From Acidimicrobiales bacterium (GTDB lineage Bacteria > Actinomycetota > Acidimicrobiia > Acidimicrobiales > SZUA-35): a stretch of 64,000 nt of DNA. This document shows positions 1-64,000 of the stretch, in pieces. The translations under genes and the position numbers were made by a program. The stretch covers positions 1 to 64,000 of the forward strand of contig JAHDDW010000013.1 of NCBI GenBank assembly GCA_020629155.1, read 5' to 3'. Positions within the stretch are counted from its first letter, which is position 1; each line of letters opens with the position of its first letter. The notes beneath the pieces were generated by a model that saw only the letters and a program-made list of their open reading frames with translations, ran no database searches and was not told the origin of the DNA.

Positions 1-205
1 CATTCCCAGCCACCACCACGTCATTCCCAGCCACCACCACGTCATTCCCAGCCACGACTGGGAATCTAACCAAGGAGATCCCCAATCAAGTTGGGGATGA
101 CGGCAGCAACGTTGGGGATGACACGAGTTTAGCTGAGGATGACAAGACCAGTTGGGGATGACAAGACCAGTTGGGGATGACAAGATCAAGTGAAGATGAC
201 AGGAT
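1..205. repeat. Tandem and palindromic repeat array
   Basis: Two exact 21-bp units (CATTCCCAGCCACCACCACGT is split as CATTCCCAGCC + ACCACCACGT) lie at 1-21 and 22-42. A composite palindromic element at 43-101 follows: CATTCCC, GGGAATCT, GATCCCC and GGGGATGAC in that order. After it come 19-21-bp units of the type GAC...AGTTGGGGAT at about 99-119, 120-140, 141-159, 160-178 and 179-197; the units at 141 and 160 are identical. The composite element recurs inverted at about 19514-19573 and, diverged, at about 45269-45326, so it belongs to a dispersed family. It lacks the unique spacers of a CRISPR array. The stretch from 206 to 319 shows no gene. Confidence 0.85.
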
Positions 206-319
206 CGGGGTATGAAATAATCGACAAAAGTTGTTTTTACTGCATCTTGAATAACTTTGTTTTGCCAAAGAGAATGAACTGATCCCCCATAGAAAACCAT
301 CTCGTTCTATGCTACAGAC

Positions 320-3082
320 ATGGGATCGTATCAAGAGGCATCAGAGAAAACCAACATGCAGGACACCGCTGATTTCCCCGAGATCCGCGACCAAATATTG
401 CGTGCAGACATCCGACGGCTAGGCACGCAGCTAGGAGCGTCGATAACACGCAATGCAGGCCAAGAGCTGTTTGACCTTGTTGAGAAAGTGAGAAAGCTTT
501 CTCGCTCTGTTCGTGCTGGAGACACGCAAGCGACAATACAACTTGACGCAGTTCTTACCCAAGCATCTGCTAGTGAGATAACACTTGTTGTTCGCGCGTT
601 CACAATGTATTTCCATCTTGCGAACGTTGCTGAGCAAGTTCACCGCGTTGAAGAACTACGCGTTCAAACAGAAGGAGCTGGCGAACTAGTTGATACATTC
701 AGGCGAGCGAAACAAGCTGGTATTTCATCAAAACAATTCGAAACAGCGCTCAATAAAATGCGCTACCAACCAGTTTTTACAGCTCACCCTACGCAAGCTT
801 CAAGACAAAGTTTTCTGCTGAAACGTTCAGAAATAGCAACCCTTTTACAACAACGATCACGATCTGCGACCTCTGAGGCAAGTCAGTTACGTATCGACAG
901 ACGGACAACCGAACTTATTGACCTTCTTTGGGTAAGCGACGAGCTGCGAAATGTGAAACCCACGCCTATGGACGAAGCACGCAACATAGTGTTTTATATC
1001 GAACAACTCGTCGCTGACGCTCTGCCTATTTTTTGGGATGATCTTACGAATCAGGCTGATCAGGTTGCGGCAAAATTACCTTCTGAGGTGACGCCGATAC
1101 GATTTAGTTCCTGGGTCGGTGGCGACCGAGATGGCAACCCGTTTGTCACGCCGAAGGTTACGGTGGAAGTTTTTGCGCTACACCGAGACAGAGCGCTTCG
1201 TCTTTTACGAAACGAAGTAGCTCGCCTTTCGCAAGACGTAAGCGTCGCAACAGCAATTCGTCCCGCTTCAGATGAGCTAACTTCTTGGATACAACAGACG
1301 CGCGCAACATTTCCAACGCTAATCGAAAACCTCTCACCACTTGTCGCCGACCAACCATATCGAATCGCAACAACTATCATCAACAGCCGCTTGCGACAAA
1401 CTGAACACGAAACTGCCCAAAGCGGTGCCGCTAGTGCCGAAAAAGCTTCATACAGCTCACCAGCTGAACTTCACGAAGACCTACAACGACTTGAACGCTC
1501 GCTTCGCCATACAGGGCTTGAATCTATCGCCGATGGGCGGCTTGCACGTTTACAGCGGCTGGTGAACACCGTTGGTTTCCATTTAGCGCAAGTAGATATA
1601 CGTCAGCACACACGCTTTCATCACCAGGCAATACAAAAGCTATGTAGCGACGCTGGCATGCAATATCCACAAGAACGTGCGCAGCGACTGCAACTTTTGC
1701 GCAATGAACTGGAAAACAGTAGGCCGTTCACCCCAGCAGGGACCACGCCATTAGAAACAGACCCAGTAGCGCTCTTTTTGACCTTACGCCAGGAGATGGA
1801 CCGCTTTGGTGACGATATTGTTGGCAGCTACATTGTGTCAATGACCGAAGGTGCTGATGATATTCTTGCACCAGCGGTAGTAGCGAAAGAGGCTGGTCTT
1901 GTCGATCTGCAGCGAGGTATCGCTCGACTAGATTTTGTTCCTCTGTTTGAAACAATTAGTGATCTTCGCTCTATTGATGAAACGATGAACGAGCTTTTTA
2001 GCGACCCGACATATCGTAAGCTGCTTGCTTTGCGTGGTGACATTCAAGAAGTTATGGTTGGCTATTCTGACTCGAATAAAGATGGCGGTATAGCAACCTC
2101 GCAATGGGAGATTCACAAAGCGCTTGGAGCTTTACGTGATGTCGGCGAACAATTTGGGATCGATATCGTTATTTTCCACGGCCGTGGAGGTTCCGTCGGC
2201 CGAGGCGGCGGTCCAACAAATGCAGCAATCTTGTCGCAACCTTCAGGCGTTATCACAGGTGCCATGAAAACGACAGAACAAGGTGAAGTTATCGCAGATA
2301 AATATTCACGACCCGAGCTGGCACGACGAAACCTTGATCTTGCCTATTCAGCAATGTTTGAAACGTATCTTTTCGGCAAAGAGTTGTCAGTAGCCACCTC
2401 TTGGTCTGAAACTATGGAGCTACTATCGACTGCTTCGTATGCCACCTATCGTTCACTGTTAGAAGACCCAAGCCTTGTCGACTATTTCACAACATCTACC
2501 CCAGTTGAAGAACTTAGCGCGTTAAACATTGGTTCTCGCCCTGCTCGGCGAGCTGGGGCAACAAACGGTGTCGATGATCTTCGAGCGATCCCGTGGGTGT
2601 TCGGCTGGACGCAATCACGACAGATTGTGCCTGGATGGTTCGGTGTCGGTTCGGGGCTCGCCGCTGTTTTTGAAGCAGGGAAAGGCGCTGAACTACAAGA
2701 AATGATCCAGCACTGGCCGTTTTTCAAAACGTTTCTTTCAAGCGTCGAGATGACTATCGCCAAAACAGACCTTGGCATCGCCAAAACCTATGTTGAAGCC
2801 TTAGTCAAACCAGAACATCAGCACCTTTTTGATGTAGTAGCCGAAGAATTTGAGCGCACGGTCGTCGCCATAGAAAAAGTCACTGGTAAAGCGTTGCTTC
2901 ACGATTTGCCAGTACTGCGTCGAACAGTAGAGGTTCGAAACAGTTACCTTGATCCACTCAATTTGTTGCAGATTTCTTTGCTGCGACTTAACCGTGATAG
3001 CAAAACACCCGACGAACTAGCGCGTAGAGCGCTCCTTCTCACGATTAATGGCGTTGCTGCAGGGCTGCGAAACACAGGCTAA
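320..3082 (+). CDS. ppc: Phosphoenolpyruvate carboxylase
   Basis: Carboxylates phosphoenolpyruvate with bicarbonate to oxaloacetate, an anaplerotic cytoplasmic reaction. At 920 residues it has the family's usual length. Seen: the active-site His motif FTAHPTQ near residue 155 (FTAHPTE is usual), GGDRDGNP near 265, YSDSNKDGG near 581, the glycine-rich loop FHGRGGSVGRGGGP near 618, and the family's C-terminal ending RNTG. The ATG at 320 has no clear ribosome binding site. An in-frame ATG at 356 is an alternative that would remove 12 residues. It stands alone, upstream of an unrelated small membrane gene. Identity is very secure; only the start is uncertain. Confidence 0.97.
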   Translation: MGSYQEASEKTNMQDTADFPEIRDQILRADIRRLGTQLGASITRNAGQELFDLVEKVRKLSRSVRAGDTQATIQLDAVLTQASASEITLVVRAFTMYFHLANVAEQVHRVEELRVQTEGAGELVDTFRRAKQAGISSKQFETALNKMRYQPVFTAHPTQASRQSFLLKRSEIATLLQQRSRSATSEASQLRIDRRTTELIDLLWVSDELRNVKPTPMDEARNIVFYIEQLVADALPIFWDDLTNQADQVAAKLPSEVTPIRFSSWVGGDRDGNPFVTPKVTVEVFALHRDRALRLLRNEVARLSQDVSVATAIRPASDELTSWIQQTRATFPTLIENLSPLVADQPYRIATTIINSRLRQTEHETAQSGAASAEKASYSSPAELHEDLQRLERSLRHTGLESIADGRLARLQRLVNTVGFHLAQVDIRQHTRFHHQAIQKLCSDAGMQYPQERAQRLQLLRNELENSRPFTPAGTTPLETDPVALFLTLRQEMDRFGDDIVGSYIVSMTEGADDILAPAVVAKEAGLVDLQRGIARLDFVPLFETISDLRSIDETMNELFSDPTYRKLLALRGDIQEVMVGYSDSNKDGGIATSQWEIHKALGALRDVGEQFGIDIVIFHGRGGSVGRGGGPTNAAILSQPSGVITGAMKTTEQGEVIADKYSRPELARRNLDLAYSAMFETYLFGKELSVATSWSETMELLSTASYATYRSLLEDPSLVDYFTTSTPVEELSALNIGSRPARRAGATNGVDDLRAIPWVFGWTQSRQIVPGWFGVGSGLAAVFEAGKGAELQEMIQHWPFFKTFLSSVEMTIAKTDLGIAKTYVEALVKPEHQHLFDVVAEEFERTVVAIEKVTGKALLHDLPVLRRTVEVRNSYLDPLNLLQISLLRLNRDSKTPDELARRALLLTINGVAAGLRNTG

Positions 3083-3159
3083 ATTCATTGTCGCTCGATG
3101 TGGATAAATAGGCTTTGCTTTAGGGCCCCTCTACATAGTGTAGATACCCTCGGTGTTTC

Positions 3160-3186
3160 CGCCGAATTCGGCGCGTTAGCACGCAG
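3160..3186. repeat. Palindrome plus 14-bp word shared with 40352-40365
   Basis: A perfect 14-bp palindrome (CGCCGAATTCGGCG) at 3160-3173 abuts the word GCGTTAGCACGCAG at 3173-3186. The same 14-bp word occurs at 40352-40365, again preceded by a TCCGC-rich stretch, so the two intergenic spots may be remnants of one dispersed element. Whether it also serves as the ppc terminator is unclear, because no T-run follows. Confidence 0.45.
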
Positions 3187-3276
3187 TATTCAGCGGTTTT
3201 CCAGTAAAGCTTTTCAGCAGAGAAGTAATACATAGACATCCTTAAGGCAGGCAGTAAAGAGGTCGAGTATGACTAT

Positions 3277-3705
3277 ATGTCTTCGACCACGCTACGTACA
3301 CCTCCTACAGGACACAGATCTGACACGTTAGCTACCTTTCTTAGCGGCCTTATTGCTGTTGGGTTAGTATCTGTTGCTTGGGTTCTTCTTGAACAGTATG
3401 ACATTGTCAGCTCTATGTGGTTTGCTATTCCACTGGGTATCTGTGCAGCGACAGGCGTCCAGTTTGGTGGAGATAAGGGAGATTCTGGCTATAACTTAGG
3501 TCTCGCGACAGCACTGTATGTCTTCTTTTTGTTAGGCTCGCTTTTGCTCATAAACTACTTGGAGCTGAAAGATATCTATATAAACCTTACTTTCAAGCAG
3601 TTTGAGAACTCTTTCATTAACAGTAAAGTCGAAAACCCGTTGCATCTCATTTCATATATTTCTGGCTATGTGGCACTTCTTGTAACAAGTAAATTCTTAA
3701 AGTAA
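3277..3705 (+). CDS. Small integral membrane protein, function unknown
   Basis: 142 residues with about four predicted membrane segments, near residues 17-38, 45-62, 73-95 and 122-140. The soluble loop between the third and fourth is short and charged. I recognise no family. It lies between ppc and greA on the same strand, about 50 bp before greA, but nothing ties it to either function. Codon use looks like that of its neighbours and the reading frame is fully open, which supports a real gene. Confidence 0.65.
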   Translation: MSSTTLRTPPTGHRSDTLATFLSGLIAVGLVSVAWVLLEQYDIVSSMWFAIPLGICAATGVQFGGDKGDSGYNLGLATALYVFFLLGSLLLINYLELKDIYINLTFKQFENSFINSKVENPLHLISYISGYVALLVTSKFLK

Positions 3706-3757
3706 GTGCAGGCTGCTACCCGTCAGAGTCTCCTCACAACCTGCTAGGCTCTGAAAG

Positions 3758-4228
3758 ATGAGCAATAAACAAAAATTTTCTCAAGAAGCGTACGATCGTC
3801 TTACGTATGAATTTGAAGACCTTAAGACAAGAGGACGCATAGAAATAGCCCAGAAAATCGAAACAGCAAGAGAGCTTGGCGACTTGTCTGAGAACGGCGA
3901 CTATCACGCTGCGAAAGAAGAGCAAGGCAAAATGGAAGGCCGTATCGCTCACCTTGGGCAGATGATTCGCGACGCCGAGATTGTCGATATTGATGCCGAC
4001 TCAGGCACCGTCCAAACAGGCACTGTTGTCTCTGTCCAATACGAAGGCGACGACGAGGTAGAGAAATATTTACTCGGCTCGATCGAAGAGAAACGTGAAG
4101 GTTTAGCTGTTATTTCGCCTGGTTCACCGCTAGGCAAAGCACTACTTGACCAGAAGGTAGGCGAAACGGTCACGTTCGATGCGCCAAATGGTCCGTTGCA
4201 GGTCAAAATAATGGCTGTTGAGGTATAG
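3758..4228 (+). CDS. greA: Transcription elongation factor GreA
   Basis: Stimulates the intrinsic transcript cleavage of RNA polymerase and rescues backtracked complexes. The 156 residues match the family. The N-terminal half is the antiparallel coiled coil whose tip carries the acidic motif ELGDLSENGDY (about residues 37-49). The C-terminal half is the FKBP-like domain ending in a beta-rich stretch around GSPLGKALL. It is followed after 3 bp by leuC, so the three genes greA, leuC and leuD probably share a transcript. Confidence 0.96.
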   Translation: MSNKQKFSQEAYDRLTYEFEDLKTRGRIEIAQKIETARELGDLSENGDYHAAKEEQGKMEGRIAHLGQMIRDAEIVDIDADSGTVQTGTVVSVQYEGDDEVEKYLLGSIEEKREGLAVISPGSPLGKALLDQKVGETVTFDAPNGPLQVKIMAVEV

Positions 4229-4231
4229 CAC

Positions 4232-5653
4232 GTGAGTCAAACTCCAAAGACATTAGCCGAAAAAGTTTGGGCACATCATGTAGTACATGAAGGCGAGAAC
4301 GACCAACCTGACCTGCTGTATATCGATTTACATCTTGTGCACGAAGTGACTTCGCCCCAAGCATTTGATGGGTTACGCATTGCTGGACGCAAAGTACGAC
4401 GACCTGAGAGAACAGTCGCAACCGAAGACCATAATGTCCCGACGCAAGATATCGACAAGCCAATAGCTGACGAGACAAGCCGCACACAAGTAGACACGCT
4501 ACGAGCGAACACAAAAGAGTTCGGCATCGAGCTGCATGAAATGGGTTCACAAGGCCAAGGGATTGTGCATGTTATAGGCCCTGAGCAAGGCTTAACACAG
4601 CCTGGCATGACCATTGTTTGCGGCGATTCACACACCTCAACGCATGGGGCATTCGGAGCACTTGCTTTTGGTATCGGCACCAGCGAGGTTGAACATGTTT
4701 TAGCAACGCAGACACTGCAACAGGCGAAACCTAAAACAATGTCTATCACTGTGAACGGCGCGCTTGATGCTAGCTGCACAGCAAAAGATTTAATTTTGGC
4801 TGTTATCGGTCAGATAGGCACAGGCGGCGGCATTGGCCACATTGTTGAATATCGTGGGCAAGCGTTCGCTGATCTATCGATGGAAGGGCGCATGACTGTC
4901 TGCAACATGTCTATTGAAGCTGGTGCTAAAGCTGGCATGATCGCACCTGACGAAACCACGTTTGCATATCTGGCCGACAAACCACGCTCTCCCAAAGGCA
5001 ACGATTGGGACGAAGCTGTAGCTTTTTGGCGCACACTTGCAACTGACGATGGCGCAACTTTTGATAAAGAAGTTGTGATTGATGCAGCAACGATCACGCC
5101 GCAAGTCACGTGGGGTACGAACCCTAGCCAGGTAATGGGCATTGGCGAAACTATCCCCTCACCGCAAGACTTTTCTGATGAGAACGAGCAACAAAGCGCA
5201 GCTCGGGCACTTGAATACATGGGGCTTACCGTAGGCGAACCGATTAGCGCTGTCGCTGTCGACACGGTGTTTATCGGGTCGTGCACGAATAGCCGTATAG
5301 AAGATTTACGTGAAGCTGCAGCTGTAGCTCAGGGACGCACAGTTGCTGCAGGAATGCGCACGCTTGTGGTGCCGGGGTCTCGCCGCGTGAAAGACCAAGC
5401 AGAAGCTGAAGGGCTCCATACTATATTTCTTGATGCTGGTTTTGATTGGCGTGAACCAGGCTGTTCGATGTGTCTTGCGATGAATCCAGACAAGCTTTCT
5501 TCTGGTGAGCGTTGTGCGTCGACGAGTAACCGCAACTTTGAAGGGCGTCAAGGCCGTGGCGGCCGCACGCACTTGGTTTCGCCAGCTGTCGCAGCAGCGA
5601 CCGCTATTGCTGGACATTTTGCCCATCCGTCCGATCTCGAAGGAAGCGACTAA
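4232..5653 (+). CDS. leuC: 3-isopropylmalate dehydratase large subunit
   Basis: Large subunit of isopropylmalate isomerase, a cytoplasmic [4Fe-4S] enzyme of leucine synthesis that acts with LeuD. It has 473 residues, as expected. The three cluster ligands are visible: Cys351 in FIGSCTNSR, and Cys411 and Cys414 in GCSMC. The aconitase-family signature [19 protein letters not shown] lies near 128. The GTG start at 4232 directly follows the greA stop. leuD follows 2 bp after the stop, so translation of the two subunits is probably coupled. Confidence 0.97.
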
Positions 5654-5655
5654 CT

Positions 5656-6237
5656 ATGGAACCTGTAGAACTCGTAACTGGAACTGCTGTGCCATTAAAT
5701 CGCAGCGACGTTGATACCGACCAGATTATTCCGTCTGATTGGCTTAAACAGGTCACACGCACAGGGTTTGGCCGAGGTTTGTTTTCCCAGTGGCGTGATG
5801 ATCCTTCTTTTATTTTGAACAATGAGAACTATGGTGGTGCCACAATTTTGCTTGCTGGCGCTAACTTTGGTGTCGGCTCATCGCGTGAACACGCTGTGTG
5901 GGCTATTCAACAATATGGCTTTGCAGCCGTTATCTCACCACGATTTGGCGATATTTTCAAGAATAACTCAACCAAAAATGGTTTGTTACCTGTTGCACTA
6001 TCTGCGACAAAGGTGAAAGAACTGATGGACGCTGTTGAGCTAAACCCTGCGCTTGAGATAACAATTTCGGTTGCAGACCTAACTGTTGAAGCCCCTGAAA
6101 TAGGCTTTGCTGAATCATTTGAGTTAGCTGCCTCAATTCAAGAACGCTTCCTTAAAGGACTCGACGATATAGCTATCAGCTTGCAATATGAAGCAGCAAT
6201 CGACTCTTATGAGCAGCAACGACCAGCCTGGGCGTAA
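5656..6237 (+). CDS. leuD: 3-isopropylmalate dehydratase small subunit
   Basis: Small subunit of isopropylmalate isomerase, forming the swivel domain that closes over the LeuC active site. It has 193 residues with the family motifs RSDVDTDQIIPSDWLK near residue 14 and GSSREHAVWAIQQYG near 73. It lies directly after leuC with near-contact spacing. The next gene, a DUF433 protein, follows after 11 bp and may be read through. Confidence 0.97.
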   Translation: MEPVELVTGTAVPLNRSDVDTDQIIPSDWLKQVTRTGFGRGLFSQWRDDPSFILNNENYGGATILLAGANFGVGSSREHAVWAIQQYGFAAVISPRFGDIFKNNSTKNGLLPVALSATKVKELMDAVELNPALEITISVADLTVEAPEIGFAESFELAASIQERFLKGLDDIAISLQYEAAIDSYEQQRPAWA

Positions 6238-6248
6238 GGGCTTTCTAT

Positions 6249-6440
6249 ATGCCTATTGTTGTACGTGACCCAGAGATTCTTGGCGGATCACCTATATTTA
6301 ATGGTACACGCGTTCCTGTACGCAATCTATTTGACTACTTGATCGCTGGACAAAGTACCCATGAGTTTTTGGAAGACTTCCCAACCGTTTCTTACGAACA
6401 GATAAAGCAAGTTTTAGAAAAAGCTGAAGCTACGGCGTAG
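6249..6440 (+). CDS. DUF433 small protein (antitoxin-like)
   Basis: 63 residues spanning a whole DUF433 domain: VRDPEILGGSPIFNGTRVPVR, split here as VRDPEILGGSP + IFNGTRVPVR, then a helical HTH-like half ending in SYEQIKQVLEKAEA. DUF433 proteins are often antitoxins next to a DUF5615 (PIN-like) toxin; no DUF5615 gene is visible here. It follows leuD by 11 bp. Its 3' end overlaps the end of a convergent HTH gene by 11 bp. Confidence 0.85.
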   Translation: MPIVVRDPEILGGSPIFNGTRVPVRNLFDYLIAGQSTHEFLEDFPTVSYEQIKQVLEKAEATA

Positions 6441-6648
6441 TTTTCGGTTTTGTTCGACTGATGATCGACCCTATAGCTTGTTGCGAGGTGCCAAGCTCTT
6501 CTGAGATCTGTGCCTGCGTAGCTCCAGTGCGTGAAGCTCGGACAATTGCATAGCTTCGCTGAATTCTTAGCTGTTCTGTTTTTTCCGCCGCTTTAAGGTA
6601 TTGGTCGTTCGCCCATTTAGCATTTTGTAGTGCTGTCTCTGCCTTCAT
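6430..6648 (-). CDS. Small helix-turn-helix protein
   Basis: 72 residues from the ATG at 6648. That start is chosen because AGGAG sits 7 bp upstream; an upstream GTG at 6708 has no ribosome binding site. A helical N-terminal half (KAETALQNAKWANDQYLKAA) leads into a helix-turn-helix, GATQAQISEELGTSQQAIGS, near residues 45-65. It probably binds DNA. It is the second gene of a two-gene minus-strand unit with the 58-residue protein just upstream, and runs tail-to-tail with the DUF433 gene. Confidence 0.75.
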   Translation of the reverse strand: MKAETALQNAKWANDQYLKAAEKTEQLRIQRSYAIVRASRTGATQAQISEELGTSQQAIGSIISRTKPKTTP

Positions 6649-6704
6649 CGGTTGACTCCTTAGATTGTCATGGCCTCCAAGGTTAATCCTGGAGGTCACT
6701 ACTG

Positions 6705-6881
6705 TCACTCGCTATCAGGCCACTGAGCTTCCCACACCAACTGCACTAGTTCAGCAAGATCATCTTGGGCTTGTCCCTTCTGATGAAGGTCATAAACCAA
6801 GACGGACTCGTTGCTAGCCAGCACAGTCATGAGATGATCTGTAAGCCGTTCAGCGAGCGCCAGTTCAAGGGTGATCTGCAT
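6705..6881 (-). CDS. Small acidic helical protein, unknown
   Basis: 58 residues from the ATG at 6881, supported by a strong AGGAGG about 6 bp upstream; a longer frame upstream lacks such support. The sequence (QITLELALAERLTDHL at its start) is helical and acidic, without a recognised domain. It is first in a unit with the HTH protein at 6430-6648. A 10-bp direct repeat upstream (6907-6930) could be the operator of that unit. Confidence 0.6.
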   Translation of the reverse strand: MQITLELALAERLTDHLMTVLASNESVLVYDLHQKGQAQDDLAELVQLVWEAQWPDSE

Positions 6882-6906
6882 GCCGACCCTCCTTCCCTGA
6901 CAATCC

Positions 6907-6930
6907 CCATTGTAACAATACCTATTGTAA
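6907..6930. promoter_or_regulatory. Direct repeat, possible operator
   Basis: CCCATTGTAA at 6907-6916 and CCTATTGTAA at 6921-6930 match at 9 of 10 positions with a 14-bp period. They lie 26-49 bp upstream of the minus-strand start at 6881. The repeat covers where the promoter of the small two-gene unit should be, so it may be an operator for the HTH protein encoded there. This role is inferred from position only. Confidence 0.4.
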
Positions 6931-7015
6931 TTGGCTACTCGCAGCACGGGTTGCTGGTTTGATTTGAACAAGCTGCTTTACGATAGTATGGCGTAAGCTA
7001 GCTGGAGAAGTTGTT

Positions 7016-7939
7016 GTGGGAAGAGTTATTGTTGTCGGATCGATTACACAAGATATCGTCACAATAGGTGATCGCCTTCCAGGTGTCGGCGAAACGATTT
7101 TCGGTGATTCTTTAGGATATTTCCCAGGGGGGAAAGGTTCAAATCAGGCTATTGCTGCCGCTCGTCAAGAAGCTGACGTTATGATGGTTGGCTGCGTGGG
7201 AGATGACACAAATGGCATTAACATGCTCGACTTTCTTCGATCTGAATCAGTAAATGTCGATCAGGTAAACGTCTTAGACGATGTCCCTACAGGTATCGCA
7301 TTGATCTTTGTCGGCCGTGGCGAGAACATGATAATGGTTGTTCCTGGAGCTAACGACAACGTCACAGATGCTGCAGTCGATAACGTGGTATTCGAGTCTG
7401 ATGATGTGGTTGTTGCTCAATACGAGACGCCGTTGAGTGTGACGGCTAAGGTTTTTGCTAAAGCTCAAAAAGTTGGCGCCAGAACTGTCCTAAACGCTGC
7501 GCCTGCTCAGCCTTTAACCGACGAAATGCAAGACGTTACTGATGTTTTGATAGTCAATGAAGTTGAACTTGCACAATCTCTCTATGGCGCTGATGCCAAG
7601 GTAGAGACTGAGGATAAGCAGCGAATTATCGACATGACACGCGACCTAAGCAACGCAGGCAATAACCAGGTTATAGCGACACTTGGCCCGAAAGGTTTTG
7701 TTTCTGTCGTCGATGAGAAGCTGAGCGAAGCATCTGGCCACAGCGTCGAAGCTATAGATTCAACTGGAGCAGGCGACTGCTATGTCGGTGTGTTTGCTGC
7801 AAACCTTGCAGCTGGCGGTTCAAGCATCGAGGCGATGCGCCGCGCAAACGCCGCCGCTGCCCTATCGGTAACCAAACAAGGCGCTGGATCGTCAATGCCA
7901 ACCAAAACCGAGATCGATGAGTATTTGACCAAGAGCTAA
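7016..7939 (+). CDS. rbsK: Ribokinase-like PfkB-family sugar kinase
   Basis: Phosphorylates a sugar, most likely ribose to ribose-5-phosphate. 307 residues. The first PfkB signature (FPGGKGSNQAIAAARQ) lies near residue 37 and the second (STGAGDCYVGVFAANLA) near 249, with the catalytic base Asp254. The GTG start at 7016 is preceded by GGAGAAG. No ribose transporter or regulator is adjacent, so substrate choice within the ribokinase group stays open. Confidence 0.88.
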   Translation: MGRVIVVGSITQDIVTIGDRLPGVGETIFGDSLGYFPGGKGSNQAIAAARQEADVMMVGCVGDDTNGINMLDFLRSESVNVDQVNVLDDVPTGIALIFVGRGENMIMVVPGANDNVTDAAVDNVVFESDDVVVAQYETPLSVTAKVFAKAQKVGARTVLNAAPAQPLTDEMQDVTDVLIVNEVELAQSLYGADAKVETEDKQRIIDMTRDLSNAGNNQVIATLGPKGFVSVVDEKLSEASGHSVEAIDSTGAGDCYVGVFAANLAAGGSSIEAMRRANAAAALSVTKQGAGSSMPTKTEIDEYLTKS

Positions 7940-8009
7940 AGATCAAGATCTTACTTTGATTAAGCGATTACAGACGAGATACGCCAACCTGATCTAGGCT
8001 TGCTGCCTC

Positions 8010-9449
8010 TTAACAGAATCTGAAAAGATCTTCAAGTGTAATGACCATGTCGAAATATGGCCTGTCTTCCAAAGATTTGGCGGCACCATTTGGGCTTATA
8101 AGCACTTTATGGATGCTGTAGTTATCATATTTCGATGGCAGCAACGCTAACTTTTTCTCAAAAGCTGCTATCACTTCAACGCCTGGCGGAGAATCACGAT
8201 GCTTGATTTCGCAGACCGTCAGCACTTTATCTTTACGTTCAAACATTAAATCGATCTGCACCCCCGATTCGTAGTTTGCAGATTTTTTGTTGACCATATA
8301 GTAAGGCCCAACCGAGTACTTAACAGCATTGAAACCTAGTATCCGTGCCAACAACTTGTGGTTATGAAGACAAAACTTTTCAAATGCATAGCCCAACAAT
8401 TGCCGGTAGCTAGCGTGAGGTAACGCTTCGGCTGGGTTGTCATGAAAGTCTCTGTTGTTTATAGCAGCAGAAACAGGATGAATACATTTGTAGTAATAAC
8501 GCAGGTAAGAATCCTTTAGGTAATACCTCGATGATCTTTTAACCTCGCCAAGCTGCAATGGCGCATAGACACCAAGAAAGTTTGTTGCTAGCAAATCTTG
8601 GAATATAGATGTTGTCGTTCCGCCTGGAGAATAGCCAATTTTTTCTAAAATTTCTGGTTTACTTGCTGAGCTGACACTAGCCAGATAGTCAATAATGGCC
8701 CGATACACTGGTGAATGTGAGAGACTGCTTACAAAAATCCTTTCAGCTTCTCCAGAGAAAAACCCGCCTTTAGTGAAACTAGATTCACAGAGCGAAAGAT
8801 AAACAGACGATTTAACTTGCAAAGCAGTTAGATACTGTGCAATGCCACCTGCTACTAGATAGGCGTCAAGCACTTCACTCGGGTGCATCGAGTCACGTAG
8901 AAGATCTTTAGCTTCGGAAAGATTGAGCTCATCAATCGGAAACTCGTATTGCGACCTATTATAAAGCGCTTTTGATTTCATGACTTTGTTGATCAAAAAT
9001 GAAGGTGATGAACCGCAAAGAACGACAATCAGGTTCGCATTTTTACTCCAATAGTTATCCCAAACATATTTAAGATCAACGATAAGCTCCGATTTGTAGT
9101 TAGCAAGCCACTGCAACTCTTCAAGAAAGACCGTACATCTGCGCCCTTGGATATAGTCGTTGAGGATGATGAATAGCTCCCGCCAAGAAGCAATTTCTAG
9201 CTTCGCTAGTGTAGGATTTCCCAGCTGTATAGCCATCTGTTCACAAAAAACTTTACGCTGCGTTTCTGGAGATGCCCCTTCCAGACCTTCAAATTTAAGA
9301 ATATTTCGTTTCTCAAAAACATTCTCCACCAGAAAGGTTTTTCCGACCCTTCGACGACCATACACAACACAAATACCTGCTTCTCCTAAACGATCTATCT
9401 CTGCGAATCTTTGTATTTCTCGGCGACGACCTACCAGTTTTTTATCCAT
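8010..9449 (-). CDS. AAA-type ATPase with DUF234-like nuclease fold
   Basis: 479 residues. N-terminal P-loop ATPase: Walker A YGRRRVGKT at residues 30-38 and a Walker-B-like CTVFLEELQWL near 107. The middle part resembles the winged-helix linker of archaeal-type ATPases. The C-terminus carries a D-(x)n-ExK pattern, QIDLMFE then VCEIKHR, as in DUF234/PD-(D/E)XK-fold domains of this family. Family members are widespread, often horizontally acquired and of unclear function. It is isolated between a ribokinase and a lipoprotein gene. No ribosome binding site precedes the ATG; a TACTAT box about 9 bp before it would fit a leaderless mRNA. Confidence 0.85.
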   Translation of the reverse strand: MDKKLVGRRREIQRFAEIDRLGEAGICVVYGRRRVGKTFLVENVFEKRNILKFEGLEGASPETQRKVFCEQMAIQLGNPTLAKLEIASWRELFIILNDYIQGRRCTVFLEELQWLANYKSELIVDLKYVWDNYWSKNANLIVVLCGSSPSFLINKVMKSKALYNRSQYEFPIDELNLSEAKDLLRDSMHPSEVLDAYLVAGGIAQYLTALQVKSSVYLSLCESSFTKGGFFSGEAERIFVSSLSHSPVYRAIIDYLASVSSASKPEILEKIGYSPGGTTTSIFQDLLATNFLGVYAPLQLGEVKRSSRYYLKDSYLRYYYKCIHPVSAAINNRDFHDNPAEALPHASYRQLLGYAFEKFCLHNHKLLARILGFNAVKYSVGPYYMVNKKSANYESGVQIDLMFERKDKVLTVCEIKHRDSPPGVEVIAAFEKKLALLPSKYDNYSIHKVLISPNGAAKSLEDRPYFDMVITLEDLFRFC

Positions 9450-9467
9450 AAAATCAAAATAGTATCA

Positions 9468-9532
9468 CGTTATGGACAGAAAATCTACCATTATCTATCC
9501 ACAACGATAATTTCCAGCCATGTTATGGATAG
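9468..9532. promoter_or_regulatory. Three copies of a TATGGAYAG motif
   Basis: CGTTATGGACAG (9468-9479), its diverged inverse CTATCCACAACG (9495-9506) and TGTTATGGATAG (9521-9532) are spaced about 26-27 bp apart, upstream of the minus-strand ATPase gene that starts at 9449. Regular spacing and alternating orientation suggest binding sites for a regulator. The rest of 9533-9781 shows no gene or recognisable element. Confidence 0.4.
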
Positions 9533-9805
9533 GACTATAAGAACAAATAAGCCTTTCCACCAACAAGAGGGGTGTTGTACAGTTATCATTTTGTGCCACT
9601 TTTCTTATGTACGGTGTCCTAAACGATCCAGAAAATTGAACTTAGGTGCGGAACTGGATTTGATTCAAAGAAATTACTAGAGTTCTAAACTGGTGCCTGC
9701 CAATCGCAGAAAAATAACACAAAGAAAATTTATTCCGCATGAAACGTAGGCCAAGCAATTTTTTGTGTCTGGGAACTTTTCTTGAAGAGGGTTCGTCTCA
9801 ATGGT

Positions 9806-11992
9806 ATGAGCAAATCACATAGATCTAAAACCAAATCAGCACTTACACTTCTTCTCGCTCTCAGCGTAGGCGCATCAGCGTGTACATCGGGAGACGGCAA
9901 AGAACAAGAGCAAGAGAACCTTAGCTCCGAAGATATACAACTAACTTCTGCGCTTGAAACCTTTGACAGCTGTGAACTGCTGTTAGAAGATATAAAAGCT
10001 GAGGCATTAGAACGAGTAGGCCCGTATGGCTTTGGCGAAGGAGGCGGAGACTACTCGATTATCGAACGATTCAGAAATAGCTTCGGCGGCGACGAAGACT
10101 TTGCTGTTGAAGAGTCTATGGATATGGCAACTGCTGACGCAGAAGCTCCAGCGGCAGCAGCGCCGCAGTCTAAAACAGCTTCTGCTACTGAAGGCTCGTT
10201 CTCGACAACAAATAACCAAGAGGCAGCAGTTGACGAAGCTGACCTTGTGAAGACAGACGGCAAAAGTATTATTCTTCTCCGCAATCAAGAACTTCATATC
10301 ATTGATGCGCAAGATAATGAGCTAGTGACAACAGTCAAACTCCCTAAAAATATTTCGCAAGGTGAACTGTTTTTAACAGATGACACCATTTATGTGATGG
10401 GTCGCAGCTGGGAAGACGTCGACTATGAAGAAAACATCATCATGGAAGATGGCCCTATAGACGGCGATATTGCGGTCGACTGGGCAGGGCCAGCACAAAG
10501 CCCGAGCACCGTTCTTATTGCACTTGATAGAGACACAGGAGATATTCAACAGCAACGCAAAATGTCTGGCAACTACCTATCGGCTAGAGAAGTAGACGGC
10601 ACAATTCGCGTTGTGCTCTCAACTCAGGGCACATCTATAGACTTTGTTTACCCGAACTCAGATAGCGGGAAAGCGAAGAAAGCTGCTGAGACAGCAAACA
10701 GAACTCTTATCGAAGAATCAACGCTTGAGGACTGGGTTCCGTATACAAAAGGCTCAGATGTCGAAGTTGATTGCGGCAATATTCATATGCCGAAAGACTT
10801 TGCAGGCTTTGGCCTTGTTACTGTTGTTACGATAGATGGGAACAAAGGACTCGCGCCTGTTGATTCGCTCGCGGTGTTCACCGACGCGCAAGATGTGTAT
10901 GCTTCAACTGAGCGTCTTGTTGTTGCAACGCCTCGTTGGCAAAAAGATGGCCGCAATAATGACGACTATGAGACTGCATTGCACAGCTTCGACATTAGCG
11001 ACCCAGAAACGATATCGTATAAGGCATCAGGATCGGTCCGAGGCTCGCTTCTAAACAGGTTCTCTCTTTCAGAGCACGAAGGTTATCTGCGTGTGGCGAC
11101 CACTGATGGAAGCCCTTGGGGCCGTGGCAACCAAAGCGAAAGCTATGTGACTGTTCTGGAAGAAGACGACGGCGCGTTGAAGAAAGTTGGCCAAGTTGGC
11201 GACCTCGGCAAAGGCGAAACTATCTTTGCCGTTCGCTTTATGGGCGATGTTGGCTATGTCGTGACGTTCCGTCAGACAGACCCGCTGTATACAGTCGACC
11301 TTAGCGACCCTAGTGACCCAACTGTCCGCGGCGAGCTAAAGATCCCTGGTTTCTCAGAATACCTGCACCCTCTAAGCGAAGATATGCTGCTCGGCGTCGG
11401 CACTGACGGCGATGAGAACGGGGCAAATAACCAAGCCGTTGTGTCACTATTTGATGTGAGCGACCTTGATGACCCGAAACGTATCGACACCTTTGAGCTA
11501 GCTGAAAGCACAAGCGAAGGACGATCGTTTAGCTCCTACAGTCAGGTAGCTAACGATGCACGAGCATTTACTCTCCACGAAGACATTGCCTACGTGCCTG
11601 TTGGGTGGAACAACTATTCGCAGCGCCTAGATCAAGAGCGCAATGGCGAAGAGCTTGTCGCTATCGATGTTTCTGGAGAAACGCTTAAAGAACAAGGACG
11701 TATCTCGCATGCCGAAACAAAAGAATGTGAAGGCTTCGAAGATTACCCTGTTGAACCACAAAATGATGATGCAGAGGAAAGATTCTCAGAAGAAGGTTTC
11801 TTTGAAGAACGTGAAGAGGCACTAGCCACAGAAGCAAAATCCGTGATTGAAGAACGCTTTTGCTACAGCTATCAACCTCAAATCGAACGCTCTATTGTGA
11901 TCGATGACAACATCTACAGCATTTCGCAAGACGGCGTGCAAGTAAACGATGTTGATTCATACGACAAAGTAGAGATGATTTCGTTCAAGTAA
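9806..11992 (+). CDS. Secreted lipoprotein with beta-propeller domain
   Basis: About 728 residues from the ATG at 9806; a TTG at 9782 would add 8. A basic N-terminus, a hydrophobic stretch (ALTLLLALSVGASAC) and a Cys in a lipobox-like context indicate a lipoprotein. The rest resembles the actinobacterial/archaeal 'C-terminal beta-propeller distantly related to WD-40' family. It has an AVDEADLVKTDG motif, repeated blades such as VSLFDVSDLDDPKRI and YTVDLSDPSDPT, and acidic low-complexity linkers. The role is unknown, presumably extracellular binding. A hairpin terminator follows at 12010. Confidence 0.85.
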   Translation: MSKSHRSKTKSALTLLLALSVGASACTSGDGKEQEQENLSSEDIQLTSALETFDSCELLLEDIKAEALERVGPYGFGEGGGDYSIIERFRNSFGGDEDFAVEESMDMATADAEAPAAAAPQSKTASATEGSFSTTNNQEAAVDEADLVKTDGKSIILLRNQELHIIDAQDNELVTTVKLPKNISQGELFLTDDTIYVMGRSWEDVDYEENIIMEDGPIDGDIAVDWAGPAQSPSTVLIALDRDTGDIQQQRKMSGNYLSAREVDGTIRVVLSTQGTSIDFVYPNSDSGKAKKAAETANRTLIEESTLEDWVPYTKGSDVEVDCGNIHMPKDFAGFGLVTVVTIDGNKGLAPVDSLAVFTDAQDVYASTERLVVATPRWQKDGRNNDDYETALHSFDISDPETISYKASGSVRGSLLNRFSLSEHEGYLRVATTDGSPWGRGNQSESYVTVLEEDDGALKKVGQVGDLGKGETIFAVRFMGDVGYVVTFRQTDPLYTVDLSDPSDPTVRGELKIPGFSEYLHPLSEDMLLGVGTDGDENGANNQAVVSLFDVSDLDDPKRIDTFELAESTSEGRSFSSYSQVANDARAFTLHEDIAYVPVGWNNYSQRLDQERNGEELVAIDVSGETLKEQGRISHAETKECEGFEDYPVEPQNDDAEERFSEEGFFEEREEALATEAKSVIEERFCYSYQPQIERSIVIDDNIYSISQDGVQVNDVDSYDKVEMISFK

Positions 11993-12009
11993 ACGTTGGA
12001 AAATGACTA

Positions 12010-12043
12010 ACAAGCAGCCGTGTCTTATGGTGCGGCTGCTTGT
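12010..12043 (+). terminator. Rho-independent terminator-like hairpin
   Basis: Perfect 11-bp arms ACAAGCAGCCG (12010-12020) and CGGCTGCTTGT (12033-12043) around a 12-nt loop, followed by ATTTTG. It lies 18 bp after the beta-propeller gene. It can also act for the convergent minus-strand unit ending at 12117. Confidence 0.75.
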
Positions 12044-12116
12044 ATTTTGCCATCTGATTTCAAAGTCTTTTATAGTTGACGAAACCCTCAGTATGGCTGC
12101 CTTGGGTCTTCGATTT

Positions 12117-12317
12117 CTAGCTTTGGACGGGTTCAGCAGCTCCCCTATATTTAAGGATCGCGCCAAGGCATAGAGCCCCTAATGCTAAGCAAAATAGTGT
12201 CACAGCTTGCGCTGAAGATAGAGTTGCTAGTTCAGTCAATATAGCTGTAGTACCAAGTGTGGTTAGTATCATCCCAAAGATTAACAAAGGTAGTGACGGT
12301 TGTTTGTTAGTTGACAT
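12117..12317 (-). CDS. Small two-helix membrane protein
   Basis: 66 residues from the ATG at 12317, chosen because AAGGGG stands just upstream. Two membrane helices are predicted, LPLLIFGMILTTLGTTAIL and AVTLFCLALGALCLGAIL, with a short loop. I recognise no family. Its start lies inside the 3' end of the frame-corrected PspC/LiaF-like gene (overlap of 11 bp). It is therefore probably co-translated with that gene and may belong to the same envelope module. Confidence 0.7.
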   Translation of the reverse strand: MSTNKQPSLPLLIFGMILTTLGTTAILTELATLSSAQAVTLFCLALGALCLGAILKYRGAAEPVQS

Positions 12318-12500
12318 TGATAGACCCCTTTTCTCGTGCTTCATTTCCTGGTTCTTGATCAAGCTGATTTAGCTCTTTTCTCAATTTCTCGATTTCGAGT
12401 TCTATGGAGCTAGAAATGATTTCCTTTTCACGTTCTTCGAGAAATATACCTTCAGGGTTTGGTCCTCTAGAATCGTCATGCCACCAGTCGTCATTGTATT
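12307..12500 (-). other. Out-of-frame coiled-coil tail of the PspC gene
   Basis: In the frame one base off from the PspC/LiaF-like gene, an open stretch encodes NDDWWHDDSRGPNPEG, an acidic helix and a heptad-like coiled coil (ELEIEKLRKELNQLDQE), ending in TAA at 12307-12309. The in-frame ending at 12402 instead gives a basic, unconvincing tail (VYFSKNVKRKSFLAP). One base appears to be missing near 12493-12499. Restoring it would join the two parts into a protein of about 558 residues. Confidence 0.6.
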
Positions 12501-13985
12501 AGCTGTCAACTCTCTTGTAGTTGTAGGGCTTTGTTCGTCTTCTGACAAACGCCTTTCTAGAGCAGACTGCACTTCGGTAGCCGTTATGATTCCACCCTTT
12601 TCTAGCCTCTCAAGGTCTTCAGATGCTAGGCCTACAAGATAACCCTTACGTTCTTGAGAACCCATTTCTTCTAAATACATTTTGTGGTTTGCGAATGATC
12701 GGTCACCTTCAAGATATCGTTTGCGTTCATCTGACGGTAGTGCTGCTAAGAAAGCTTCCCGTTCTTCTAGCGGAGCGTTATTGTTAAACATCCACGTTTT
12801 GCCATCAAAATAAACATCTTGTACGTTTCGTTCTTCATAATAATTTTTGCCTGCGCTACGCCGTAGCTCATCATCTGCAGATCGGATAAATAAAGCACCC
12901 ACTTCAAGATCGCTATCTAGAAATAACACTGGAGCAGTATCTTTCGCTTCATACCCACCACTTGGGTAGGCAGAACCAAAACCTTCTTCCGAGAAGTGCT
13001 CAAAGTACCCTACTTCTACAGAAGAGTTAAGCTGTACATTGATGTCATCTGGCACAATAATTTCTAATTTGCCTATGTCTAGAGAAACCCCCACGAATGC
13101 ATCTTCTTCGAGAGACACAGAAGATAAGTCAAGTAGATGGCTACCCACATCGAACGAATAAACATCGTCTAGCTCGGCAGCGTTTGCGACAATATGTCGT
13201 GTCGGCTCAATGGAACCGACATAGTGAATTCCTGCTGATACTCCAAGCCCAAGCAGCGCAATGAAACTTAGCAATATCACTGGGATGGAACGACCGACAT
13301 AGGCACTAGCGATAATTACTGCGCCGCAGATGCAAACAAGCAGCCCGAACATAACCATGGCCGAAAGAGAGAACAAACCAATTTGGTCACCTAGAAGAGC
13401 CAGCCCTATGAGCAAAACGCTCGCTGCAATAGTTATCGCAAATAGCGGTGGCGTTGGTTCTTTACGCTTTTTTCGCTGCAAACCTGGTCGCACCCAACTT
13501 CGTCCAGAAGGCTTGTTAGCTACTACGCTGTCGGCGCTACTCAGCTCGTTACGAGAAACAATATTTTCCTCTTTCAATAACTCATCATCTCTGCCAGGAC
13601 GCCTATTCAGCAAGAATAAGCCGCCTCCCAACAACGCTAAGGTTACGAGCACTTCTGAAGAATCAGCTATAGTAAAAATTAGCACTGTGCCTAATCCAAT
13701 TCCTGTAATATAAAGCAGATCTTGGTACTGCCAATTTGTTGGAATCTGGATACCTATTTGTGAACTGGGCGACGGGATAATAAGCCAAGCCATGAGGTAG
13801 GCCACAACGCCAGCGCCGCCTGCAAATGTTGCGATAATAAACCCGAGCTGCACAAAACGAACCTCGATATCGAAATAGTCAGCAAGGCCAGCAGCTACAC
13901 CGCCGATAGTACAGTTTTCAGAGCGCCGCAGCATGCGCTTCGGCGGCTCCTGTGGGATTTGATGGGTTTCAGTAGTTTCTGTCAT
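12402..13985 (-). CDS. PspC-domain / LiaF-like membrane protein
   Basis: 527 residues as read. N-terminal PspC domain (RRSENCTIGGVAAGLADYFD near 20-39, then a membrane pair). Further membrane helices lie at about 85-130 and 175-250. An extracytoplasmic beta-rich 'toastrack'-like region follows, VGVSLDIGKLEIIVPDDINV near 300-330. The charged C-terminal part has repeated short helices (EEREAFLAALPSDERKRYLEG). PspC/LiaF-like proteins sense envelope stress. It is divergent from a PspC-histidine kinase 140 bp away, the usual actinobacterial pairing. The last residues are probably wrong because of a frameshift near 12495. Confidence 0.8.
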   Translation of the reverse strand: MTETTETHQIPQEPPKRMLRRSENCTIGGVAAGLADYFDIEVRFVQLGFIIATFAGGAGVVAYLMAWLIIPSPSSQIGIQIPTNWQYQDLLYITGIGLGTVLIFTIADSSEVLVTLALLGGGLFLLNRRPGRDDELLKEENIVSRNELSSADSVVANKPSGRSWVRPGLQRKKRKEPTPPLFAITIAASVLLIGLALLGDQIGLFSLSAMVMFGLLVCICGAVIIASAYVGRSIPVILLSFIALLGLGVSAGIHYVGSIEPTRHIVANAAELDDVYSFDVGSHLLDLSSVSLEEDAFVGVSLDIGKLEIIVPDDINVQLNSSVEVGYFEHFSEEGFGSAYPSGGYEAKDTAPVLFLDSDLEVGALFIRSADDELRRSAGKNYYEERNVQDVYFDGKTWMFNNNAPLEEREAFLAALPSDERKRYLEGDRSFANHKMYLEEMGSQERKGYLVGLASEDLERLEKGGIITATEVQSALERRLSEDEQSPTTTRELTANTMTTGGMTILEDQTLKVYFSKNVKRKSFLAP

Positions 13986-14125
13986 GTTTCTAGTATGATT
14001 TTATCTTGCGGTCGCCACCATCAGGATTCACACTGATCTTTTACTGTACCCCTGAGAAAGCCTCAGGGTTATCCCTGATTTCAACAAGACTAGAGACATG
14101 TCATACTAGATCAGAGGACTAACTT

Positions 14126-15340
14126 ATGCAGCTTTCACAATCTAATGCAACAGAAAGCGCTGTTATCGGCGAACGCTACTGGCAATGGCCACGTCTTGAT
14201 CATAAAAACCGTGTTATCGGTGGTGTCTCATCGGGAGTAGCAGAAGAGCTCGGGCTTGATCCGCTTCTAGTGCGAATCGGCTTCCTTTTTCTTCTTATCG
14301 CTGGTGGTATAGGTATTGCACTTTATGCTTGTCTTTGGCTTGTTCTTGCGTTCAAAGAATTTCAGCAGCCTGTTGTTAGATACCAGGCTACGGCCAAAGG
14401 TCGCAGCCTGCGGGAGCGGCAACTAGGTTTTGCTTTTCTCATTTTAGGTGTCGCAAGTTTCAGCTTCAATATCTTAGGCACTCGTTGGTTTCCGTTTTGG
14501 GCCAGTGGTTTTATAGCGTTAGGGCTTTTGTCACTCCGTGACGGCTATATGCGTCGCAAAACGCTTCGCCCCAAAACCTTTCCGCAATTTATGCAAGTAG
14601 CCTCTGGTGTGGCACTAAGCCTCGTCGGGTCTGTCTTACTAATAGCTCAGATAAGCCCGACGAAAGATCTTGTCTCGCTTTTCCCCTTCTTGCTTGTTTT
14701 TCTCGGACTTTTTGTGGCAGTAGCACCTTGGGGCTGGCGCTTTCTCGCCGATTTTGATCAGGAACGCCACGCACGCATACAGTCCGATATGCAAGCTGAC
14801 ATTTCTGCGCATCTCCACGATTCAGTGCTACAGACACTGCTACTTATTCAACAAAACCATGCAGACCCTACCGTTGTGCGCAACTTAGCTCGTCGCCAAG
14901 ATAGAGAACTGCGCAACTGGTTGGACGATACCAGATCTTCACGTACAAGCGAAAGTATGAAAGGGTGGCTTGATTCGATGGCCAACGATGTTGAAAATCT
15001 CTATGGGACACCCGTAGAAATCGTGGCTGTCGGCGACTTACTTGTTACCCAACAAACCGAAACTGCACTACAAGCGGCAAAAGAAGCTGCAGTAAATGCA
15101 GCAAAGCACTCTAGGGCACAACAAATAGACGTTTTTGCTGAAGTACATCCGCAGAAACTGGAACTGTTTATAAAAGACCGAGGCAAAGGGTTTGACTATG
15201 CCAAAGCAACACAAGACCGTCAAGGCATCCGTCATTCAATTGTGGGGAGAATCGAACGAATCGGCGGTTCTGCTAACGTTGTGACATCCGAAAAAGGAAC
15301 TGACATAGAAATTGTTGTTCCTCTAGAAAGCACGCAATGA
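14126..15340 (+). CDS. PspC-domain sensor histidine kinase
   Basis: 404 residues. PspC domain at 24-80 (NRVIGGVSSGVAEELGLDP plus a membrane hairpin), further membrane segments to about residue 205, then a HisKA_3-type dimerisation helix with the phosphoacceptor His231 in AHLHDSVLQTL. The HATPase domain has N-box EAAVNAAKHS (Asn324) and G1 box DRGKGFD (Asp351). It autophosphorylates and passes the phosphate to the LuxR-type regulator, whose ATG overlaps its stop by 4 bp. It is likely a sensor of envelope stress together with the divergent PspC/LiaF-like protein. Confidence 0.9.
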   Translation: MQLSQSNATESAVIGERYWQWPRLDHKNRVIGGVSSGVAEELGLDPLLVRIGFLFLLIAGGIGIALYACLWLVLAFKEFQQPVVRYQATAKGRSLRERQLGFAFLILGVASFSFNILGTRWFPFWASGFIALGLLSLRDGYMRRKTLRPKTFPQFMQVASGVALSLVGSVLLIAQISPTKDLVSLFPFLLVFLGLFVAVAPWGWRFLADFDQERHARIQSDMQADISAHLHDSVLQTLLLIQQNHADPTVVRNLARRQDRELRNWLDDTRSSRTSESMKGWLDSMANDVENLYGTPVEIVAVGDLLVTQQTETALQAAKEAAVNAAKHSRAQQIDVFAEVHPQKLELFIKDRGKGFDYAKATQDRQGIRHSIVGRIERIGGSANVVTSEKGTDIEIVVPLESTQ

Positions 15341-15977
15341 CCTATCAGCCACGCATAGTTTTCTCATAGATGACCATCAACTTGTGCGGCAAGGCGTTCG
15401 AGCAACGTTAGGTGATACCGTTCATGTTGTAGGTGAAGCTGCAAGTGTAAGTGAAGCAATTGCAGTGCTCGCAGAAACCAAACCAGATGTCGCGCTTGTT
15501 GATGTGCATCTTCCTGATGGAACGGCATCAGATGTTATTACAAAGACCAAAAACTATCCGACAAAGTTTTTAGCGCTTTCGGTCAGTGACTCGCCCAAAG
15601 ACGTTATTGCCACTATTAGAGCTGGAGCGAGGGGCTACGTAACGAAATCAATCGCAAGTGACGACTTGGTGGACGCACTGCGACGTGTCGCTGAAGGTGA
15701 TGCTGTGTTTTCGCCACGTCTTGCAGGCTTTGTACTTGATGCTTTTGCAGCAAGCTCACCAGCAGAAGAGAAAACCAGCGAATTAGATCTTCTCACTCCT
15801 CGCGAAAGTGAAGTGATGCGTTTACTAGCACGAGGGTACGCCTATAAAGAGATAGCAGCACGATTAACAATTTCAATAAAAACAGTAGAGACCCATGCTT
15901 CTAACGTGTTACGCAAGCTGCAACTTTCTAGTCGTAATGAACTAACCTATTGGGCGGTGCAACGCAAAATCGTGTGA
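15337..15977 (+). CDS. LuxR-family response regulator, frameshifted near start
   Basis: Receiver plus LuxR-type HTH. The start ATG at 15337 overlaps the kinase stop, and its first residues MTYQPRIVF are typical of a receiver. That frame then hits TAG, while the receiver continues one base off with LIDDHQLVRQGV. A run of four T at 15359-15362 would have to be five. As read, only a GTG at 15384 gives an open frame (197 residues), and that lacks the acidic DD pair. The phosphorylation site is in PDVALVDVHLPDG and the HTH is LTPRESEVMRLLARG through SNVLRKLQL. With the missing base the protein would have 213 residues. Cognate partner of the PspC kinase. Confidence 0.85.
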
Positions 15978-16016
15978 CGCCTATTGCCCATGGGCTTTTT
16001 TGCGGTAGAGTGTAGT

Positions 16017-17621
16017 ATGGCTAGCTTACCTGTGCAGTTCAGAAGCTTACGCAAAGATTCCATTTCAGGCTGCCCTCTTATAAAAAGTTTCACTACAACA
16101 ATCGAAGCTGGATCACATGTTTGTTTCATAGGCCCTAAAGTTGAAACCACTGCGCTGCTCGAACTTGTTAGCGGCTTGCAAGATCCTACAAGTGGCTCTA
16201 TCAGAGTAGGGACTTCGCAGGTTGCTGGCACCTCATCAGAGCTTCTTCAAATGCAGCTCGGAGTGCTACAAGAGAACCCATGGCTAACGCAAGATAGTTT
16301 ACTAAAAAATGTTTCACCTGCTGGCTTCACAAGACGTAATCGAACCAAAGTCACGAAAGCGATAGAGCTCGCACAGGTGCAGCGCATCGCACGAAAAATG
16401 CCGCAAGGGTTAGCGACTCCTGTTATTTCTCATGCGCAGCTCTCTCTTCTAGAGCGTAGGCAAATTGCATTAGCAAAAGTGTTGGCGAATGACCCAAAAG
16501 TTTTACTTTTAGAACGCCCTTTAAGCGGCCTCACAAATGATGAAGCGAAAATTTTTAGCTCTGTTTTAGCAGACGCCTCTCAGGGAAGAACAGTTTTAAC
16601 CTTTTCACAAAATTACAAAAACGCGCGACGGGCGCAACAAGTTTTTATAATCGACCAAGGCACTATCTTATGTTCTACCTCGACTGCGAGCGTCTACTCA
16701 CAAGGGACAATACATAAGTTCATGGATGATTGCACCGCTCAACCATCTAGCGCAACAGATACGTGGAATTTCCAACCTGGGGTTGAAACGATAACTGGCT
16801 ATGTAACTTCTCATCTGCATAGTCGTCGCAATGGCATTGAAACATGGGTTGCCTGGAGCACTGCCGAGAAAACCGACGTCAAAATTCGTCTCCCGAAACA
16901 GCAACCAACAAACAAATCAGTTCTGCAACATTTAGAGAACGAGTTTCATGCGCTGCAAAATGTTACAAGCCAGCTACTTCCTCAACCACTTAAAAAATCT
17001 CTGCTGCATGATATTCCTTACACCGTTTTTGAAAGTGTCAAAGGTGAAACGTTAGCTTCGACGCTACGGCAACTACACTGTGGACTTTCGCTGCCTGAAC
17101 TTCTACGTTTAAGTTCTGATATAGCGCGTGCTCTCTTCCAGCTGCATAGCCAAAGTTTTGCCCATCTTGATCTTAACCCACGCTGTATCCGTATCGAAGC
17201 TGGCCAAAATAGGATTTCAAGTGCACGATTTATAACAAAATGTGGGCGCAAGATCGATGATTTAGTCGTTGAATCTGAACCTTTTTTTCAGGCTCCTGAA
17301 CGGATTCCTGGCTCTAAGGCCTTAGCCGCCAGCGATATTTTTTCTTTAGGTCGGCTGCTTTATCGATGTGCGGCTGGCCCTGTTCCTTTCACAAGAAAAA
17401 ATCAGCCACCACAGCATAACCTAACTTTCTTCTTACCACAGGTTCCGCCTTCTTTCGCCGAGCTCGTTGAACAGATGATGGATGTAGACTGGCGTCAACG
17501 ACCAACTATCCAAAATATTATTGCCACTATCAATACACTCAAGCCAAACGAGATACTACTCGAAGACGCCACAATGGTAGATGTGACGCAACCCAAAGTG
17601 CACTCTTCTAGCGACTTCTAG
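16017..17621 (+). CDS. Degenerate ABC ATPase fused to pseudokinase
   Basis: 534 residues from the ATG at 16017; TTG at 15984 or ATG at 15990 would add 9-11, and residue numbers here use the longest form. Residues 22-235 follow an ABC exporter-type ATPase, but every catalytic motif is altered. Walker A is IGPKVETTA, the signature is AQLSLLERRQ instead of LSGGQRQ, Walker B is VLLLERPLSGL instead of LLLLDEPTSAL, and the H-loop His is Gln209. Residues 265-520 follow a Ser/Thr kinase: lysine in TDVKIRL, hinge FESVKGETL, HLDLNPRCI for HRDLKPxNI, no DFG, APER kept, SDIFSLGRLLY kept. Both halves look non-catalytic. It sits directly after the PspC kinase/regulator pair and may be a scaffold or ligand sensor there. 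No function is established. Confidence 0.75.
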   Translation: MASLPVQFRSLRKDSISGCPLIKSFTTTIEAGSHVCFIGPKVETTALLELVSGLQDPTSGSIRVGTSQVAGTSSELLQMQLGVLQENPWLTQDSLLKNVSPAGFTRRNRTKVTKAIELAQVQRIARKMPQGLATPVISHAQLSLLERRQIALAKVLANDPKVLLLERPLSGLTNDEAKIFSSVLADASQGRTVLTFSQNYKNARRAQQVFIIDQGTILCSTSTASVYSQGTIHKFMDDCTAQPSSATDTWNFQPGVETITGYVTSHLHSRRNGIETWVAWSTAEKTDVKIRLPKQQPTNKSVLQHLENEFHALQNVTSQLLPQPLKKSLLHDIPYTVFESVKGETLASTLRQLHCGLSLPELLRLSSDIARALFQLHSQSFAHLDLNPRCIRIEAGQNRISSARFITKCGRKIDDLVVESEPFFQAPERIPGSKALAASDIFSLGRLLYRCAAGPVPFTRKNQPPQHNLTFFLPQVPPSFAELVEQMMDVDWRQRPTIQNIIATINTLKPNEILLEDATMVDVTQPKVHSSSDF

Positions 17622-17643
17622 CTGTTACACAAACTATCGTTCG

Positions 17644-17838
17644 TTAAGATTCAGGACGCAAAAGAAGAGCAGCTTTATCGACTGCCCTTCTTGCTTTGCT
17701 AAGTTTTTTGTCAATCTCAGGGCGTTTCGTTCCGCCTGATTCGACCGTTTCACGCAACACTTCAACAGAAAGTTCAGTTAACGTTTCTGAGATAGCGTGC
17801 AGCTGGTTTGAAAGATCAACCAGCCGCTGATCAGTCAT
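17644..17838 (-). CDS. Small helical protein, unknown
   Basis: 64 residues from the ATG at 17838, which overlaps the stop of the preceding gene by 8 bp. The chain is helical (RLVDLSNQLHAISETLTELS) with a basic C-terminal half. No domain was recognised. The tight overlap with the acidic 66-residue protein upstream indicates a two-gene unit. Confidence 0.6.
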   Translation of the reverse strand: MTDQRLVDLSNQLHAISETLTELSVEVLRETVESGGTKRPEIDKKLSKARRAVDKAALLLRPES

Positions 17839-18034
17839 CGGTATCTTCTGTTGAGTATTCTTCGTATTCATCTTCCTCTTCAGGAGCGAACCCTACTTTT
17901 TTGGCTTCGTCGGTAACGGGCAGATCGAATGGATCATCCGATAAACGATCCATTAAGGATTCAATATCATCTTTGTCATTAGAGCGTTTAAACGCCCGAG
18001 CTTCCTCGTAACGACGATGTCTCCCTTTTTTCAT
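17831..18034 (-). CDS. Small protein with basic start and acidic tail
   Basis: 66 residues from the ATG at 18034, chosen because GGGAG lies 6 bp upstream. A basic start (KKGRHRRYEEARAFKRS) is followed by an acidic tail (EEEDEYEEYSTEDTDD). No domain was recognised. It is co-transcribed with the 64-residue helical protein downstream. Confidence 0.65.
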   Translation of the reverse strand: MKKGRHRRYEEARAFKRSNDKDDIESLMDRLSDDPFDLPVTDEAKKVGFAPEEEDEYEEYSTEDTDD

Positions 18035-18202
18035 GGGACACTCCCTGTAGAAATAGTAAATGTGGAGGGGCAGAACCACCAGCCCTCAACACGCTTGTTC
18101 AGCTCTTCATTGTAGGCAGATTTAATTTGGATTTGGTGCACCTAACTGAGTTTCTACGACTTTTATGCGAATAATTAAAATATTCGCTTCTAGATGGGTG
18201 CG

Positions 18203-19354
18203 TTAAAGTTCCTGATAGCTTCTAGCCTCTAAAATAAGTTTGCCCTGCTCGTCAAGCGCTATCGCAGCGCCGCCAGCGAGCAAATGTTCTAACCGCTTAC
18301 CAAGCATCTCTGCGCGCCATCCTTCACGCAGCCGACAATGTGATGATTCACGCAAAAGGGCTTCCACATCTGATCTGGTTGCTAGCAACGCAGGGTCGAG
18401 CTGGTTGTCTCGTGCGACTTGTGCAATCCACGATGTTACAAGCGTGATGAACGGGCGCAGCTTCGACGATATTTTTTTAGGTTTTTCTTTCACCGCAGCA
18501 GGTTCAGCTGCTTTACCTTTTCGGACCGCTGCAAAAATAGCTTCTTTCGTTTCACCGTTGAAACTTCTGCTGTCGACCCCACGCAAGCCTACAACGTCGG
18601 TTTCTTGCTGCGGTTTTTTTTGCGCTAACGCAACCACCCCTAAGTCTGAAAGTATCTGTTTCGCAGGCCGATCTAACGCCACTGCACGTTCTTCACGCCA
18701 AGCAGCTAAAGCATAGGCCACTCGAAGGGTTTCGCCTTTCAACGAACGAGCCTCTTTGATCCGTTGCAACGCTTTATCTGGCTCACGTGGACCGCGTGGT
18801 TTGTCGAGCAACAAAGCGCTTTCTTCCATGACCCAAGCCATACGCTGTTTCGCTTCAAGCAGCTGTGACAAAACATCGGTCAACTTCAACAGATACAGCA
18901 CGTCCGATGCTGCATACGTTTGCTGCTTCTCGGTTAAAGGCCGCGCTAACCAATTTGTCAGCCGACTAGATTTAGGGAGAATGATATCAAGATATTTCGC
19001 CATCAAAGAACTTAGTGACGCACTTGAAAAACCAAGAAAACCTGCTGCAACCTGTGTATCTAGAATACGTGTTGGCACTGCCCCACACGCTCGTTCTAGC
19101 ACTTCTAGATCTTGCAAACATGCATGCATTATACATAACGCGTCGCTTTGAAGGAGCTGTTTGAGTGGGTTCAGATTAAGAGCTAGAGGGTCTAGCAACG
19201 CCACCTGTTCACCCCAGTAAAGTTGCACTAGCGCAGCTTTAGGGAAATAGGTTTTCTCTCGATGAAACTCGGTGTCTATGGCATAACGATCGCTTTGCAA
19301 CGCTGATGATATAACACTGTTGAGATGTTCTTGAGTTTCAACCAGTTCTGACAC
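18203..19354 (-). CDS. rnd: Ribonuclease D family 3'-5' exonuclease
   Basis: 383 residues. DEDD exonuclease domain: the first acidic pair in AIDTEFHREKT near 26, a second motif around MHACLQDLEVLERA, and the third in YAASDVLYLLKL near 147. It is followed by an HRDC domain near 205-285 and a C-terminal helical part. It trims RNA 3' ends, in tRNA and other stable RNA processing. Actinobacterial RNase D homologues commonly have this layout. It stands alone on the minus strand. Confidence 0.93.
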   Translation of the reverse strand: MSELVETQEHLNSVISSALQSDRYAIDTEFHREKTYFPKAALVQLYWGEQVALLDPLALNLNPLKQLLQSDALCIMHACLQDLEVLERACGAVPTRILDTQVAAGFLGFSSASLSSLMAKYLDIILPKSSRLTNWLARPLTEKQQTYAASDVLYLLKLTDVLSQLLEAKQRMAWVMEESALLLDKPRGPREPDKALQRIKEARSLKGETLRVAYALAAWREERAVALDRPAKQILSDLGVVALAQKKPQQETDVVGLRGVDSRSFNGETKEAIFAAVRKGKAAEPAAVKEKPKKISSKLRPFITLVTSWIAQVARDNQLDPALLATRSDVEALLRESSHCRLREGWRAEMLGKRLEHLLAGGAAIALDEQGKLILEARSYQEL

Positions 19355-19513
19355 GAGACTACATCATAGACATATACAAGACACAACAGCGTGTTCCCAG
19401 CTCAGGTTGTAACATTCAGATTTAAAAGATAGGTGCAACTGTTCACATCAAGTAAACATTTCATCCCCAGAGCCAAACCCAGACCCCCTTTCAAACTTCA
19501 TAATAGCAAACTG

Positions 19514-19595
19514 TCATCCCCAACTTGATTGGGGATCTCCTCTTGGCCAGATTCCCAGTCGTAGCTGGGAATGACTGGTCGTAGCTGAGAATGAC
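19514..19595. repeat. Dispersed bipartite palindromic element, copy 2
   Basis: Inverted copy of the element at 43-101. Reading plus strand, GTCATCCCCAAC, TTGGGGATCTCC, GATTCCCAG and CTGGGAATGAC occur in that order, followed by one extra degenerate unit ending GAGAATGAC. Two hairpins can form. The surrounding gap 19355-19658 holds no gene. Confidence 0.8.
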
Positions 19596-19658
19596 AGGGA
19601 TTTAGCTGTAACGAGGGCTTGAAAAACTAGCTAACTAGCTGGCAGAACTGCGAACCTC

Positions 19659-20147
19659 TCAGGTTGCAGCGATTTCTTTGCTGTAGGTTTCAAGTTTGTC
19701 GAAGGCTTGCTGCCAGCCTCCTGCTGCACCCGATGCAGGGTCAACGCCTGCGTGAATCAGAACCATTTTCGTTACGCCGTCGAGTTCTTCCAATTCGACA
19801 GTTACCTGCGTTTGTTCAGGGTGGCCTTCCATGCCCATAGAAGCAGGAGAAATAGCATTGCCGTTCTCATCAGCGAAACCTTCGGTGTATACCAAACGTT
19901 TTGTTGGCGATACTTCAAGATATTCACCAGCAGTCCACATCTTCATACCGCTGTCTGGCGACGACATGCAGACAACCCGCTTGCCGCCAACAACCGCTTC
20001 AATCTGTGCGACAGGCACGCTAAAACCTTGCGGGCCATACCATTTCTTGAAATGCTCCGCTTCTGCCCAAAGCTTCCAAACAATCGACGCAGACACTTCA
20101 AAAAAGCGTTCTACCACTACTGCATTTTGGCCATCTTCATTACTCAT
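19659..20147 (-). CDS. AHSA1/SRPBCC-family protein
   Basis: 162 residues with the START-like AHSA1 fold: an opening FFEVSASIVWKLWAEAEHFKKWYGPQGF, split as FFEVSASIVWKLWAEAEH + FKKWYGPQGF, then beta strands around GEYLEVSPTKRLVYTEGF and a closing long helix GGWQQAFDKLETYSKEI. Family members bind small hydrophobic ligands or assist proteins. The specific role is unknown. An AGGAGA ribosome binding site precedes the ATG. Confidence 0.88.
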   Translation of the reverse strand: MSNEDGQNAVVVERFFEVSASIVWKLWAEAEHFKKWYGPQGFSVPVAQIEAVVGGKRVVCMSSPDSGMKMWTAGEYLEVSPTKRLVYTEGFADENGNAISPASMGMEGHPEQTQVTVELEELDGVTKMVLIHAGVDPASGAAGGWQQAFDKLETYSKEIAAT

Positions 20148-20279
20148 TATCTTCTCCTATAAACCACAATGATTTACAGTTAGTATATTCACTAGATATG
20201 ATTCCTTAGGTTTTAGTGTCAACCCCATTCAGTTTCGTTATGTGGAACAAAACCAGAGGTTACGTACCTAAAGGATGAA

Positions 20280-21278
20280 TTAACTTCTTCCTTGTTGTTG
20301 TCTAGTAGTGCTAGCAGCTTCGTTAGTTGGATAAAGTTGCGTAGCGAAACTACTTAAGCCATCTGCCACATTTTTTCTGATGGGAATTGGCAACAAGCTA
20401 AATACGCTATTCTTAATTTCAACTATGTTTTGTGCTTTCTGAGCTGTTTTCTTTTCATACATCGCAAGATCTGCTCTCTTTGTTGCTGAGAGCAGACGAT
20501 TAGTTCCTGAAGGGTCAACTTCGGCGACTCCTACCGCAGCCGCAGGGATTTGCTTAAACCTTTCTGCTATATCATCAACTGCTGTTTGGTCTAGTCCATG
20601 CTTAGGATCACGAAGTTTCGCTATGAACTCTTTAATCTCAACTTTTACAAAATCGTTAAGCTCGTTATGGAAAGATTCGTTTTCCGCCTTAGGATCTGCA
20701 AGTATGACAACAAATTCGTCTCCGCCAACACGTGCCACTGCATCTGTACCTTTAGAAGCAGCATATTTTTTGAGTGCTGATCCCATAGTTTTTATCAACC
20801 AATCTCCAGCCTCATGGCCAAGCAGATCATTGACAGGTTTTAAATTATTGACATCTAGGAAAGCAAGATGCGTAGACCGGTTTTTAAGTTCAATATCACC
20901 AGATTTAACTTTTTCGAACCACGCACGATTATTAGTACCAGTTGATGGGTCAGTATGCGCATCATTCTCCATTCGTGGAGACTTAAAAGCCTGAACTCCT
21001 AACAAAAACAGCTCGCTATATACAGTTTCTGGACCGCTAGGTCCTCTTGTTCTTGCGCCTTTGTGCCCGCTAGTTTTTTCGGTTCCGTCAGGATCACGAC
21101 TAACCCTAGGCCCCGCATTTCGTGGCCATGAGTTTCCACGTTTAGCCCAGTCGCCAGGAGATGGAGAATAATATCCTTCGCCAGGATAGAACTGGTTAGG
21201 ATATCCTTCGCCAGGTTTAGACTCGTCCTTAGAAGGAACATGACGGAGTTCTATTTCTGGAGTTTCAGGATCGGCCAT
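20280..21278 (-). CDS. GGDEF-domain protein (probable diguanylate cyclase)
   Basis: 332 residues. The first 85 or so are polar, Pro/Gly-rich and contain two PGEGY units; no membrane segment or sensor is seen. A GGDEF domain follows from about 105 to 270, starting DPSTGTNNRAWFEK and carrying the intact active-site motif RVGGDEFVVIL, so it probably makes cyclic di-GMP. A second gene with this domain lies at 40531. The C-terminal 50 residues are of unknown role. Confidence 0.88.
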   Translation of the reverse strand: MADPETPEIELRHVPSKDESKPGEGYPNQFYPGEGYYSPSPGDWAKRGNSWPRNAGPRVSRDPDGTEKTSGHKGARTRGPSGPETVYSELFLLGVQAFKSPRMENDAHTDPSTGTNNRAWFEKVKSGDIELKNRSTHLAFLDVNNLKPVNDLLGHEAGDWLIKTMGSALKKYAASKGTDAVARVGGDEFVVILADPKAENESFHNELNDFVKVEIKEFIAKLRDPKHGLDQTAVDDIAERFKQIPAAAVGVAEVDPSGTNRLLSATKRADLAMYEKKTAQKAQNIVEIKNSVFSLLPIPIRKNVADGLSSFATQLYPTNEAASTTRQQQGRS

Positions 21279-21346
21279 ACAGTTAGTATAGAAAACAATC
21301 GTCTAGATGTTTCATCAAGCTCATTTTGTAAGCAAATTGCCTAGCC

Positions 21347-22186
21347 TTAAGAATTTAGCCATTCTTGAATATCGCTAGCTATGCGAGTGGGGTTTTGCAG
21401 TGGCCCGAAGTGGTTGAGATCGTTGTATTCTTTTAGAGTTACGTTTTTTTGCTGTTCGGCGATTTCTACCACATTTGGCACACGATCGCCGTCGTCAGGG
21501 CCGATAGCAAAAAGCATTGGGGCTTCAACCGAACCAATTGTTTCGGTAATGCCGCTGTTTGCTTCTCGGTAAATCTGTGCCTCGTGCTCTGGTTTGCAGC
21601 TAAGCGCTATCGAGCCATCGGCTTGATCTTCAAAGCCCCATTCCAGATATTGCTTGCTACACGCTGGGTCGAAGAAAACAAGCGGAAATTTGTTGGCATA
21701 ACGCTCGAACGCTGCCTCACGAGATGCAAATTCAGTCTTGCGACGTAACGCTCCCTCAACCAACGGTTGTGTTCTCGGGTGGTTGGCTATTGGCTCAGAC
21801 GAAAGAAGAATCGGTTCAAACGCCCAGATCTTCTCGAACAGGCCAGGCTCAAACGTTTCAGCAAGCACCAGAGCGCTACCGCCAAGTGAGTGGCCGATGC
21901 CGATTACGGGCTGGTCGCTAGAACCTTTGCAATGAGCAATCGCTGGTAATAGATCTTTAGCGATTGACTGCCAGCTCATATCGTCACCGTCATAAGTGCT
22001 GCGTCCATGGCCTCGCAGATCTACCCCAACGCAGCGATAGTTTGCACTGAGCACATCGGCTATCGGCTGCCACATCTTGGCGCAAAAACTTGTTGCGTGT
22101 GCAAAGAAAAGCGTCGGACCGCTTGCACCGCCAAGGTCATGCAACGCTAATTCAACATCGCCTGCATCAATTTTTGTGAAACTCAT
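21347..22186 (-). CDS. Alpha/beta hydrolase
   Basis: 279 residues with a full alpha/beta-hydrolase fold. The oxyanion region is FFAHATSFCAKMWQP near 25-40, the nucleophile Ser is in IGIGHSLGGSALV near 99, an acid is in GPDDGDRVP near 230, and the His is in NDLNHFGPL near 260. The substrate is unknown. Its ATG overlaps the stop of the upstream S9 peptidase by 4 bp, so the two are co-translated. Confidence 0.88.
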   Translation of the reverse strand: MSFTKIDAGDVELALHDLGGASGPTLFFAHATSFCAKMWQPIADVLSANYRCVGVDLRGHGRSTYDGDDMSWQSIAKDLLPAIAHCKGSSDQPVIGIGHSLGGSALVLAETFEPGLFEKIWAFEPILLSSEPIANHPRTQPLVEGALRRKTEFASREAAFERYANKFPLVFFDPACSKQYLEWGFEDQADGSIALSCKPEHEAQIYREANSGITETIGSVEAPMLFAIGPDDGDRVPNVVEIAEQQKNVTLKEYNDLNHFGPLQNPTRIASDIQEWLNS

Positions 22187-24153
22187 TGCTCGCCTCGTAT
22201 CTCTACTGGTTCTATTTCATCGTGTGGAGTAAACCCTAAAATCTTACCGTAAAACCAAAGCTCGGCTTCTAGCGAACGGATAATATTTTCCGATTTTCTG
22301 AAACCATGCTGTTCGCCTTCAAACAAAATGTAGCTGTGCGGCACGCCACGGTCGGCTAACGCATCGGTAATCATTTCTGTCTGCGCTGGCGGTACCACTT
22401 TGTCTTCACTGCCTTGCAACGCAAGCAGCGGCGTTGTGAAACCATCAAGCATAGTTAACGGTGAACGCTGTTCGTAAAGGTCTTTGCGTTCTGGATATGG
22501 CCCCACCAAAGAATCAAGATATCGGGCTTCAAACTTGTGAGTATCTTCAGCTAAAGCAGTTAGATCAGCAACGCCATAAAGGCTCGTACCAGCGGCAAAA
22601 ACCTCTGACGTTGCTAATGCAGCAAGTACCGTGAATCCGCCAGCAGAACCGCCGCGAATCACAATGCGGCTCGGGTCTACTTTGCCTTGCGAAGCCAAAA
22701 ACTGTGCAGCAGCAATACAGTCTTGCACGTCACATATCCCCCAGTTTCCTTGCAACTTGTTTCGATATTTTGTGCCAAAACCGCTAGAACCTCGATAATT
22801 CACATCGACAACGCTGAAACCGCGAGACGTCCAATATTGCACTTTAAGTTTCAAGCTCATCGTAGTGTGACTCGTCGGCCCGCCATGGCCTAACACAACA
22901 AGCGGTGGTTTCTCGCCGTTAAGACCTTGATGAGGCCCTGTTGCCGGGTAATAAAAAGCGTACGCTGTTTCTTCTGCTGCTGATTCTTGCGCCATTGATG
23001 GAACGCTAAATCTAATCGACTCAGCTTGGCTCACCCATCTTGGGTCAAGACGAAGTGGCGGTTCAGTTATTTTTATAGACTCTTGAGTTGAAAGGTCCAG
23101 CGTAATGCAATGCTCGCCTTCTGTCGGGGTTGCGCCTTGGACCAACAACTGGCCATCGCTCGTAGCAGCTATAGCACTTATTGCACAAAATGGTGTTGCA
23201 AGCTCACGCAGCGATTCACCGCCACTAGTGAATGTCACTACTCTATCGATAGCGTTTTCAGTTATAACCGCTGCAAGGTGACCTTCTGTATATTCCACCC
23301 AACGTTGCGTACCAAAAACCCAACCGCACGCTCCAATCTCGGCCGCATCAAGCGCTGTCAGTGCCTTACTGGTTCGAGTAGCCACATCATAGATATAAAG
23401 ATTCCACCAGCTAGTTGTATCATCGCTATAGACCAACGAACCATCTTGCAGCCAATCAGCGCCGCAAATAGACGAGCCGCTAGCGACAGCTACATGTTCA
23501 CCTAGCGTTCCATCGTCAGCTACAGCTGCGACATAGAGCTGCGTTTCGTCCCAAGCCATATTCGGATGACTCCACTGAATCCAGCTCAGACACGCGCCAT
23601 CAGGCGAAAAACGTGGCGTGCTCACAAAATCAGGACCCGAAATAAGCGTTGCGACTTCGCCTGCCTGAGAGATCTGCACAAGCTCATTTTTTGGTTCGCT
23701 GTCTGCGCTGTGATCTTCTCTCACGCAAACCTGCCAACCGTCAGGGTGTACTGTGCCATCAGCAAAACGCCAATCATGATTTTCAGATGTCAGCGGAACA
23801 GCAATAGCGTTACTCAGACTATAGACCCTGCGATCTGTATCGTTAGAGAAAAATATTGTTCCCTTAGTATCGTTCCACCACGCACCGCCGCCGTATTCAT
23901 GTACCCGCGTTCGTGCAGAAAAGGGCGCATTCAGCACATCAGAGACAGTTTTTGTCTTCAGATCGTAAGCGACCAACGCCACTCGCCCAGCTTCATGCGG
24001 ACGAGCTTCGCTCCAATAAAGATGGTCACCAATTTGTTTAGGACCAGACCTTCGCACAGAGCCTTTTGATACTATTTCAGCAGAAATAGGAGACGGCCAT
24101 GCCCCATAGGCCACAGGTAGTAAAGATGGCGGTTCTTGTTGTGTCTGATTCAT
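22183..24153 (-). CDS. S9-family peptidase (acylaminoacyl-peptidase-like)
   Basis: 656 residues. The N-terminal two thirds form a beta-propeller, as in prolyl oligopeptidase relatives. The C-terminal catalytic domain has HGGPTSHTTMS near 430, Ser in RGGSAGGFTVLAALA near 505, Asp in LQGSEDKVVPP near 585 and His in GEQHGFRKSEN near 620. No signal peptide was seen, so it acts in the cytoplasm on short peptides. It forms a two-gene unit with the following hydrolase. Confidence 0.92.
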   Translation of the reverse strand: MNQTQQEPPSLLPVAYGAWPSPISAEIVSKGSVRRSGPKQIGDHLYWSEARPHEAGRVALVAYDLKTKTVSDVLNAPFSARTRVHEYGGGAWWNDTKGTIFFSNDTDRRVYSLSNAIAVPLTSENHDWRFADGTVHPDGWQVCVREDHSADSEPKNELVQISQAGEVATLISGPDFVSTPRFSPDGACLSWIQWSHPNMAWDETQLYVAAVADDGTLGEHVAVASGSSICGADWLQDGSLVYSDDTTSWWNLYIYDVATRTSKALTALDAAEIGACGWVFGTQRWVEYTEGHLAAVITENAIDRVVTFTSGGESLRELATPFCAISAIAATSDGQLLVQGATPTEGEHCITLDLSTQESIKITEPPLRLDPRWVSQAESIRFSVPSMAQESAAEETAYAFYYPATGPHQGLNGEKPPLVVLGHGGPTSHTTMSLKLKVQYWTSRGFSVVDVNYRGSSGFGTKYRNKLQGNWGICDVQDCIAAAQFLASQGKVDPSRIVIRGGSAGGFTVLAALATSEVFAAGTSLYGVADLTALAEDTHKFEARYLDSLVGPYPERKDLYEQRSPLTMLDGFTTPLLALQGSEDKVVPPAQTEMITDALADRGVPHSYILFEGEQHGFRKSENIIRSLEAELWFYGKILGFTPHDEIEPVEIRGEQ

Positions 24154-24217
24154 ACTCAGAATCTATCGCTAAAGATAAGAGATCCTCAAACGACTTTGCG
24201 AGAATATGTCCCTCTAG

Positions 24218-25261
24218 CTATGGTAAGAATAGTGTACCCCAAGTGCTTCGACCGACAACGCCGTCAGCCTCTAGGCCTGGCACGCCAGATTGAAACCCAA
24301 GAGTAGCTGCTTGCGTCGCTTTGTCAAATATGCCGTCAGGCTCCAAACCAAACCGCTCCTGCCATATCCCTACAAATGCCTTATAAAGCGCGCTACCACT
24401 TTTACCTCGATAAAGGTTTTGTGGAAGCCATCGCGAAGTTTTTACTTCCCATTCCGCTTCAGGATCTTGCAATGCTTCTTGCAGTTCGATACTCGCAACA
24501 CCAGTTAGCTCTGTTCTTTGCGCAAGCTGGAAACCTCGCACAGCAGCTTCAGTTATTGGGCCAAAGGCTCCATCAACCTTAAGACCGAAACCGCTCTGCA
24601 AAAATCCAACAGCCGAACCAGAATCGCCTCGTCGCAGCGCCCGAGGTTCGACTTGCTCTGCTGTATCCTCATCTATGATTACAGGAGCGCCACCAGCTTT
24701 CTGAGCATTGAAATATGAAGTTACTTTCTTTGCAAATATGTCCCACGGAAATGTCGGGCCAGGGTCTGTATGGGTTGTTCCTCCATACACAATGCGGCTT
24801 AGATTATGAGAAATAATACCATTTTGACCGTCCCGCAGCTGCGTTGCTGTTAGAAGCTCTGGCGTAATGTTATTGCGAATACAAATATCTGCGGTAAGTT
24901 CAGCCGTCTTATCAAGTGTCTGCTTATAGTTAGTTATATCCCACTCACCTGGGACATAGACAGCCATTTCGATAGCAATCGAATGTGTGTCAACAAAGCT
25001 TGAACCAGTATGGCGGCCAGCATATATTTCATCCAAGCTTGACGCAACAGAGTTTTTATCTGTTGAATAATGCCACGAAACCCGACGGCCTCCAGCACCA
25101 TCACGCAAATAGCGTGCCAACGCCTCAGCGCCAGTAGCGCTACCGCCGCAACAAACCGCTGAATGAATCACCACATATTTCAAAGGGTTCGGTTTACGGA
25201 CCCCTCGGTGGTTGCGTGTTGGTCCTGAAACTTTAAAATCCGCTAAAGAAGAAATCGCCAT
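24218..25261 (-). CDS. Amidase_2-type amidase with two PG-binding domains
   Basis: 347 residues. N-terminal N-acetylmuramoyl-L-alanine amidase domain: Zn ligand His in YVVIHSAVCC near 33, Glu in SIAIEMAVYVPGEW near 95, and HTDPGPTFPW near 156. Two peptidoglycan-binding_1 repeats follow: LRRGDSGSAVGFLQSGFGLK near 205 and YRGKSGSALYKAFVG near 280, each ending in a DG..G motif. There is no signal peptide or membrane segment. That is typical of phage endolysins but unusual for a housekeeping amidase. No phage genes are near. Confidence 0.85.
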   Translation of the reverse strand: MAISSLADFKVSGPTRNHRGVRKPNPLKYVVIHSAVCCGGSATGAEALARYLRDGAGGRRVSWHYSTDKNSVASSLDEIYAGRHTGSSFVDTHSIAIEMAVYVPGEWDITNYKQTLDKTAELTADICIRNNITPELLTATQLRDGQNGIISHNLSRIVYGGTTHTDPGPTFPWDIFAKKVTSYFNAQKAGGAPVIIDEDTAEQVEPRALRRGDSGSAVGFLQSGFGLKVDGAFGPITEAAVRGFQLAQRTELTGVASIELQEALQDPEAEWEVKTSRWLPQNLYRGKSGSALYKAFVGIWQERFGLEPDGIFDKATQAATLGFQSGVPGLEADGVVGRSTWGTLFLP

Positions 25262-25453
25262 TCACATAAACTAGGTCCAGAGCACGCAGCATTTAAAGCA
25301 CCGCCTTCTATCTTTCGAAGAACGTAACATTACAAGGTGTGTATCTAACCCACCTGTAAAGACCTACGCCCAACAGAGCAATGCCTTGAGGTATCTTCTG
25401 ACTCTCGCAGAGAAGCACATCATTTACCCATAGGACCACTATGATGCAAAGAT

Positions 25454-26335
25454 ATGTCTTATGACCCTCATGACACGAACAAATACCCCTCAGATCATAT
25501 GAGGAAGTTTCCTGTCTCGCCGCGACCGCCGACGCACAAAGAATCTAGCCCTGCTAACAACCAAGACTTTTTTGCTGGAGAGCGCGGTTACACCTCTGCT
25601 GGACACACTGGGCAGATGCCAATCCCATCACAAGATCTTTTCGCTGCTCCGAATCTTACCGCCGAAAGCCAAGTGGCTATTTTAGACGACAATGAGCAAG
25701 AACTGCAGGAGCTTGACTCTGAGCCAGATTTTGGTCGTTCAAAAACAGAACGACGCAAAAATTTTCTTGAATGGGTCGTTGTTATTGTAGGCGCAGTCCT
25801 TATCGCATTTCTTATACGCGGTTTTCTTGTACAAGCTTTTTTCATTCCCACAGGGTCGATGAACGAAACATTGATAGAAGGAGACCGAGTGCTTGTTAAT
25901 AAGATGAGTTTTCGCATCGGCGACATCGATCGGCAAGACATTGTTGTGTTTAATAACCCAGGAGTAACAAACCCCACAAGCACAACAAATGAGATCCCTG
26001 GCAGCGTCACAGCTGGCGATCAAGAAATTGATCATCTTATTAAGAGAGTTATTGGACTCCCTGGAGAGAAATTAGAGTTTAAAGGCAACCAGGTATTTAT
26101 CGACGGGGAACTGCTCAATGAGCCGTATCTTGAGCCTTCACTTTCAGACCAAGACTTTGCAATAGGGACAAACAGCAGCACAATAGTTATCCCTGAAGGG
26201 CACTATTACATGATGGGAGATAACCGAAATAATTCGGCTGACTCTCGCGTCATCGGTGCTATCGAAGAAAAAGAGATTATCGGCAAAGCCTTCTTCAGGT
26301 TCTGGCCAGTGGACCGCATCGGCGGCCTTTCTTAA
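25454..26335 (+). CDS. lepB: Signal peptidase I
   Basis: 293 residues. A long polar N-terminal cytoplasmic part (about 100 residues) precedes a single membrane helix near 108-127. The catalytic Ser135 is in IPTGSMNETLIEGDRVLVNK (20 residues) and the general base Lys197 in DHLIKRVIGLPGE; box E is YMMGDNRNNSADSR. It cleaves signal peptides of exported proteins at the outer face of the membrane. It runs tail-to-tail with pafC. Confidence 0.96.
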   Translation: MSYDPHDTNKYPSDHMRKFPVSPRPPTHKESSPANNQDFFAGERGYTSAGHTGQMPIPSQDLFAAPNLTAESQVAILDDNEQELQELDSEPDFGRSKTERRKNFLEWVVVIVGAVLIAFLIRGFLVQAFFIPTGSMNETLIEGDRVLVNKMSFRIGDIDRQDIVVFNNPGVTNPTSTTNEIPGSVTAGDQEIDHLIKRVIGLPGEKLEFKGNQVFIDGELLNEPYLEPSLSDQDFAIGTNSSTIVIPEGHYYMMGDNRNNSADSRVIGAIEEKEIIGKAFFRFWPVDRIGGLS

Positions 26336-26343
26336 CGAAAGCT

Positions 26344-27309
26344 TCAGCTATACAGGGCTAAGATTTTGTCGGCAGCAGCGACGACTGAGGCTTTTGCATC
26401 AAATCCTTGGCTCGAAAGTATTTCAACGTCAGTTCCTAGTTGCATAGCAACACGGTCAAACCACGCTTCAGCAGTAATTGCAAGTGTCACATCGAAGGTG
26501 TCTTTCTTTTTCTTTACAGGTTCAGCTCGTATGTACGGGTAGCTTTCAAGCACCCACATCGTTTTTTTGTTAAGCCGCAACGTCACTGTTGACGAATCAG
26601 GACGCGGGGAGAACACTGTTTCAAGCGGTGCGACAGAAACACTATCAAGGCTCTTTTTGTTTTCGGCTATAGCGATAGATTCAATCCGATCAATCCGAAA
26701 TAGACGTTCTGCATCAACTTCTAAACACCACGCTTGCACATACCAATTGCCTTTATCAGCCACGACGCGTTGAGGAAGAATTTTTCGGCTACGAATCTCA
26801 TCACGGCCATAGGAATGATACGAAATTTCGGCAGCGCTTTTTTGTTCGATACATTCGCTAACGATCTTCAACACTTTTTCATCGGCAGCACCTAATGAGA
26901 TCCCAACCGTTCCATGATCATTAGAGCCAACCAAGCGCTGAATTTTTTCTAATGCGTTGGCTAACGACGGATTAGCGTTATCACCGTCAATGCTCAACAT
27001 AGCCTCACATGATGCGACCAACGCTAAAGCCTGCGTCGGTGACAACTGCAAAGGCTTCGAGAAAAAGTCGGCAAGATAGATGGTTACTCTCCCCTCGTCA
27101 TCGATGACTACATCGACTAACGTGTCAGGCGTATAGGGCGGCAACCCGACCATCGAAACAGTCGACAAATCGGCGAGCAACTCTTTTTCGCTGACATCAA
27201 AACGGGCTGCGATAGTTGTTAACCTTTCACCAGGATGCGAAACGATCCAAGGAACAATAGTGAGAAGCCGTCCGACACGCTGCGACGCTGTCGCCTTTGC
27301 ATTAACCAT
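26344..27309 (-). CDS. pafC: WYL-domain regulator PafC
   Basis: 321 residues. The N-terminal part resembles a winged HTH (VGRLLTIVPWIVSHPGERLT) and the middle WYL domain contains GNWYVQAWCLEVDAERLFRID. It is the second of a pafB-pafC pair at the end of the proteasome gene line. In mycobacteria the PafBC heterodimer activates DNA-damage genes without LexA. Its start overlaps pafB by 8 bp, as expected for the obligate pair. Confidence 0.92.
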   Translation of the reverse strand: MVNAKATASQRVGRLLTIVPWIVSHPGERLTTIAARFDVSEKELLADLSTVSMVGLPPYTPDTLVDVVIDDEGRVTIYLADFFSKPLQLSPTQALALVASCEAMLSIDGDNANPSLANALEKIQRLVGSNDHGTVGISLGAADEKVLKIVSECIEQKSAAEISYHSYGRDEIRSRKILPQRVVADKGNWYVQAWCLEVDAERLFRIDRIESIAIAENKKSLDSVSVAPLETVFSPRPDSSTVTLRLNKKTMWVLESYPYIRAEPVKKKKDTFDVTLAITAEAWFDRVAMQLGTDVEILSSQGFDAKASVVAAADKILALYS

Positions 27310-28252
27310 GATGTGCCTTCACTTCTTGTAGACAACGAACCATTTCGTCCCGCCAAGATTGAGGAGAAAGAAGCTCAGCATATTCTAGAAAACCGAGCAA
27401 CATATTTTTGAACGGTTCGAACTTTGCGACTTTAAAAGTGCAGAGAAGTGACCCGTCTACCTGGTCTTCAAGCACAGCCTGCGTAGCGAACTTCTGACGA
27501 GCAGCTGCGACACGCTGCGGCGCAATCTGTACACACACCTTTGTACTCTCATCGCCATATTGCCACGCTGACCGCTGCTTCGCATCAGAAGTCTGAGCAG
27601 CTACAAAAGTTTTATTCTCAACAAGTTCTATCGCCGATGTAATACGGTCAAGCCTAAAATTGCGTTCAGCTTGACGGTCAGTATCAAACCCTATCAGATA
27701 CCACCGCCCACGAGCGAAATCTAGACGCCAAGGATCAACAGCGCGGGCAGCTTCTTTATAGGAGAAACGCACAGATGTATTCTCGGAGATAGCACGAAAA
27801 AGTGGTTCGAGTAACGGGTCAAGTGGTAACGAGGCAACCGCTGCTGGAGCGTTCAAGCCAAACGAACCTAGCCCAGCATCGACGCCTGCTGCCTCACTTG
27901 TGCCGCCGAGTTTATGAAGCGCTTCATCGCTGGCAGCGCCTTCTGTTTGCACAGTGAGGGCTGCAAGGTGCAACGCTGCCAGCTCATCAGCTGTTAAACC
28001 AGGATCAGGTAAATAATATTCATCAGCATAAATGCGGTACACTTCCGCTCTTGACCTGTTGCTCGTTTCAGTCCGAAGTGGAACCCCCATCTGACGAAGA
28101 TCCTCTTTATCGCGCGAGAACGCACGTCGAAACGCCACCTTATCTGAAGGGTAGCCTTCCATCTTGGCGCTAATCTCCTCAGCCGTCAACGGCTGCTTTG
28201 TATGCAAAAGCACCGCAGTTAGATTCAATAGACGTTCTAATTTACTACTCAT
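27302..28252 (-). CDS. pafB: WYL-domain regulator PafB
   Basis: 316 residues. The HTH at the N-terminus (RLLNLTAVLLHTKQPLTAEE) is followed by a WYL domain with RGRWYLIGFDTDRQAERNFR near 190. It is the partner of PafC. The ribosome binding site AGGAAGCT just before the ATG lies in the 3' arm of a perfect 11-bp inverted repeat (28256-28289), so translation may be controlled by that hairpin. Confidence 0.92.
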   Translation of the reverse strand: MSSKLERLLNLTAVLLHTKQPLTAEEISAKMEGYPSDKVAFRRAFSRDKEDLRQMGVPLRTETSNRSRAEVYRIYADEYYLPDPGLTADELAALHLAALTVQTEGAASDEALHKLGGTSEAAGVDAGLGSFGLNAPAAVASLPLDPLLEPLFRAISENTSVRFSYKEAARAVDPWRLDFARGRWYLIGFDTDRQAERNFRLDRITSAIELVENKTFVAAQTSDAKQRSAWQYGDESTKVCVQIAPQRVAAARQKFATQAVLEDQVDGSLLCTFKVAKFEPFKNMLLGFLEYAELLSPQSWRDEMVRCLQEVKAHHG

Positions 28253-28255
28253 AGC

Positions 28256-28289
28256 TTCCTAAAGCGTATCTTATGAAACGCTTTAGGAA
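28256..28289 (-). promoter_or_regulatory. Hairpin covering the pafB ribosome binding site
   Basis: Perfect arms TTCCTAAAGCG (28256-28266) and CGCTTTAGGAA (28279-28289) around 12 bases. On the minus strand the second arm contains AGGAA, 3-4 bases before the pafB ATG. It may hide the ribosome binding site, act as an operator, or end the pafA transcript. No T-run follows, so termination is the least likely. Confidence 0.6.
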
Positions 28290-28313
28290 TTGAATACTAC
28301 CGGTAAAACATCC

Positions 28314-29681
28314 TCAAAGATTTTCTATGAGAAGGTCAACTCTGCTATCGCTATTTTTGAAAGGGTCTTTACACAAAACAGTTTTCTGCGCTTGATCGTT
28401 CAGCTTCAGATGCACCCAATCTACGGTGTAGTCACGCTTCTTTTCTTTTGCTTTGCGAATGAAATCTCCACGCAATTTTGCGCGAGTATTTTGCGGCGGC
28501 GTGTCGATAGCAGCCATCATTTCTTTATCTGTAAGCATACGCTCGACAGCGCCATGTGACTGCAGTTTATAGAACAACCCAGTTTCACTGTTTATATCGT
28601 GATACTGCAAATCAAGCAGCGCTACTTTAGGGTGGCGAAGTTCTAGCGAATGTTTCTTCCTGTAGGATTCGATAAGACGATGTTTAATGACCCAGTCAAG
28701 CTCACGATCTAACGACATCGGGTCGTCTTCAATCTTACTCATAACGTGCGTCCACATCGCTAGCGCTTTACGCTCATCGTCAGGTAAACCATATTTATCG
28801 TTATACCGAATCGCCGCATCTAAAAACTCTTTCTGCATTTGCGCAGCAGAAATCTCTTCGCCCGACGCTTTGCGAACTTTCTCTTTGAACGTCAAATCGT
28901 GGCTGATATCTCGAATGGCCCGAATAGGGTTTTCAAGCGTCATATCAGGCAGGCTGAACGAACGGTGCTCAACCATTCGCAGCAAAATAGCCATTACTCC
29001 AACTTTAAGATACGTAGTGTATTCGCTCATGTTAGAGTCACCGACGATAACGTGCAAACGCCGGAAATGTTCAGCGTCAGCGTGCGGCTCATCACGAGTG
29101 TTAATAATCGGCCTTGACCGAGTTGTTGCCGACGAAACCCCTTCCCAAATATGTTCAGCACGCTGACTGACAACAAACTTAGGGCCGCGAGATGTGCTCA
29201 GAAGCTTGCCCGCTCCCGCATAAATTTGGCGAGTTACCAGAAACGGGATAAGGATTTCTGAATAATGACTTAAGTCCTCTGTTCTCTTCGTTAAATAATT
29301 TTCGTGACACCCATACGAGTTGCCAGCTGTGTCCGTATTATTTTTGAACAAATGGATTTTGCCTCGAATGCCTTCTTCATGAAGACGCTCTTCAGCCGAT
29401 TGTTGCAAGTCTTCTAAGATCCGCTCCCCTGCTTTGTCGTGGATAACAACCTCACCAACGCTGTCGCATTCAGCGGTTGCATATTCTGGATGAGAGCCAA
29501 CGTCAAGATACAATCGTGAACCGTTCATCAAAAAAACGTTTGAAGAACGGCCCCATGAAACAACTTTTCGAAAAAGGTACCGAGCAACCTCGTCAGGGCT
29601 TAGCCGACGTTGACCTCGCAACGTGCACGTAACACCGTATTCTGTTTCAATGCCATAGATGCGCCTTGCGTGGTCAGCCAT
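28314..29681 (-). CDS. pafA: Pup--protein ligase PafA
   Basis: Joins the C-terminal Glu of Pup to substrate lysines using ATP. 455 residues, with the family's start [18 protein letters not shown] (Glu of the ATP/Mg site in IETEYG), [14 protein letters not shown] near 61, [13 protein letters not shown] near 121 and [20 protein letters not shown] (20 residues) near 197. Its homologue dop lies at 33512. It is 7 bp downstream of prcA. Confidence 0.97.
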
Positions 29682-29688
29682 AGAGGTC

Positions 29689-30369
29689 CTATCCGTTTAG
29701 CAGGTCAGTAATTTGGCCGTTTTCATACCGTTCAAAACAACGATCCGTTTTAGAGCGATCTAGGATAGCAACTTCAAGCTCTTCAGCTTTGAGCATGTCA
29801 CGGTCGCCTGAAAGAGCTTTCACTGCTTTCTGCAGGGCGGTAGCGACACTGTCGGAAGCGTTAAAGTTTTCTTTAAAACGTTCTGAGATAGCGCCAGCTT
29901 CGCCGCCGAGAACAGCAAATTCGGTTTCGTCGCTCACAGAACCGTCATAGCGAATGTGAAACATTCTGTCACCTTCGATCTCTTCGCCAACAGACGCAAC
30001 AAGAATCTCAACCTCTAACGGTTTTGTGTCATGTGTGAAAATCTGACCTAACATCTGAGCATAATCATTTGCTAGCGCTTGCGAATCAACATCGTCACGA
30101 GAATAGGTGAAACCTTTCATATCAGCGTGACGAATCCCAGCGATGCGAAGCTGATCGTATTCGTTGTAGCGACCAACCCCTGCGAACGAGATACGGTCAT
30201 AGATTTCTGAAATTTTCCGTAAATTACGTGAAGGGTTCTCGGCGCAAGTCAAAATACCATCGGCGCATTCAGCTGCGATAAGGCTGCGACCACGAGCGAT
30301 TCCCTTTTGAGCGAAATCTGCCCGATCTTTCATTAACTGTTCAGGCGAAACATAAAAAGGCATGTTCAT
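29689..30369 (-). CDS. prcA: Proteasome subunit alpha
   Basis: Forms the outer rings of the 20S proteasome and the gate that Arc opens. 226 residues with the actinobacterial opening [20 protein letters not shown] and the alpha signature [16 protein letters not shown]. The start overlaps the prcB stop by 4 bp, giving balanced synthesis of the two subunits. The ATG two codons downstream at 30363 is an equally plausible start. Confidence 0.97.
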
Positions 30370-31163
30370 GACTGTGCTCCTCCAAGATTTGAATCGGCTA
30401 TGACTTGCTCAAAGCGCTGTGCGATAGCTTCTTCTTCGAGTTCTCGATAGCCGTCGCTTGTGATAACTGACACGGTCGGATAGATACCACGAAGTGCATC
30501 CGGTCCACCTGTTGCACTGTCATCGTCAGCGGCGTTAAAAAGGGCACGCAGCAATAAATCGACGGTTTGGTCTTCGTTTGCGTTTTTGTCGTAACCCATT
30601 TTTATAACTGTTTTTGCGAACAGAGAACCAGAACCAGTGACAACAAATTTTTCTTCCTCATAACGGCCGCCTGTTACATCAAAGGCGAAAAGGCGCCCGA
30701 CGTCACGACGGCGATCGAAACCTACAAAGATAGGCACGACGACCATGCCCTGCATCGCAGCTGGAAGGTTCGCCCGAATAAACTGCGATAACTGGTTGGC
30801 TTTACCTTCGAGTGAAAGGTTATGGCCTTGTACTTTTTCATAATGTTCTAGCTGTACTTTAAACAGCTTGACCATTTCGACAGCAGGACCAGCGGCACCA
30901 GCGATACCAACGCCAGACCATTTATCGGCAGAAAAAACTTTTTTCATGCTGCGATAACTGATCAGGTTTCCGCTCGTAGCACGGCGATCACCCGCTATAA
31001 CCACTCCATCAGCGAACCTAGCGGCAACAATCGTTGTTCCATGAACAATATCTTTTTCGTCCAATGCAATATTGTCGAATGATGGGCGCTTTCCAAGATG
31101 GTCCATGAGTCCAGAGAAACTGGGCCCAGGATCATCAGTAAGATTAAAACTTGGCAATGTCAT
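30366..31163 (-). CDS. prcB: Proteasome subunit beta
   Basis: Catalytic subunit of the 20S proteasome. 265 residues with a 42-residue propeptide; autocleavage between His-Gly and Thr43 (HGTTIVAARFADG) would expose the catalytic threonine. The conserved VVIAGDRRATSGNLIS and GVGIAGAAGPAVEMVKLF follow. It is first in the prcB-prcA-pafA line. The normally adjacent pup is 2.1 kb away because an oppositely oriented gene pair lies between them. Confidence 0.97.
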   Translation of the reverse strand: MTLPSFNLTDDPGPSFSGLMDHLGKRPSFDNIALDEKDIVHGTTIVAARFADGVVIAGDRRATSGNLISYRSMKKVFSADKWSGVGIAGAAGPAVEMVKLFKVQLEHYEKVQGHNLSLEGKANQLSQFIRANLPAAMQGMVVVPIFVGFDRRRDVGRLFAFDVTGGRYEEEKFVVTGSGSLFAKTVIKMGYDKNANEDQTVDLLLRALFNAADDDSATGGPDALRGIYPTVSVITSDGYRELEEEAIAQRFEQVIADSNLGGAQS

Positions 31164-31307
31164 AGGCTATGATCCTAGCCGCCGAATCACCAGAGTGGGC
31201 CGACTAAAGAAGTTTATTATTTGTAAGATCGGGATATAAACTGAAATGCTCTACACGCGAAACTAATGGATAAGCGGCACCTAAGAATTTACGTTCCTAT
31301 AAATAAT

Positions 31308-31346
31308 TTGCCTATTATAAGCACAGTGCTTATAATAGGCATAATG
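31308..31346 (+). promoter_or_regulatory. Promoter embedded in a perfect palindrome, leaderless start
   Basis: Arms GCCTATTATAAGCAC (31310-31324) and GTGCTTATAATAGGC (31326-31340) match perfectly around one base. Within them lie a TATAAT at 31331-31336 and, 17 bp upstream, TTGCCT at 31308-31313, a plausible -10/-35 pair. The ATG at 31344 is 8 bases after the -10 box and has no ribosome binding site, so the mRNA should be leaderless. A regulator bound to the palindrome would block the promoter. By symmetry the minus strand also carries TATAAT, pointing to prcB. Confidence 0.7.
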
Positions 31347-32324
31347 CTTATAAAAACCGCCCAAATATTAACAGAGTTAGGCTTAAACGTTCAGGCATCT
31401 GGAAACGTTATTCTGGTACAGGTTGACGAGACTGCAAAACATACATTGGTCATCATCGAACGACTACGTGCACCATATAAATCCGAGATAGAAAAACTTT
31501 CTGACCTTCAAGCCACAGTAGCGAAACAAGGAATTCCGTTACTAGCTGCCCCATACATTTCTGAACGTACAGGCAGACATCTTGAACAAGCTGGTTGGTC
31601 TTGGATAGATCTGACAGGAAATGTATTTATCAGAGCCAAAGGTTTGCAAATCCATAACCGCATCGTGACTCATCCGCCTGCACGGGCTCAGTTAAAGCTA
31701 CCTAAAGGAAACGGATCTTGGGCAGTAATACGCGAATGCATTGTTAATGGAAGGATAGAAGGAGTCAGCCAAGTAGCTCAAAAATCTCTACTCTCGCAAC
31801 CAAGAGTTTCACAAATTCTTGCGGCTCTAGTTTCACTAGGGTTTTTAGAAAAACAGAGCCGATCAGTTTGGCAAGTTGATAGACGCCCTTTATTAGAAGC
31901 ATTTTTGGATCAATATAGCGGTCCAGGTGGAACAACCAAATGGTTCTACACACTCGACCCTCTTAGAGAAGTCATTTCTAATACGGTAAAGCATTTGGAC
32001 AAAAAAACCATTAATGATGTAAGAGTAAGCGGAGATATCGCAGCAGATGCTATTGCGCCTTGGAAAACACCGACCGTAGCAGTCCTCTATTGCAGAAATC
32101 AAAGTAGGCTTCTGAATATAGATCTATTAGAGGTAGAAGCAGGAGAAAGTAACATAATTTTACACTTTCCAGCGGATACATCAATGTTTGCTAACGCTAC
32201 TACTAGCGATTTCGGCTCCATCGCATATGCTGACCCGACTCAAATCCTCTGGGATCTGCATACTTTAGGGGGAGACGATAGGATTGAGGCGATCGAACAA
32301 TTCATAGAGCGATTATGGCCATAA
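31344..32324 (+). CDS. AbiEi-like antitoxin/regulator
   Basis: 326 residues from the ATG at 31344; an upstream ATG at 31266 would read through the palindrome and is rejected. The N-terminal half resembles AbiEi-type antitoxins (YISERTGRHLEQAGWSWIDL followed by TGNVFIRAKG). A winged HTH follows near residues 135-190 of this form (VSQVAQKSLLSQPRVSQILA). The 3' end overlaps the nucleotidyltransferase gene by 10 bp. Type IV AbiE antitoxins repress their own operon. The pair interrupts the proteasome locus between prcB and pup. Confidence 0.72.
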   Translation: MLIKTAQILTELGLNVQASGNVILVQVDETAKHTLVIIERLRAPYKSEIEKLSDLQATVAKQGIPLLAAPYISERTGRHLEQAGWSWIDLTGNVFIRAKGLQIHNRIVTHPPARAQLKLPKGNGSWAVIRECIVNGRIEGVSQVAQKSLLSQPRVSQILAALVSLGFLEKQSRSVWQVDRRPLLEAFLDQYSGPGGTTKWFYTLDPLREVISNTVKHLDKKTINDVRVSGDIAADAIAPWKTPTVAVLYCRNQSRLLNIDLLEVEAGESNIILHFPADTSMFANATTSDFGSIAYADPTQILWDLHTLGGDDRIEAIEQFIERLWP

Positions 32325-33097
32325 GCACACTTGAGATTATCCCTACTTCCACCGCGGAAGAACTCGGATTTGAAGCTCTGAAAGATATTTCAACAGTAAC
32401 GAAAGGAGCCAAGTCTAGAGTAATTGGTGGCTATATGGTAACCCTTCATACCTATCGTCACGGGTTACAACTTCCTAGACAGACCCGCGATGCTGATCTA
32501 GGTATTGTCCCTCATGCCATCGTCAATCTGGACATACTCACAAACTTGACTCGAATTGGTTACACAAAAGTGGGTGGCAACAGATTTGAAAAAACTCCAG
32601 ACAACAGCGCCAAACAAGCATCCGCAATTATTGATATAGTAATCCCAAGTTATACTTCCCGATTCAGACATAATCAGAATATCGGTGGTTTAGTGACCGA
32701 TGAAGTCCCAGGTTTAGCAGAAGCTTTTCAACGTCCTCCTGTCGTCCTCACCTTGAAGGTCGCAAAATCAACTGAAAGTTTCGATGCATTCAAAATACAA
32801 ATACCAGACGAAATAGCAAGCCTCATTCTTAAAGTGATGACAAGAACAGTCCGACGAAAAGACAGTGACGCAGTGGACATCTGGAGATGCCTCGAAATTT
32901 GCAATGCAGCAAATATAAGAGGGATAAAGGAAGAACTAAATCTCTTCTGCGATGGCAAGGTCACCAAAATTTTAAAAGATCAATTCCTACGGAATGGACA
33001 GGGCCTTGATGATATAAAACGAGCCGAACGACTTAGCTCAACCGGCCATAAAGCAAGAACCACTAGAATACACGCCCTTATCGAACGACTACTCTAG
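32315..33097 (+). CDS. AbiEii-like nucleotidyltransferase (toxin)
   Basis: 260 residues with a minimal nucleotidyltransferase signature: IGGYMVTLHTYRHG near 38 and RQTRDADLGIV near 55, where two Asp would bind the metal. Domains of this kind form the toxin of AbiEi/AbiEii type IV systems, which transfer nucleotides to tRNA or other targets. It overlaps the AbiEi-like gene by 10 bp. Toxicity is inferred from family and context. It could instead be a housekeeping transferase. Confidence 0.72.
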   Translation: MAISTLEIIPTSTAEELGFEALKDISTVTKGAKSRVIGGYMVTLHTYRHGLQLPRQTRDADLGIVPHAIVNLDILTNLTRIGYTKVGGNRFEKTPDNSAKQASAIIDIVIPSYTSRFRHNQNIGGLVTDEVPGLAEAFQRPPVVLTLKVAKSTESFDAFKIQIPDEIASLILKVMTRTVRRKDSDAVDIWRCLEICNAANIRGIKEELNLFCDGKVTKILKDQFLRNGQGLDDIKRAERLSSTGHKARTTRIHALIERLL

Positions 33098-33235
33098 GAA
33101 CTAGACTGGCTAACAAGCTACCTAATCCATAACCACCCAACCGCGAATGACACTACAACCATGAACAACGCAGTCCTGAACAAGAAAGAATTTTTTATCC
33201 AGCTGCGTCGGTTCGTTCTAACAACTGCGATCGTA

Positions 33236-33430
33236 TTACTCGCCGCCTTTTTGGACGTAGCTTTTTACGAAGTCTTCAGCGTTAGTTTCTAACACTTCAT
33301 CAATTTCGTCGAGAAGATCATCTAACTCAGCTTTAAGCTCTTCACCAGACTCACTTGTTGTTGGAAGATCTTCAACCTCTTCAACCTCTTGTTTCTTTAC
33401 AGGTTTCTGTTTATGTTTACGTTCAGCCAT
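33236..33430 (-). CDS. pup: Prokaryotic ubiquitin-like protein Pup
   Basis: 64 residues. A disordered Lys/Glu-rich start is followed by the conserved helical part [20 protein letters not shown] and the end [10 protein letters not shown]. The gene encodes Glu as last residue (codons GGC GGC GAG TAA), not Gln, so Pup needs no deamidation by Dop before ligation. GGGAG precedes the ATG. It lies 82 bp after dop on the minus strand. Confidence 0.97.
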
Positions 33431-33511
33431 TATGTTCTCCCTTACTAGGATGCTTTAGAAACAACCACGCCAAAGCCGATATTTCCAAAGATATTCCTAT
33501 TTTAGTCAAAA

Positions 33512-34999
33512 TTATGCCCCAAGTCGAGCCACAAGATCACTCGCAGAAGCAGATTCTTGTATCACTGCCTCTACCCGATCGGCAGTTCCACGCAAAGGTT
33601 CAAGCATTGGGACACGACGAAGTGCTTTTTCTCCAACATCAAATACCATAGAATCCCAGTTTGCCGCAACAATATCGTCAGGGAATTTACGCAAACATTC
33701 GCCACGGAAATACGCGCGTGTGTCGCGAGGTGGCGTTGCCATTGCTTCCTCGGCTTCTTTCTCGGTTACTAGTTTTTCCAAACCAGCTTTTTCAGCCAAA
33801 CATTTTCCGCTCCGCAAGTCATGATATTGCAAATCTAATGCGCGTAAACGACTATCGTCCCAGTCACAATTGTGGCGATCCATAAAACCTTCAAGTAACC
33901 GCCGTTTTGTAATCCAATCGACCTGACCAGCTAAAGAACTAGGATCAGTTTCCAACGCGTGCAATGTTTGCTCCCACCGTTCCAAGATAAGCTTGCCGCT
34001 CTCTTCACCAACAGCCTCCAATCCAAAGCGATCAGCCCAAAGCTTTGCTTTCTCTAACAACTGCCACTGCACTTCGATTGCTGTTGCCGTCGAACCATTT
34101 TTTAGCCGCAACGATTCACCTAAAGAAAGATCACGACTCACTTTCTGTAAAGTTTGCACAGGTGTATCTATTGCATACGAATCGTCCAACAGGCCGTCTT
34201 CTACCATTGCAAAAATAATTGCTGTTGTGCCAACTTTCAGAAATGTCGCTACTTGACACATGTTTGCGTCTCCAACAATCACATGCAGCCTACGATATTT
34301 CGATGCGTCGGCATGAGGTTCGTCACGAGTGTTAACAATGGGCCGTTTCAACGTTGTTTCCAAACCGACTTCTTCTTCAAAGTGATCGGCGCGTTGTGTC
34401 AGCTGATAGTTGACGCTGTTAGCACCGCCCACTAGTTCAGAGCCGACTTTACCCGAACCTGTAAAAACTTGTCGTGTAATAAAATGCGTTGTCGCAGCAG
34501 TAACAATCTGCTTAAACGGAATCGTGCGATCAAGCAAATAGTTTTCGTGACAACCATAGGCATTGCCTTTACGGTCAGAGTTATCTTTATAAATAATGAT
34601 CTCTTGACCAGGCGGCAACGAATTTTTGCTTGCTTCCATCGCAGCAATCAAAATCTTTTCAGCTGCACGATCATACTTCACAACCGACAATGCATCGCGA
34701 CATTCAGGAGTTGACAGTTCAGGGTGTGCATGATCAACATAGAAACGAGCGCCATTTGTAAGCACGGCATTCACTAAATGGGTTTCAACCTCAGGTGGAG
34801 ATGACGGACCACGATGATCAAACCGTGCATCGTTTGCTGGCGATTCATCAATGAAATCCCACCCTATTTTCCGTCTTCGCAACGAAGCGACATAGGCGTT
34901 AATTAACACAGAAGATGCTGAGACTGGATTCCATTCTGGAGCGCCCCGCATCATCACACCAAATTCAGTTTCGATACCAACAACTTTAGTTATAGCCAC
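33512..34999 (-). CDS. dop: Pup deamidase/depupylase Dop
   Basis: Homologue of PafA that removes Pup from substrates. 495 residues with KVVGIETEFGVMMRG at the start (catalytic Glu/Asp region), DHAHPELSTPECRDA near 90, [14 protein letters not shown] near 146 and [20 protein letters not shown] (20 residues) near 222. Its depupylase role matters here because Pup already ends in Glu. Followed by pup. Confidence 0.96.
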   Translation of the reverse strand: MAITKVVGIETEFGVMMRGAPEWNPVSASSVLINAYVASLRRRKIGWDFIDESPANDARFDHRGPSSPPEVETHLVNAVLTNGARFYVDHAHPELSTPECRDALSVVKYDRAAEKILIAAMEASKNSLPPGQEIIIYKDNSDRKGNAYGCHENYLLDRTIPFKQIVTAATTHFITRQVFTGSGKVGSELVGGANSVNYQLTQRADHFEEEVGLETTLKRPIVNTRDEPHADASKYRRLHVIVGDANMCQVATFLKVGTTAIIFAMVEDGLLDDSYAIDTPVQTLQKVSRDLSLGESLRLKNGSTATAIEVQWQLLEKAKLWADRFGLEAVGEESGKLILERWEQTLHALETDPSSLAGQVDWITKRRLLEGFMDRHNCDWDDSRLRALDLQYHDLRSGKCLAEKAGLEKLVTEKEAEEAMATPPRDTRAYFRGECLRKFPDDIVAANWDSMVFDVGEKALRRVPMLEPLRGTADRVEAVIQESASASDLVARLGA

Positions 35000-35139
35000 G
35001 CCTTGATCCTAGTCGGTAGCTGTGACAATCCCAGGTATATTATCCCGTGTTTTCTTTAGCAGCTCACACGATTCTCTAGATACATGCCAATACACTAGGG
35101 TAACTCAGCACTCTCAATTTTTTATGAATGAGGAAGACA

Positions 35140-36075
35140 ATGGGAATAGACATGTTTACCGCTTCAACTGGCGGCCATTTAACCGAACTTGTTGAACTCT
35201 CGCACCGGGTACCTCATGACCCATCTTCTGTATGGGTCACATTCGACACTATCCACAGCCAACACCTTTTAGATGGGAAAAACGTTGAATATGTTACCAA
35301 GGTCGGACAACGAGACATCTATGGCTGCCTTAAAAGCATTCAGACAGCAAGATCTTTGCTGCGGCGTTACCGTCCTGACCGAATATTCTCGACAGGTGCT
35401 GCAATAGCAGGTGTTTATCTTCCTTTAGGACGAATGTTTGGTGCAAAAAGTTATTACATAGAGAGTGCAGCAAGATTCACTGGCCCGTCGTTAACAGGAT
35501 CTATACTAGCTAAAACTCCAGGAGTGTCGACATATTCTCAAACAGCGACATGGCCGAAATGGCAAAAAATACCTTCCGTTTTTTCTGGCTTCCACGCAGA
35601 ACAAGCGATACATAGCTCTAGAGACCCAAAGAAAATACTTGTTACCGTGGGGACTCAACGCCATTATTCTTTCCGTAGGCTTTTCGACCGTCTGGCAAAA
35701 ATCTTACCTGATTCCTGCGAAGTTCTTTGGCAAGTTGGCAACAAAGAAGGGCTAGACCTTCCAGGCAGAGTTGTTGAGAAACTTTCTCCAATAGACCTGC
35801 AATCAGAAGTAGAAGAAGCCGATTTGGTAATCTCGCACGCAGGCATTGGCTCCACACTTATGGCGCTACAAGCAGGCAAATCGCCCGTGGTTGTACCGCG
35901 CCGTGCAAGTTTCAACGAACATGTTGACGATCATCAACTAGAAATTCTTGAAGCGCTTGGAACAACAGACCTAGCAACCTTCCGCGAAGTTGAAGATATC
36001 GTCTTCGATGACCTTAGAAACGCTGCCAACACACGAATAACCCCAGCACCTAAAAAAGAAACTCTTCAGCTATAA
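35140..36075 (+). CDS. Alg14/Alg13-like glycosyltransferase fusion
   Basis: About 311 residues from the ATG at 35140 (AGGA 5 bases upstream); an ATG at 35128 would add four. The N-terminal half resembles Alg14/PssD-type membrane-anchored partners (TASTGGHLTELVELSHRV, RPDRIFSTGAAIAGVYLP). The C-terminal half resembles the Alg13/PssE/GT28 catalytic part (ILVTVGTQRHYSFRRLFDRL, ADLVISHAGIGSTLMALQAG, PRRASFNEHVDDHQLE). It would add a second sugar to a lipid-linked precursor. It is inserted, plus strand, between dop and arc. Confidence 0.82.
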   Translation: MGIDMFTASTGGHLTELVELSHRVPHDPSSVWVTFDTIHSQHLLDGKNVEYVTKVGQRDIYGCLKSIQTARSLLRRYRPDRIFSTGAAIAGVYLPLGRMFGAKSYYIESAARFTGPSLTGSILAKTPGVSTYSQTATWPKWQKIPSVFSGFHAEQAIHSSRDPKKILVTVGTQRHYSFRRLFDRLAKILPDSCEVLWQVGNKEGLDLPGRVVEKLSPIDLQSEVEEADLVISHAGIGSTLMALQAGKSPVVVPRRASFNEHVDDHQLEILEALGTTDLATFREVEDIVFDDLRNAANTRITPAPKKETLQL

Positions 36076-36138
36076 TCCGCCTTGTTTCCTTCTTGATTCT
36101 GTGTATACAGATAGAAGCAAAGAGTAGCCAGAATATCT

Positions 36139-36258
36139 ATGCAGAAAATCCTACAGCTTATTGAAAAACAATTCTGGTTCGTTATCCTTCTTGCTGTTTT
36201 CTTTGCACTAGCCACTCCACAACTAGGTGACAGTTTACTGCCGCCTTATAAATACTGA
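36139..36258 (+). pseudogene. 39-codon fragment, start of a BASS-type transporter?
   Basis: A short open frame encodes a basic helix and one membrane segment, FWFVILLAVFFALATPQLGD, then stops. The order and wording resemble the first helix of bile acid:sodium symporter (BASS) family proteins. The rest is absent because the end of arc follows on the other strand (13-bp overlap). It may be a truncated remnant or a genuine tiny membrane protein. No clear ribosome binding site was seen. Confidence 0.35.
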
Positions 36259-37982
36259 CCAGTAGGAACCTGCTCGATGGATTTGCCGCCTGATTTCTCT
36301 TCACCTGTTGGACCAATCAGCGTACGAACATAGACAATACGTTCGCCTTTCTTACCAGAAATTTTGGCCCAGTCATCAGGGTTTGTTGTGTTCGGCAAGT
36401 CTTCATGCTCTTTGTATTCCTGTGTAATCGACTCTAGAATGTCAGAGGTTCTAATCCCTTTATCGCCGCCATCAAGCAAGCGTTTAATCGCAAGCTTCTT
36501 CGAACGACGTACAATATTTTCGATCATCGCACCAGACGAAAAATCACGGAAATACAAAATCTCTTTATCGCCATTTTGATACGTGACTTCTAAGAAACGT
36601 GTGTCGTCATCTTGGCGATACATAAAGTCGGCTGCTTCATCAATCATGCGAGAAACAACTTTTTCGCGAGATTCTTTACCTGCATATTCAGACTCAGAAA
36701 TAGGCAGCGAATCGCTTAAATAGTTCGCAAAAATAGACTTTGACGCTTCCAGATCTGGACGTTCAATCTTAATTTTTACATCCAAACGGCCAGGACGCAA
36801 AATAGCTGGATCGATAAGATCCTCTCGGTTAGACGCACCGATAACAATCACGTTACGCAACGTTTCAACACCGTCAATTTCGGCGAGAAGCTGCGGCACA
36901 ACCGTGCTTTCCATATCAGAAGAAACACCGCTACCACGAGTACGGAATAAAGATTCCATCTCGTCGAAGAAAATAATAACGGGGTTACCATCTTCTGATT
37001 TTTCTCTTGCTTTTTCGAAGATCAGACGAATCTGTCGCTCGGTTTCACCAACATATTTATTTAAAAGCTCAGGACCTTTAATATTGAGGAAGAAACTTTT
37101 AGCCTGGGCCGTCTTATTTGTTTCAGCCACTTTTTTCGCCAGCGAATTAGCAACCGCTTTCGCGATCAGCGTTTTACCGCACCCTGGAGGGCCATACAGC
37201 AAAATACCTTTCGGCGCAGGCAGCTCATACGAGGCAAAAATATCGGCATGGAGAAACGGCAGTTCTACCGCATCCATAATCGTTTCAATCTGCTCTTTTA
37301 AACCGCCGATATCTTCATAGGAAACATCAGGCACTTCTTCAAGAACAAGATCTTCGACTTCAGCTTTCACCACTTTTTCTAACAGCACAGACGAGCGTGA
37401 ATCTATCAGAACAGACTCACCAGAACGTACACCTTCGGCGATGAGCGCATCAGACATCTCCACAACACGCTCTTCATCAGCACGGCCGACGATCAACGCA
37501 CGGCCATCTTCGTAAACTTGCTTGATGCTTACAATCTCGCCAAAACCTTCAGGGGCACGCACCGCATAGATGTTGAGCGATTCGTTCAAAACAACTTCGG
37601 CACCTTTCGTAAGCGTTGCAACATCTAGTGAAGGGTGGCATTCAACACGAATTTTGCGCCCAGACGAATAGACATCGACCGTTCCATCATCATTACGCCC
37701 TAGCACTGTCCCATAAGCACTAGGAGGCTGCGTTAATTTGTCAACTTCTTCACGCAACGCAGCAATATGTTCACGAGCTTCACGCAGCGTATAGGTCAGC
37801 TTCTCATTCTGGCTGACAGCCTGTGCGAGCTGGCCTTTAACATCAAGCAACCGTTCTTCAAGCATCGCGATACGCTGTCCAGCGTCGCCTCTGCGGAGTG
37901 TTACAATTTCTTTTTCAGCAGCATGTAGCTCGGCTTGCAGCTCTGTGACTTGCGCCTCATAGTCTTGCTCATTATCTGACAT
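36246..37982 (-). CDS. arc: Proteasomal ATPase Arc/Mpa
   Basis: Hexameric AAA unfoldase that recognises pupylated proteins and feeds them to the 20S proteasome. 578 residues: N-terminal coiled coil (about 1-90) that binds Pup, OB domains near 95-225, AAA module with Walker [18 protein letters not shown] and Walker [14 protein letters not shown]. The C-terminal end GQYL carries the penultimate Tyr that docks into the alpha ring and opens the gate. AGGAGG precedes the ATG. Confidence 0.97.
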
Positions 37983-38246
37983 AGAAATAGCTGCCTCCTA
38001 TTATTTGTCTAGGACCCTACACCAAACATCGGCATCAAGAAACCTAGATCAAGAACAATTTCTAAGAATGCTCCCTTACTTTGAAGCACTCCTATCGATC
38101 GCCCTTGAAGTGTTTTTTCAGATCTTAACACGGACATGTGACAGCAACTTAGCAGCTCACAAAATTCTTCTACAACGTCTCTCTGTCCTACTTCTCTGAA
38201 AGATACAAAAAGTGATTTCGTTGCGGCCTATGCAAGGAGAATCGAG

Positions 38247-40292
38247 TTATTGCCCTTGAACCGAGTCGACAATGAAGGCTAAAACTTTTGCTTCTTCACG
38301 CCAAGCATCATAGCGACCAGACGAACCACCATGACCAGAAGACATTTCAGTGAGCAATAAAATAGGCTCTTCAGATGTTGTGTTATAGCGCAACGCTTGC
38401 ACCCATTTTGTTGGCTCCCAAAAAGCAACCCTCGTGTCATGCAGCCCACTTGTAATAAGCATTTTTGGATACGCCTGCGCTGTCACATTCTCATACGGCG
38501 CATAGGCGCGCATCGTTTCATACGCTTCTTGTGAAGCAACAGGGTTGCCCCACTCTTCCCACTCAGTCACTGTCAACGGCAATGTTTCGTCAATCATCGT
38601 GTTTATGACATCAACAAATGGCACCTCGGCAACAACGGCAGCGAAAAGCTCAGGCCGCTGATTTATGACCGAGCCAGCCATTAGTCCGCCAGCAGAACCA
38701 CCTCGCAAAACCAGGCGATCACTGCTCGTCATTTCTGTTTCTATAAGATGCTCGGCGGCTGCAATAACATCTGCAAATGTATTCTTTTTTGAAGCGAACT
38801 TGCCGTCAAGATACCATTGCCGACCCATTTCGCCGCCACCACGAGCATGCACCATCGCAAACACAAACCCACGGTCTAGCAGCGATAATCTAAAGGCCGA
38901 GAAAACAGGATCGAGCGAAATTTCATACGCACCATAGGCATAAAAAACACACGGCCGTGGCTGATCAGTAGCCATCGACTTTTTCCAAACGAGAGAAATA
39001 GGCACCTTCACGCCATCAGCCGATGCTGCCCATTGTCGGCTTGACTCATAGTCGCTGCTGTCATAGCCACCAAGCACTTCTTGCTGCTTAAGCAGCGTTT
39101 GATCGCCGGTCTCGAAGTCATAGCTGAATAATGAGGCAGGCGTTGTCATCGAGCCATAACCATAACGCAAAAAAGTTGTAGCGAAACTTGGGTTAGCGCC
39201 AAGCCAAAACGTTGAAGCATCCTCCTCGCAAGGCACCGTATGGGTTTCGCCACTCTCCCAGTCATACAGCGCAAGCCGGCTATAACCATCTATGCGCTTA
39301 CTGATCACGAGATAACGATCAAGCGCGCTAATACCTGTTAACATTTCGCTTTCGCTATGTGCAACAAGCTCCTGCCAAGGCTCCGACGCATACCGTGTAT
39401 CTGACGCTTTCATCAGCTTGAAATGCAGCGCATTTTCATTGGTGATAACCACAAAAAAGTCGTCTTTATGCGTGATTGCATATTCGATACCTTCACGACG
39501 CTGAGCAAAACAAACAGGAGCATCACACGGCGAATCAGCATCGATAAGGTGCACCTCTTCGGTGATTTTTGATGAAGAAGTTAGTTGAATAAACGAATCA
39601 TCTCGCTCGCGTGAAACACCAACAAAAAATCTTTCGTCCAGGTCTTCATAGACAAGCCAATCATCTTTTTCGCCGCTGATGTCTTTGCCCCATATTTGAT
39701 ATGGCCTATTCGTCGCATCTGGTCGGCTATAGAAAAAATGCTTGCTATCGTTCGCCCAGGTCGATGGCGTCGAAACTCCAGTTATATCTAAGACAGTATC
39801 TGTGCCTGTTTCGATATCGCGCAGAACTAGTTCATAGCGTTCGTCGCCTTTACGATCAGCTCCCCATAACAACAGACGATGATCTGGCGAAATACTAAAA
39901 ACACCAACATCAAAAAAAGTAGACCCTTCAGCTTCGACGTTTTCATCCAAAATAATCTGCTCAGAAGTAGCCTCACTAGCTACAGGGCGGCGACAGTGAA
40001 TGCCATAGGCTAAACCTTCAACAGTTTTGGTGTAATAGAGCCAGCCCCCGTCTTCAACGGGATGTGACAAGTCACTCTCTTTAATCCTAGATTTTACTTC
40101 GCTAAAAATCTCTTCTTGTAATGGCTCAGTTGGTGCTAACACCTGCTGCGTGTAGTCATTTTCTTTTTCCAGGAAAGCCTCGATCGAATCAGAATCACGC
40201 ATCCAAGCATACGAATCTTCAACAGTTTCGTTCCATAGTTCACGACTATGGTTTCTACGTTCAGCAACGGGAGCGATAAGCTTTTTCATCAC
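38247..40292 (-). CDS. ptrB: Oligopeptidase B (S9A family)
   Basis: 681 residues. N-terminal seven-bladed propeller; the catalytic domain has Ser in RGGSAGGLMAGSVINQRPEL (20 residues), followed by FVDVINTMIDETLPLT, Asp in SGLHDTRVAFWEP and His in MSSGHGGSSGRYD. This wording is that of oligopeptidase B/prolyl oligopeptidase, which cleaves short peptides after basic residues. No signal peptide. It is read divergently from the GGDEF gene. The 37983-38246 gap beyond its 3' end shows no convincing gene. Confidence 0.94.
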   Translation of the reverse strand: MMKKLIAPVAERRNHSRELWNETVEDSYAWMRDSDSIEAFLEKENDYTQQVLAPTEPLQEEIFSEVKSRIKESDLSHPVEDGGWLYYTKTVEGLAYGIHCRRPVASEATSEQIILDENVEAEGSTFFDVGVFSISPDHRLLLWGADRKGDERYELVLRDIETGTDTVLDITGVSTPSTWANDSKHFFYSRPDATNRPYQIWGKDISGEKDDWLVYEDLDERFFVGVSRERDDSFIQLTSSSKITEEVHLIDADSPCDAPVCFAQRREGIEYAITHKDDFFVVITNENALHFKLMKASDTRYASEPWQELVAHSESEMLTGISALDRYLVISKRIDGYSRLALYDWESGETHTVPCEEDASTFWLGANPSFATTFLRYGYGSMTTPASLFSYDFETGDQTLLKQQEVLGGYDSSDYESSRQWAASADGVKVPISLVWKKSMATDQPRPCVFYAYGAYEISLDPVFSAFRLSLLDRGFVFAMVHARGGGEMGRQWYLDGKFASKKNTFADVIAAAEHLIETEMTSSDRLVLRGGSAGGLMAGSVINQRPELFAAVVAEVPFVDVINTMIDETLPLTVTEWEEWGNPVASQEAYETMRAYAPYENVTAQAYPKMLITSGLHDTRVAFWEPTKWVQALRYNTTSEEPILLLTEMSSGHGGSSGRYDAWREEAKVLAFIVDSVQGQ

Positions 40293-40300
40293 CCAATACT

Positions 40301-40329
40301 AGAGGATGTCTATTTATTTTACATCCTCT
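40301..40329. promoter_or_regulatory. Inverted repeat upstream of oligopeptidase B
   Basis: AGAGGATGT (40301-40309) and ACATCCTCT (40321-40329) form perfect 9-bp arms around an AT-rich 11-bp centre. The left arm begins 9 bp from the start codon of the minus-strand oligopeptidase gene. A related word, ACATCCTTTCAAAAATCC, occurs again at about 40417. It is a possible operator in the divergent promoter region. Confidence 0.4.
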
Positions 40330-40351
40330 CAAAAAATCCGCTCCGCTCAGG

Positions 40352-40365
40352 GCGTTAGCACGCAG
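40352..40365. repeat. 14-bp word shared with 3173-3186
   Basis: GCGTTAGCACGCAG is identical to 3173-3186, and similar TCCGC-rich sequence precedes both. It could be the remnant of a small dispersed element. The remaining intergenic sequence 40366-40497 shows no gene. Confidence 0.4.
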
Positions 40366-40530
40366 CCTTCAACAACCCTCCACCCAAACCATCCAATAAA
40401 CAAACACACAACACCTTACATCCTTTCAAAAATCCATTTTTGTTGCTATCGCACAAACATCCATCACGTAGGGTAAGATAGACAACACACCCTGTGGTTG
40501 CGCGTGGCTGTAGTCTCAAGGAGAAACGTG

Positions 40531-41952
40531 GTGTTTTGGCGAGAAAGATACCGAATAACAGCGGCAGTTCTACAACTAGCCGTGGCGAGTGTTTTACTGC
40601 TGGACTATTTTACGCAGATTCAACCAGAAACGCTGGCGCTCCCACTGCTTAGCTTCGGATTAGCAACCTTTGCCATCTATTGCGCCACCGTCACTTGGCA
40701 GCTAAAGCGTGAACTAGCTCGCCTCTTTCCTGTTCTCGTTGCTGGATCAGCTGTTCTCGCTTCAATAGCATGGGGTCAAAGCACTACCAATTCACTTGCT
40801 AACCCTCTCTTATTTGCTCACTTTCTTGCTATTCTTAGCTATATAGGACTGACGCTACCCAAAAAATACGTTTTCCTTGCAAGCCCATCACTCATAGCTA
40901 TCTTGCTGGTCGCGAGCTATACAAAAAATTCGCAAGCATCACTAGAACTTGGGCTTCTGGCAATTCCATTAGGTGTCCTTCTTAGTCTTGCCTTCGCAAC
41001 GTTACTTGAACAAAACATGCAAGATAAAAAATTTATTGAGCAACAGGCAACAAAAACCCGACTGCTCGAAAAAATAATAAACAAGTTTAGAAGCCCGAAC
41101 TCTCTTCAAGAAGCTGCCAATGAGATCGCTACTGCTGCACAAGAAATTTTTGAAGCAGACAAAGTCACCGTTGTGTTGCGAGACCCACAAAATGGGTTAC
41201 TCTCGGTGACGCTAGGGCCTTCGCAAAGGGCCGAACCTGATAAGCAGACAGCGGCACTTGTTACCGACGCCATCGGAAGCAACGAGCCAACAATTGCGCC
41301 CTATAACGGTGAAGATATGTTGATAGTCCCATTGAAAGCCGCAAATAAAGCAGCAGGTGCTGTCGTCGCGCACCCAATCAAAAATGGCGGCGTCACAATC
41401 GACCTTGCAAAACTTTTTCGAGCGCAAGTAAGCGTTGCTATTGAGCATCTTTTTACTATCACCGAACTAGAAAAAGAAACCAGCCGAGACGAACTGACAG
41501 GCCTCGGCAATCGAAAACACGCAAACAGCCTTATCGAATCGCTGCAAATAGGTGACGCGCTTATATTGCTTGACCTAGATGGCTTTAAAGAAGTGAACGA
41601 CACCTTAGGCCACGGCGCAGGTGATCAAGTTCTCCTTAATCTGAGCGATCATTTACAGGCATGCTTGCGTGATTCTGACGCCTCAGCCAGGTTAGGAGGC
41701 GACGAATTTCTCGTGCTTGCAAGGCGGGCGTTTGCCGACCCACAAGCTGTCGCAAAAAGAATCCTTCATGGTTGGGCTGACGCAAACCATTCAACAACAA
41801 TTAGTGCTGGCGTGGCGCTACATCAACGAGACACGACACCGCAAGACACCGTTGAGCGAGCTGACAAAGCGCTTTACCAGGCGAAAACAGCAGGAAAAAA
41901 TCGATCTGTCTTATGGCAAGAGTTAACAGTACTTCACGCAGATTCAGCTTGA
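40531..41952 (+). CDS. Membrane GGDEF protein with GAF-like domain
   Basis: About 473 residues from the GTG at 40531; AGGAG lies 7 bases upstream, and GTG at 40528 is also possible. The N-terminal part has about six membrane helices to residue 170. A GAF-like region follows near 190-310, then a GGDEF domain (ETSRDELTGLGNRKHANSL opening) with the intact signature RLGGDEFLVLARRAF. It is a likely membrane-anchored diguanylate cyclase with a sensory GAF part. Its 3' end overlaps the convergent MerR gene by 19 bp. Confidence 0.9.
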   Translation: MFWRERYRITAAVLQLAVASVLLLDYFTQIQPETLALPLLSFGLATFAIYCATVTWQLKRELARLFPVLVAGSAVLASIAWGQSTTNSLANPLLFAHFLAILSYIGLTLPKKYVFLASPSLIAILLVASYTKNSQASLELGLLAIPLGVLLSLAFATLLEQNMQDKKFIEQQATKTRLLEKIINKFRSPNSLQEAANEIATAAQEIFEADKVTVVLRDPQNGLLSVTLGPSQRAEPDKQTAALVTDAIGSNEPTIAPYNGEDMLIVPLKAANKAAGAVVAHPIKNGGVTIDLAKLFRAQVSVAIEHLFTITELEKETSRDELTGLGNRKHANSLIESLQIGDALILLDLDGFKEVNDTLGHGAGDQVLLNLSDHLQACLRDSDASARLGGDEFLVLARRAFADPQAVAKRILHGWADANHSTTISAGVALHQRDTTPQDTVERADKALYQAKTAGKNRSVLWQELTVLHADSA

Positions 41953-42395
41953 GCGAGCGTTGACTCGCTGCTTTTTGAAGTAAACGCTACGATCTGCGCA
42001 TCTACCTCATCTTTAATTGTCCCAAGCGGCAAAATGTTGAGAACACCTTGACCGTTGTGCACCAAATCAATTAACTCATCACCACTGCGAGTGAGAACAG
42101 ACCCAGAACCTTGGATTACAAGATTCGCAGAAGAGATATCTTCACCAAGCTGCTGACGCATGAAAGAAAACACGTCACGCACAGACTCAAGCTTAATACC
42201 AGCATCGAGTAATGTTTTCACAACCTTAAGTTCAACCAAATCAGTATAGGAATACAACCTGCGTGTGCCTGATCCATGCGCTTTAGAAAGCGACGGTTTG
42301 ATCAAATCAGTCGTCGCCCAATAGTCAAGCTGGCGGTAGCTTATACCAACAATTTCAGCTGTTTTCTTACCGCTATAGCCCTGCTCTGCCTGCAT
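41934..42395 (-). CDS. MerR-family regulator, FtsR-like
   Basis: 153 residues. The N-terminal MerR HTH has the wording KKTAEIVGISYRQLDYWATT then SGTRRLYSYTDLVELKVVKT, the same as the actinobacterial Rv1828/FtsR group that regulates ftsZ and other cell-division genes. A C-terminal domain of about 65 residues follows. No ftsZ or division gene is in the window, so the target is inferred from the family only. Confidence 0.85.
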   Translation of the reverse strand: MQAEQGYSGKKTAEIVGISYRQLDYWATTDLIKPSLSKAHGSGTRRLYSYTDLVELKVVKTLLDAGIKLESVRDVFSFMRQQLGEDISSANLVIQGSGSVLTRSGDELIDLVHNGQGVLNILPLGTIKDEVDAQIVAFTSKSSESTLAQAESA

Positions 42396-42509
42396 AGTGT
42401 TTCCTTACCCAAGTGCACAACAATGAAATTACGTTGTTGTGGTTACCCAACGAGCATAATGGAACAGCTGCGAAGAGTCAACAATAAAGGCGGAGGAAAC
42501 TTTGTGGCA

Positions 42510-43001
42510 CTACAACTCGGCGAGTAGTTGTTGCATATCGATAGGGTCATCAATAGCAACTGGTTCTGTCACCTCTGCTGGCACGATTGCACGCTCCCCC
42601 AGCGGCTGTGCCAGCGTTACGGTTGCAGTATATGGATAGACGCCATAGACACATGAAGCAGGGTCGACACCATTTTGCTCTCCCGTTTGTAGCGTTACTG
42701 TCACTTCGCTATCTGTTTCTGCGACATCGAGGACATGGCCATGGCACCCATCTGATTCCATTTCAAAAGAAACGACCAGCTCGTCTTCACTGACAAGTGC
42801 TACGTCAGAAATAGTGGCCTGACGAAGGTTTTCCAAGTCAGGTGAAGCTGTCAGCTGCTTGTTAAAATCGTCGCTGTCAGGAGCATCAACTGTTGCAGCT
42901 TTTTCTCCTGTCGTTTCCTCTGTCGGCTCTTCTTTGTCAGCGTTCGTGCAACCAGACAATACAAGTAAAGCAACTGTTGCTGTTACGAAAATTTTTCTCA
43001 T
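42510..43001 (-). CDS. Small lipoprotein, unknown
   Basis: 163 residues. Signal peptide FVTATVALLVLSGC with a clear lipobox (LSGC), a Thr/Glu-rich linker, and a beta-rich domain of about 110 residues containing two Cys (SDGCHGHVLDV and PASCVYGVYPY), which could form a disulfide. No family was recognised. It begins 3 bp after the stop of the large secreted protein and was probably co-transcribed. Confidence 0.8.
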   Translation of the reverse strand: MRKIFVTATVALLVLSGCTNADKEEPTEETTGEKAATVDAPDSDDFNKQLTASPDLENLRQATISDVALVSEDELVVSFEMESDGCHGHVLDVAETDSEVTVTLQTGEQNGVDPASCVYGVYPYTATVTLAQPLGERAIVPAEVTEPVAIDDPIDMQQLLAEL

Positions 43002-43003
43002 GG

Positions 43004-45163
43004 CTACACTCCTTCAACTGGTGACACACATGCCACACGAACTGATCGCTGTTTGTCTAGCTTCACATCGACAAAGTACTCAATCGACCCTGCGCGCAAC
43101 GTATCTGCAAATGATGTTTCACTTGTTTTACCGCGCCAAAATTGTGTGCCACCATCAACGCTACGATAGATAACATATTCAGCTGACAGATCACCGATTG
43201 CTGGCCAGGTAATTTCCACGCTGTTCGGATCTTGCGCGTCTTGCGTTACTTCACAAGAAGCAACTGGCGTAACTGGTTCAGGTGGCGGCGGTGGCACATC
43301 ATTGCCTTCTTCACAAGGTGTCGCTTCGCTGCGCATTCTTGTTTCAGATTTTGAAACAACAAAATATGTCAGCGCAACGTCTTGTTTGTTGCTGTCTACA
43401 AATGTTAACTCTGCCGTAGCGCCTCGCCAATACTGACGGCTAGCGTCGACGCTACGATACACAATGTAGTTTTCTGCATCTGGTGATGCTTCCCAAGAAA
43501 CGTTTACATCGTCGCCTTCTCTAACAAACGAACAAGAAGCTGGAGCAGCAGGCAAAGCATTAGGATCAGGCTCACCTGTTGCGTTAGAACAAACGGTCTT
43601 AGCGCTTTTTCGGCCATCAAGACGAGCCGCGACTGAATAAAGAAGCGTTGCGTCTCTGTTTGTATCTACAAACTCGGTTGCTGTGCTAACGCCACGCCAT
43701 TTGTCAACACCACCATCAACATTGCGGTAGATAACAAAATCTTGTGCACTGTTGACGCCGTCCCAAGTGACAGTAATTGTAGAACCAACTGTTGTCGCCA
43801 CACAAGATGCTGGCGCTGGCACATCCGCAGGTGAACCGCCATCGGCATCACAAAGACGGACAAGATCTCGACCAGGGGCTTCACTGCCAGGTTCGCCGAC
43901 AGCGTTAATGCCACCTGTTACCCAAACGCAGCCGTCAGAAGCGCCATGCACAGCCCACCCTCCAACATCGCCAGCCATGTACGGGTTGAACGACTGATCT
44001 CGCACACCTGTCGCTGCGTCATAGGCTATAACAGCACTGACTCGTCCAGTATGTTCTGCCGTGTCAACATTTGCCAAGTTCCAATTATCTAGATTTATCA
44101 GTTCTGTCGATGAGGACTGCGACCCCCAACAGTGACATGTCGCATAGAGCGTATCGCCGACCAGCTCAACGTCTTGGTAATCGCCGCCACGTCGTGTCGG
44201 CCCATCTTGATAGTCTGTGTTGTACGAAGTGACATGATTGATCATCAACGCCATATTGTTATTTTCGTCATACATGTAGGCGCCATGCTGTTCACCGACA
44301 AAGAAAACTGTGCCATGGGTTGTTGTTTCTACGTCATACATTTTGTCGCAGCAACGATAGTTCATCTCAAATTCGTCCCACACTATTTGACTTGCGTCAG
44401 TGCTGCTGATACCAACTGCTGCTTCACCGTTAGGGGTTTGAAACCAGCCAGCGAGGTAGACCACAGGCTGGGTTTTACTAACAGCAACACCCCAGACGCT
44501 TCCTGAAACATCAAAATCGCCGCCTCCTTCAAGTTGCGGCAACCACGACCAGTCGATTGCGCCTGTGTCTGGATTCATGCGAACAACATTGCGCACCGTC
44601 TGCGGATTGTTGGCGTCAGAAGCTGTTGTGAACGATCCGACCACGTAGAGCCAGCCATCTGACTCCAAGCTGAGGTTTCGTACCGTTGCGTTTCCGCCAT
44701 AAATCCTTGTGTTCCATCCTGCGATGAGCTCCCCTGTTGCAGGGTCGATTTTGGCTAACGCACCAACTTGCTGCCCATTCCACGTGTCCATTTCGCCACC
44801 GACAAATAAAGCGCCGTCATTTGCTGCTTCTAGCGCTAAGACAGGACCACCAACCTCGGGCCGAAAATCTTCGACCCATTTACCTGTTGTTGTCCTAAAA
44901 GAAGCAAGATACGGCTGAGATTCGGTCCGTTCACCATTTGTGACATTCAAAAAGTTACCGCCTGAATAGACAGCCCCATCGATTTCTTCTAGCGCCCAAC
45001 CTAATGAAGAGAAATCTGCCACAGAGCGAGATTCTCCGAAAGTATCTAACCCCCAATTGGTTTGCTGCTCAGCAACAACTTGTGCTTGTGTTGTTGACGC
45101 AAATACAACAACGCCTGCGCCTAGCATCAGAAACGCTAAAAAAGCTTTTAGAGGTACCTTCAT
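43004..45163 (-). CDS. Secreted propeller protein with three FN3-like repeats
   Basis: 719 residues. The signal peptide ends near AQAQ (TTQAQVVAEQ). Residues 35-440 form a beta-propeller with repeated GGNFLNV, GGEMDTWNGQQVGALAKIDP and AGWFQTPNGEAAVG blades. Three FN3-like repeats of about 85-95 residues follow, each with a YR-VDG and a WRG motif (VIYRNVDGGVDKWRG, VYRSVDASRQYWRG, VIYRSVDGGTQFWRG) and a paired Cys. A PPPPPEP linker separates the last two. Extracellular; ligand unknown. Confidence 0.85.
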   Translation of the reverse strand: MKVPLKAFLAFLMLGAGVVVFASTTQAQVVAEQQTNWGLDTFGESRSVADFSSLGWALEEIDGAVYSGGNFLNVTNGERTESQPYLASFRTTTGKWVEDFRPEVGGPVLALEAANDGALFVGGEMDTWNGQQVGALAKIDPATGELIAGWNTRIYGGNATVRNLSLESDGWLYVVGSFTTASDANNPQTVRNVVRMNPDTGAIDWSWLPQLEGGGDFDVSGSVWGVAVSKTQPVVYLAGWFQTPNGEAAVGISSTDASQIVWDEFEMNYRCCDKMYDVETTTHGTVFFVGEQHGAYMYDENNNMALMINHVTSYNTDYQDGPTRRGGDYQDVELVGDTLYATCHCWGSQSSSTELINLDNWNLANVDTAEHTGRVSAVIAYDAATGVRDQSFNPYMAGDVGGWAVHGASDGCVWVTGGINAVGEPGSEAPGRDLVRLCDADGGSPADVPAPASCVATTVGSTITVTWDGVNSAQDFVIYRNVDGGVDKWRGVSTATEFVDTNRDATLLYSVAARLDGRKSAKTVCSNATGEPDPNALPAAPASCSFVREGDDVNVSWEASPDAENYIVYRSVDASRQYWRGATAELTFVDSNKQDVALTYFVVSKSETRMRSEATPCEEGNDVPPPPPEPVTPVASCEVTQDAQDPNSVEITWPAIGDLSAEYVIYRSVDGGTQFWRGKTSETSFADTLRAGSIEYFVDVKLDKQRSVRVACVSPVEGV

Positions 45164-45268
45164 TTTTCGCCTAACTGTCCACTCCTATCTTCAAGTTCGA
45201 CAAGTATTCGACGTACTTTAGGATGTCTTTGTCACTCTCGTGGTGTATTCAAAGCCTATTCAGGTCAT

Positions 45269-45326
45269 CATTCCCACGAAAGTGAGAATCTTTGCTGGAC
45301 AAGATCCCCGATTTCACGGCGATGAC
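45269..45326. repeat. Dispersed bipartite palindromic element, diverged copy 3
   Basis: CATTCCCACGAAAGTGAGAATCT is split by reading as CATTCCCACG / AAAGTGAGAATCT, then GATCCCC, then a diverged GGCGATGAC. The order and spacing are those of the elements at 43-101 and 19514-19573. It lies between the secreted repeat protein and btuD. Confidence 0.65.
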
Positions 45327-45354
45327 CACCCCTGGTAGCCTATTCTGGTGTTTG

Positions 45355-46131
45355 TTATCCAGATAAAACAATCGTGCCGTGTTCTTCATCGTGGAGGACC
45401 CGCACCAAGGTGCCGTAAACGGTGCGCAAGATTTCTTCTTGCAACAAATCTTCTGGATGCCCGCAAGCAAAAGACCGACCTTGTTTCATAAGTACAATGT
45501 TGTCGCAGTAGCGGCCAGCGTGCGTTAAATCATGCAAAACAGTCACCACTGCAAGGTTTTGCTCCTTTTGGAGTCGATGAAGCAGTTGCAAGATCTCACT
45601 TTGTTGACCGATATCTAGCGCACTCGCTGGCTCGTCAAGCAGTAAAACTTTGCTTTGCTGACAAAGTGCACGGGCTAAGGCCACACGTTGCAGTTCGCCA
45701 CCAGAAAGTTCTGTTACATATCGATGCTCAAACGCACTAGCATCAACGAGGGCCAACATCTCGGCTGCAAGTTGCTTATCGGCTTTGCTTTCTCTGCCCA
45801 GCCAAGAGATATGAGCCGTGCGGCCAAGCAGCACATAGTCATACACGTTCATCGCCTGCGGCAACGTCAAACGCTGCGGCAGATATGCAATCTGTTTCGC
45901 ACGTTGTGCTGGCGCATGAGCCACAGGTTTGTTGTTCCATAGAAACTGGCCGTCATGTGACAGCAAACCAGAAGCGGCTTTCAATAGCGTCGATTTTCCT
46001 GCCCCATTAGGGCCAACAATCGCAAGCCATTCGCCTGCCTTCACGCTGAACGAAATATTGTCAACAACTTTACGGCCACGATAGGCAACAGAAATATTTT
46101 CGGCTGCAAAGTGTCTAACGTTTGAACTCAT
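45355..46131 (-). CDS. btuD: Cobalamin ABC importer, ATP-binding protein
   Basis: 258 residues of the FecE/BtuD type: Walker A GPNGAGKSTLL near 38, signature ELSGGELQRVALARAL, Walker B KVLLLDEPASALD and His in VVTVLHDLTHAG. It energises uptake with BtuC and BtuF. Its ATG overlaps the btuC stop by 4 bp. The substrate is assigned from the cobalamin riboswitch at the head of the operon, not from this protein alone. Confidence 0.92.
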   Translation of the reverse strand: MSSNVRHFAAENISVAYRGRKVVDNISFSVKAGEWLAIVGPNGAGKSTLLKAASGLLSHDGQFLWNNKPVAHAPAQRAKQIAYLPQRLTLPQAMNVYDYVLLGRTAHISWLGRESKADKQLAAEMLALVDASAFEHRYVTELSGGELQRVALARALCQQSKVLLLDEPASALDIGQQSEILQLLHRLQKEQNLAVVTVLHDLTHAGRYCDNIVLMKQGRSFACGHPEDLLQEEILRTVYGTLVRVLHDEEHGTIVLSG

Positions 46132-47150
46132 ATCGCCCTTCGAAATAGGACAGCGGCAAAAAACGGTGCACCAATAGAGGCCGTAATCACACTTATCGGC
46201 AGTTGTGAACCACTAATCGTCCGCGAGCCTATATCTGCGAACACAAGAAACGCTGCCCCATAGAGCACCGACAGCGGCAAGATTTTTCTATAACTCGCCC
46301 CAAAGAGCAGCCGCATTGCATGCGGTATGATGATGCCAACAAATGAGATCAGGCCGCTGACAGCAACCGCCGAAGCAGTTAGCAACGTGGCGGTAATAAT
46401 AAGCAGCCAACGAACGTTGACGGGGTGCAAACCTAGTGAAGAAGCTTCTTGTTCCCCCACTGAGAACACGTCAAGATGGCGGCCATGAGCCAATAGAACC
46501 ACGCCACATACAAGCACATATGGGGCGAGAAAAAGGACTTCACTCCACCCTGAAGTTGTCAAACCGCCGAGTATCCAACCGAATACCTGCGCAATCGATT
46601 CTCTGTTGCGATGCAAAACATAGGTTTGTATCGCCGTTAGAAACGCGACGATAGCAATGCCAGCTAGCAACAATCGTGCAGCATCGCCGTTGCGACTTCG
46701 ACCTAAAACGCTCACAAGTGCTACGGCTCCAAGCGCACCCAGAAAAGCTGCGAACGCAACTGGGCGAAGCGGACCCCAAGTAAATGGCAGCGAGAAAACA
46801 AGGGCAATCGTTGCACCTAGCCCAGCGCCAGAAGCGACACCAAGCAGGTAAGGGTCAGCGAGTGGATTACGAAAAACGCCTTGATACGTTGCGCCGCTCA
46901 TAGCCAACGCAGCACCAACTAGGCACCCTAAAACAACTCGTGGCAAACGAACATTTAATAAGATATTACGTTCGCTATCGCTCAAACCTGATTCAAATGA
47001 CAGCAGTGGCAAAGCGTCAAGCAACGCCTTGCCGACTGCTGCACTTGAACCACCAAGTTGCACCGACCCGTACAGTATTCCAACAAGCACAGATGCAAGT
47101 AACGCAAGGCATCCAAGAAGAAAAGGCGTCGCCTTTTTATGTGCACGCAT
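46128..47150 (-). CDS. btuC: Cobalamin ABC importer, permease
   Basis: 340 residues of the FecCD/BtuC permease family with about ten membrane helices, the GATYQGVFRNPLADPYLLGV stretch (20 residues) near 84 and the C-terminal SGLISFVGIIIPHAMRLLFG coupling helix region. Overlaps btuD by 4 bp. A 106-bp gap separates it from btuF, which is read first. Confidence 0.92.
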   Translation of the reverse strand: MRAHKKATPFLLGCLALLASVLVGILYGSVQLGGSSAAVGKALLDALPLLSFESGLSDSERNILLNVRLPRVVLGCLVGAALAMSGATYQGVFRNPLADPYLLGVASGAGLGATIALVFSLPFTWGPLRPVAFAAFLGALGAVALVSVLGRSRNGDAARLLLAGIAIVAFLTAIQTYVLHRNRESIAQVFGWILGGLTTSGWSEVLFLAPYVLVCGVVLLAHGRHLDVFSVGEQEASSLGLHPVNVRWLLIITATLLTASAVAVSGLISFVGIIIPHAMRLLFGASYRKILPLSVLYGAAFLVFADIGSRTISGSQLPISVITASIGAPFFAAVLFRRAI

Positions 47151-47256
47151 TTCTTTTTATTGCTTTTCTGCTGAACCGCTTGACTGAAAAGGCGCTAAAG
47201 GCTGCGTGCAAGCGCCACGAGTCGAACAGCAATGCTGGAAGATGCTATACATCGTC

Positions 47257-48213
47257 TTATGATGCAACAGATACGGCGACAGCTGCCTCGGTCACAGATT
47301 CGATGAACTCGACAAGCCTTGGACCATATCGACTGCTGGTATCTTCATCAATCGCCACAATATTTTTGTTTTTAACTGCTGCGACCTCGCCCCATGCATC
47401 ACGCTCGCTGATCTCTGCAACCTTTGTAGTATCCTCAGCTGGAGCATTAACTAAAATCAGTGCTGGGTCACTCGTCAAAATAATTTCAGGATTTAACAAG
47501 TTACCTTCATCCATAGCATCAGCCGAAGCAATATTTTCTAGACCGACTAGCGTGAGAAGGTCTCCTGAGAACGTGCCATCATGGCCAACGTAATAGCCAG
47601 CGTTGTCGCCTGCGGCGACTTCATAATATACTTTCGTCCCTACAGCATCGCCAGCTTCTACCTGCGTTTTTGCTTCTGCTACTGCATCACGCAGGTCTTT
47701 ATTTAGTGCTGCTGCTTCATCAACCTGGCCAGTTATAACTCCAAGGTCTGCGACATAGGCGTAGACCTCTTCCATCGAGCTAGGCGTTGTTTGCACGTTG
47801 TAAGAAATCTTGTTTGTTTCAAGCGCACCAACTAATGACTCTTCGGCAAAACCTGTTAGAACTAGATCTGGCTCTAAAGAAAGTACTTTTTCTACATCAG
47901 TATTGAACGCGCTCAAGCCTTCATCTGCTGGCGCTTCAGCTGGGTAGTTAGAAAACCCGTCAGCTGCTATAACTTTATCTCCTGCGCCTAACGCAAAAAG
48001 AATTTCTGTTGTCGATGGATCCAGCGATATGATTCGCTCTGCATCTGTTGGAAGATCAGTGCCTGAAACGTCAGTGCTTGTTGCACTCTCATCAGCTGAT
48101 GTTGTTTCAGCTTCGCTTGCGGCAGAACTGCAGGCGCTAGCGAGTAATGCAAAAATAGCGACGACTGCCGCAAGCAATTTCTTCGGACGGGGTTTCTTAC
48201 TACTATTCAACAT
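47257..48213 (-). CDS. btuF: Cobalamin ABC importer, binding lipoprotein
   Basis: 318 residues. Signal peptide ending in a lipobox (LLASAC) near residue 27, an acidic Ser/Thr linker, and a type III periplasmic-binding fold starting ISLDPSTTEILFALGAGDKV. This last motif is the usual BtuF/heme-binding opening. A cobalamin riboswitch directly upstream makes B12 the likely ligand. It is first gene of the btuFCD operon. Confidence 0.9.
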   Translation of the reverse strand: MLNSSKKPRPKKLLAAVVAIFALLASACSSAASEAETTSADESATSTDVSGTDLPTDAERIISLDPSTTEILFALGAGDKVIAADGFSNYPAEAPADEGLSAFNTDVEKVLSLEPDLVLTGFAEESLVGALETNKISYNVQTTPSSMEEVYAYVADLGVITGQVDEAAALNKDLRDAVAEAKTQVEAGDAVGTKVYYEVAAGDNAGYYVGHDGTFSGDLLTLVGLENIASADAMDEGNLLNPEIILTSDPALILVNAPAEDTTKVAEISERDAWGEVAAVKNKNIVAIDEDTSSRYGPRLVEFIESVTEAAVAVSVAS

Positions 48214-48244
48214 CGCTCTTCCTTCGAGAACTCGTTTCGGAACT

Positions 48245-48400
48245 AGCGCTGTAGGCGACCTGACTTATTTTGTTTACACAAAAATCACAGTTGCGGGACA
48301 GTGTCAGCCTCTCACTGACTTCGCTCAGGACTAGCTGCCCATGCATCTTGCTGGACATGTCAAGCTTAGCTATTTTGTTGAATTTTACTCAAAGCATGTG
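48245..48400 (-). ncRNA. Cobalamin riboswitch
   Basis: On the minus strand the B12-box word CTGTCCCGCAACTGTGA lies at 48301-48285 and AAGTCAGGTCGCC at 48266-48254. Both are hallmark conserved blocks of the cobalamin riboswitch. Before them is a stem GTCAG/CTGAC holding GTGAGAGG. Between the two blocks stands only a 6-bp hairpin TTTTGT-GTAA-ACAAAA with a GNRA loop, so the usual larger P7-P10 region is reduced. It precedes btuF, whose expression B12 should repress. The outer boundaries are approximate. Confidence 0.85.
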
Positions 48401-48424
48401 AGAATCTTGAAGATTTTAGAGGTG

Positions 48425-48471
48425 AAAAAAATTGAAACCAGCCAGGGGAGGGAATGGTACTGGCTGGTTTC
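48425..48471 (-). terminator. Terminator-like hairpin upstream of the riboswitch
   Basis: Perfect 12-bp arms GAAACCAGCCAG (48434-48445) and CTGGCTGGTTTC (48460-48471) with a 14-base loop. Read on the minus strand, the hairpin is followed by AATTTTTTT, as in rho-independent terminators. No clear minus-strand gene precedes it, so its purpose (insulator, end of an unseen transcript, or part of the riboswitch leader) is open. The rest of 48472-48686 contains no convincing gene. Confidence 0.65.
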
Positions 48472-48686
48472 AAGTATTGCTTACTCACTACACACATATA
48501 ATGACTCTTCAGGTTGCGTTTTGTTGCAAAAAACTTTTTTGGCCTGTTTACATGGCTTATCTTGCAGCAATAGCCGCTGGAGACAGCGCAATGCTTGCCT
48601 TGTATAGAAACTAGTCGATCGACACATTAGACAAAGCGTGCATAAGTATGTTTCGGTTAATGATAGGAAATAACTAGGATGCAAGG

Positions 48687-49811
48687 GTGCTGACATCTTT
48701 CCTAAACGAATCCTTTGATGGAGCGAAGGCAGAGCTATATCTCTTAGAGCTGCCGATGAAAGCTTCTCTTCAAGCGGCCCATGGGTCGACCACCTATCGC
48801 CAGCTGACAGTCGTTAGCATTGAAACGTCTGCTGGGAAAGGTTGGGGGGAATGCAGCGCCCTCACTTCTGCAACATACGGCACTGCAAGTGCTGCACAGT
48901 GTTTTGAACAGCTACGCAGCATGCTCCCCCACAGTTTTGCGGCACAAACGTACAGCGAAGCTCTCACCATTCTTCGTAGTAATGTCGACCCTCTAGCATA
49001 TGCCGCTGTTGAAATGGCGGCGCTTGACTTAGCCCTGCACACTGAAAATATTTCTCTAAAACAATGGCTGGGAGCCACTAAAAACTTCGTTAAGGCTGGC
49101 GCTGTTCTAGGGTTGCCTGCTGACAGCCAATCGCTACAGTCGCAAATCGAAAAAACTGTTGCCGAGGGTTACAAGCGTATTAAAGTCAAGATTACCCCAC
49201 AGACAGACCTTGCAGTTTTCAAGGCAATAACCACTGAACACAACAATGTAGAAGTACATGTTGACCCCAACGGCTCATTTGAGCGCCATCACAGTGATGA
49301 GCTTAGAAAACTTTTTGACATAGGTGTCACAGCAATTGAACAACCATTTCCTCCCATCGATAGACAAAGCGCACAAGCGCTAACTACCTACGCAACGAAA
49401 CATCACCGTTTCGTAGTCGCTGATGAAGCAGCCGACTCACTCGCCTCGATACGACAAATCGCCCAAAACGAGATAGCAAATGCGATCTCGGTAAAATCAA
49501 GCCGACTTGGAGGTTTACTCGCAACACAAGCTGTGCAACAGCATTGCCTGTCCCATGGGCTAGCCATGTCCGCAGGAGGAATGCTTGAAAGCGGTTTGGG
49601 TCGTACGGCTTTGTCGGTTTTAGCCGCTTGTGACGGTTTCACCCTGACAGGAGACGTTTCGCCAGCTAGCCGATGGCTGCAAAAAGACCCATGGCAAGAC
49701 AGCGCTTTGATTGACGGAAAAATCGAAGTGCCTGACAGCGTAGGCATAACGCCTCCACCTGATAAAAAGATTCTAAACGCCGTCACCAAGCAACACTGGG
49801 CTATGATCTAA
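48687..49811 (+). CDS. menC: o-Succinylbenzoate synthase (MenC-type)
   Basis: 374 residues of the enolase superfamily. Active-site residues are visible: lysine in KRIKVKI near 163, Asp in VHVDPNGSF near 193, Glu in AIEQPFPP near 218, Asp in VVADEAADS near 243 and lysine in SVKSSRLGG near 269. The GDVSPASRW near 330 is close to the GDISAS.RYW of MenC. It would dehydrate SHCHC in menaquinone synthesis. No other men gene is in the window, so a dipeptide epimerase function cannot be excluded. The GTG at 48687 was taken as start. Confidence 0.78.
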   Translation: MLTSFLNESFDGAKAELYLLELPMKASLQAAHGSTTYRQLTVVSIETSAGKGWGECSALTSATYGTASAAQCFEQLRSMLPHSFAAQTYSEALTILRSNVDPLAYAAVEMAALDLALHTENISLKQWLGATKNFVKAGAVLGLPADSQSLQSQIEKTVAEGYKRIKVKITPQTDLAVFKAITTEHNNVEVHVDPNGSFERHHSDELRKLFDIGVTAIEQPFPPIDRQSAQALTTYATKHHRFVVADEAADSLASIRQIAQNEIANAISVKSSRLGGLLATQAVQQHCLSHGLAMSAGGMLESGLGRTALSVLAACDGFTLTGDVSPASRWLQKDPWQDSALIDGKIEVPDSVGITPPPDKKILNAVTKQHWAMI

Positions 49812-49835
49812 TACTTGAGGCGCTACACTTGCTAT

Positions 49836-50436
49836 GTGGGCGAGTTAAAGATACTTGTAGGCATTGTTGCGACCCTACTTGTTTTTGTAGTTACGCACCA
49901 TATCTACGTGACACGATCCGAGGCAAAACAAAACCACATGTTTATTCCTGGTTTCTGTGGGGTCTGTTAGCTTCAATCATTTTTGCTTTGCAAATAACTA
50001 ATGATGCAGACGCTGGCGCCTTCGTTACTCTTTCAGCAGGCATCATTTCATTTGTTATCTTTGGTTTCGGCATACGTGTAGGTGAGAAAAACATTACACG
50101 CAGTGATACTTTCTTTTTTGCTACGGCGCTTATCTCAACTGGGCTATGGCTTATCGCAGGAGAAGGCCTGCTTGCAATGACATTACTTGTCGGGCTGAAG
50201 TTCTCGGATTAGGGCCAACAATACGTAAATCATGGTCGAAACCACATGAAGAAACTGCTTTCAGCTGGGGGTTAAACGCTTTTCGCCACGACATAAGCCT
50301 TCTAGCCATAGCTGACTACAACGCAATAACTATCATGAACGGCGCAGTCTGGGCAGTGGCTAATCTTGGCCTATTCGTAATGCTGTTACTACGTCGCACA
50401 GCACTAAAAGACACCCCTGCTACAGCAAACGTATAG
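49836..50436 (+). pseudogene. PQ-loop-like membrane protein, two frameshifts
   Basis: Read piecewise, one continuous protein appears. GTG at 49836 encodes GELKILVGIVATLLVFV; after one missing base near 49889 the frame continues YAPYLRDTIRGKTKPHVYSW; after another near 50192-50194 (GGG) it continues LGLGPTIRKSWSKPHEETAF. The two halves carry similar P..R.....KPH...SW motifs, as in two-repeat PQ-loop/SWEET-like membrane proteins of about 200 residues. Six to seven membrane helices are predicted. Either a pseudogene or two base-calling errors. The function is unknown. Confidence 0.7.
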
Positions 50437-50462
50437 CTATAGTCGCAACTAGACGGCTTATC

Positions 50463-51695
50463 TTAGCGGTTTTTCTTTAGCAGCTCAACGACTTGTTCGG
50501 AGCTGTTCGCGTCTTCACCTTTATCATCAAGATTGCGTTGACGGTCCTCTTCAGCAGCCTGGCGAGCCGCTCCCCTGGTTTTTTCTGCCCGTGCAAGCGC
50601 AGCATCAAAACCTTCCGTTTTAATAAACTCTGCCCACTCAACTAACGTGTCGACCATCTCAGCTTCTGGCACAACAGCCACATTGACACCGCGCACAAAC
50701 AAGTGCCCTCGTTTGTTGCCTGCCGCTATACCCAGATCGGCGTCTTTCGCCTCACCAGGACCGTTAACAACACAACCCATCACCGCGACTTGCAGCGGAA
50801 TTTGCTTATCGGCAAAAGCTTCTTGCGCTTGTTGCGCCACTTCATAGACATCGATTTCGGCTCGGCCGCATGATGGGCACGCAATCAAATCAACATTTTT
50901 GCGCTCCCGCAATCCTAACGATTCAAGCAGAGCACGCCCCATACGAGCCTCATCAACAGGATCAGACGTGAGTGAATAGCGAATAGTGTCGCCAATCCCT
51001 TCAGCTAGAAGCGTTGCGATCCCAGCCGTGGATTTTAGGATACCTGTTGGTGGTGGACCAGCTTCGGTAACACCAAGATGCAGCGGATAATCAGTAACTT
51101 CGCTTAGCTGCCGATACGCCTCAATCATCAAAGGCACATTCGACGCTTTGACCGAAATTTTAATCAGATCAAAATCGACTTCTTCGAAATACGCAATTTC
51201 TTGCAACGCCGATTCGACCATAGCCTCAGGGGTAACTTTGTCGCCATACTTTTTATAAAGCGCAGGGTCGAGGCTGCCGCCATTCACACCTATACGAATC
51301 GGAATGTTACGATCTTTCGCTTCTTTCGCAACCGCTTTAATATGCTCAGGTTTACGAATGTTGCCAGGGTTAAGACGCAAGCAATGCACCCCAGCTTCTA
51401 ACGCTTCTAACGCACGACGGTACTGGTGGTGGATATCAGCCACAATAGGCACTGGACTGCGCGGCACAATATGTGCCAACCCTTCAGCTGACTCAGGCTT
51501 ATTGCAAGTACAGCGCACAATATCTGCACCAGCTGCCGCAAGCGCATAGATCTGCTGCAACGTCGCATCGACATCAGCGGTTTTGGTGGTAGTCATCGAC
51601 TGCACCGTCACAGGCGCATCACCACCAACGGCAACATCGCCAACCATCACTTGACGAGTTTTCTTCCGAACAAAACGTACACTAGCCGAATCCAT
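50463..51695 (-). CDS. ispG: 4-hydroxy-3-methylbut-2-enyl-diphosphate synthase
   Basis: Converts MEcPP to HMBPP in the MEP isoprenoid pathway; a [4Fe-4S] enzyme. 410 residues with the family opening VGDVAVGGDAPVTVQSMTTT (20 residues), and the Cys ligands in LIACPSCGRAEIDVYE and VMGCVVNGPGEAKDADLGIA (20 residues). The C-terminal 40 residues are polar and variable. It stands alone between the broken membrane gene and a divergent flippase gene. Confidence 0.97.
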   Translation of the reverse strand: MDSASVRFVRKKTRQVMVGDVAVGGDAPVTVQSMTTTKTADVDATLQQIYALAAAGADIVRCTCNKPESAEGLAHIVPRSPVPIVADIHHQYRRALEALEAGVHCLRLNPGNIRKPEHIKAVAKEAKDRNIPIRIGVNGGSLDPALYKKYGDKVTPEAMVESALQEIAYFEEVDFDLIKISVKASNVPLMIEAYRQLSEVTDYPLHLGVTEAGPPPTGILKSTAGIATLLAEGIGDTIRYSLTSDPVDEARMGRALLESLGLRERKNVDLIACPSCGRAEIDVYEVAQQAQEAFADKQIPLQVAVMGCVVNGPGEAKDADLGIAAGNKRGHLFVRGVNVAVVPEAEMVDTLVEWAEFIKTEGFDAALARAEKTRGAARQAAEEDRQRNLDDKGEDANSSEQVVELLKKNR

Positions 51696-51785
51696 GCATC
51701 CATCATAAACGCCGAAACCACTAAACGAACTATTTAGTCTCTCTTATAACACACGTGCCCTTTGACGATAGTGTTAGCAAGACTC

Positions 51786-53252
51786 ATGACTACAAATGCA
51801 ACAACACAATCAAAGAAAGACTCGGGCTTAGCTCTTGTTGGTGCAGCGGCTAGCACTGTTGCCAACTTTGCTGTTGCTGCGCTTGTCGCCCTTGACGGTA
51901 AAGAAACAGCAGGTATTTTCTTCGCGACAACCGCAATCATCTCAATTTGCAGCAAAATTTCTTCGCTCGGGGCCATGACAGGTCTGGTCTATTTTATGCC
52001 AAACGAGCTTGCTGGCAATAATGGCGGCAACCCAAAACACTTACTCGCTCTTGCTGTTAAGCCTGTAATCATCACCGCTGGTTCTATTACTGCTCTAGTT
52101 ATTGCCTGTTCTTTGGCACTCAATTCTTTTTTGAGTAACCCATCTAGCATTGTGGAAGTTCTTCCTATCGCAGCTTTTGCTATTCCCGCATGGGCGCTAA
52201 TGGCCACATTTTTAGGGTCAACCAGAGGCCTAGGCACAATGTTGCCTACCGTTTCTATCAACCAGATTTTTAGGCCCACGGCACAACTTATTTTTCTGAC
52301 CGCTGCCGTCTTGCTGAGCGACAGCTTGACAATTTTGCTTTCTGCCTGGGCGCTACCTCTTGGAATCGGTGCTCTGCTTGCATGGCTAGCGACACACAAG
52401 GCAGGCGGCTCAAGCAATATAGGTACACCTGTAGTCGCAAAAAGCGATTTCTGGACGTATACCAAACCGCGTGCTGTCTCAAACGGATTCCAGATAATGC
52501 TCGAACGCCTTGACGTTATCTTAGTGCTTTGGCTTGCTGGTGAAGCCGCTGCTGGCATTTACGGGGCTGTCACACGCTACATTACTGCTGGCAACTTTCT
52601 GATAGCTTCGATCGCGCAGGCAAACGCTCCATCGCTTCGCAAAACGGTGAAGCTTGGCGACAAAGCTGCTGGTCAGAAAGTTTTGCATCAAACAACAAAC
52701 TGGATGGTGCTACTCATCTGGCCTTTCGCGCTCTTTCTCTTGACTAAAGCGGAAACATTTGCTGAATTACTTAATAAGGATTTTATTCCTGGAGCACAAT
52801 CGCTACAGATAATCGCAATCGGGTTGATGGTTAGCGCATTAGCTGGGCCGATTGAAATTATGTTACTGATGATCGGCCGTTCTAAACGTTCACTCCTTGG
52901 TGTTAGCGTGGCTCTTTTCCTCGATATCGGGCTTAGCGTATTGTTAATACCACACTTTGGCATAGAAGGCGCAGCTATTGCCTGGTCGATAGCAATAGCA
53001 ACACAAAACTTGCTTGCCGCTTTCTTCGTTGGGTCACTCGCAAGATACTACAGCGTCAGCAAAAACACAATGTTGGCTATCGTAGGAGCGTGCATTGCGG
53101 TACTTCCGATTGCTTTAACCACGCCTGCTACGTTCACTGGGCTTTTCCTCAGCCTCGGCGTCAGCGGCATTATTTGGCTGGCTTGGTGTTTTTTCTTCGC
53201 TACTGCATTTGATTTGCCGCTAGATGCTGTGAAGAAAATAAAAGAAAGATAG
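51786..53252 (+). CDS. Multi-pass flippase-like membrane protein
   Basis: About 488 residues from the ATG at 51786; an upstream GTG or ATG at 51762 would add 8. About 14 hydrophobic segments with the GDAM/Wzx-like wording WTYTKPRAVSNGFQIMLERL (20 residues), the typical RLDVILVLWLAGEAAAGIYG half and the HFGIEGAAIAWSIAIA motif of the MOP (MATE/Wzx/MurJ) exporter superfamily. It probably flips lipid-linked glycans. The substrate is unknown. Confidence 0.85.
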   Translation: MTTNATTQSKKDSGLALVGAAASTVANFAVAALVALDGKETAGIFFATTAIISICSKISSLGAMTGLVYFMPNELAGNNGGNPKHLLALAVKPVIITAGSITALVIACSLALNSFLSNPSSIVEVLPIAAFAIPAWALMATFLGSTRGLGTMLPTVSINQIFRPTAQLIFLTAAVLLSDSLTILLSAWALPLGIGALLAWLATHKAGGSSNIGTPVVAKSDFWTYTKPRAVSNGFQIMLERLDVILVLWLAGEAAAGIYGAVTRYITAGNFLIASIAQANAPSLRKTVKLGDKAAGQKVLHQTTNWMVLLIWPFALFLLTKAETFAELLNKDFIPGAQSLQIIAIGLMVSALAGPIEIMLLMIGRSKRSLLGVSVALFLDIGLSVLLIPHFGIEGAAIAWSIAIATQNLLAAFFVGSLARYYSVSKNTMLAIVGACIAVLPIALTTPATFTGLFLSLGVSGIIWLAWCFFFATAFDLPLDAVKKIKER

Positions 53253-53297
53253 CGAACCCTTAAGCGAACATGCATTCGTTGTGGTAGTGTGAAGGCT

Positions 53298-53455
53298 ATG
53301 GCTGAATATAAAAAACGATTGAAGAGCGAGCGTCTAAACTAGGAATTCGCATAGTTCGAGACCTAAATCAAGAGACTCCCAAACGTCGTGCAGCTATTAT
53401 CGCAGCTATGGAGGAAATGGAACAAGATGAGCTTGAACTGCGACATCTAGCTTGA
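53298..53455 (+). pseudogene. Small gene broken by one missing base
   Basis: ATG at 53298 (GAAGG before it) encodes MAEYKK, then the frame stops. One base later an uninterrupted helical frame follows, IEERASKLGIRIVRDLNQET and KRRAAIIAAMEEMEQDELEL, ending in TGA at 53453. The switch falls in a run of six A (53310-53315); seven would restore a protein of about 52 residues. No family was recognised. The rest of 53456-53614 shows no convincing gene. Confidence 0.55.
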
Positions 53456-53614
53456 GCTATCAAATCAAAGTTATCCCGATCCTCTACAATCGACTTAGTT
53501 TCGCCGAATGCGCAACCAAGTTATTGAGGTTCGCAATATCAAGATTTTTTCAGATCCAGAAGCAAACTAACCTCACAGGTGTGTTCTGACTTCGACCCCC
53601 TACACTGCTGTTAC

Positions 53615-55399
53615 ATGGACACTGATGTCGCTCAATCTGATTATAGTTTTGCTGCTTTGCGGACTTTAACATGGCAAAATAAAGGCTTGTTCAGCCTTTG
53701 TGTGCTCACACGGAGCCTGGCGCAGCTTTGTATTGCTTTACTCCCCTATTTTTTAGCGAAACTTGTTGAAGAACCGTCCAGCGCTGCTGATGAAGAACAA
53801 ACTTTTGCCTTCATACTTCTGATATTGCTATGTTCAGCTCTTTTCCTTGTATTTTGGTTTACCGCTGATTTTCTCCACGGCTACAAAGTTATACCCGTTA
53901 TTAATAATTTTAAACAAATGGCTTACACCACGATGTGGGGCAAAGAATACGAGACGTTTATACAAAAACCTTCAAGCAAGATAGCAAGCTATGTCAACCA
54001 GCTTCGCAAGCGAACATACGAACTTTGGTGGCTCTTTCTCTGGCAAATTGTTCCGCTTGCGTTAACACTCCCGACCTATCTGATTATTCTTTTTACCACC
54101 GCAAGACACAACACTCTTTTGTATTTGGTGTTCATTGCTTTGACTGTGATGATTTCTTCGTTGATGGTTAAACCAATGGCTGCTGCGCAACGACAGTTGA
54201 CCGATGCTGAGTCTTCTCAAGATGGCAAGGTGTACGATTCATTTGCTAACTTTGTAAACGTTTTTTCGTTTCGAGCACATCGTAAAGAAATCGGGCAGCA
54301 TGCCAGCGAAATAGATGCCCTTACCAGTGTTGAAGTTAAAGCTATGCGAAAGAAAATTAACTATTGGCTGGTTGCTTCGTCGCTGCTTCGGATGGGGCTC
54401 TGGACCATAATTTTGTTCTACAGCTGGCATCTTTACACATCAAACCAAATCCCTTTCCAAGCTTTTGTTGTTTCGACAACAGTTCTCATAGGGTTCACTG
54501 CCCAATATTTTATACTCATGCAAAGCGTCGCAGAAGCAAACACACAAACTTCTGCTTTTCGTGAAGCATACAACTATCTTTTCCCTGGCGAGAATATTGT
54601 CAGGAACTACAACCAAGTGGCGAAAGAAGTACACCAACCATCGGATAGCAGAACATTTAGCGAGGCAGTGACCTTACAAAATGTAAGCTTCGCTTATCCC
54701 GATGACAGAAAGCAAGGCGTACTACACAACCTTGACCTTACAATCAACAAAAATGAAAAAATTGGCATTGTCGGCAGAAGCGGCTCGGGAAAGTCAACTC
54801 TTATTAAAATCCTTTTAGGGTTTTATGAACCGACAGAAGGTGCGCTTCTTGTTGACGACGAGGCTATCACAAGTGAACAACTTGCCCGGCTCTATGCGTA
54901 TGTTCCGCAAGATACAACGTTATTCCAGGCCTCGTTTTTCTACAACATTGCTTACGCACAACAGGGCAACGTTACTGCGCAACAAGTTGAGGCCGCCGCG
55001 ACTAAAGCCCATATACACGATTTTATTATGAGCACGCCGCAAGGCTATGAGACTGCTGTCGGCGAGCGAGGTATCACGCTTAGCCTCGGGCAACGACAAC
55101 GAATCGCCATAGCCAGAGCTCTGCTTCGCCGCACAGACCTGCTTATTCTCGACGAAGCGACATCAGCGTTAGATTCAGAAACCGAACGACTTGTTCAAGC
55201 ATCTTTCGAAGATTTATGGGCTAATCAAACAGTTGTTGCCATCGCCCATAGGCTCTCGACACTCAACAATGTTGACCGAATCATCGTGTTAGACAATGGC
55301 AGAATCGTTGAACAAGGAACAAAAGAATATTTACTTTCGCTGAATGGCCATTTTGCTGATTTATGGAATCATCAACGCGAAGGCATGCTTGCGGCCTAA
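53615..55399 (+). CDS. ABC exporter, fused permease and ATPase
   Basis: About 594 residues from the ATG at 53615; a GTG at 53579 would add 12. Six membrane helices to about 330, then an ATPase with Walker A GRSGSGKSTL, signature SLGQRQRIAIARALL, Walker B LLILDEATSALD and the H-loop in AIAHRLSTL. Heterodimeric or homodimeric type IV exporter for lipids or drugs. Substrate unknown. It is read next to, and on the same strand as, the flippase gene, with a broken small gene between. Confidence 0.9.
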   Translation: MDTDVAQSDYSFAALRTLTWQNKGLFSLCVLTRSLAQLCIALLPYFLAKLVEEPSSAADEEQTFAFILLILLCSALFLVFWFTADFLHGYKVIPVINNFKQMAYTTMWGKEYETFIQKPSSKIASYVNQLRKRTYELWWLFLWQIVPLALTLPTYLIILFTTARHNTLLYLVFIALTVMISSLMVKPMAAAQRQLTDAESSQDGKVYDSFANFVNVFSFRAHRKEIGQHASEIDALTSVEVKAMRKKINYWLVASSLLRMGLWTIILFYSWHLYTSNQIPFQAFVVSTTVLIGFTAQYFILMQSVAEANTQTSAFREAYNYLFPGENIVRNYNQVAKEVHQPSDSRTFSEAVTLQNVSFAYPDDRKQGVLHNLDLTINKNEKIGIVGRSGSGKSTLIKILLGFYEPTEGALLVDDEAITSEQLARLYAYVPQDTTLFQASFFYNIAYAQQGNVTAQQVEAAATKAHIHDFIMSTPQGYETAVGERGITLSLGQRQRIAIARALLRRTDLLILDEATSALDSETERLVQASFEDLWANQTVVAIAHRLSTLNNVDRIIVLDNGRIVEQGTKEYLLSLNGHFADLWNHQREGMLAA

Positions 55400-55411
55400 A
55401 GCCCTACTTGT

Positions 55412-56515
55412 TTAGAAACGAGCACCTGAACAAACTTCAGCTGTCGGGGCAAACGGCGAAAGCACTGTGTACCTTGGTTTATGCACCTCGAAGTGAAGAT
55501 GTGGTGGCGTATTTCTAGCGTTACCAGTTTTGCCGTTATAGCCTAAAAGGTCACCCGCTTCGACTCGGTATTTCTTACCATTCTTCACAGAACCCTTTAA
55601 GACGCCATCAAGACTATCTAGATGCGTGCCATAGAAGTAATAGCCATTGTCGGCGAAAAGCCTAAATGATATGCCTCCGAGACTGTTTGTCGCATTCTGC
55701 ACTAAACCACTCGCTGGCGCAACAACTGGCACACCAATCTCGGCAAACATATCAACGCCTTTATGCCTGCGCCCACCTGACCGACTGGCCCCCCATGTAT
55801 CAACAAAATTGTGATCACCTCGAAGAGGACATACCGCTAGCGCACCGCCAGATTTTTTCACTGGAACAGGAACAGCAGCGACCGTGTCGGTTTTCTTTAC
55901 GCGAAGATCACGCCCACGGCTATGCAGACGCCGTTCATTAATCTGACCGACAAGCCCTTGCTTCGAAGCTAGTTCTCTTTCCAAAGCAAGCACTTCGCCC
56001 GCAAGCTCTTCATTGTTTTCTTTCAAAATCAAATAGTCTGATTCAAGCAGCTGCACTTGCGCTTGCTGCTGACGATACCCTGAGACACTTTCGCCGCCTT
56101 CAGAAATTTTTGCTCCGATATACGACGAACGCAAATCAGCGTTTAGATCCTCTGCATTTGCATATTCAGCGTTTGTGTTAATGCGATACCCTTCGATGGC
56201 TACCTTTGTCACTTCCGATTCAAGCGTCAGCAATGCTGCTTTTTCTGTTTCGAGCTCTTCCAAACTTTCCGCCAATACTTTCGCTTCTTTATCAAAACGA
56301 GTGCGGATAGTAGTCACTTCGCGATCGAGCAGTTCGATTTCTTTAGCGTACTCACTGCGACTTTTAACAGGCTCGACAAAAGGTTCTGCCTCTTGCTCTG
56401 TTTGCGCAAAGCTAGCGTCAGCAGAAAGACCTGCAACAATAAGCAGCAAAGGAAACCAAACAGCTGCAATCTTCGACATAACTTTAGACACATCAAAATC
56501 ATACACAGTGATCAC
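55412..56515 (-). CDS. M23 metallopeptidase with coiled coil
   Basis: 367 residues. Signal peptide (VWFPLLLIVAGLSADASFAQ) or anchor, a long coiled coil at about 50-200, and a C-terminal LytM/M23 domain with Zn ligands in HKGVDMFAEIG and HLHFEVH. This is the layout of EnvC/NlpD-like factors that cut or activate cutting of peptidoglycan, outside the membrane. A second such gene lies at 59094, with two CNNM genes between them. Confidence 0.9.
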   Translation of the reverse strand: MITVYDFDVSKVMSKIAAVWFPLLLIVAGLSADASFAQTEQEAEPFVEPVKSRSEYAKEIELLDREVTTIRTRFDKEAKVLAESLEELETEKAALLTLESEVTKVAIEGYRINTNAEYANAEDLNADLRSSYIGAKISEGGESVSGYRQQQAQVQLLESDYLILKENNEELAGEVLALERELASKQGLVGQINERRLHSRGRDLRVKKTDTVAAVPVPVKKSGGALAVCPLRGDHNFVDTWGASRSGGRRHKGVDMFAEIGVPVVAPASGLVQNATNSLGGISFRLFADNGYYFYGTHLDSLDGVLKGSVKNGKKYRVEAGDLLGYNGKTGNARNTPPHLHFEVHKPRYTVLSPFAPTAEVCSGARF

Positions 56516-56526
56516 TCGAAAGCACC

Positions 56527-57597
56527 CTACGTTTCGGCGAGTTCTGATACCTGTGCAGTAAGTAACGCTTTAAGAACTTCTTCAACTGACACGACACCAA
56601 CCGTTGTAGACCTATCTTTAACAACGGCAAGTTGACGCTTAACCTTACGCAAACGTTGCAAAACTTCTCCCAAACCAAGGTCGGCAGGTATAACTGCCAT
56701 TTGCCTGATAAGAGAAGGAGACAGCGGGACAGCGCCGTCTAACGCAGTTACTGTCAGTAAATCTTTTGCGTGAACATACCCGAGCAGATCACCGCCTTGC
56801 GAACCTGAAACAATCGGAACACGGTTTTGTCCCGATTGCGCCACTAACGAGCCAACGTGACGCCCTGAAGCGCCGAGGTAAGCTGTTGCAAGCTCATCAA
56901 GCGGTGTCGCAATATCGCCAGCACGCAGCTCAGAGAATTGCAATACACCTTGCAATAGCTCGCCGTCGTCTGCTTCAATAGCGCCTTCTTGCGTGGAATG
57001 ACGCACAATCGCTGAGAGTTCGCTTGCGCTGTGAGCAGACACAATCTCATTACGCGGCTCGACTCGGACAAGACGACACCCAAAGTTAGCTATGCTGTTG
57101 AGAAGAAGCACAAACGGGCGGACAATAAACAAATACAGGCGATATGGGATGACCAGCCAACGAAGCGTCAGCTCTGGGGCCACCAGCGCAATATTTTTGG
57201 GCACCATTTCACCCAAGACAAGATGCAGGAACGTAAAAACCGACAACGAAAATATGAAAGAAACGATGCGAGCCACATCAGGGGCAATCGTGCCTTCAAG
57301 AACTATTTCTAGCAGCCCTTCAAAAGCAGGCTCGCCGATATGGCCAAGCGCTAGTGAAGCAATTGTTATGCCAAGTTGCGCACCAGCAAGCTGCATAGAA
57401 AGGTCAGACAAACTTTTTAAAGCAGCGATAGAAGACCGAGCTGTTGGGCGGACCGTTTCAAACGTCGACCTTTTAGACGCAAGCACAGCAAATTCATAGG
57501 CGACATACGCGCCATTGAGCACGATGAGAAAGACAGATAATGCAAGCGCAATCGCTATCCCAGAGGCAGATAAAGAACTAGAAGCAATAATAAACAT
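56527..57597 (-). CDS. CNNM-domain transporter, short form
   Basis: 356 residues. CNNM/DUF21 membrane domain (four helices, about 1-180) followed by a CBS pair near 210-350 ending VVGVVSVEEVLKALL-like. It lacks the C-terminal CorC_HlyC domain that the neighbour has. Members move Mg2+ or other cations. Starts 78 bp after the stop of the long form at 57675 and ends 11 bp before the M23 gene. Confidence 0.88.
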   Translation of the reverse strand: MFIIASSSLSASGIAIALALSVFLIVLNGAYVAYEFAVLASKRSTFETVRPTARSSIAALKSLSDLSMQLAGAQLGITIASLALGHIGEPAFEGLLEIVLEGTIAPDVARIVSFIFSLSVFTFLHLVLGEMVPKNIALVAPELTLRWLVIPYRLYLFIVRPFVLLLNSIANFGCRLVRVEPRNEIVSAHSASELSAIVRHSTQEGAIEADDGELLQGVLQFSELRAGDIATPLDELATAYLGASGRHVGSLVAQSGQNRVPIVSGSQGGDLLGYVHAKDLLTVTALDGAVPLSPSLIRQMAVIPADLGLGEVLQRLRKVKRQLAVVKDRSTTVGVVSVEEVLKALLTAQVSELAET

Positions 57598-57674
57598 TTA
57601 GACCATCTCACACAGGTTCTGGCAGGCCATCACAACAGTCGCTTTAGAAAAGTGACACGTAGAAGCTTTCATAG

Positions 57675-58991
57675 TTACTTCTCCTCCTGTGCAACTACGA
57701 CAGAGGGTGGATCAAGTTGACGCAACTGCAATGAGGCGACACGCTGCTTATCCATTTCTAATACTTCGAATTCCCATGCGTTGTATTGGAAATATTCGTG
57801 CACATACGGGATCTTCCCCATGGAATAAAGAACAAAACCAGCCAAGGTTTCATACGGACCTTCAGGCATTTCAAACCCGCATGCATCAAAAACCTGATCA
57901 GGGTGCAGCGTGCCAGCAAGCAGGTAACTTCCTTCCTGCACGCCGACCGTCAGCACTGTCTCTTCATCATATTCATCGTCAATGTCGCCGACGATCTCTT
58001 CTAGAACGTCTTCTTGCGTCAAGATTCCAGCGGTGCCTCCGTGCTCGTCAAGCACAATGGCCATTTGCGTTTCATGCTCTTTGAAATCGGCGAGAACGTC
58101 TACTAGCTCTCGCGATTCTGGGATAACTAATGGCTCTGTCATAAGGCTGGAAACCTTCGTAACCTCTAGCTCTTGCGAAGACACAGAGAAGATCGCGCCT
58201 ATCGCAATCACACCTTTTACCGTATCGATATCGCCGTCGATAATTGGAAACTTTGAATATCGTGTTGCTGTTACTTTCTCCAGCAACGACGCAACGCTAT
58301 CATTCACATCAGCAGCGATGATAGAAACACGTGGCGTTAACGCATCTGCAGCTGTCTTATCACCAAATTTGATCGTTTTTGTTAATAATTGTTGCGCTTC
58401 AGCATCGAGCGTCCCCGAGTCGCCAGAGGACTTAATGAGATATTCAAGATCTTGCAAAGAATGAGACTCATCGAACTCTTCTTGTGGCTCTAAGCCAAAG
58501 CGGCGCACTACATAGTTTGCTGCACCGTTAAAGAGAAGAATAAGCGGACGGAGCGCCCCATTAACAACTTGTGCGATAGGCGCTAATACTTGCGCCACTT
58601 TTTCGGGTTCGGAAATAGCGATGCTTTTAGGGATTAACTCGCCAACGACCATCTGAAATATTGTGGCTATAGCAAGCGCAACAAAAATAGTCGCAGCCGA
58701 GCTTGTTGTGAAAACATTGCCCCAGAAACGCTCTAGGACACCGCCAACAAGAGGCTCAGCGAGAAATCCTAACACCAGACTTGTGACAGTAATGCCTAGC
58801 TGCGCGCCTGAAAGATGAAAAGATAGCTGTTTGAGTGCAGCGGCTGCTTTGCCAGCAGACCAGCTTCCGTCCTTCGCTAATGCAGCTATTTTGTTGCGGT
58901 CACAGGCGACAAATGCGAACTCGACTGCAACGAAAAAACCATTCATCACGACAAGCAATAAAATTATGGTGAAACCAATAGGTGTTGACAT
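57675..58991 (-). CDS. CNNM-CBS-CorC_HlyC transporter
   Basis: 438 residues: CNNM/DUF21 membrane domain (1-190), CBS pair (about 210-330) with VTATRYSKFPIIDGDIDTVK (20 residues), TEPLVIPESRELVDVLADF, and a C-terminal CorC_HlyC domain around TLAGFVLYSMGKIPYVHEYF (20 residues). Membrane protein implicated in magnesium or cobalt handling and sometimes called HlyC/CorC hemolysin-like. Paralogue of the shorter gene at 56527. Confidence 0.92.
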   Translation of the reverse strand: MSTPIGFTIILLLVVMNGFFVAVEFAFVACDRNKIAALAKDGSWSAGKAAAALKQLSFHLSGAQLGITVTSLVLGFLAEPLVGGVLERFWGNVFTTSSAATIFVALAIATIFQMVVGELIPKSIAISEPEKVAQVLAPIAQVVNGALRPLILLFNGAANYVVRRFGLEPQEEFDESHSLQDLEYLIKSSGDSGTLDAEAQQLLTKTIKFGDKTAADALTPRVSIIAADVNDSVASLLEKVTATRYSKFPIIDGDIDTVKGVIAIGAIFSVSSQELEVTKVSSLMTEPLVIPESRELVDVLADFKEHETQMAIVLDEHGGTAGILTQEDVLEEIVGDIDDEYDEETVLTVGVQEGSYLLAGTLHPDQVFDACGFEMPEGPYETLAGFVLYSMGKIPYVHEYFQYNAWEFEVLEMDKQRVASLQLRQLDPPSVVVAQEEK

Positions 58992-59093
58992 AAGAGAACT
59001 TTAGGTTACCTTAAAAATAAGCTTTCTCGTCTATTGCGTTACAGGTTAGCTGTGCCTATGGCATCTAACTGTAAAGCGCCAAATAAGCATTTC

Positions 59094-60479
59094 TTACTTT
59101 ATGCTCGGATCTTTTTCAGGTTCTGCAACTGGTTCGACTTGGTACCCTTTATGCGTTCCATTAGCTTTCGCTTCTTGATCAACCTGCGAAACTATATATA
59201 GCAGCGGATACGGGTTGACTGGCCCTCCCCCTCCAGGATGCATCTCTAAATGCACGTGTGGAGGTGTGCCGACAGCATTGCCGCTATCGCCGATATAGCC
59301 AAGCAAGTCGCCTGCTTTCACTGTTTGCCCTTCAGCCAAGCCAGGGGCAAAATTTTCAAGGTGCGCATAGTACCATTCGGTACCGCTGTCGCCCCTGACC
59401 CACACCTTTAACCCTCCGAGGCGACCCACACCAACATCGGTGACCGTGCCCCCTTCAGCAGCTACTAGCGGTGTGTTTCGTGGAGCGAAAATATCTATGC
59501 CCTCGTGCCAATGCGCATCTTTTGTGCCAGGCATGCGAGGAAATCCGTATGAATCGATCAACGGTGTTGGATAGTCACCAGCGATTGGAAAGACAACACC
59601 GCTGATGAAAACTTGACTACCTGCTTCAAACGCTTGATGCTCTATTAACGCCTGGTCATAGTCTACCTTAACCTCTTCAGCGGCTTCTTGCGCTGCAACA
59701 ACCAGGCTATCCATTACCTTTTGACGCTCACGCAAAGAACTCGACTTCTCATCAAGCAAAACACGTTTTCCTTTATATTGATCTACCTGATCTTCATCAA
59801 CGGTGATCAGTTGTTCTAGCAATGCCTCTTGTGCATAGCCTTGCAAGTTGCCTTCATAATCAGCTGGCGCTTGTGGCTCCACCATCGCCGCAAACTGGTA
59901 TTCAAGCAGGGCTTTTGTAACAATTGCTTTTTCCAAACGAGCAACTTCGGTGACAAGTTCTTTGTTCTTGTCATGGAGCTGATCAAGTTCAACAGTGATA
60001 GTTTTTCGGCGGATTCGCAGCGCTTGCACTTCTTCGATAGATGTCTGATAGTCTGCTGCGGCTTTATCGAACTTGACTTTTGCTTCGTTTACTTTTTCTT
60101 GTAGCACTGCTGGAGGCTGATAGACTTCCTGGCCATAGGTGCTACCTTCTATGAGCGCTTCAGCTTCGCTGAGAGATGTTTCAGAATCTAGTGAGGTTTC
60201 TGATCCATCCGTGGTTGTTTGTGTTGGGTCTACAGTCGTTTCGCTAGCGACTGTTGTTTCCCCAGCGGTTATTGGCGCAGTTGTCTGCGTTGTTTCAGGT
60301 TTCTCGACTTGTGTTGTCGTCGATTCCTCTTCCTCAACTGTTGTTTCAACTGCCTGCGTCACGCTCGGAGAGGTTTCCGTCGCTTGCAACGACCACGCTG
60401 GGCCAGTGAGTGTTGCCAACACAACTACGGCAACATGGAGAGCTTTTTTTTGAAGGCTATGCAAAGTTTTATAGTCCAT
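59094..60479 (-). CDS. M23 metallopeptidase with Thr-rich linker and coiled coil
   Basis: 461 residues. Signal peptide (VAVVVLATLTGPAWSLQA), a 90-residue Thr/Glu-rich linker with repeated TTVE, TTQ and SETS patterns, a coiled coil at about 130-290, and a C-terminal M23 domain with Zn ligands in HWHEGIDIFAPRN and HVHLEMH. Acts on peptidoglycan outside the membrane. Parallel to the shorter M23 gene at 55412. Confidence 0.9.
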   Translation of the reverse strand: MDYKTLHSLQKKALHVAVVVLATLTGPAWSLQATETSPSVTQAVETTVEEEESTTTQVEKPETTQTTAPITAGETTVASETTVDPTQTTTDGSETSLDSETSLSEAEALIEGSTYGQEVYQPPAVLQEKVNEAKVKFDKAAADYQTSIEEVQALRIRRKTITVELDQLHDKNKELVTEVARLEKAIVTKALLEYQFAAMVEPQAPADYEGNLQGYAQEALLEQLITVDEDQVDQYKGKRVLLDEKSSSLRERQKVMDSLVVAAQEAAEEVKVDYDQALIEHQAFEAGSQVFISGVVFPIAGDYPTPLIDSYGFPRMPGTKDAHWHEGIDIFAPRNTPLVAAEGGTVTDVGVGRLGGLKVWVRGDSGTEWYYAHLENFAPGLAEGQTVKAGDLLGYIGDSGNAVGTPPHVHLEMHPGGGGPVNPYPLLYIVSQVDQEAKANGTHKGYQVEPVAEPEKDPSIK

Positions 60480-60618
60480 ATGACTTATGCATCGGATCTT
60501 CTAATTGAAACATGAGGAGCACCCCCTGAAATACTTGAGATACATTACTCTGAAAATAATTTAAAATTATTTCACTTTTTTGCAACGTTTTTGTCTCTAT
60601 TCGGGTCAGACTGTTTTG

Positions 60619-61824
60619 ATGACTTCGGCAATGATAGCGTTTACGTTTCCAGGACAAGGCTCCCAAGCACCCCAAATGGGTGAGACTTGGGTAAAGCACC
60701 CTTCGTGGGAACTTGTTGAAGAGGCTTCTGACGCAGCCGAGCGTGACGTAGCAAAGCTTCTCCTTGAGGCAGATGCTGACGAACTTAAGCGAACAGACAA
60801 CTCACAACTTGCAACCTATGTCACATCGATGATTATTCTTGACGCTGTCGAACGAGTGGGCATTGACGCAGCTTTCTATGCGGGTCACAGCCTTGGCGAA
60901 TACTCCGCGCTAACCGCTGCGGGTGCGCTTAGTTTTTCAGCTGGTGTGAAGCTTGTCACCGAACGTGGCAATGCAATGGCTGCCGCCGCCGAAGCCCAAC
61001 CTGGTACGATGGCTGCTGTCCTTGGCCTGGAAGATGACCAAGTTGACATGGTTTGCCGCCGAGTCGACGGCGATGTTTGGGTAGCAAACTACAACGCACC
61101 TGGCCAAGTCGTTATCGCTGGTGACAGTGAGAGCATAGAAAAAGCTAGCGTCGCAGCAAAAGAACTTGGCGCTAAAAGAGTTATAGCTATCAAAGTTGGA
61201 GGGGCGTTCCATACGCCGTTTATGTCTCCAGCTAGAGATCGGTTACGCAAGGCCCTGTCAGAAATTGACTTACGCTCTCCCAGCAGGCCTGTGTATGCCA
61301 ATATTGATGCCTTACCTCACGTGGACGCTACCGAGTGGGTTTCGCTTCTAGGGGCGCAGCTCACCAGTCCAGTGAGGTGGCATCATACCTTGACGGCGCT
61401 ACAGCAAGCAGGCGCTACACTGTTCTTAGAACTCGGTCCTGGGTCTGTGCTTACTGGCATGGCGAAACGGACCGTGAAAGACGCAAGAAATATTTCTGTT
61501 AACTCTCCAGAAGGTATTGATACATTGATCGGATCTTTAGCGCAATTGACAGAAAATGAGTCAGACGATGATCACGAAGGCGAAGTCCTTTATGCCAAAG
61601 AACGCCTTGTTATAAGCCCTTGTTCAGGGGTTTTTCAACCAACTGACGATGTAGACAACGGCACAAAATTTGCTGTTGGTCAGCTGTTAGGCACCGTTGG
61701 AGACAGCGAAGTTCGTTCGCCATTTGCAGGCCATCTTCAAGGCTTGCTGGCTCTGGCTGGCGAGAAAGTAAACACCTCGCAACCTCTTGCTTGGCTACGC
61801 ACCGCCGATCTCGGAATCGCGTAG
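60619..61824 (+). CDS. fabD: FabD with extra barrel-sandwich domain
   Basis: Malonyl-CoA:ACP transacylase, which loads malonyl groups on AcpP. About 401 residues from the ATG at 60619; typical FabD has about 310. Catalytic Ser91 is in AGHSLGEYSAL, the His in GGAFHTPFM near 200, and QGSQ in the oxyanion hole near 14. Residues about 330-400 form a lipoyl/biotinyl-like fold (SPCSGVFQPTDDV, QLLGTVGDSEVRSPFAGHLQ, GEKVNTSQPLAWLR) but without the modified lysine (no AMKM). First of the fab operon. Confidence 0.92.
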   Translation: MTSAMIAFTFPGQGSQAPQMGETWVKHPSWELVEEASDAAERDVAKLLLEADADELKRTDNSQLATYVTSMIILDAVERVGIDAAFYAGHSLGEYSALTAAGALSFSAGVKLVTERGNAMAAAAEAQPGTMAAVLGLEDDQVDMVCRRVDGDVWVANYNAPGQVVIAGDSESIEKASVAAKELGAKRVIAIKVGGAFHTPFMSPARDRLRKALSEIDLRSPSRPVYANIDALPHVDATEWVSLLGAQLTSPVRWHHTLTALQQAGATLFLELGPGSVLTGMAKRTVKDARNISVNSPEGIDTLIGSLAQLTENESDDDHEGEVLYAKERLVISPCSGVFQPTDDVDNGTKFAVGQLLGTVGDSEVRSPFAGHLQGLLALAGEKVNTSQPLAWLRTADLGIA

Positions 61825-61826
61825 GG

Positions 61827-62771
61827 ATGAACCAAAAAGCGGGTTTAAAAGTTTTAGGAACAGGGTCAGCGTTACCTGAAAAAGTTGTAACTAATAACGA
61901 TTTGAAGCAGTTCATGGACACTTCTGATGAATGGATCACAGAACGCACAGGCATTAAAGAACGACGTACTGGCGGCACTACCTCAGGGTTAGCACTTGAA
62001 GCTGCAAGAGCAGCCATAGCAGATGCCGATATTGACCAGTCGACAATAGAGCAGGTTGTGCTTGCCACAACAACGCCTGATTATCTCTGCCCAGGGACAG
62101 CACCACTCGTTGCGGCCGAACTTGGTTTAACGTGTGGCGCTTTTGATGTGCAAGCAGCGTGTTCGGGTTGGGTCTATGGGCTAGTCTCAGCAAGTGGCCT
62201 GCTGCTCCAAGGCGCTAACCGAGTGCTTCTGATCGGGTCTGAGACTCTCGATCAAATCACAGATTATTCTGACCGTGGCACTGGTATTTTGTTCGGCAAT
62301 GGCGCAGGTGCCGTAGTGCTGGAACGAGACGAAACATGCAGCGGAGAATTGCTTAGCTGGGACTTAGGGTCGAACGGCAACCTTGTAAACATCTTGCACG
62401 CTGAACATGGCAAAAACTTTTCTATGGACGGACGTGAAGTTTTCCGTCAAGCTGTCACGGTTATTCAGCAGACAGCGAAAAAAACTATGGACCAAGCTGG
62501 GGTCAACGCCGATGACATAGCGCTTGTTGTTCCACACCAAGCGAATATCCGCATTGTTGACCTTGCATGGCGTAAACTTGGTTTTAGCCTCGATAAAACA
62601 GCTATGGTACTTGAAAAGACAGGCAACACTTCGGCTGCTTCTATTCCTTTAGCGCTTGATGAAGCGAACAAAGCGGGTCGAATCTCAGACGGAGACCTTG
62701 TGCTTTTCATCGGTTTTGGTGCAGGTATGACTTGGGCTAGCGCCTTGGTACGATGGTCAACCGAAAAGTAA
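61827..62771 (+). CDS. fabH: 3-oxoacyl-ACP synthase III
   Basis: Starts fatty-acid chains by condensing acetyl- or branched acyl-CoA with malonyl-ACP. 314 residues from the ATG at 61827, 2 bp after fabD. Catalytic Cys in VQAACSGWVYGL near 110, His in VPHQANIRIVD near 240, and Asn in LEKTGNTSAASIPL near 273, the intact C-H-N triad. Confidence 0.96.
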   Translation: MNQKAGLKVLGTGSALPEKVVTNNDLKQFMDTSDEWITERTGIKERRTGGTTSGLALEAARAAIADADIDQSTIEQVVLATTTPDYLCPGTAPLVAAELGLTCGAFDVQAACSGWVYGLVSASGLLLQGANRVLLIGSETLDQITDYSDRGTGILFGNGAGAVVLERDETCSGELLSWDLGSNGNLVNILHAEHGKNFSMDGREVFRQAVTVIQQTAKKTMDQAGVNADDIALVVPHQANIRIVDLAWRKLGFSLDKTAMVLEKTGNTSAASIPLALDEANKAGRISDGDLVLFIGFGAGMTWASALVRWSTEK

Positions 62772-62800
62772 AAAATCTAGCGATTATGGAAGTACAGCAC

Positions 62801-63520
62801 ATGGAAGAAACACAACGAGTGGCCTTCGTAACAGGCGGCAGCCGAGGAATCGGACTAGCAGCTGCACGCAGACTTGCTGAAGACGGCCATATCGTCGCTA
62901 TTGGCTCACGAACGCCACCTGAAACTATCGATAAAAACCTCTATTGGGTTGAATGCGACATCACTGACCAGGATTCTGTAGACGTAGCTTTCGACAAGAT
63001 CGAAGAAAAACTCGGGCCCGTCGACATTCTTGTTGCAAACGCTGGCATCACAAAAGATCGTCTGGTGCTTCGCATGGACGATGAAGATTTCTCAGATGTT
63101 TTAAACGCAAACTTGACTGGCTCTTTCCGAACAACCAAAAGAGCTATCCGCAATATGATGAAGAAACGCTGGGGCCGAATCGTGCTTGTTTCTTCTGTTG
63201 TTGGTTCGCTCGGAAACGCTGGACAGGCCAACTATGCCGCTTCTAAGGCAGGCCTTGTCGGGTTTGGTCGTTCGTTAGCACGAGAGTTTGCTAACAGAGG
63301 CATTACGGTTAATCTTGTTGCTCCTGGCCCAATTCAAACAGACATGTTAGATGCATTGAGTGATAAAGCTATCGAAGCGATGGTTTCAGCGGTGCCAATG
63401 GCACGTGTTGGCAAAGTCGAAGAAATAGCGGCAACAATAAGTTTTTTGACCACGCAAGATGCTGGTTATATAACTGGTGCGACCATCGCAGTTGATGGTG
63501 GCATGGGTATGGGTGGATGA
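62801..63520 (+). CDS. fabG: 3-oxoacyl-ACP reductase
   Basis: Reduces 3-oxoacyl-ACP with NADPH. 239 residues from the ATG at 62801, supported by GGAAG 8 bases upstream; ATGs at 62786 and 62753 are alternatives, the last overlapping fabH. SDR motifs: TGGSRGIG near 10, NAG in VANAGITK near 80, Ser in LVSSVVG near 130, and Tyr/Lys in YAASKAG near 145. Confidence 0.95.
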   Translation: MEETQRVAFVTGGSRGIGLAAARRLAEDGHIVAIGSRTPPETIDKNLYWVECDITDQDSVDVAFDKIEEKLGPVDILVANAGITKDRLVLRMDDEDFSDVLNANLTGSFRTTKRAIRNMMKKRWGRIVLVSSVVGSLGNAGQANYAASKAGLVGFGRSLAREFANRGITVNLVAPGPIQTDMLDALSDKAIEAMVSAVPMARVGKVEEIAATISFLTTQDAGYITGATIAVDGGMGMGG

Positions 63521-63581
63521 TACCCTACATGATGGTGTGCGCGGCAAAGTATGTCGTTTATATTCCCTGGAGGAAATACAA

Positions 63582-63821
63582 ATGAGTGAAGAACAAACCT
63601 TTGAAAGGTTTCAGAAATGCGCAGTTGATGTGCTTTCTGTTGACAAAGCAAAAGTAACAAAAGAAGCGAAGTTCGCAGAAGATCTAGACGCTGACAGTCT
63701 TGATCTTGTTGAGTTCGTTATGGCTCTTGAAGAAGAGTTCGACGTTTCTGTTGAAGAAGACGAACTAGAAGGTGTTACCACCGTTGGTGGAGCCTATGAA
63801 TTGATTACAGGGAAGCTCTAA
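63582..63821 (+). CDS. acpP: Acyl carrier protein
   Basis: 79 residues, acidic. The phosphopantetheine site Ser is in DADSLDLVE near 38. GGAGG lies 6 bases before the ATG at 63582, which settles the start; the longer frame upstream is noise. fabF follows with a 1-bp overlap. It carries the growing acyl chain through the fab enzymes. Confidence 0.97.
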   Translation: MSEEQTFERFQKCAVDVLSVDKAKVTKEAKFAEDLDADSLDLVEFVMALEEEFDVSVEEDELEGVTTVGGAYELITGKL

Positions 63822-64000
63822 TGCAACGATCGACGGTCGCAGCAGTCACCGGAATAGGCGTTGTCGCAACGTGTGGTCTTGGGAAAGAAGCCTTCTGGCA
63901 AGGCCTTCTGACCGAACCAGCCGACGGCGACCGTCGAATTGCAGATTGGGACCCCTCCCCTTGGTTTGAAAACCCTAAAGAAGTACGCCGCACTGATCGG
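63821..64000 (+). CDS. fabF: 3-oxoacyl-ACP synthase II, N-terminal part
   Basis: The first 60 codons (VAAVTGIGVVATCGLGKEAF at the start) of an elongating beta-ketoacyl synthase. The frame is open to the window edge, so the active-site Cys is not visible. It overlaps the acpP stop by one base (TAATG), the usual order of this operon. The gene is cut by the end of the window. Confidence 0.88.
   Translation, partial: MQRSTVAAVTGIGVVATCGLGKEAFWQGLLTEPADGDRRIADWDPSPWFENPKEVRRTDR

Follow-up and report, generated by a model that had tools for sequence, protein, structure and literature searches.

The window, by which we mean the whole 64,000-nucleotide stretch of DNA analysed here, carries on its forward strand a gene for a single protein that runs from an ABC-type ATPase domain into a Hanks-type kinase domain (Table 1). 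Immediately upstream lie the genes of a PspC two-component system and a divergent PspC/LiaF-like gene, with a beta-propeller gene beyond them, and an alpha/beta hydrolase gene and a prolyl-oligopeptidase-like gene follow downstream on the opposite strand. The start codon of the fusion gene is uncertain (TTG 15984, ATG 15990 or ATG 16017). We estimate that an open frame of 545 codons would arise by chance at the local base composition with a probability of ~1e-13, and the G+C content of the three codon positions (0.55/0.43/0.39) is similar to that of the adjoining genes.

Table 1. Positions of the fusion gene, its domains and motifs, and neighbouring genes in the window.
Feature	Position	Strand	Remarks
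Beta-propeller gene (PF09826)	9782..11992	+	upstream syntenic neighbour in relatives
PspC/LiaF-like gene	12402-13985	-	adjacent in window only
PspC histidine kinase gene	14126-15340	+	adjacent in window only
LuxR-type regulator gene	15384-15977	+	adjacent in window only
Terminator-like hairpin plus T6, between response regulator gene and fusion gene	15979..15995	+	pattern match only; 11 in region vs 6.7 +/- 3.3 expected
Fused pseudo-ABC-ATPase/pseudokinase gene	15984..17621	+	545 aa; orthologs in 13 other genomes
ABC exporter-type nucleotide-binding domain fold, residues 14-250	16023..16733	+	Pfam, AF2 model, Foldseek, VIA-align Z 26.9
Degenerate Walker A, residues 50-58 (GPKVETTAL), Lys lost	16131..16157	+	alignment with exporter controls
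Degenerate ABC signature, residues 153-158 (LSLLER for LSGGQ)	16440..16457	+	
Degenerate Walker B, residues 173-178 (VLLLER; D to E, E to R)	16500..16517	+	
H-loop position, Gln209 replacing His	16608..16610	+	
Hanks-type kinase fold, residues 260-520	16761..17543	+	Pfam, AF2 model, VIA-align Z 27.1 to PknB
beta3 lysine position, Arg302 (Lys in most relatives)	16887..16889	+	
alphaC glutamate Glu320, invariant in alignment A1	16941..16943	+	
Catalytic loop, residues 394-401 (HLDLNPRC): Asp396 kept, Lys to Asn398, Asn to Cys401	17163..17186	+	
DFG position, residues 413-415 (SAR; Ser413 for the Asp)	17220..17228	+	
APE motif retained, residues 437-439	17292..17300	+	
SDIFSLG (alphaF) motif retained, residues 450-456	17331..17351	+	
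Alpha/beta hydrolase gene	21347-22186	-	downstream syntenic neighbour in relatives
Prolyl-oligopeptidase-like gene	22183-24153	-	downstream syntenic neighbour in relatives

Both domains are recognised by Pfam above the curated cut-offs, ABC_tran at residues 36-179 (E 9e-10) and Pkinase at residues 305-514 (E 6e-16). Because an alignment of mixed domain rows on the full protein placed kinase rows on the ABC half, the halves were modelled apart, so that the AlphaFold2 models cover each half separately, without mutual domain placement. The ABC half was modelled with a pLDDT of 90.1 and superimposes on HlyB (1mt0) with Z 26.9 and an rmsd of 3.2 over 236 aligned residues, while the kinase half (pLDDT 84.2) superimposes on PknB (5u94) with Z 27.1 and an rmsd of 2.8 over 246. 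The window protein thus has the nucleotide-binding domain fold of ABC exporter ATPases and the bilobal fold of Hanks-type kinases. An earlier note on this DNA had read an ABC-type fold followed by a kinase fold in one protein and had called for structure prediction of each half; Pfam, AlphaFold2 and structure comparison confirm that order, and both halves match the folds expected of them. No transmembrane segment was evident on inspection of the sequence, and since the C-terminal tail contains no hydrophobic segment, the protein is predicted to be cytosolic.

Catalytic motifs in the two halves

To compare the ABC-site residues, we aligned the ABC domains of 14 fusion members with 28 from exporters of the same group. 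The Walker A lysine occurs in 0/14 fusion domains versus 28/28 exporter controls, and the Walker B and D-loop aspartates are retained in 1/14 and 2/14 fusion domains, respectively. The Walker B glutamate is found in 79% of the fusion domains and the H-loop histidine in 50%. All four motifs that define an active ABC site (the Walker A lysine, the Walker B aspartate and glutamate, LSGGQ and the H-loop histidine) are gone from the window protein, just as the earlier note had claimed, while its description of the Q-loop as intact was only partly right: Gln96 is out of register by one residue, and Glu97 occupies the Q slot. There is no membrane domain in the fusion gene and none conserved beside it; the ABC exporter encoded elsewhere in the window (53579-55399) is far from the fusion gene.

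In the kinase half of the window protein, Arg302, Cys401 and Ser413 stand where a Hanks-type kinase has the beta3 lysine, catalytic-loop asparagine and DFG aspartate, respectively. The claimed loss of the HRD lysine and asparagine and of DFG was therefore borne out (HLDLNPRC, SAR), and the alignment likewise agrees that APE and SDIFSLG are retained. To that list of motifs we add that the HRD aspartate is present (D396), that the beta3 lysine is replaced by arginine and that the alphaC glutamate is kept. The lysine and asparagine of the catalytic loop are gone from the kinase half of every fusion member, and no Gly-rich loop is recognisable in the fusion kinase halves. Most relatives' kinase halves nevertheless retain the beta3 lysine, alphaC glutamate and DFG aspartate, and the HRD aspartate is retained in L025, L027 and the window protein. 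Homologues accordingly share only part of the window protein's losses: the Walker A lysine and the catalytic-loop lysine and asparagine are lost throughout, whereas the beta3 lysine and the DFG aspartate are kept in most members, and the Walker B glutamate and the H-loop histidine in part. Since ABC residues are partly kept and most kinase halves keep the beta3 lysine, glutamate and DFG aspartate, the loss is graded, with the window copy and the copy in the same-genus genome G001 being the most degenerate members.

Distribution and conserved locus

A search for the fused architecture in other genomes, which had been proposed along with the first description, placed the fusion in 14 of the 39 genomes examined from the window's bacterial family (class Acidimicrobiia). 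The 14 comprise the window genome, G001, 11/12 genomes of genus g10 (two split over contigs) and 1/2 of genus g3; several genera of the family are without the gene. No comparable full-length match was found outside the family in ~400 genomes of the order and ~400 of the class. The very divergent G001 ortholog escaped these full-length searches, so that further strongly diverged members may have escaped them as well. That ortholog (L194:4918-6432, 504 aa) was found through synteny, and Pfam gives it a sub-threshold kinase match only. A broad contig scan with the family alignment was dominated by ordinary ABC exporters and kinases; among its 80 loci the sole true member was L062 (Acidimicrobiia bacterium, JAOUGG010000440.1), a fusion fragment near-identical to the G036 member, which assigns the group to Acidimicrobiia.

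The usual gene order in relatives is beta-propeller, fusion, alpha/beta-hydrolase, prolyl oligopeptidase. A prolyl-oligopeptidase-like gene lies downstream of the fusion in 10/10 loci, an alpha/beta hydrolase gene lies near it on the downstream side in 7/10, and a beta-propeller gene lies upstream in 6/10. The window protein has the features by which we delimit the family, namely an ABC fold followed by a kinase fold, loss of the Walker A lysine and a location between the propeller and the hydrolase and oligopeptidase genes. In G009, the gene that separates the propeller gene from the hydrolase gene was considered as a fusion ortholog and rejected, as it encodes an unrelated protein of 408 aa with no family match.

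Other genes were also observed around these loci. A divergent gene for a NamZ exo-muramidase adjoins the fusion in five relatives (L025, L026, L028, L029 and L030; Pfam), which hints at a cell-wall context for the fusion. A GGDEF protein is encoded near the fusion in the window (20280-21278), and a GGDEF-EAL protein directly after the fusion in L028 (L028:10214-12973). Near the syntenic oligopeptidase gene, the window also encodes an Amidase_2 protein with peptidoglycan-binding domains (24218-25261).

Origin, selection and possible function

An unfused counterpart of the fusion is found in G075, a genome of another family of the same order. Its locus L153 encodes the two domains in separate neighbouring genes, ABC and kinase, which lie on one strand with ~105 bp between them. 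Walker B (LLLLDEPTTGLD) and the H-loop (VTH) are intact in the ABC gene, and the kinase has the catalytic loop HLDLKPTN and DLG. Since the ABC gene is cut at the contig end, 117 aa are visible, and the P-loop and any membrane domain are unseen. The kinase tree unites the 12 fusion kinases on a single branch (100/99); the G075 kinase is the next to join, before other soluble HLD-motif kinases. A tree of ABC domains that includes 34 exporter domains places the G075 fragment together with those of the fusions (98/97); the fragment contributes 85 residues to this tree, and the grouping is thus support rather than proof. The G075 pair resembles the fusion in supplying the nearest relative of each half, in its ABC-then-kinase order and in the start of its kinase, W...G.E...ETWxAW, but differs in consisting of two separate genes with Walker B, H-loop and catalytic loop HLDLKPTN intact. 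A second G075 contig, C83, where an exporter pair runs into the contig end, was rejected as the missing upstream ABC part, since the ends do not overlap and its ABC domain groups apart from the fusions. More widely in the order, small soluble kinases carry HLD[LV]Kxx(N) rather than HRDxKxxN, together with the conserved N-terminus W...G.E...ETWxAW (L154:3908-4873, L174:2391-3323, L175:3796-4728 and L153:6024-7025).

The intact motifs of the unfused G075 pair, and the position of each of its genes beside the matching half of the fusion in separate trees, suggest a fusion of two active genes. The simplest account is that neighbouring genes for an exporter-type ABC ATPase and an HLD-motif Hanks-type kinase, both active, fused in an ancestor of one Acidimicrobiia family, and that catalysis was lost after the gene fusion.

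We calculated dN/dS by the Nei-Gojobori count on close pairs of relatives. The L022/L023 pair gave 0.065 (ABC 0.079, kinase 0.049), a rough value because synonymous change between the two is high, L027/L062 gave 0.078 for the kinase half, and L030/G062 gave 0.24 (ABC 0.37, kinase 0.15). Both halves are therefore under purifying selection in relatives despite the motif losses (dN/dS about 0.05-0.37). For the window copy itself, the evidence for function consists of the open frame and the codon-position composition only.

Since selection keeps the joined protein across a group of Acidimicrobiia even though both active sites are degenerate, it is probably a non-catalytic adaptor. In its full form, this reading holds that the fusion is a soluble, cytosolic dual pseudoenzyme, in which exporter-type ABC and HLD-type kinase neighbours were fused, lost catalysis and now serve as a protein-binding adaptor; we put its chance of being correct at about even. 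The protein would work without ATP hydrolysis or phosphotransfer. Through its ABC half it would bind a partner protein, for which a subunit of an exporter or a second ABC domain is the likeliest candidate; the role of its kinase half would be that of a scaffold, or of a decoy that pairs with a Ser/Thr kinase as its dimer partner. With the ABC half on an exporter and the kinase half engaged with a Ser/Thr kinase, kinase signalling would be coupled to the exporter. Beside the fusion, neither exporter genes nor genes for active kinases are conserved. The more specific proposal, that these once separate and active neighbours form a dual-pseudoenzyme family of ATP-independent regulators through which Ser/Thr kinase signalling reaches an exporter or the cell envelope, is tentative, and we hold it with slightly less than even confidence.

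Some pseudokinases, such as SelO and SidJ, carry out other chemistry. Because the kinase halves of several relatives retain ATP-binding residues, those members are only tentatively called non-catalytic, and since most relatives keep the beta3 lysine, alphaC glutamate and DFG aspartate, nucleotide binding in the kinase pocket may act as a switch. The kinase half could then be a nucleotide-binding switch, or have another ATP-dependent activity, with the ABC half as its scaffold. The HRD aspartate of L025, L027 and the window protein would fit such a role, as would the ATP binding, AMPylation or glutamylation performed by other bacterial pseudokinases (PMC12599244). Against it stand the absence of the catalytic-loop lysine and asparagine from all fusion members and the unrecognisable Gly-rich loop, and we regard this reading as improbable. 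In the window copy, where beta3 lysine has become arginine and DFG has become SAR, nucleotide binding in the kinase pocket is unlikely.

Divergence of the window and G001 copies is strong enough that constraint on them may have been relaxed. A rival reading is that in the window's genus the gene is a decaying relic, a once functional adaptor that is drifting towards loss in these two genomes. The window copy has very long branches (1.9 in the kinase tree and 3.3 in the ABC tree, where G001 reaches 5.6), it is without the DFG and beta3 lysine that most relatives retain, and the gene is missing from several genera of the family. However, frames of 545 and 504 codons have stayed open at the same locus in two very divergent species of one genus, the codon-position composition of the window copy resembles that of the adjoining genes, and its structural motifs APE and SDIFSLG are retained. 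We consider decay in this genus an unlikely explanation, comparable in weight to a nucleotide-dependent role.

The earlier note had further proposed a partnership with PspC, in which the fusion protein would be a signalling adaptor of the adjacent two-component system. The fusion gene is co-directional with the regulator gene, in frame with it and 6 to 39 bp past it, depending on the start chosen, and PspC systems function in envelope stress (PMC11237479). The window has at 12402-15977 the same layout as the actinobacterial PspC/Lia-like system, with a PspC histidine kinase, a REC-HTH protein and a divergent PspC gene (PMC11237479); unlike the components of that system, the fusion gene lies outside it in every other genome examined. 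The ten syntenic relatives have no homologue of the PspC kinase or regulator near the fusion, so the shared neighbours anticipated for homologues did not appear. The PspC kinase occurs in 34/39 family genomes, but away from the fusion outside the window (86 kb apart in G032, for example), and in G001 there is no match to it, the fusion ortholog there lying between the propeller and hydrolase genes. A neighbourhood with the PspC kinase and regulator is thus not conserved around the fusion gene, and their adjacency in the window appears to result from a rearrangement at this site. Given in addition the terminator-like hairpin at the junction of the regulator and fusion genes, a PspC adaptor role is highly improbable.

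In other genera, an ABC ATPase gene does follow the PspC system (L197, L198, L199 and L203), with ABC_tran intact in the two tested (Pfam), and at least three of these loci have a further permease of ~945 aa, FtsX-type in the one tested. We rejected this ATPase as the source of the fusion, as it is part of a permease pair and the fusion model matches it along the ABC half only: the model scores 74-84 bits on the ABC ATPases that follow PspC systems versus 425 bits along the G001 ortholog, G001 being included in the model.

If the preferred reading is correct and the protein is an adaptor whose ABC half still docks on exporters, the fusion would represent a new way of controlling exporters. The unfused, intact sister pair and the graded loss among fusion members offer a natural series in which to study how a pair of ATP-driven machines turns into a non-catalytic regulator.

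Comparison with known systems

To our knowledge, no known family joins a pseudokinase to a degenerate ABC domain with both of them dead. The earlier statement that no family of such architecture had been described held up: Pfam, NCBIfam and PADLOC contain no model spanning the ABC-kinase fusion, and literature searches of open papers did not find the architecture. A 2025 review of bacterial pseudokinases (PMC12599244) covers seven families, none with an ABC domain, and the term "ABC" never occurs in it. The PADLOC matches were generic kinase matches and give no evidence of a defence role.

The ABC half shares its fold and domain size with the ATPase domains of type IV ABC exporters (CydD, HlyB, MsbA and ABCB types), and its closest NCBIfam match is CydD (4.6e-26). 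Unlike type IV exporters, the fusion has no membrane domain and has lost the Walker A lysine, the Walker B and D-loop aspartates and usually the Q-loop glutamine. Degenerate exporter ABC domains otherwise occur paired with active ones inside a transporter (PMC7756269).

The kinase half resembles the ActPs1-3, GLW, CP1, DYD and DLHK pseudokinases in combining a Hanks-type fold with lost catalytic motifs (PMC12599244). Judged against the published descriptions, it is set apart from these families by its motif HLxLR, the lack of a C-terminal transmembrane helix and its fusion to an ABC domain. ActPs2 proteins, for instance, are defined by an HRD aspartate changed to asparagine and a C-terminal transmembrane helix (PMC12599244), whereas the window protein has Asp396 and a C-terminus with no hydrophobic segment. 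Pseudokinases and degenerate ABC domains are each already known (PMC12599244; PMC7756269); in CP1 pseudokinases the fusion partner is another predicted ATPase, COG3899, and scaffold roles are known for the pseudokinases MviN and EssB (PMC12599244).
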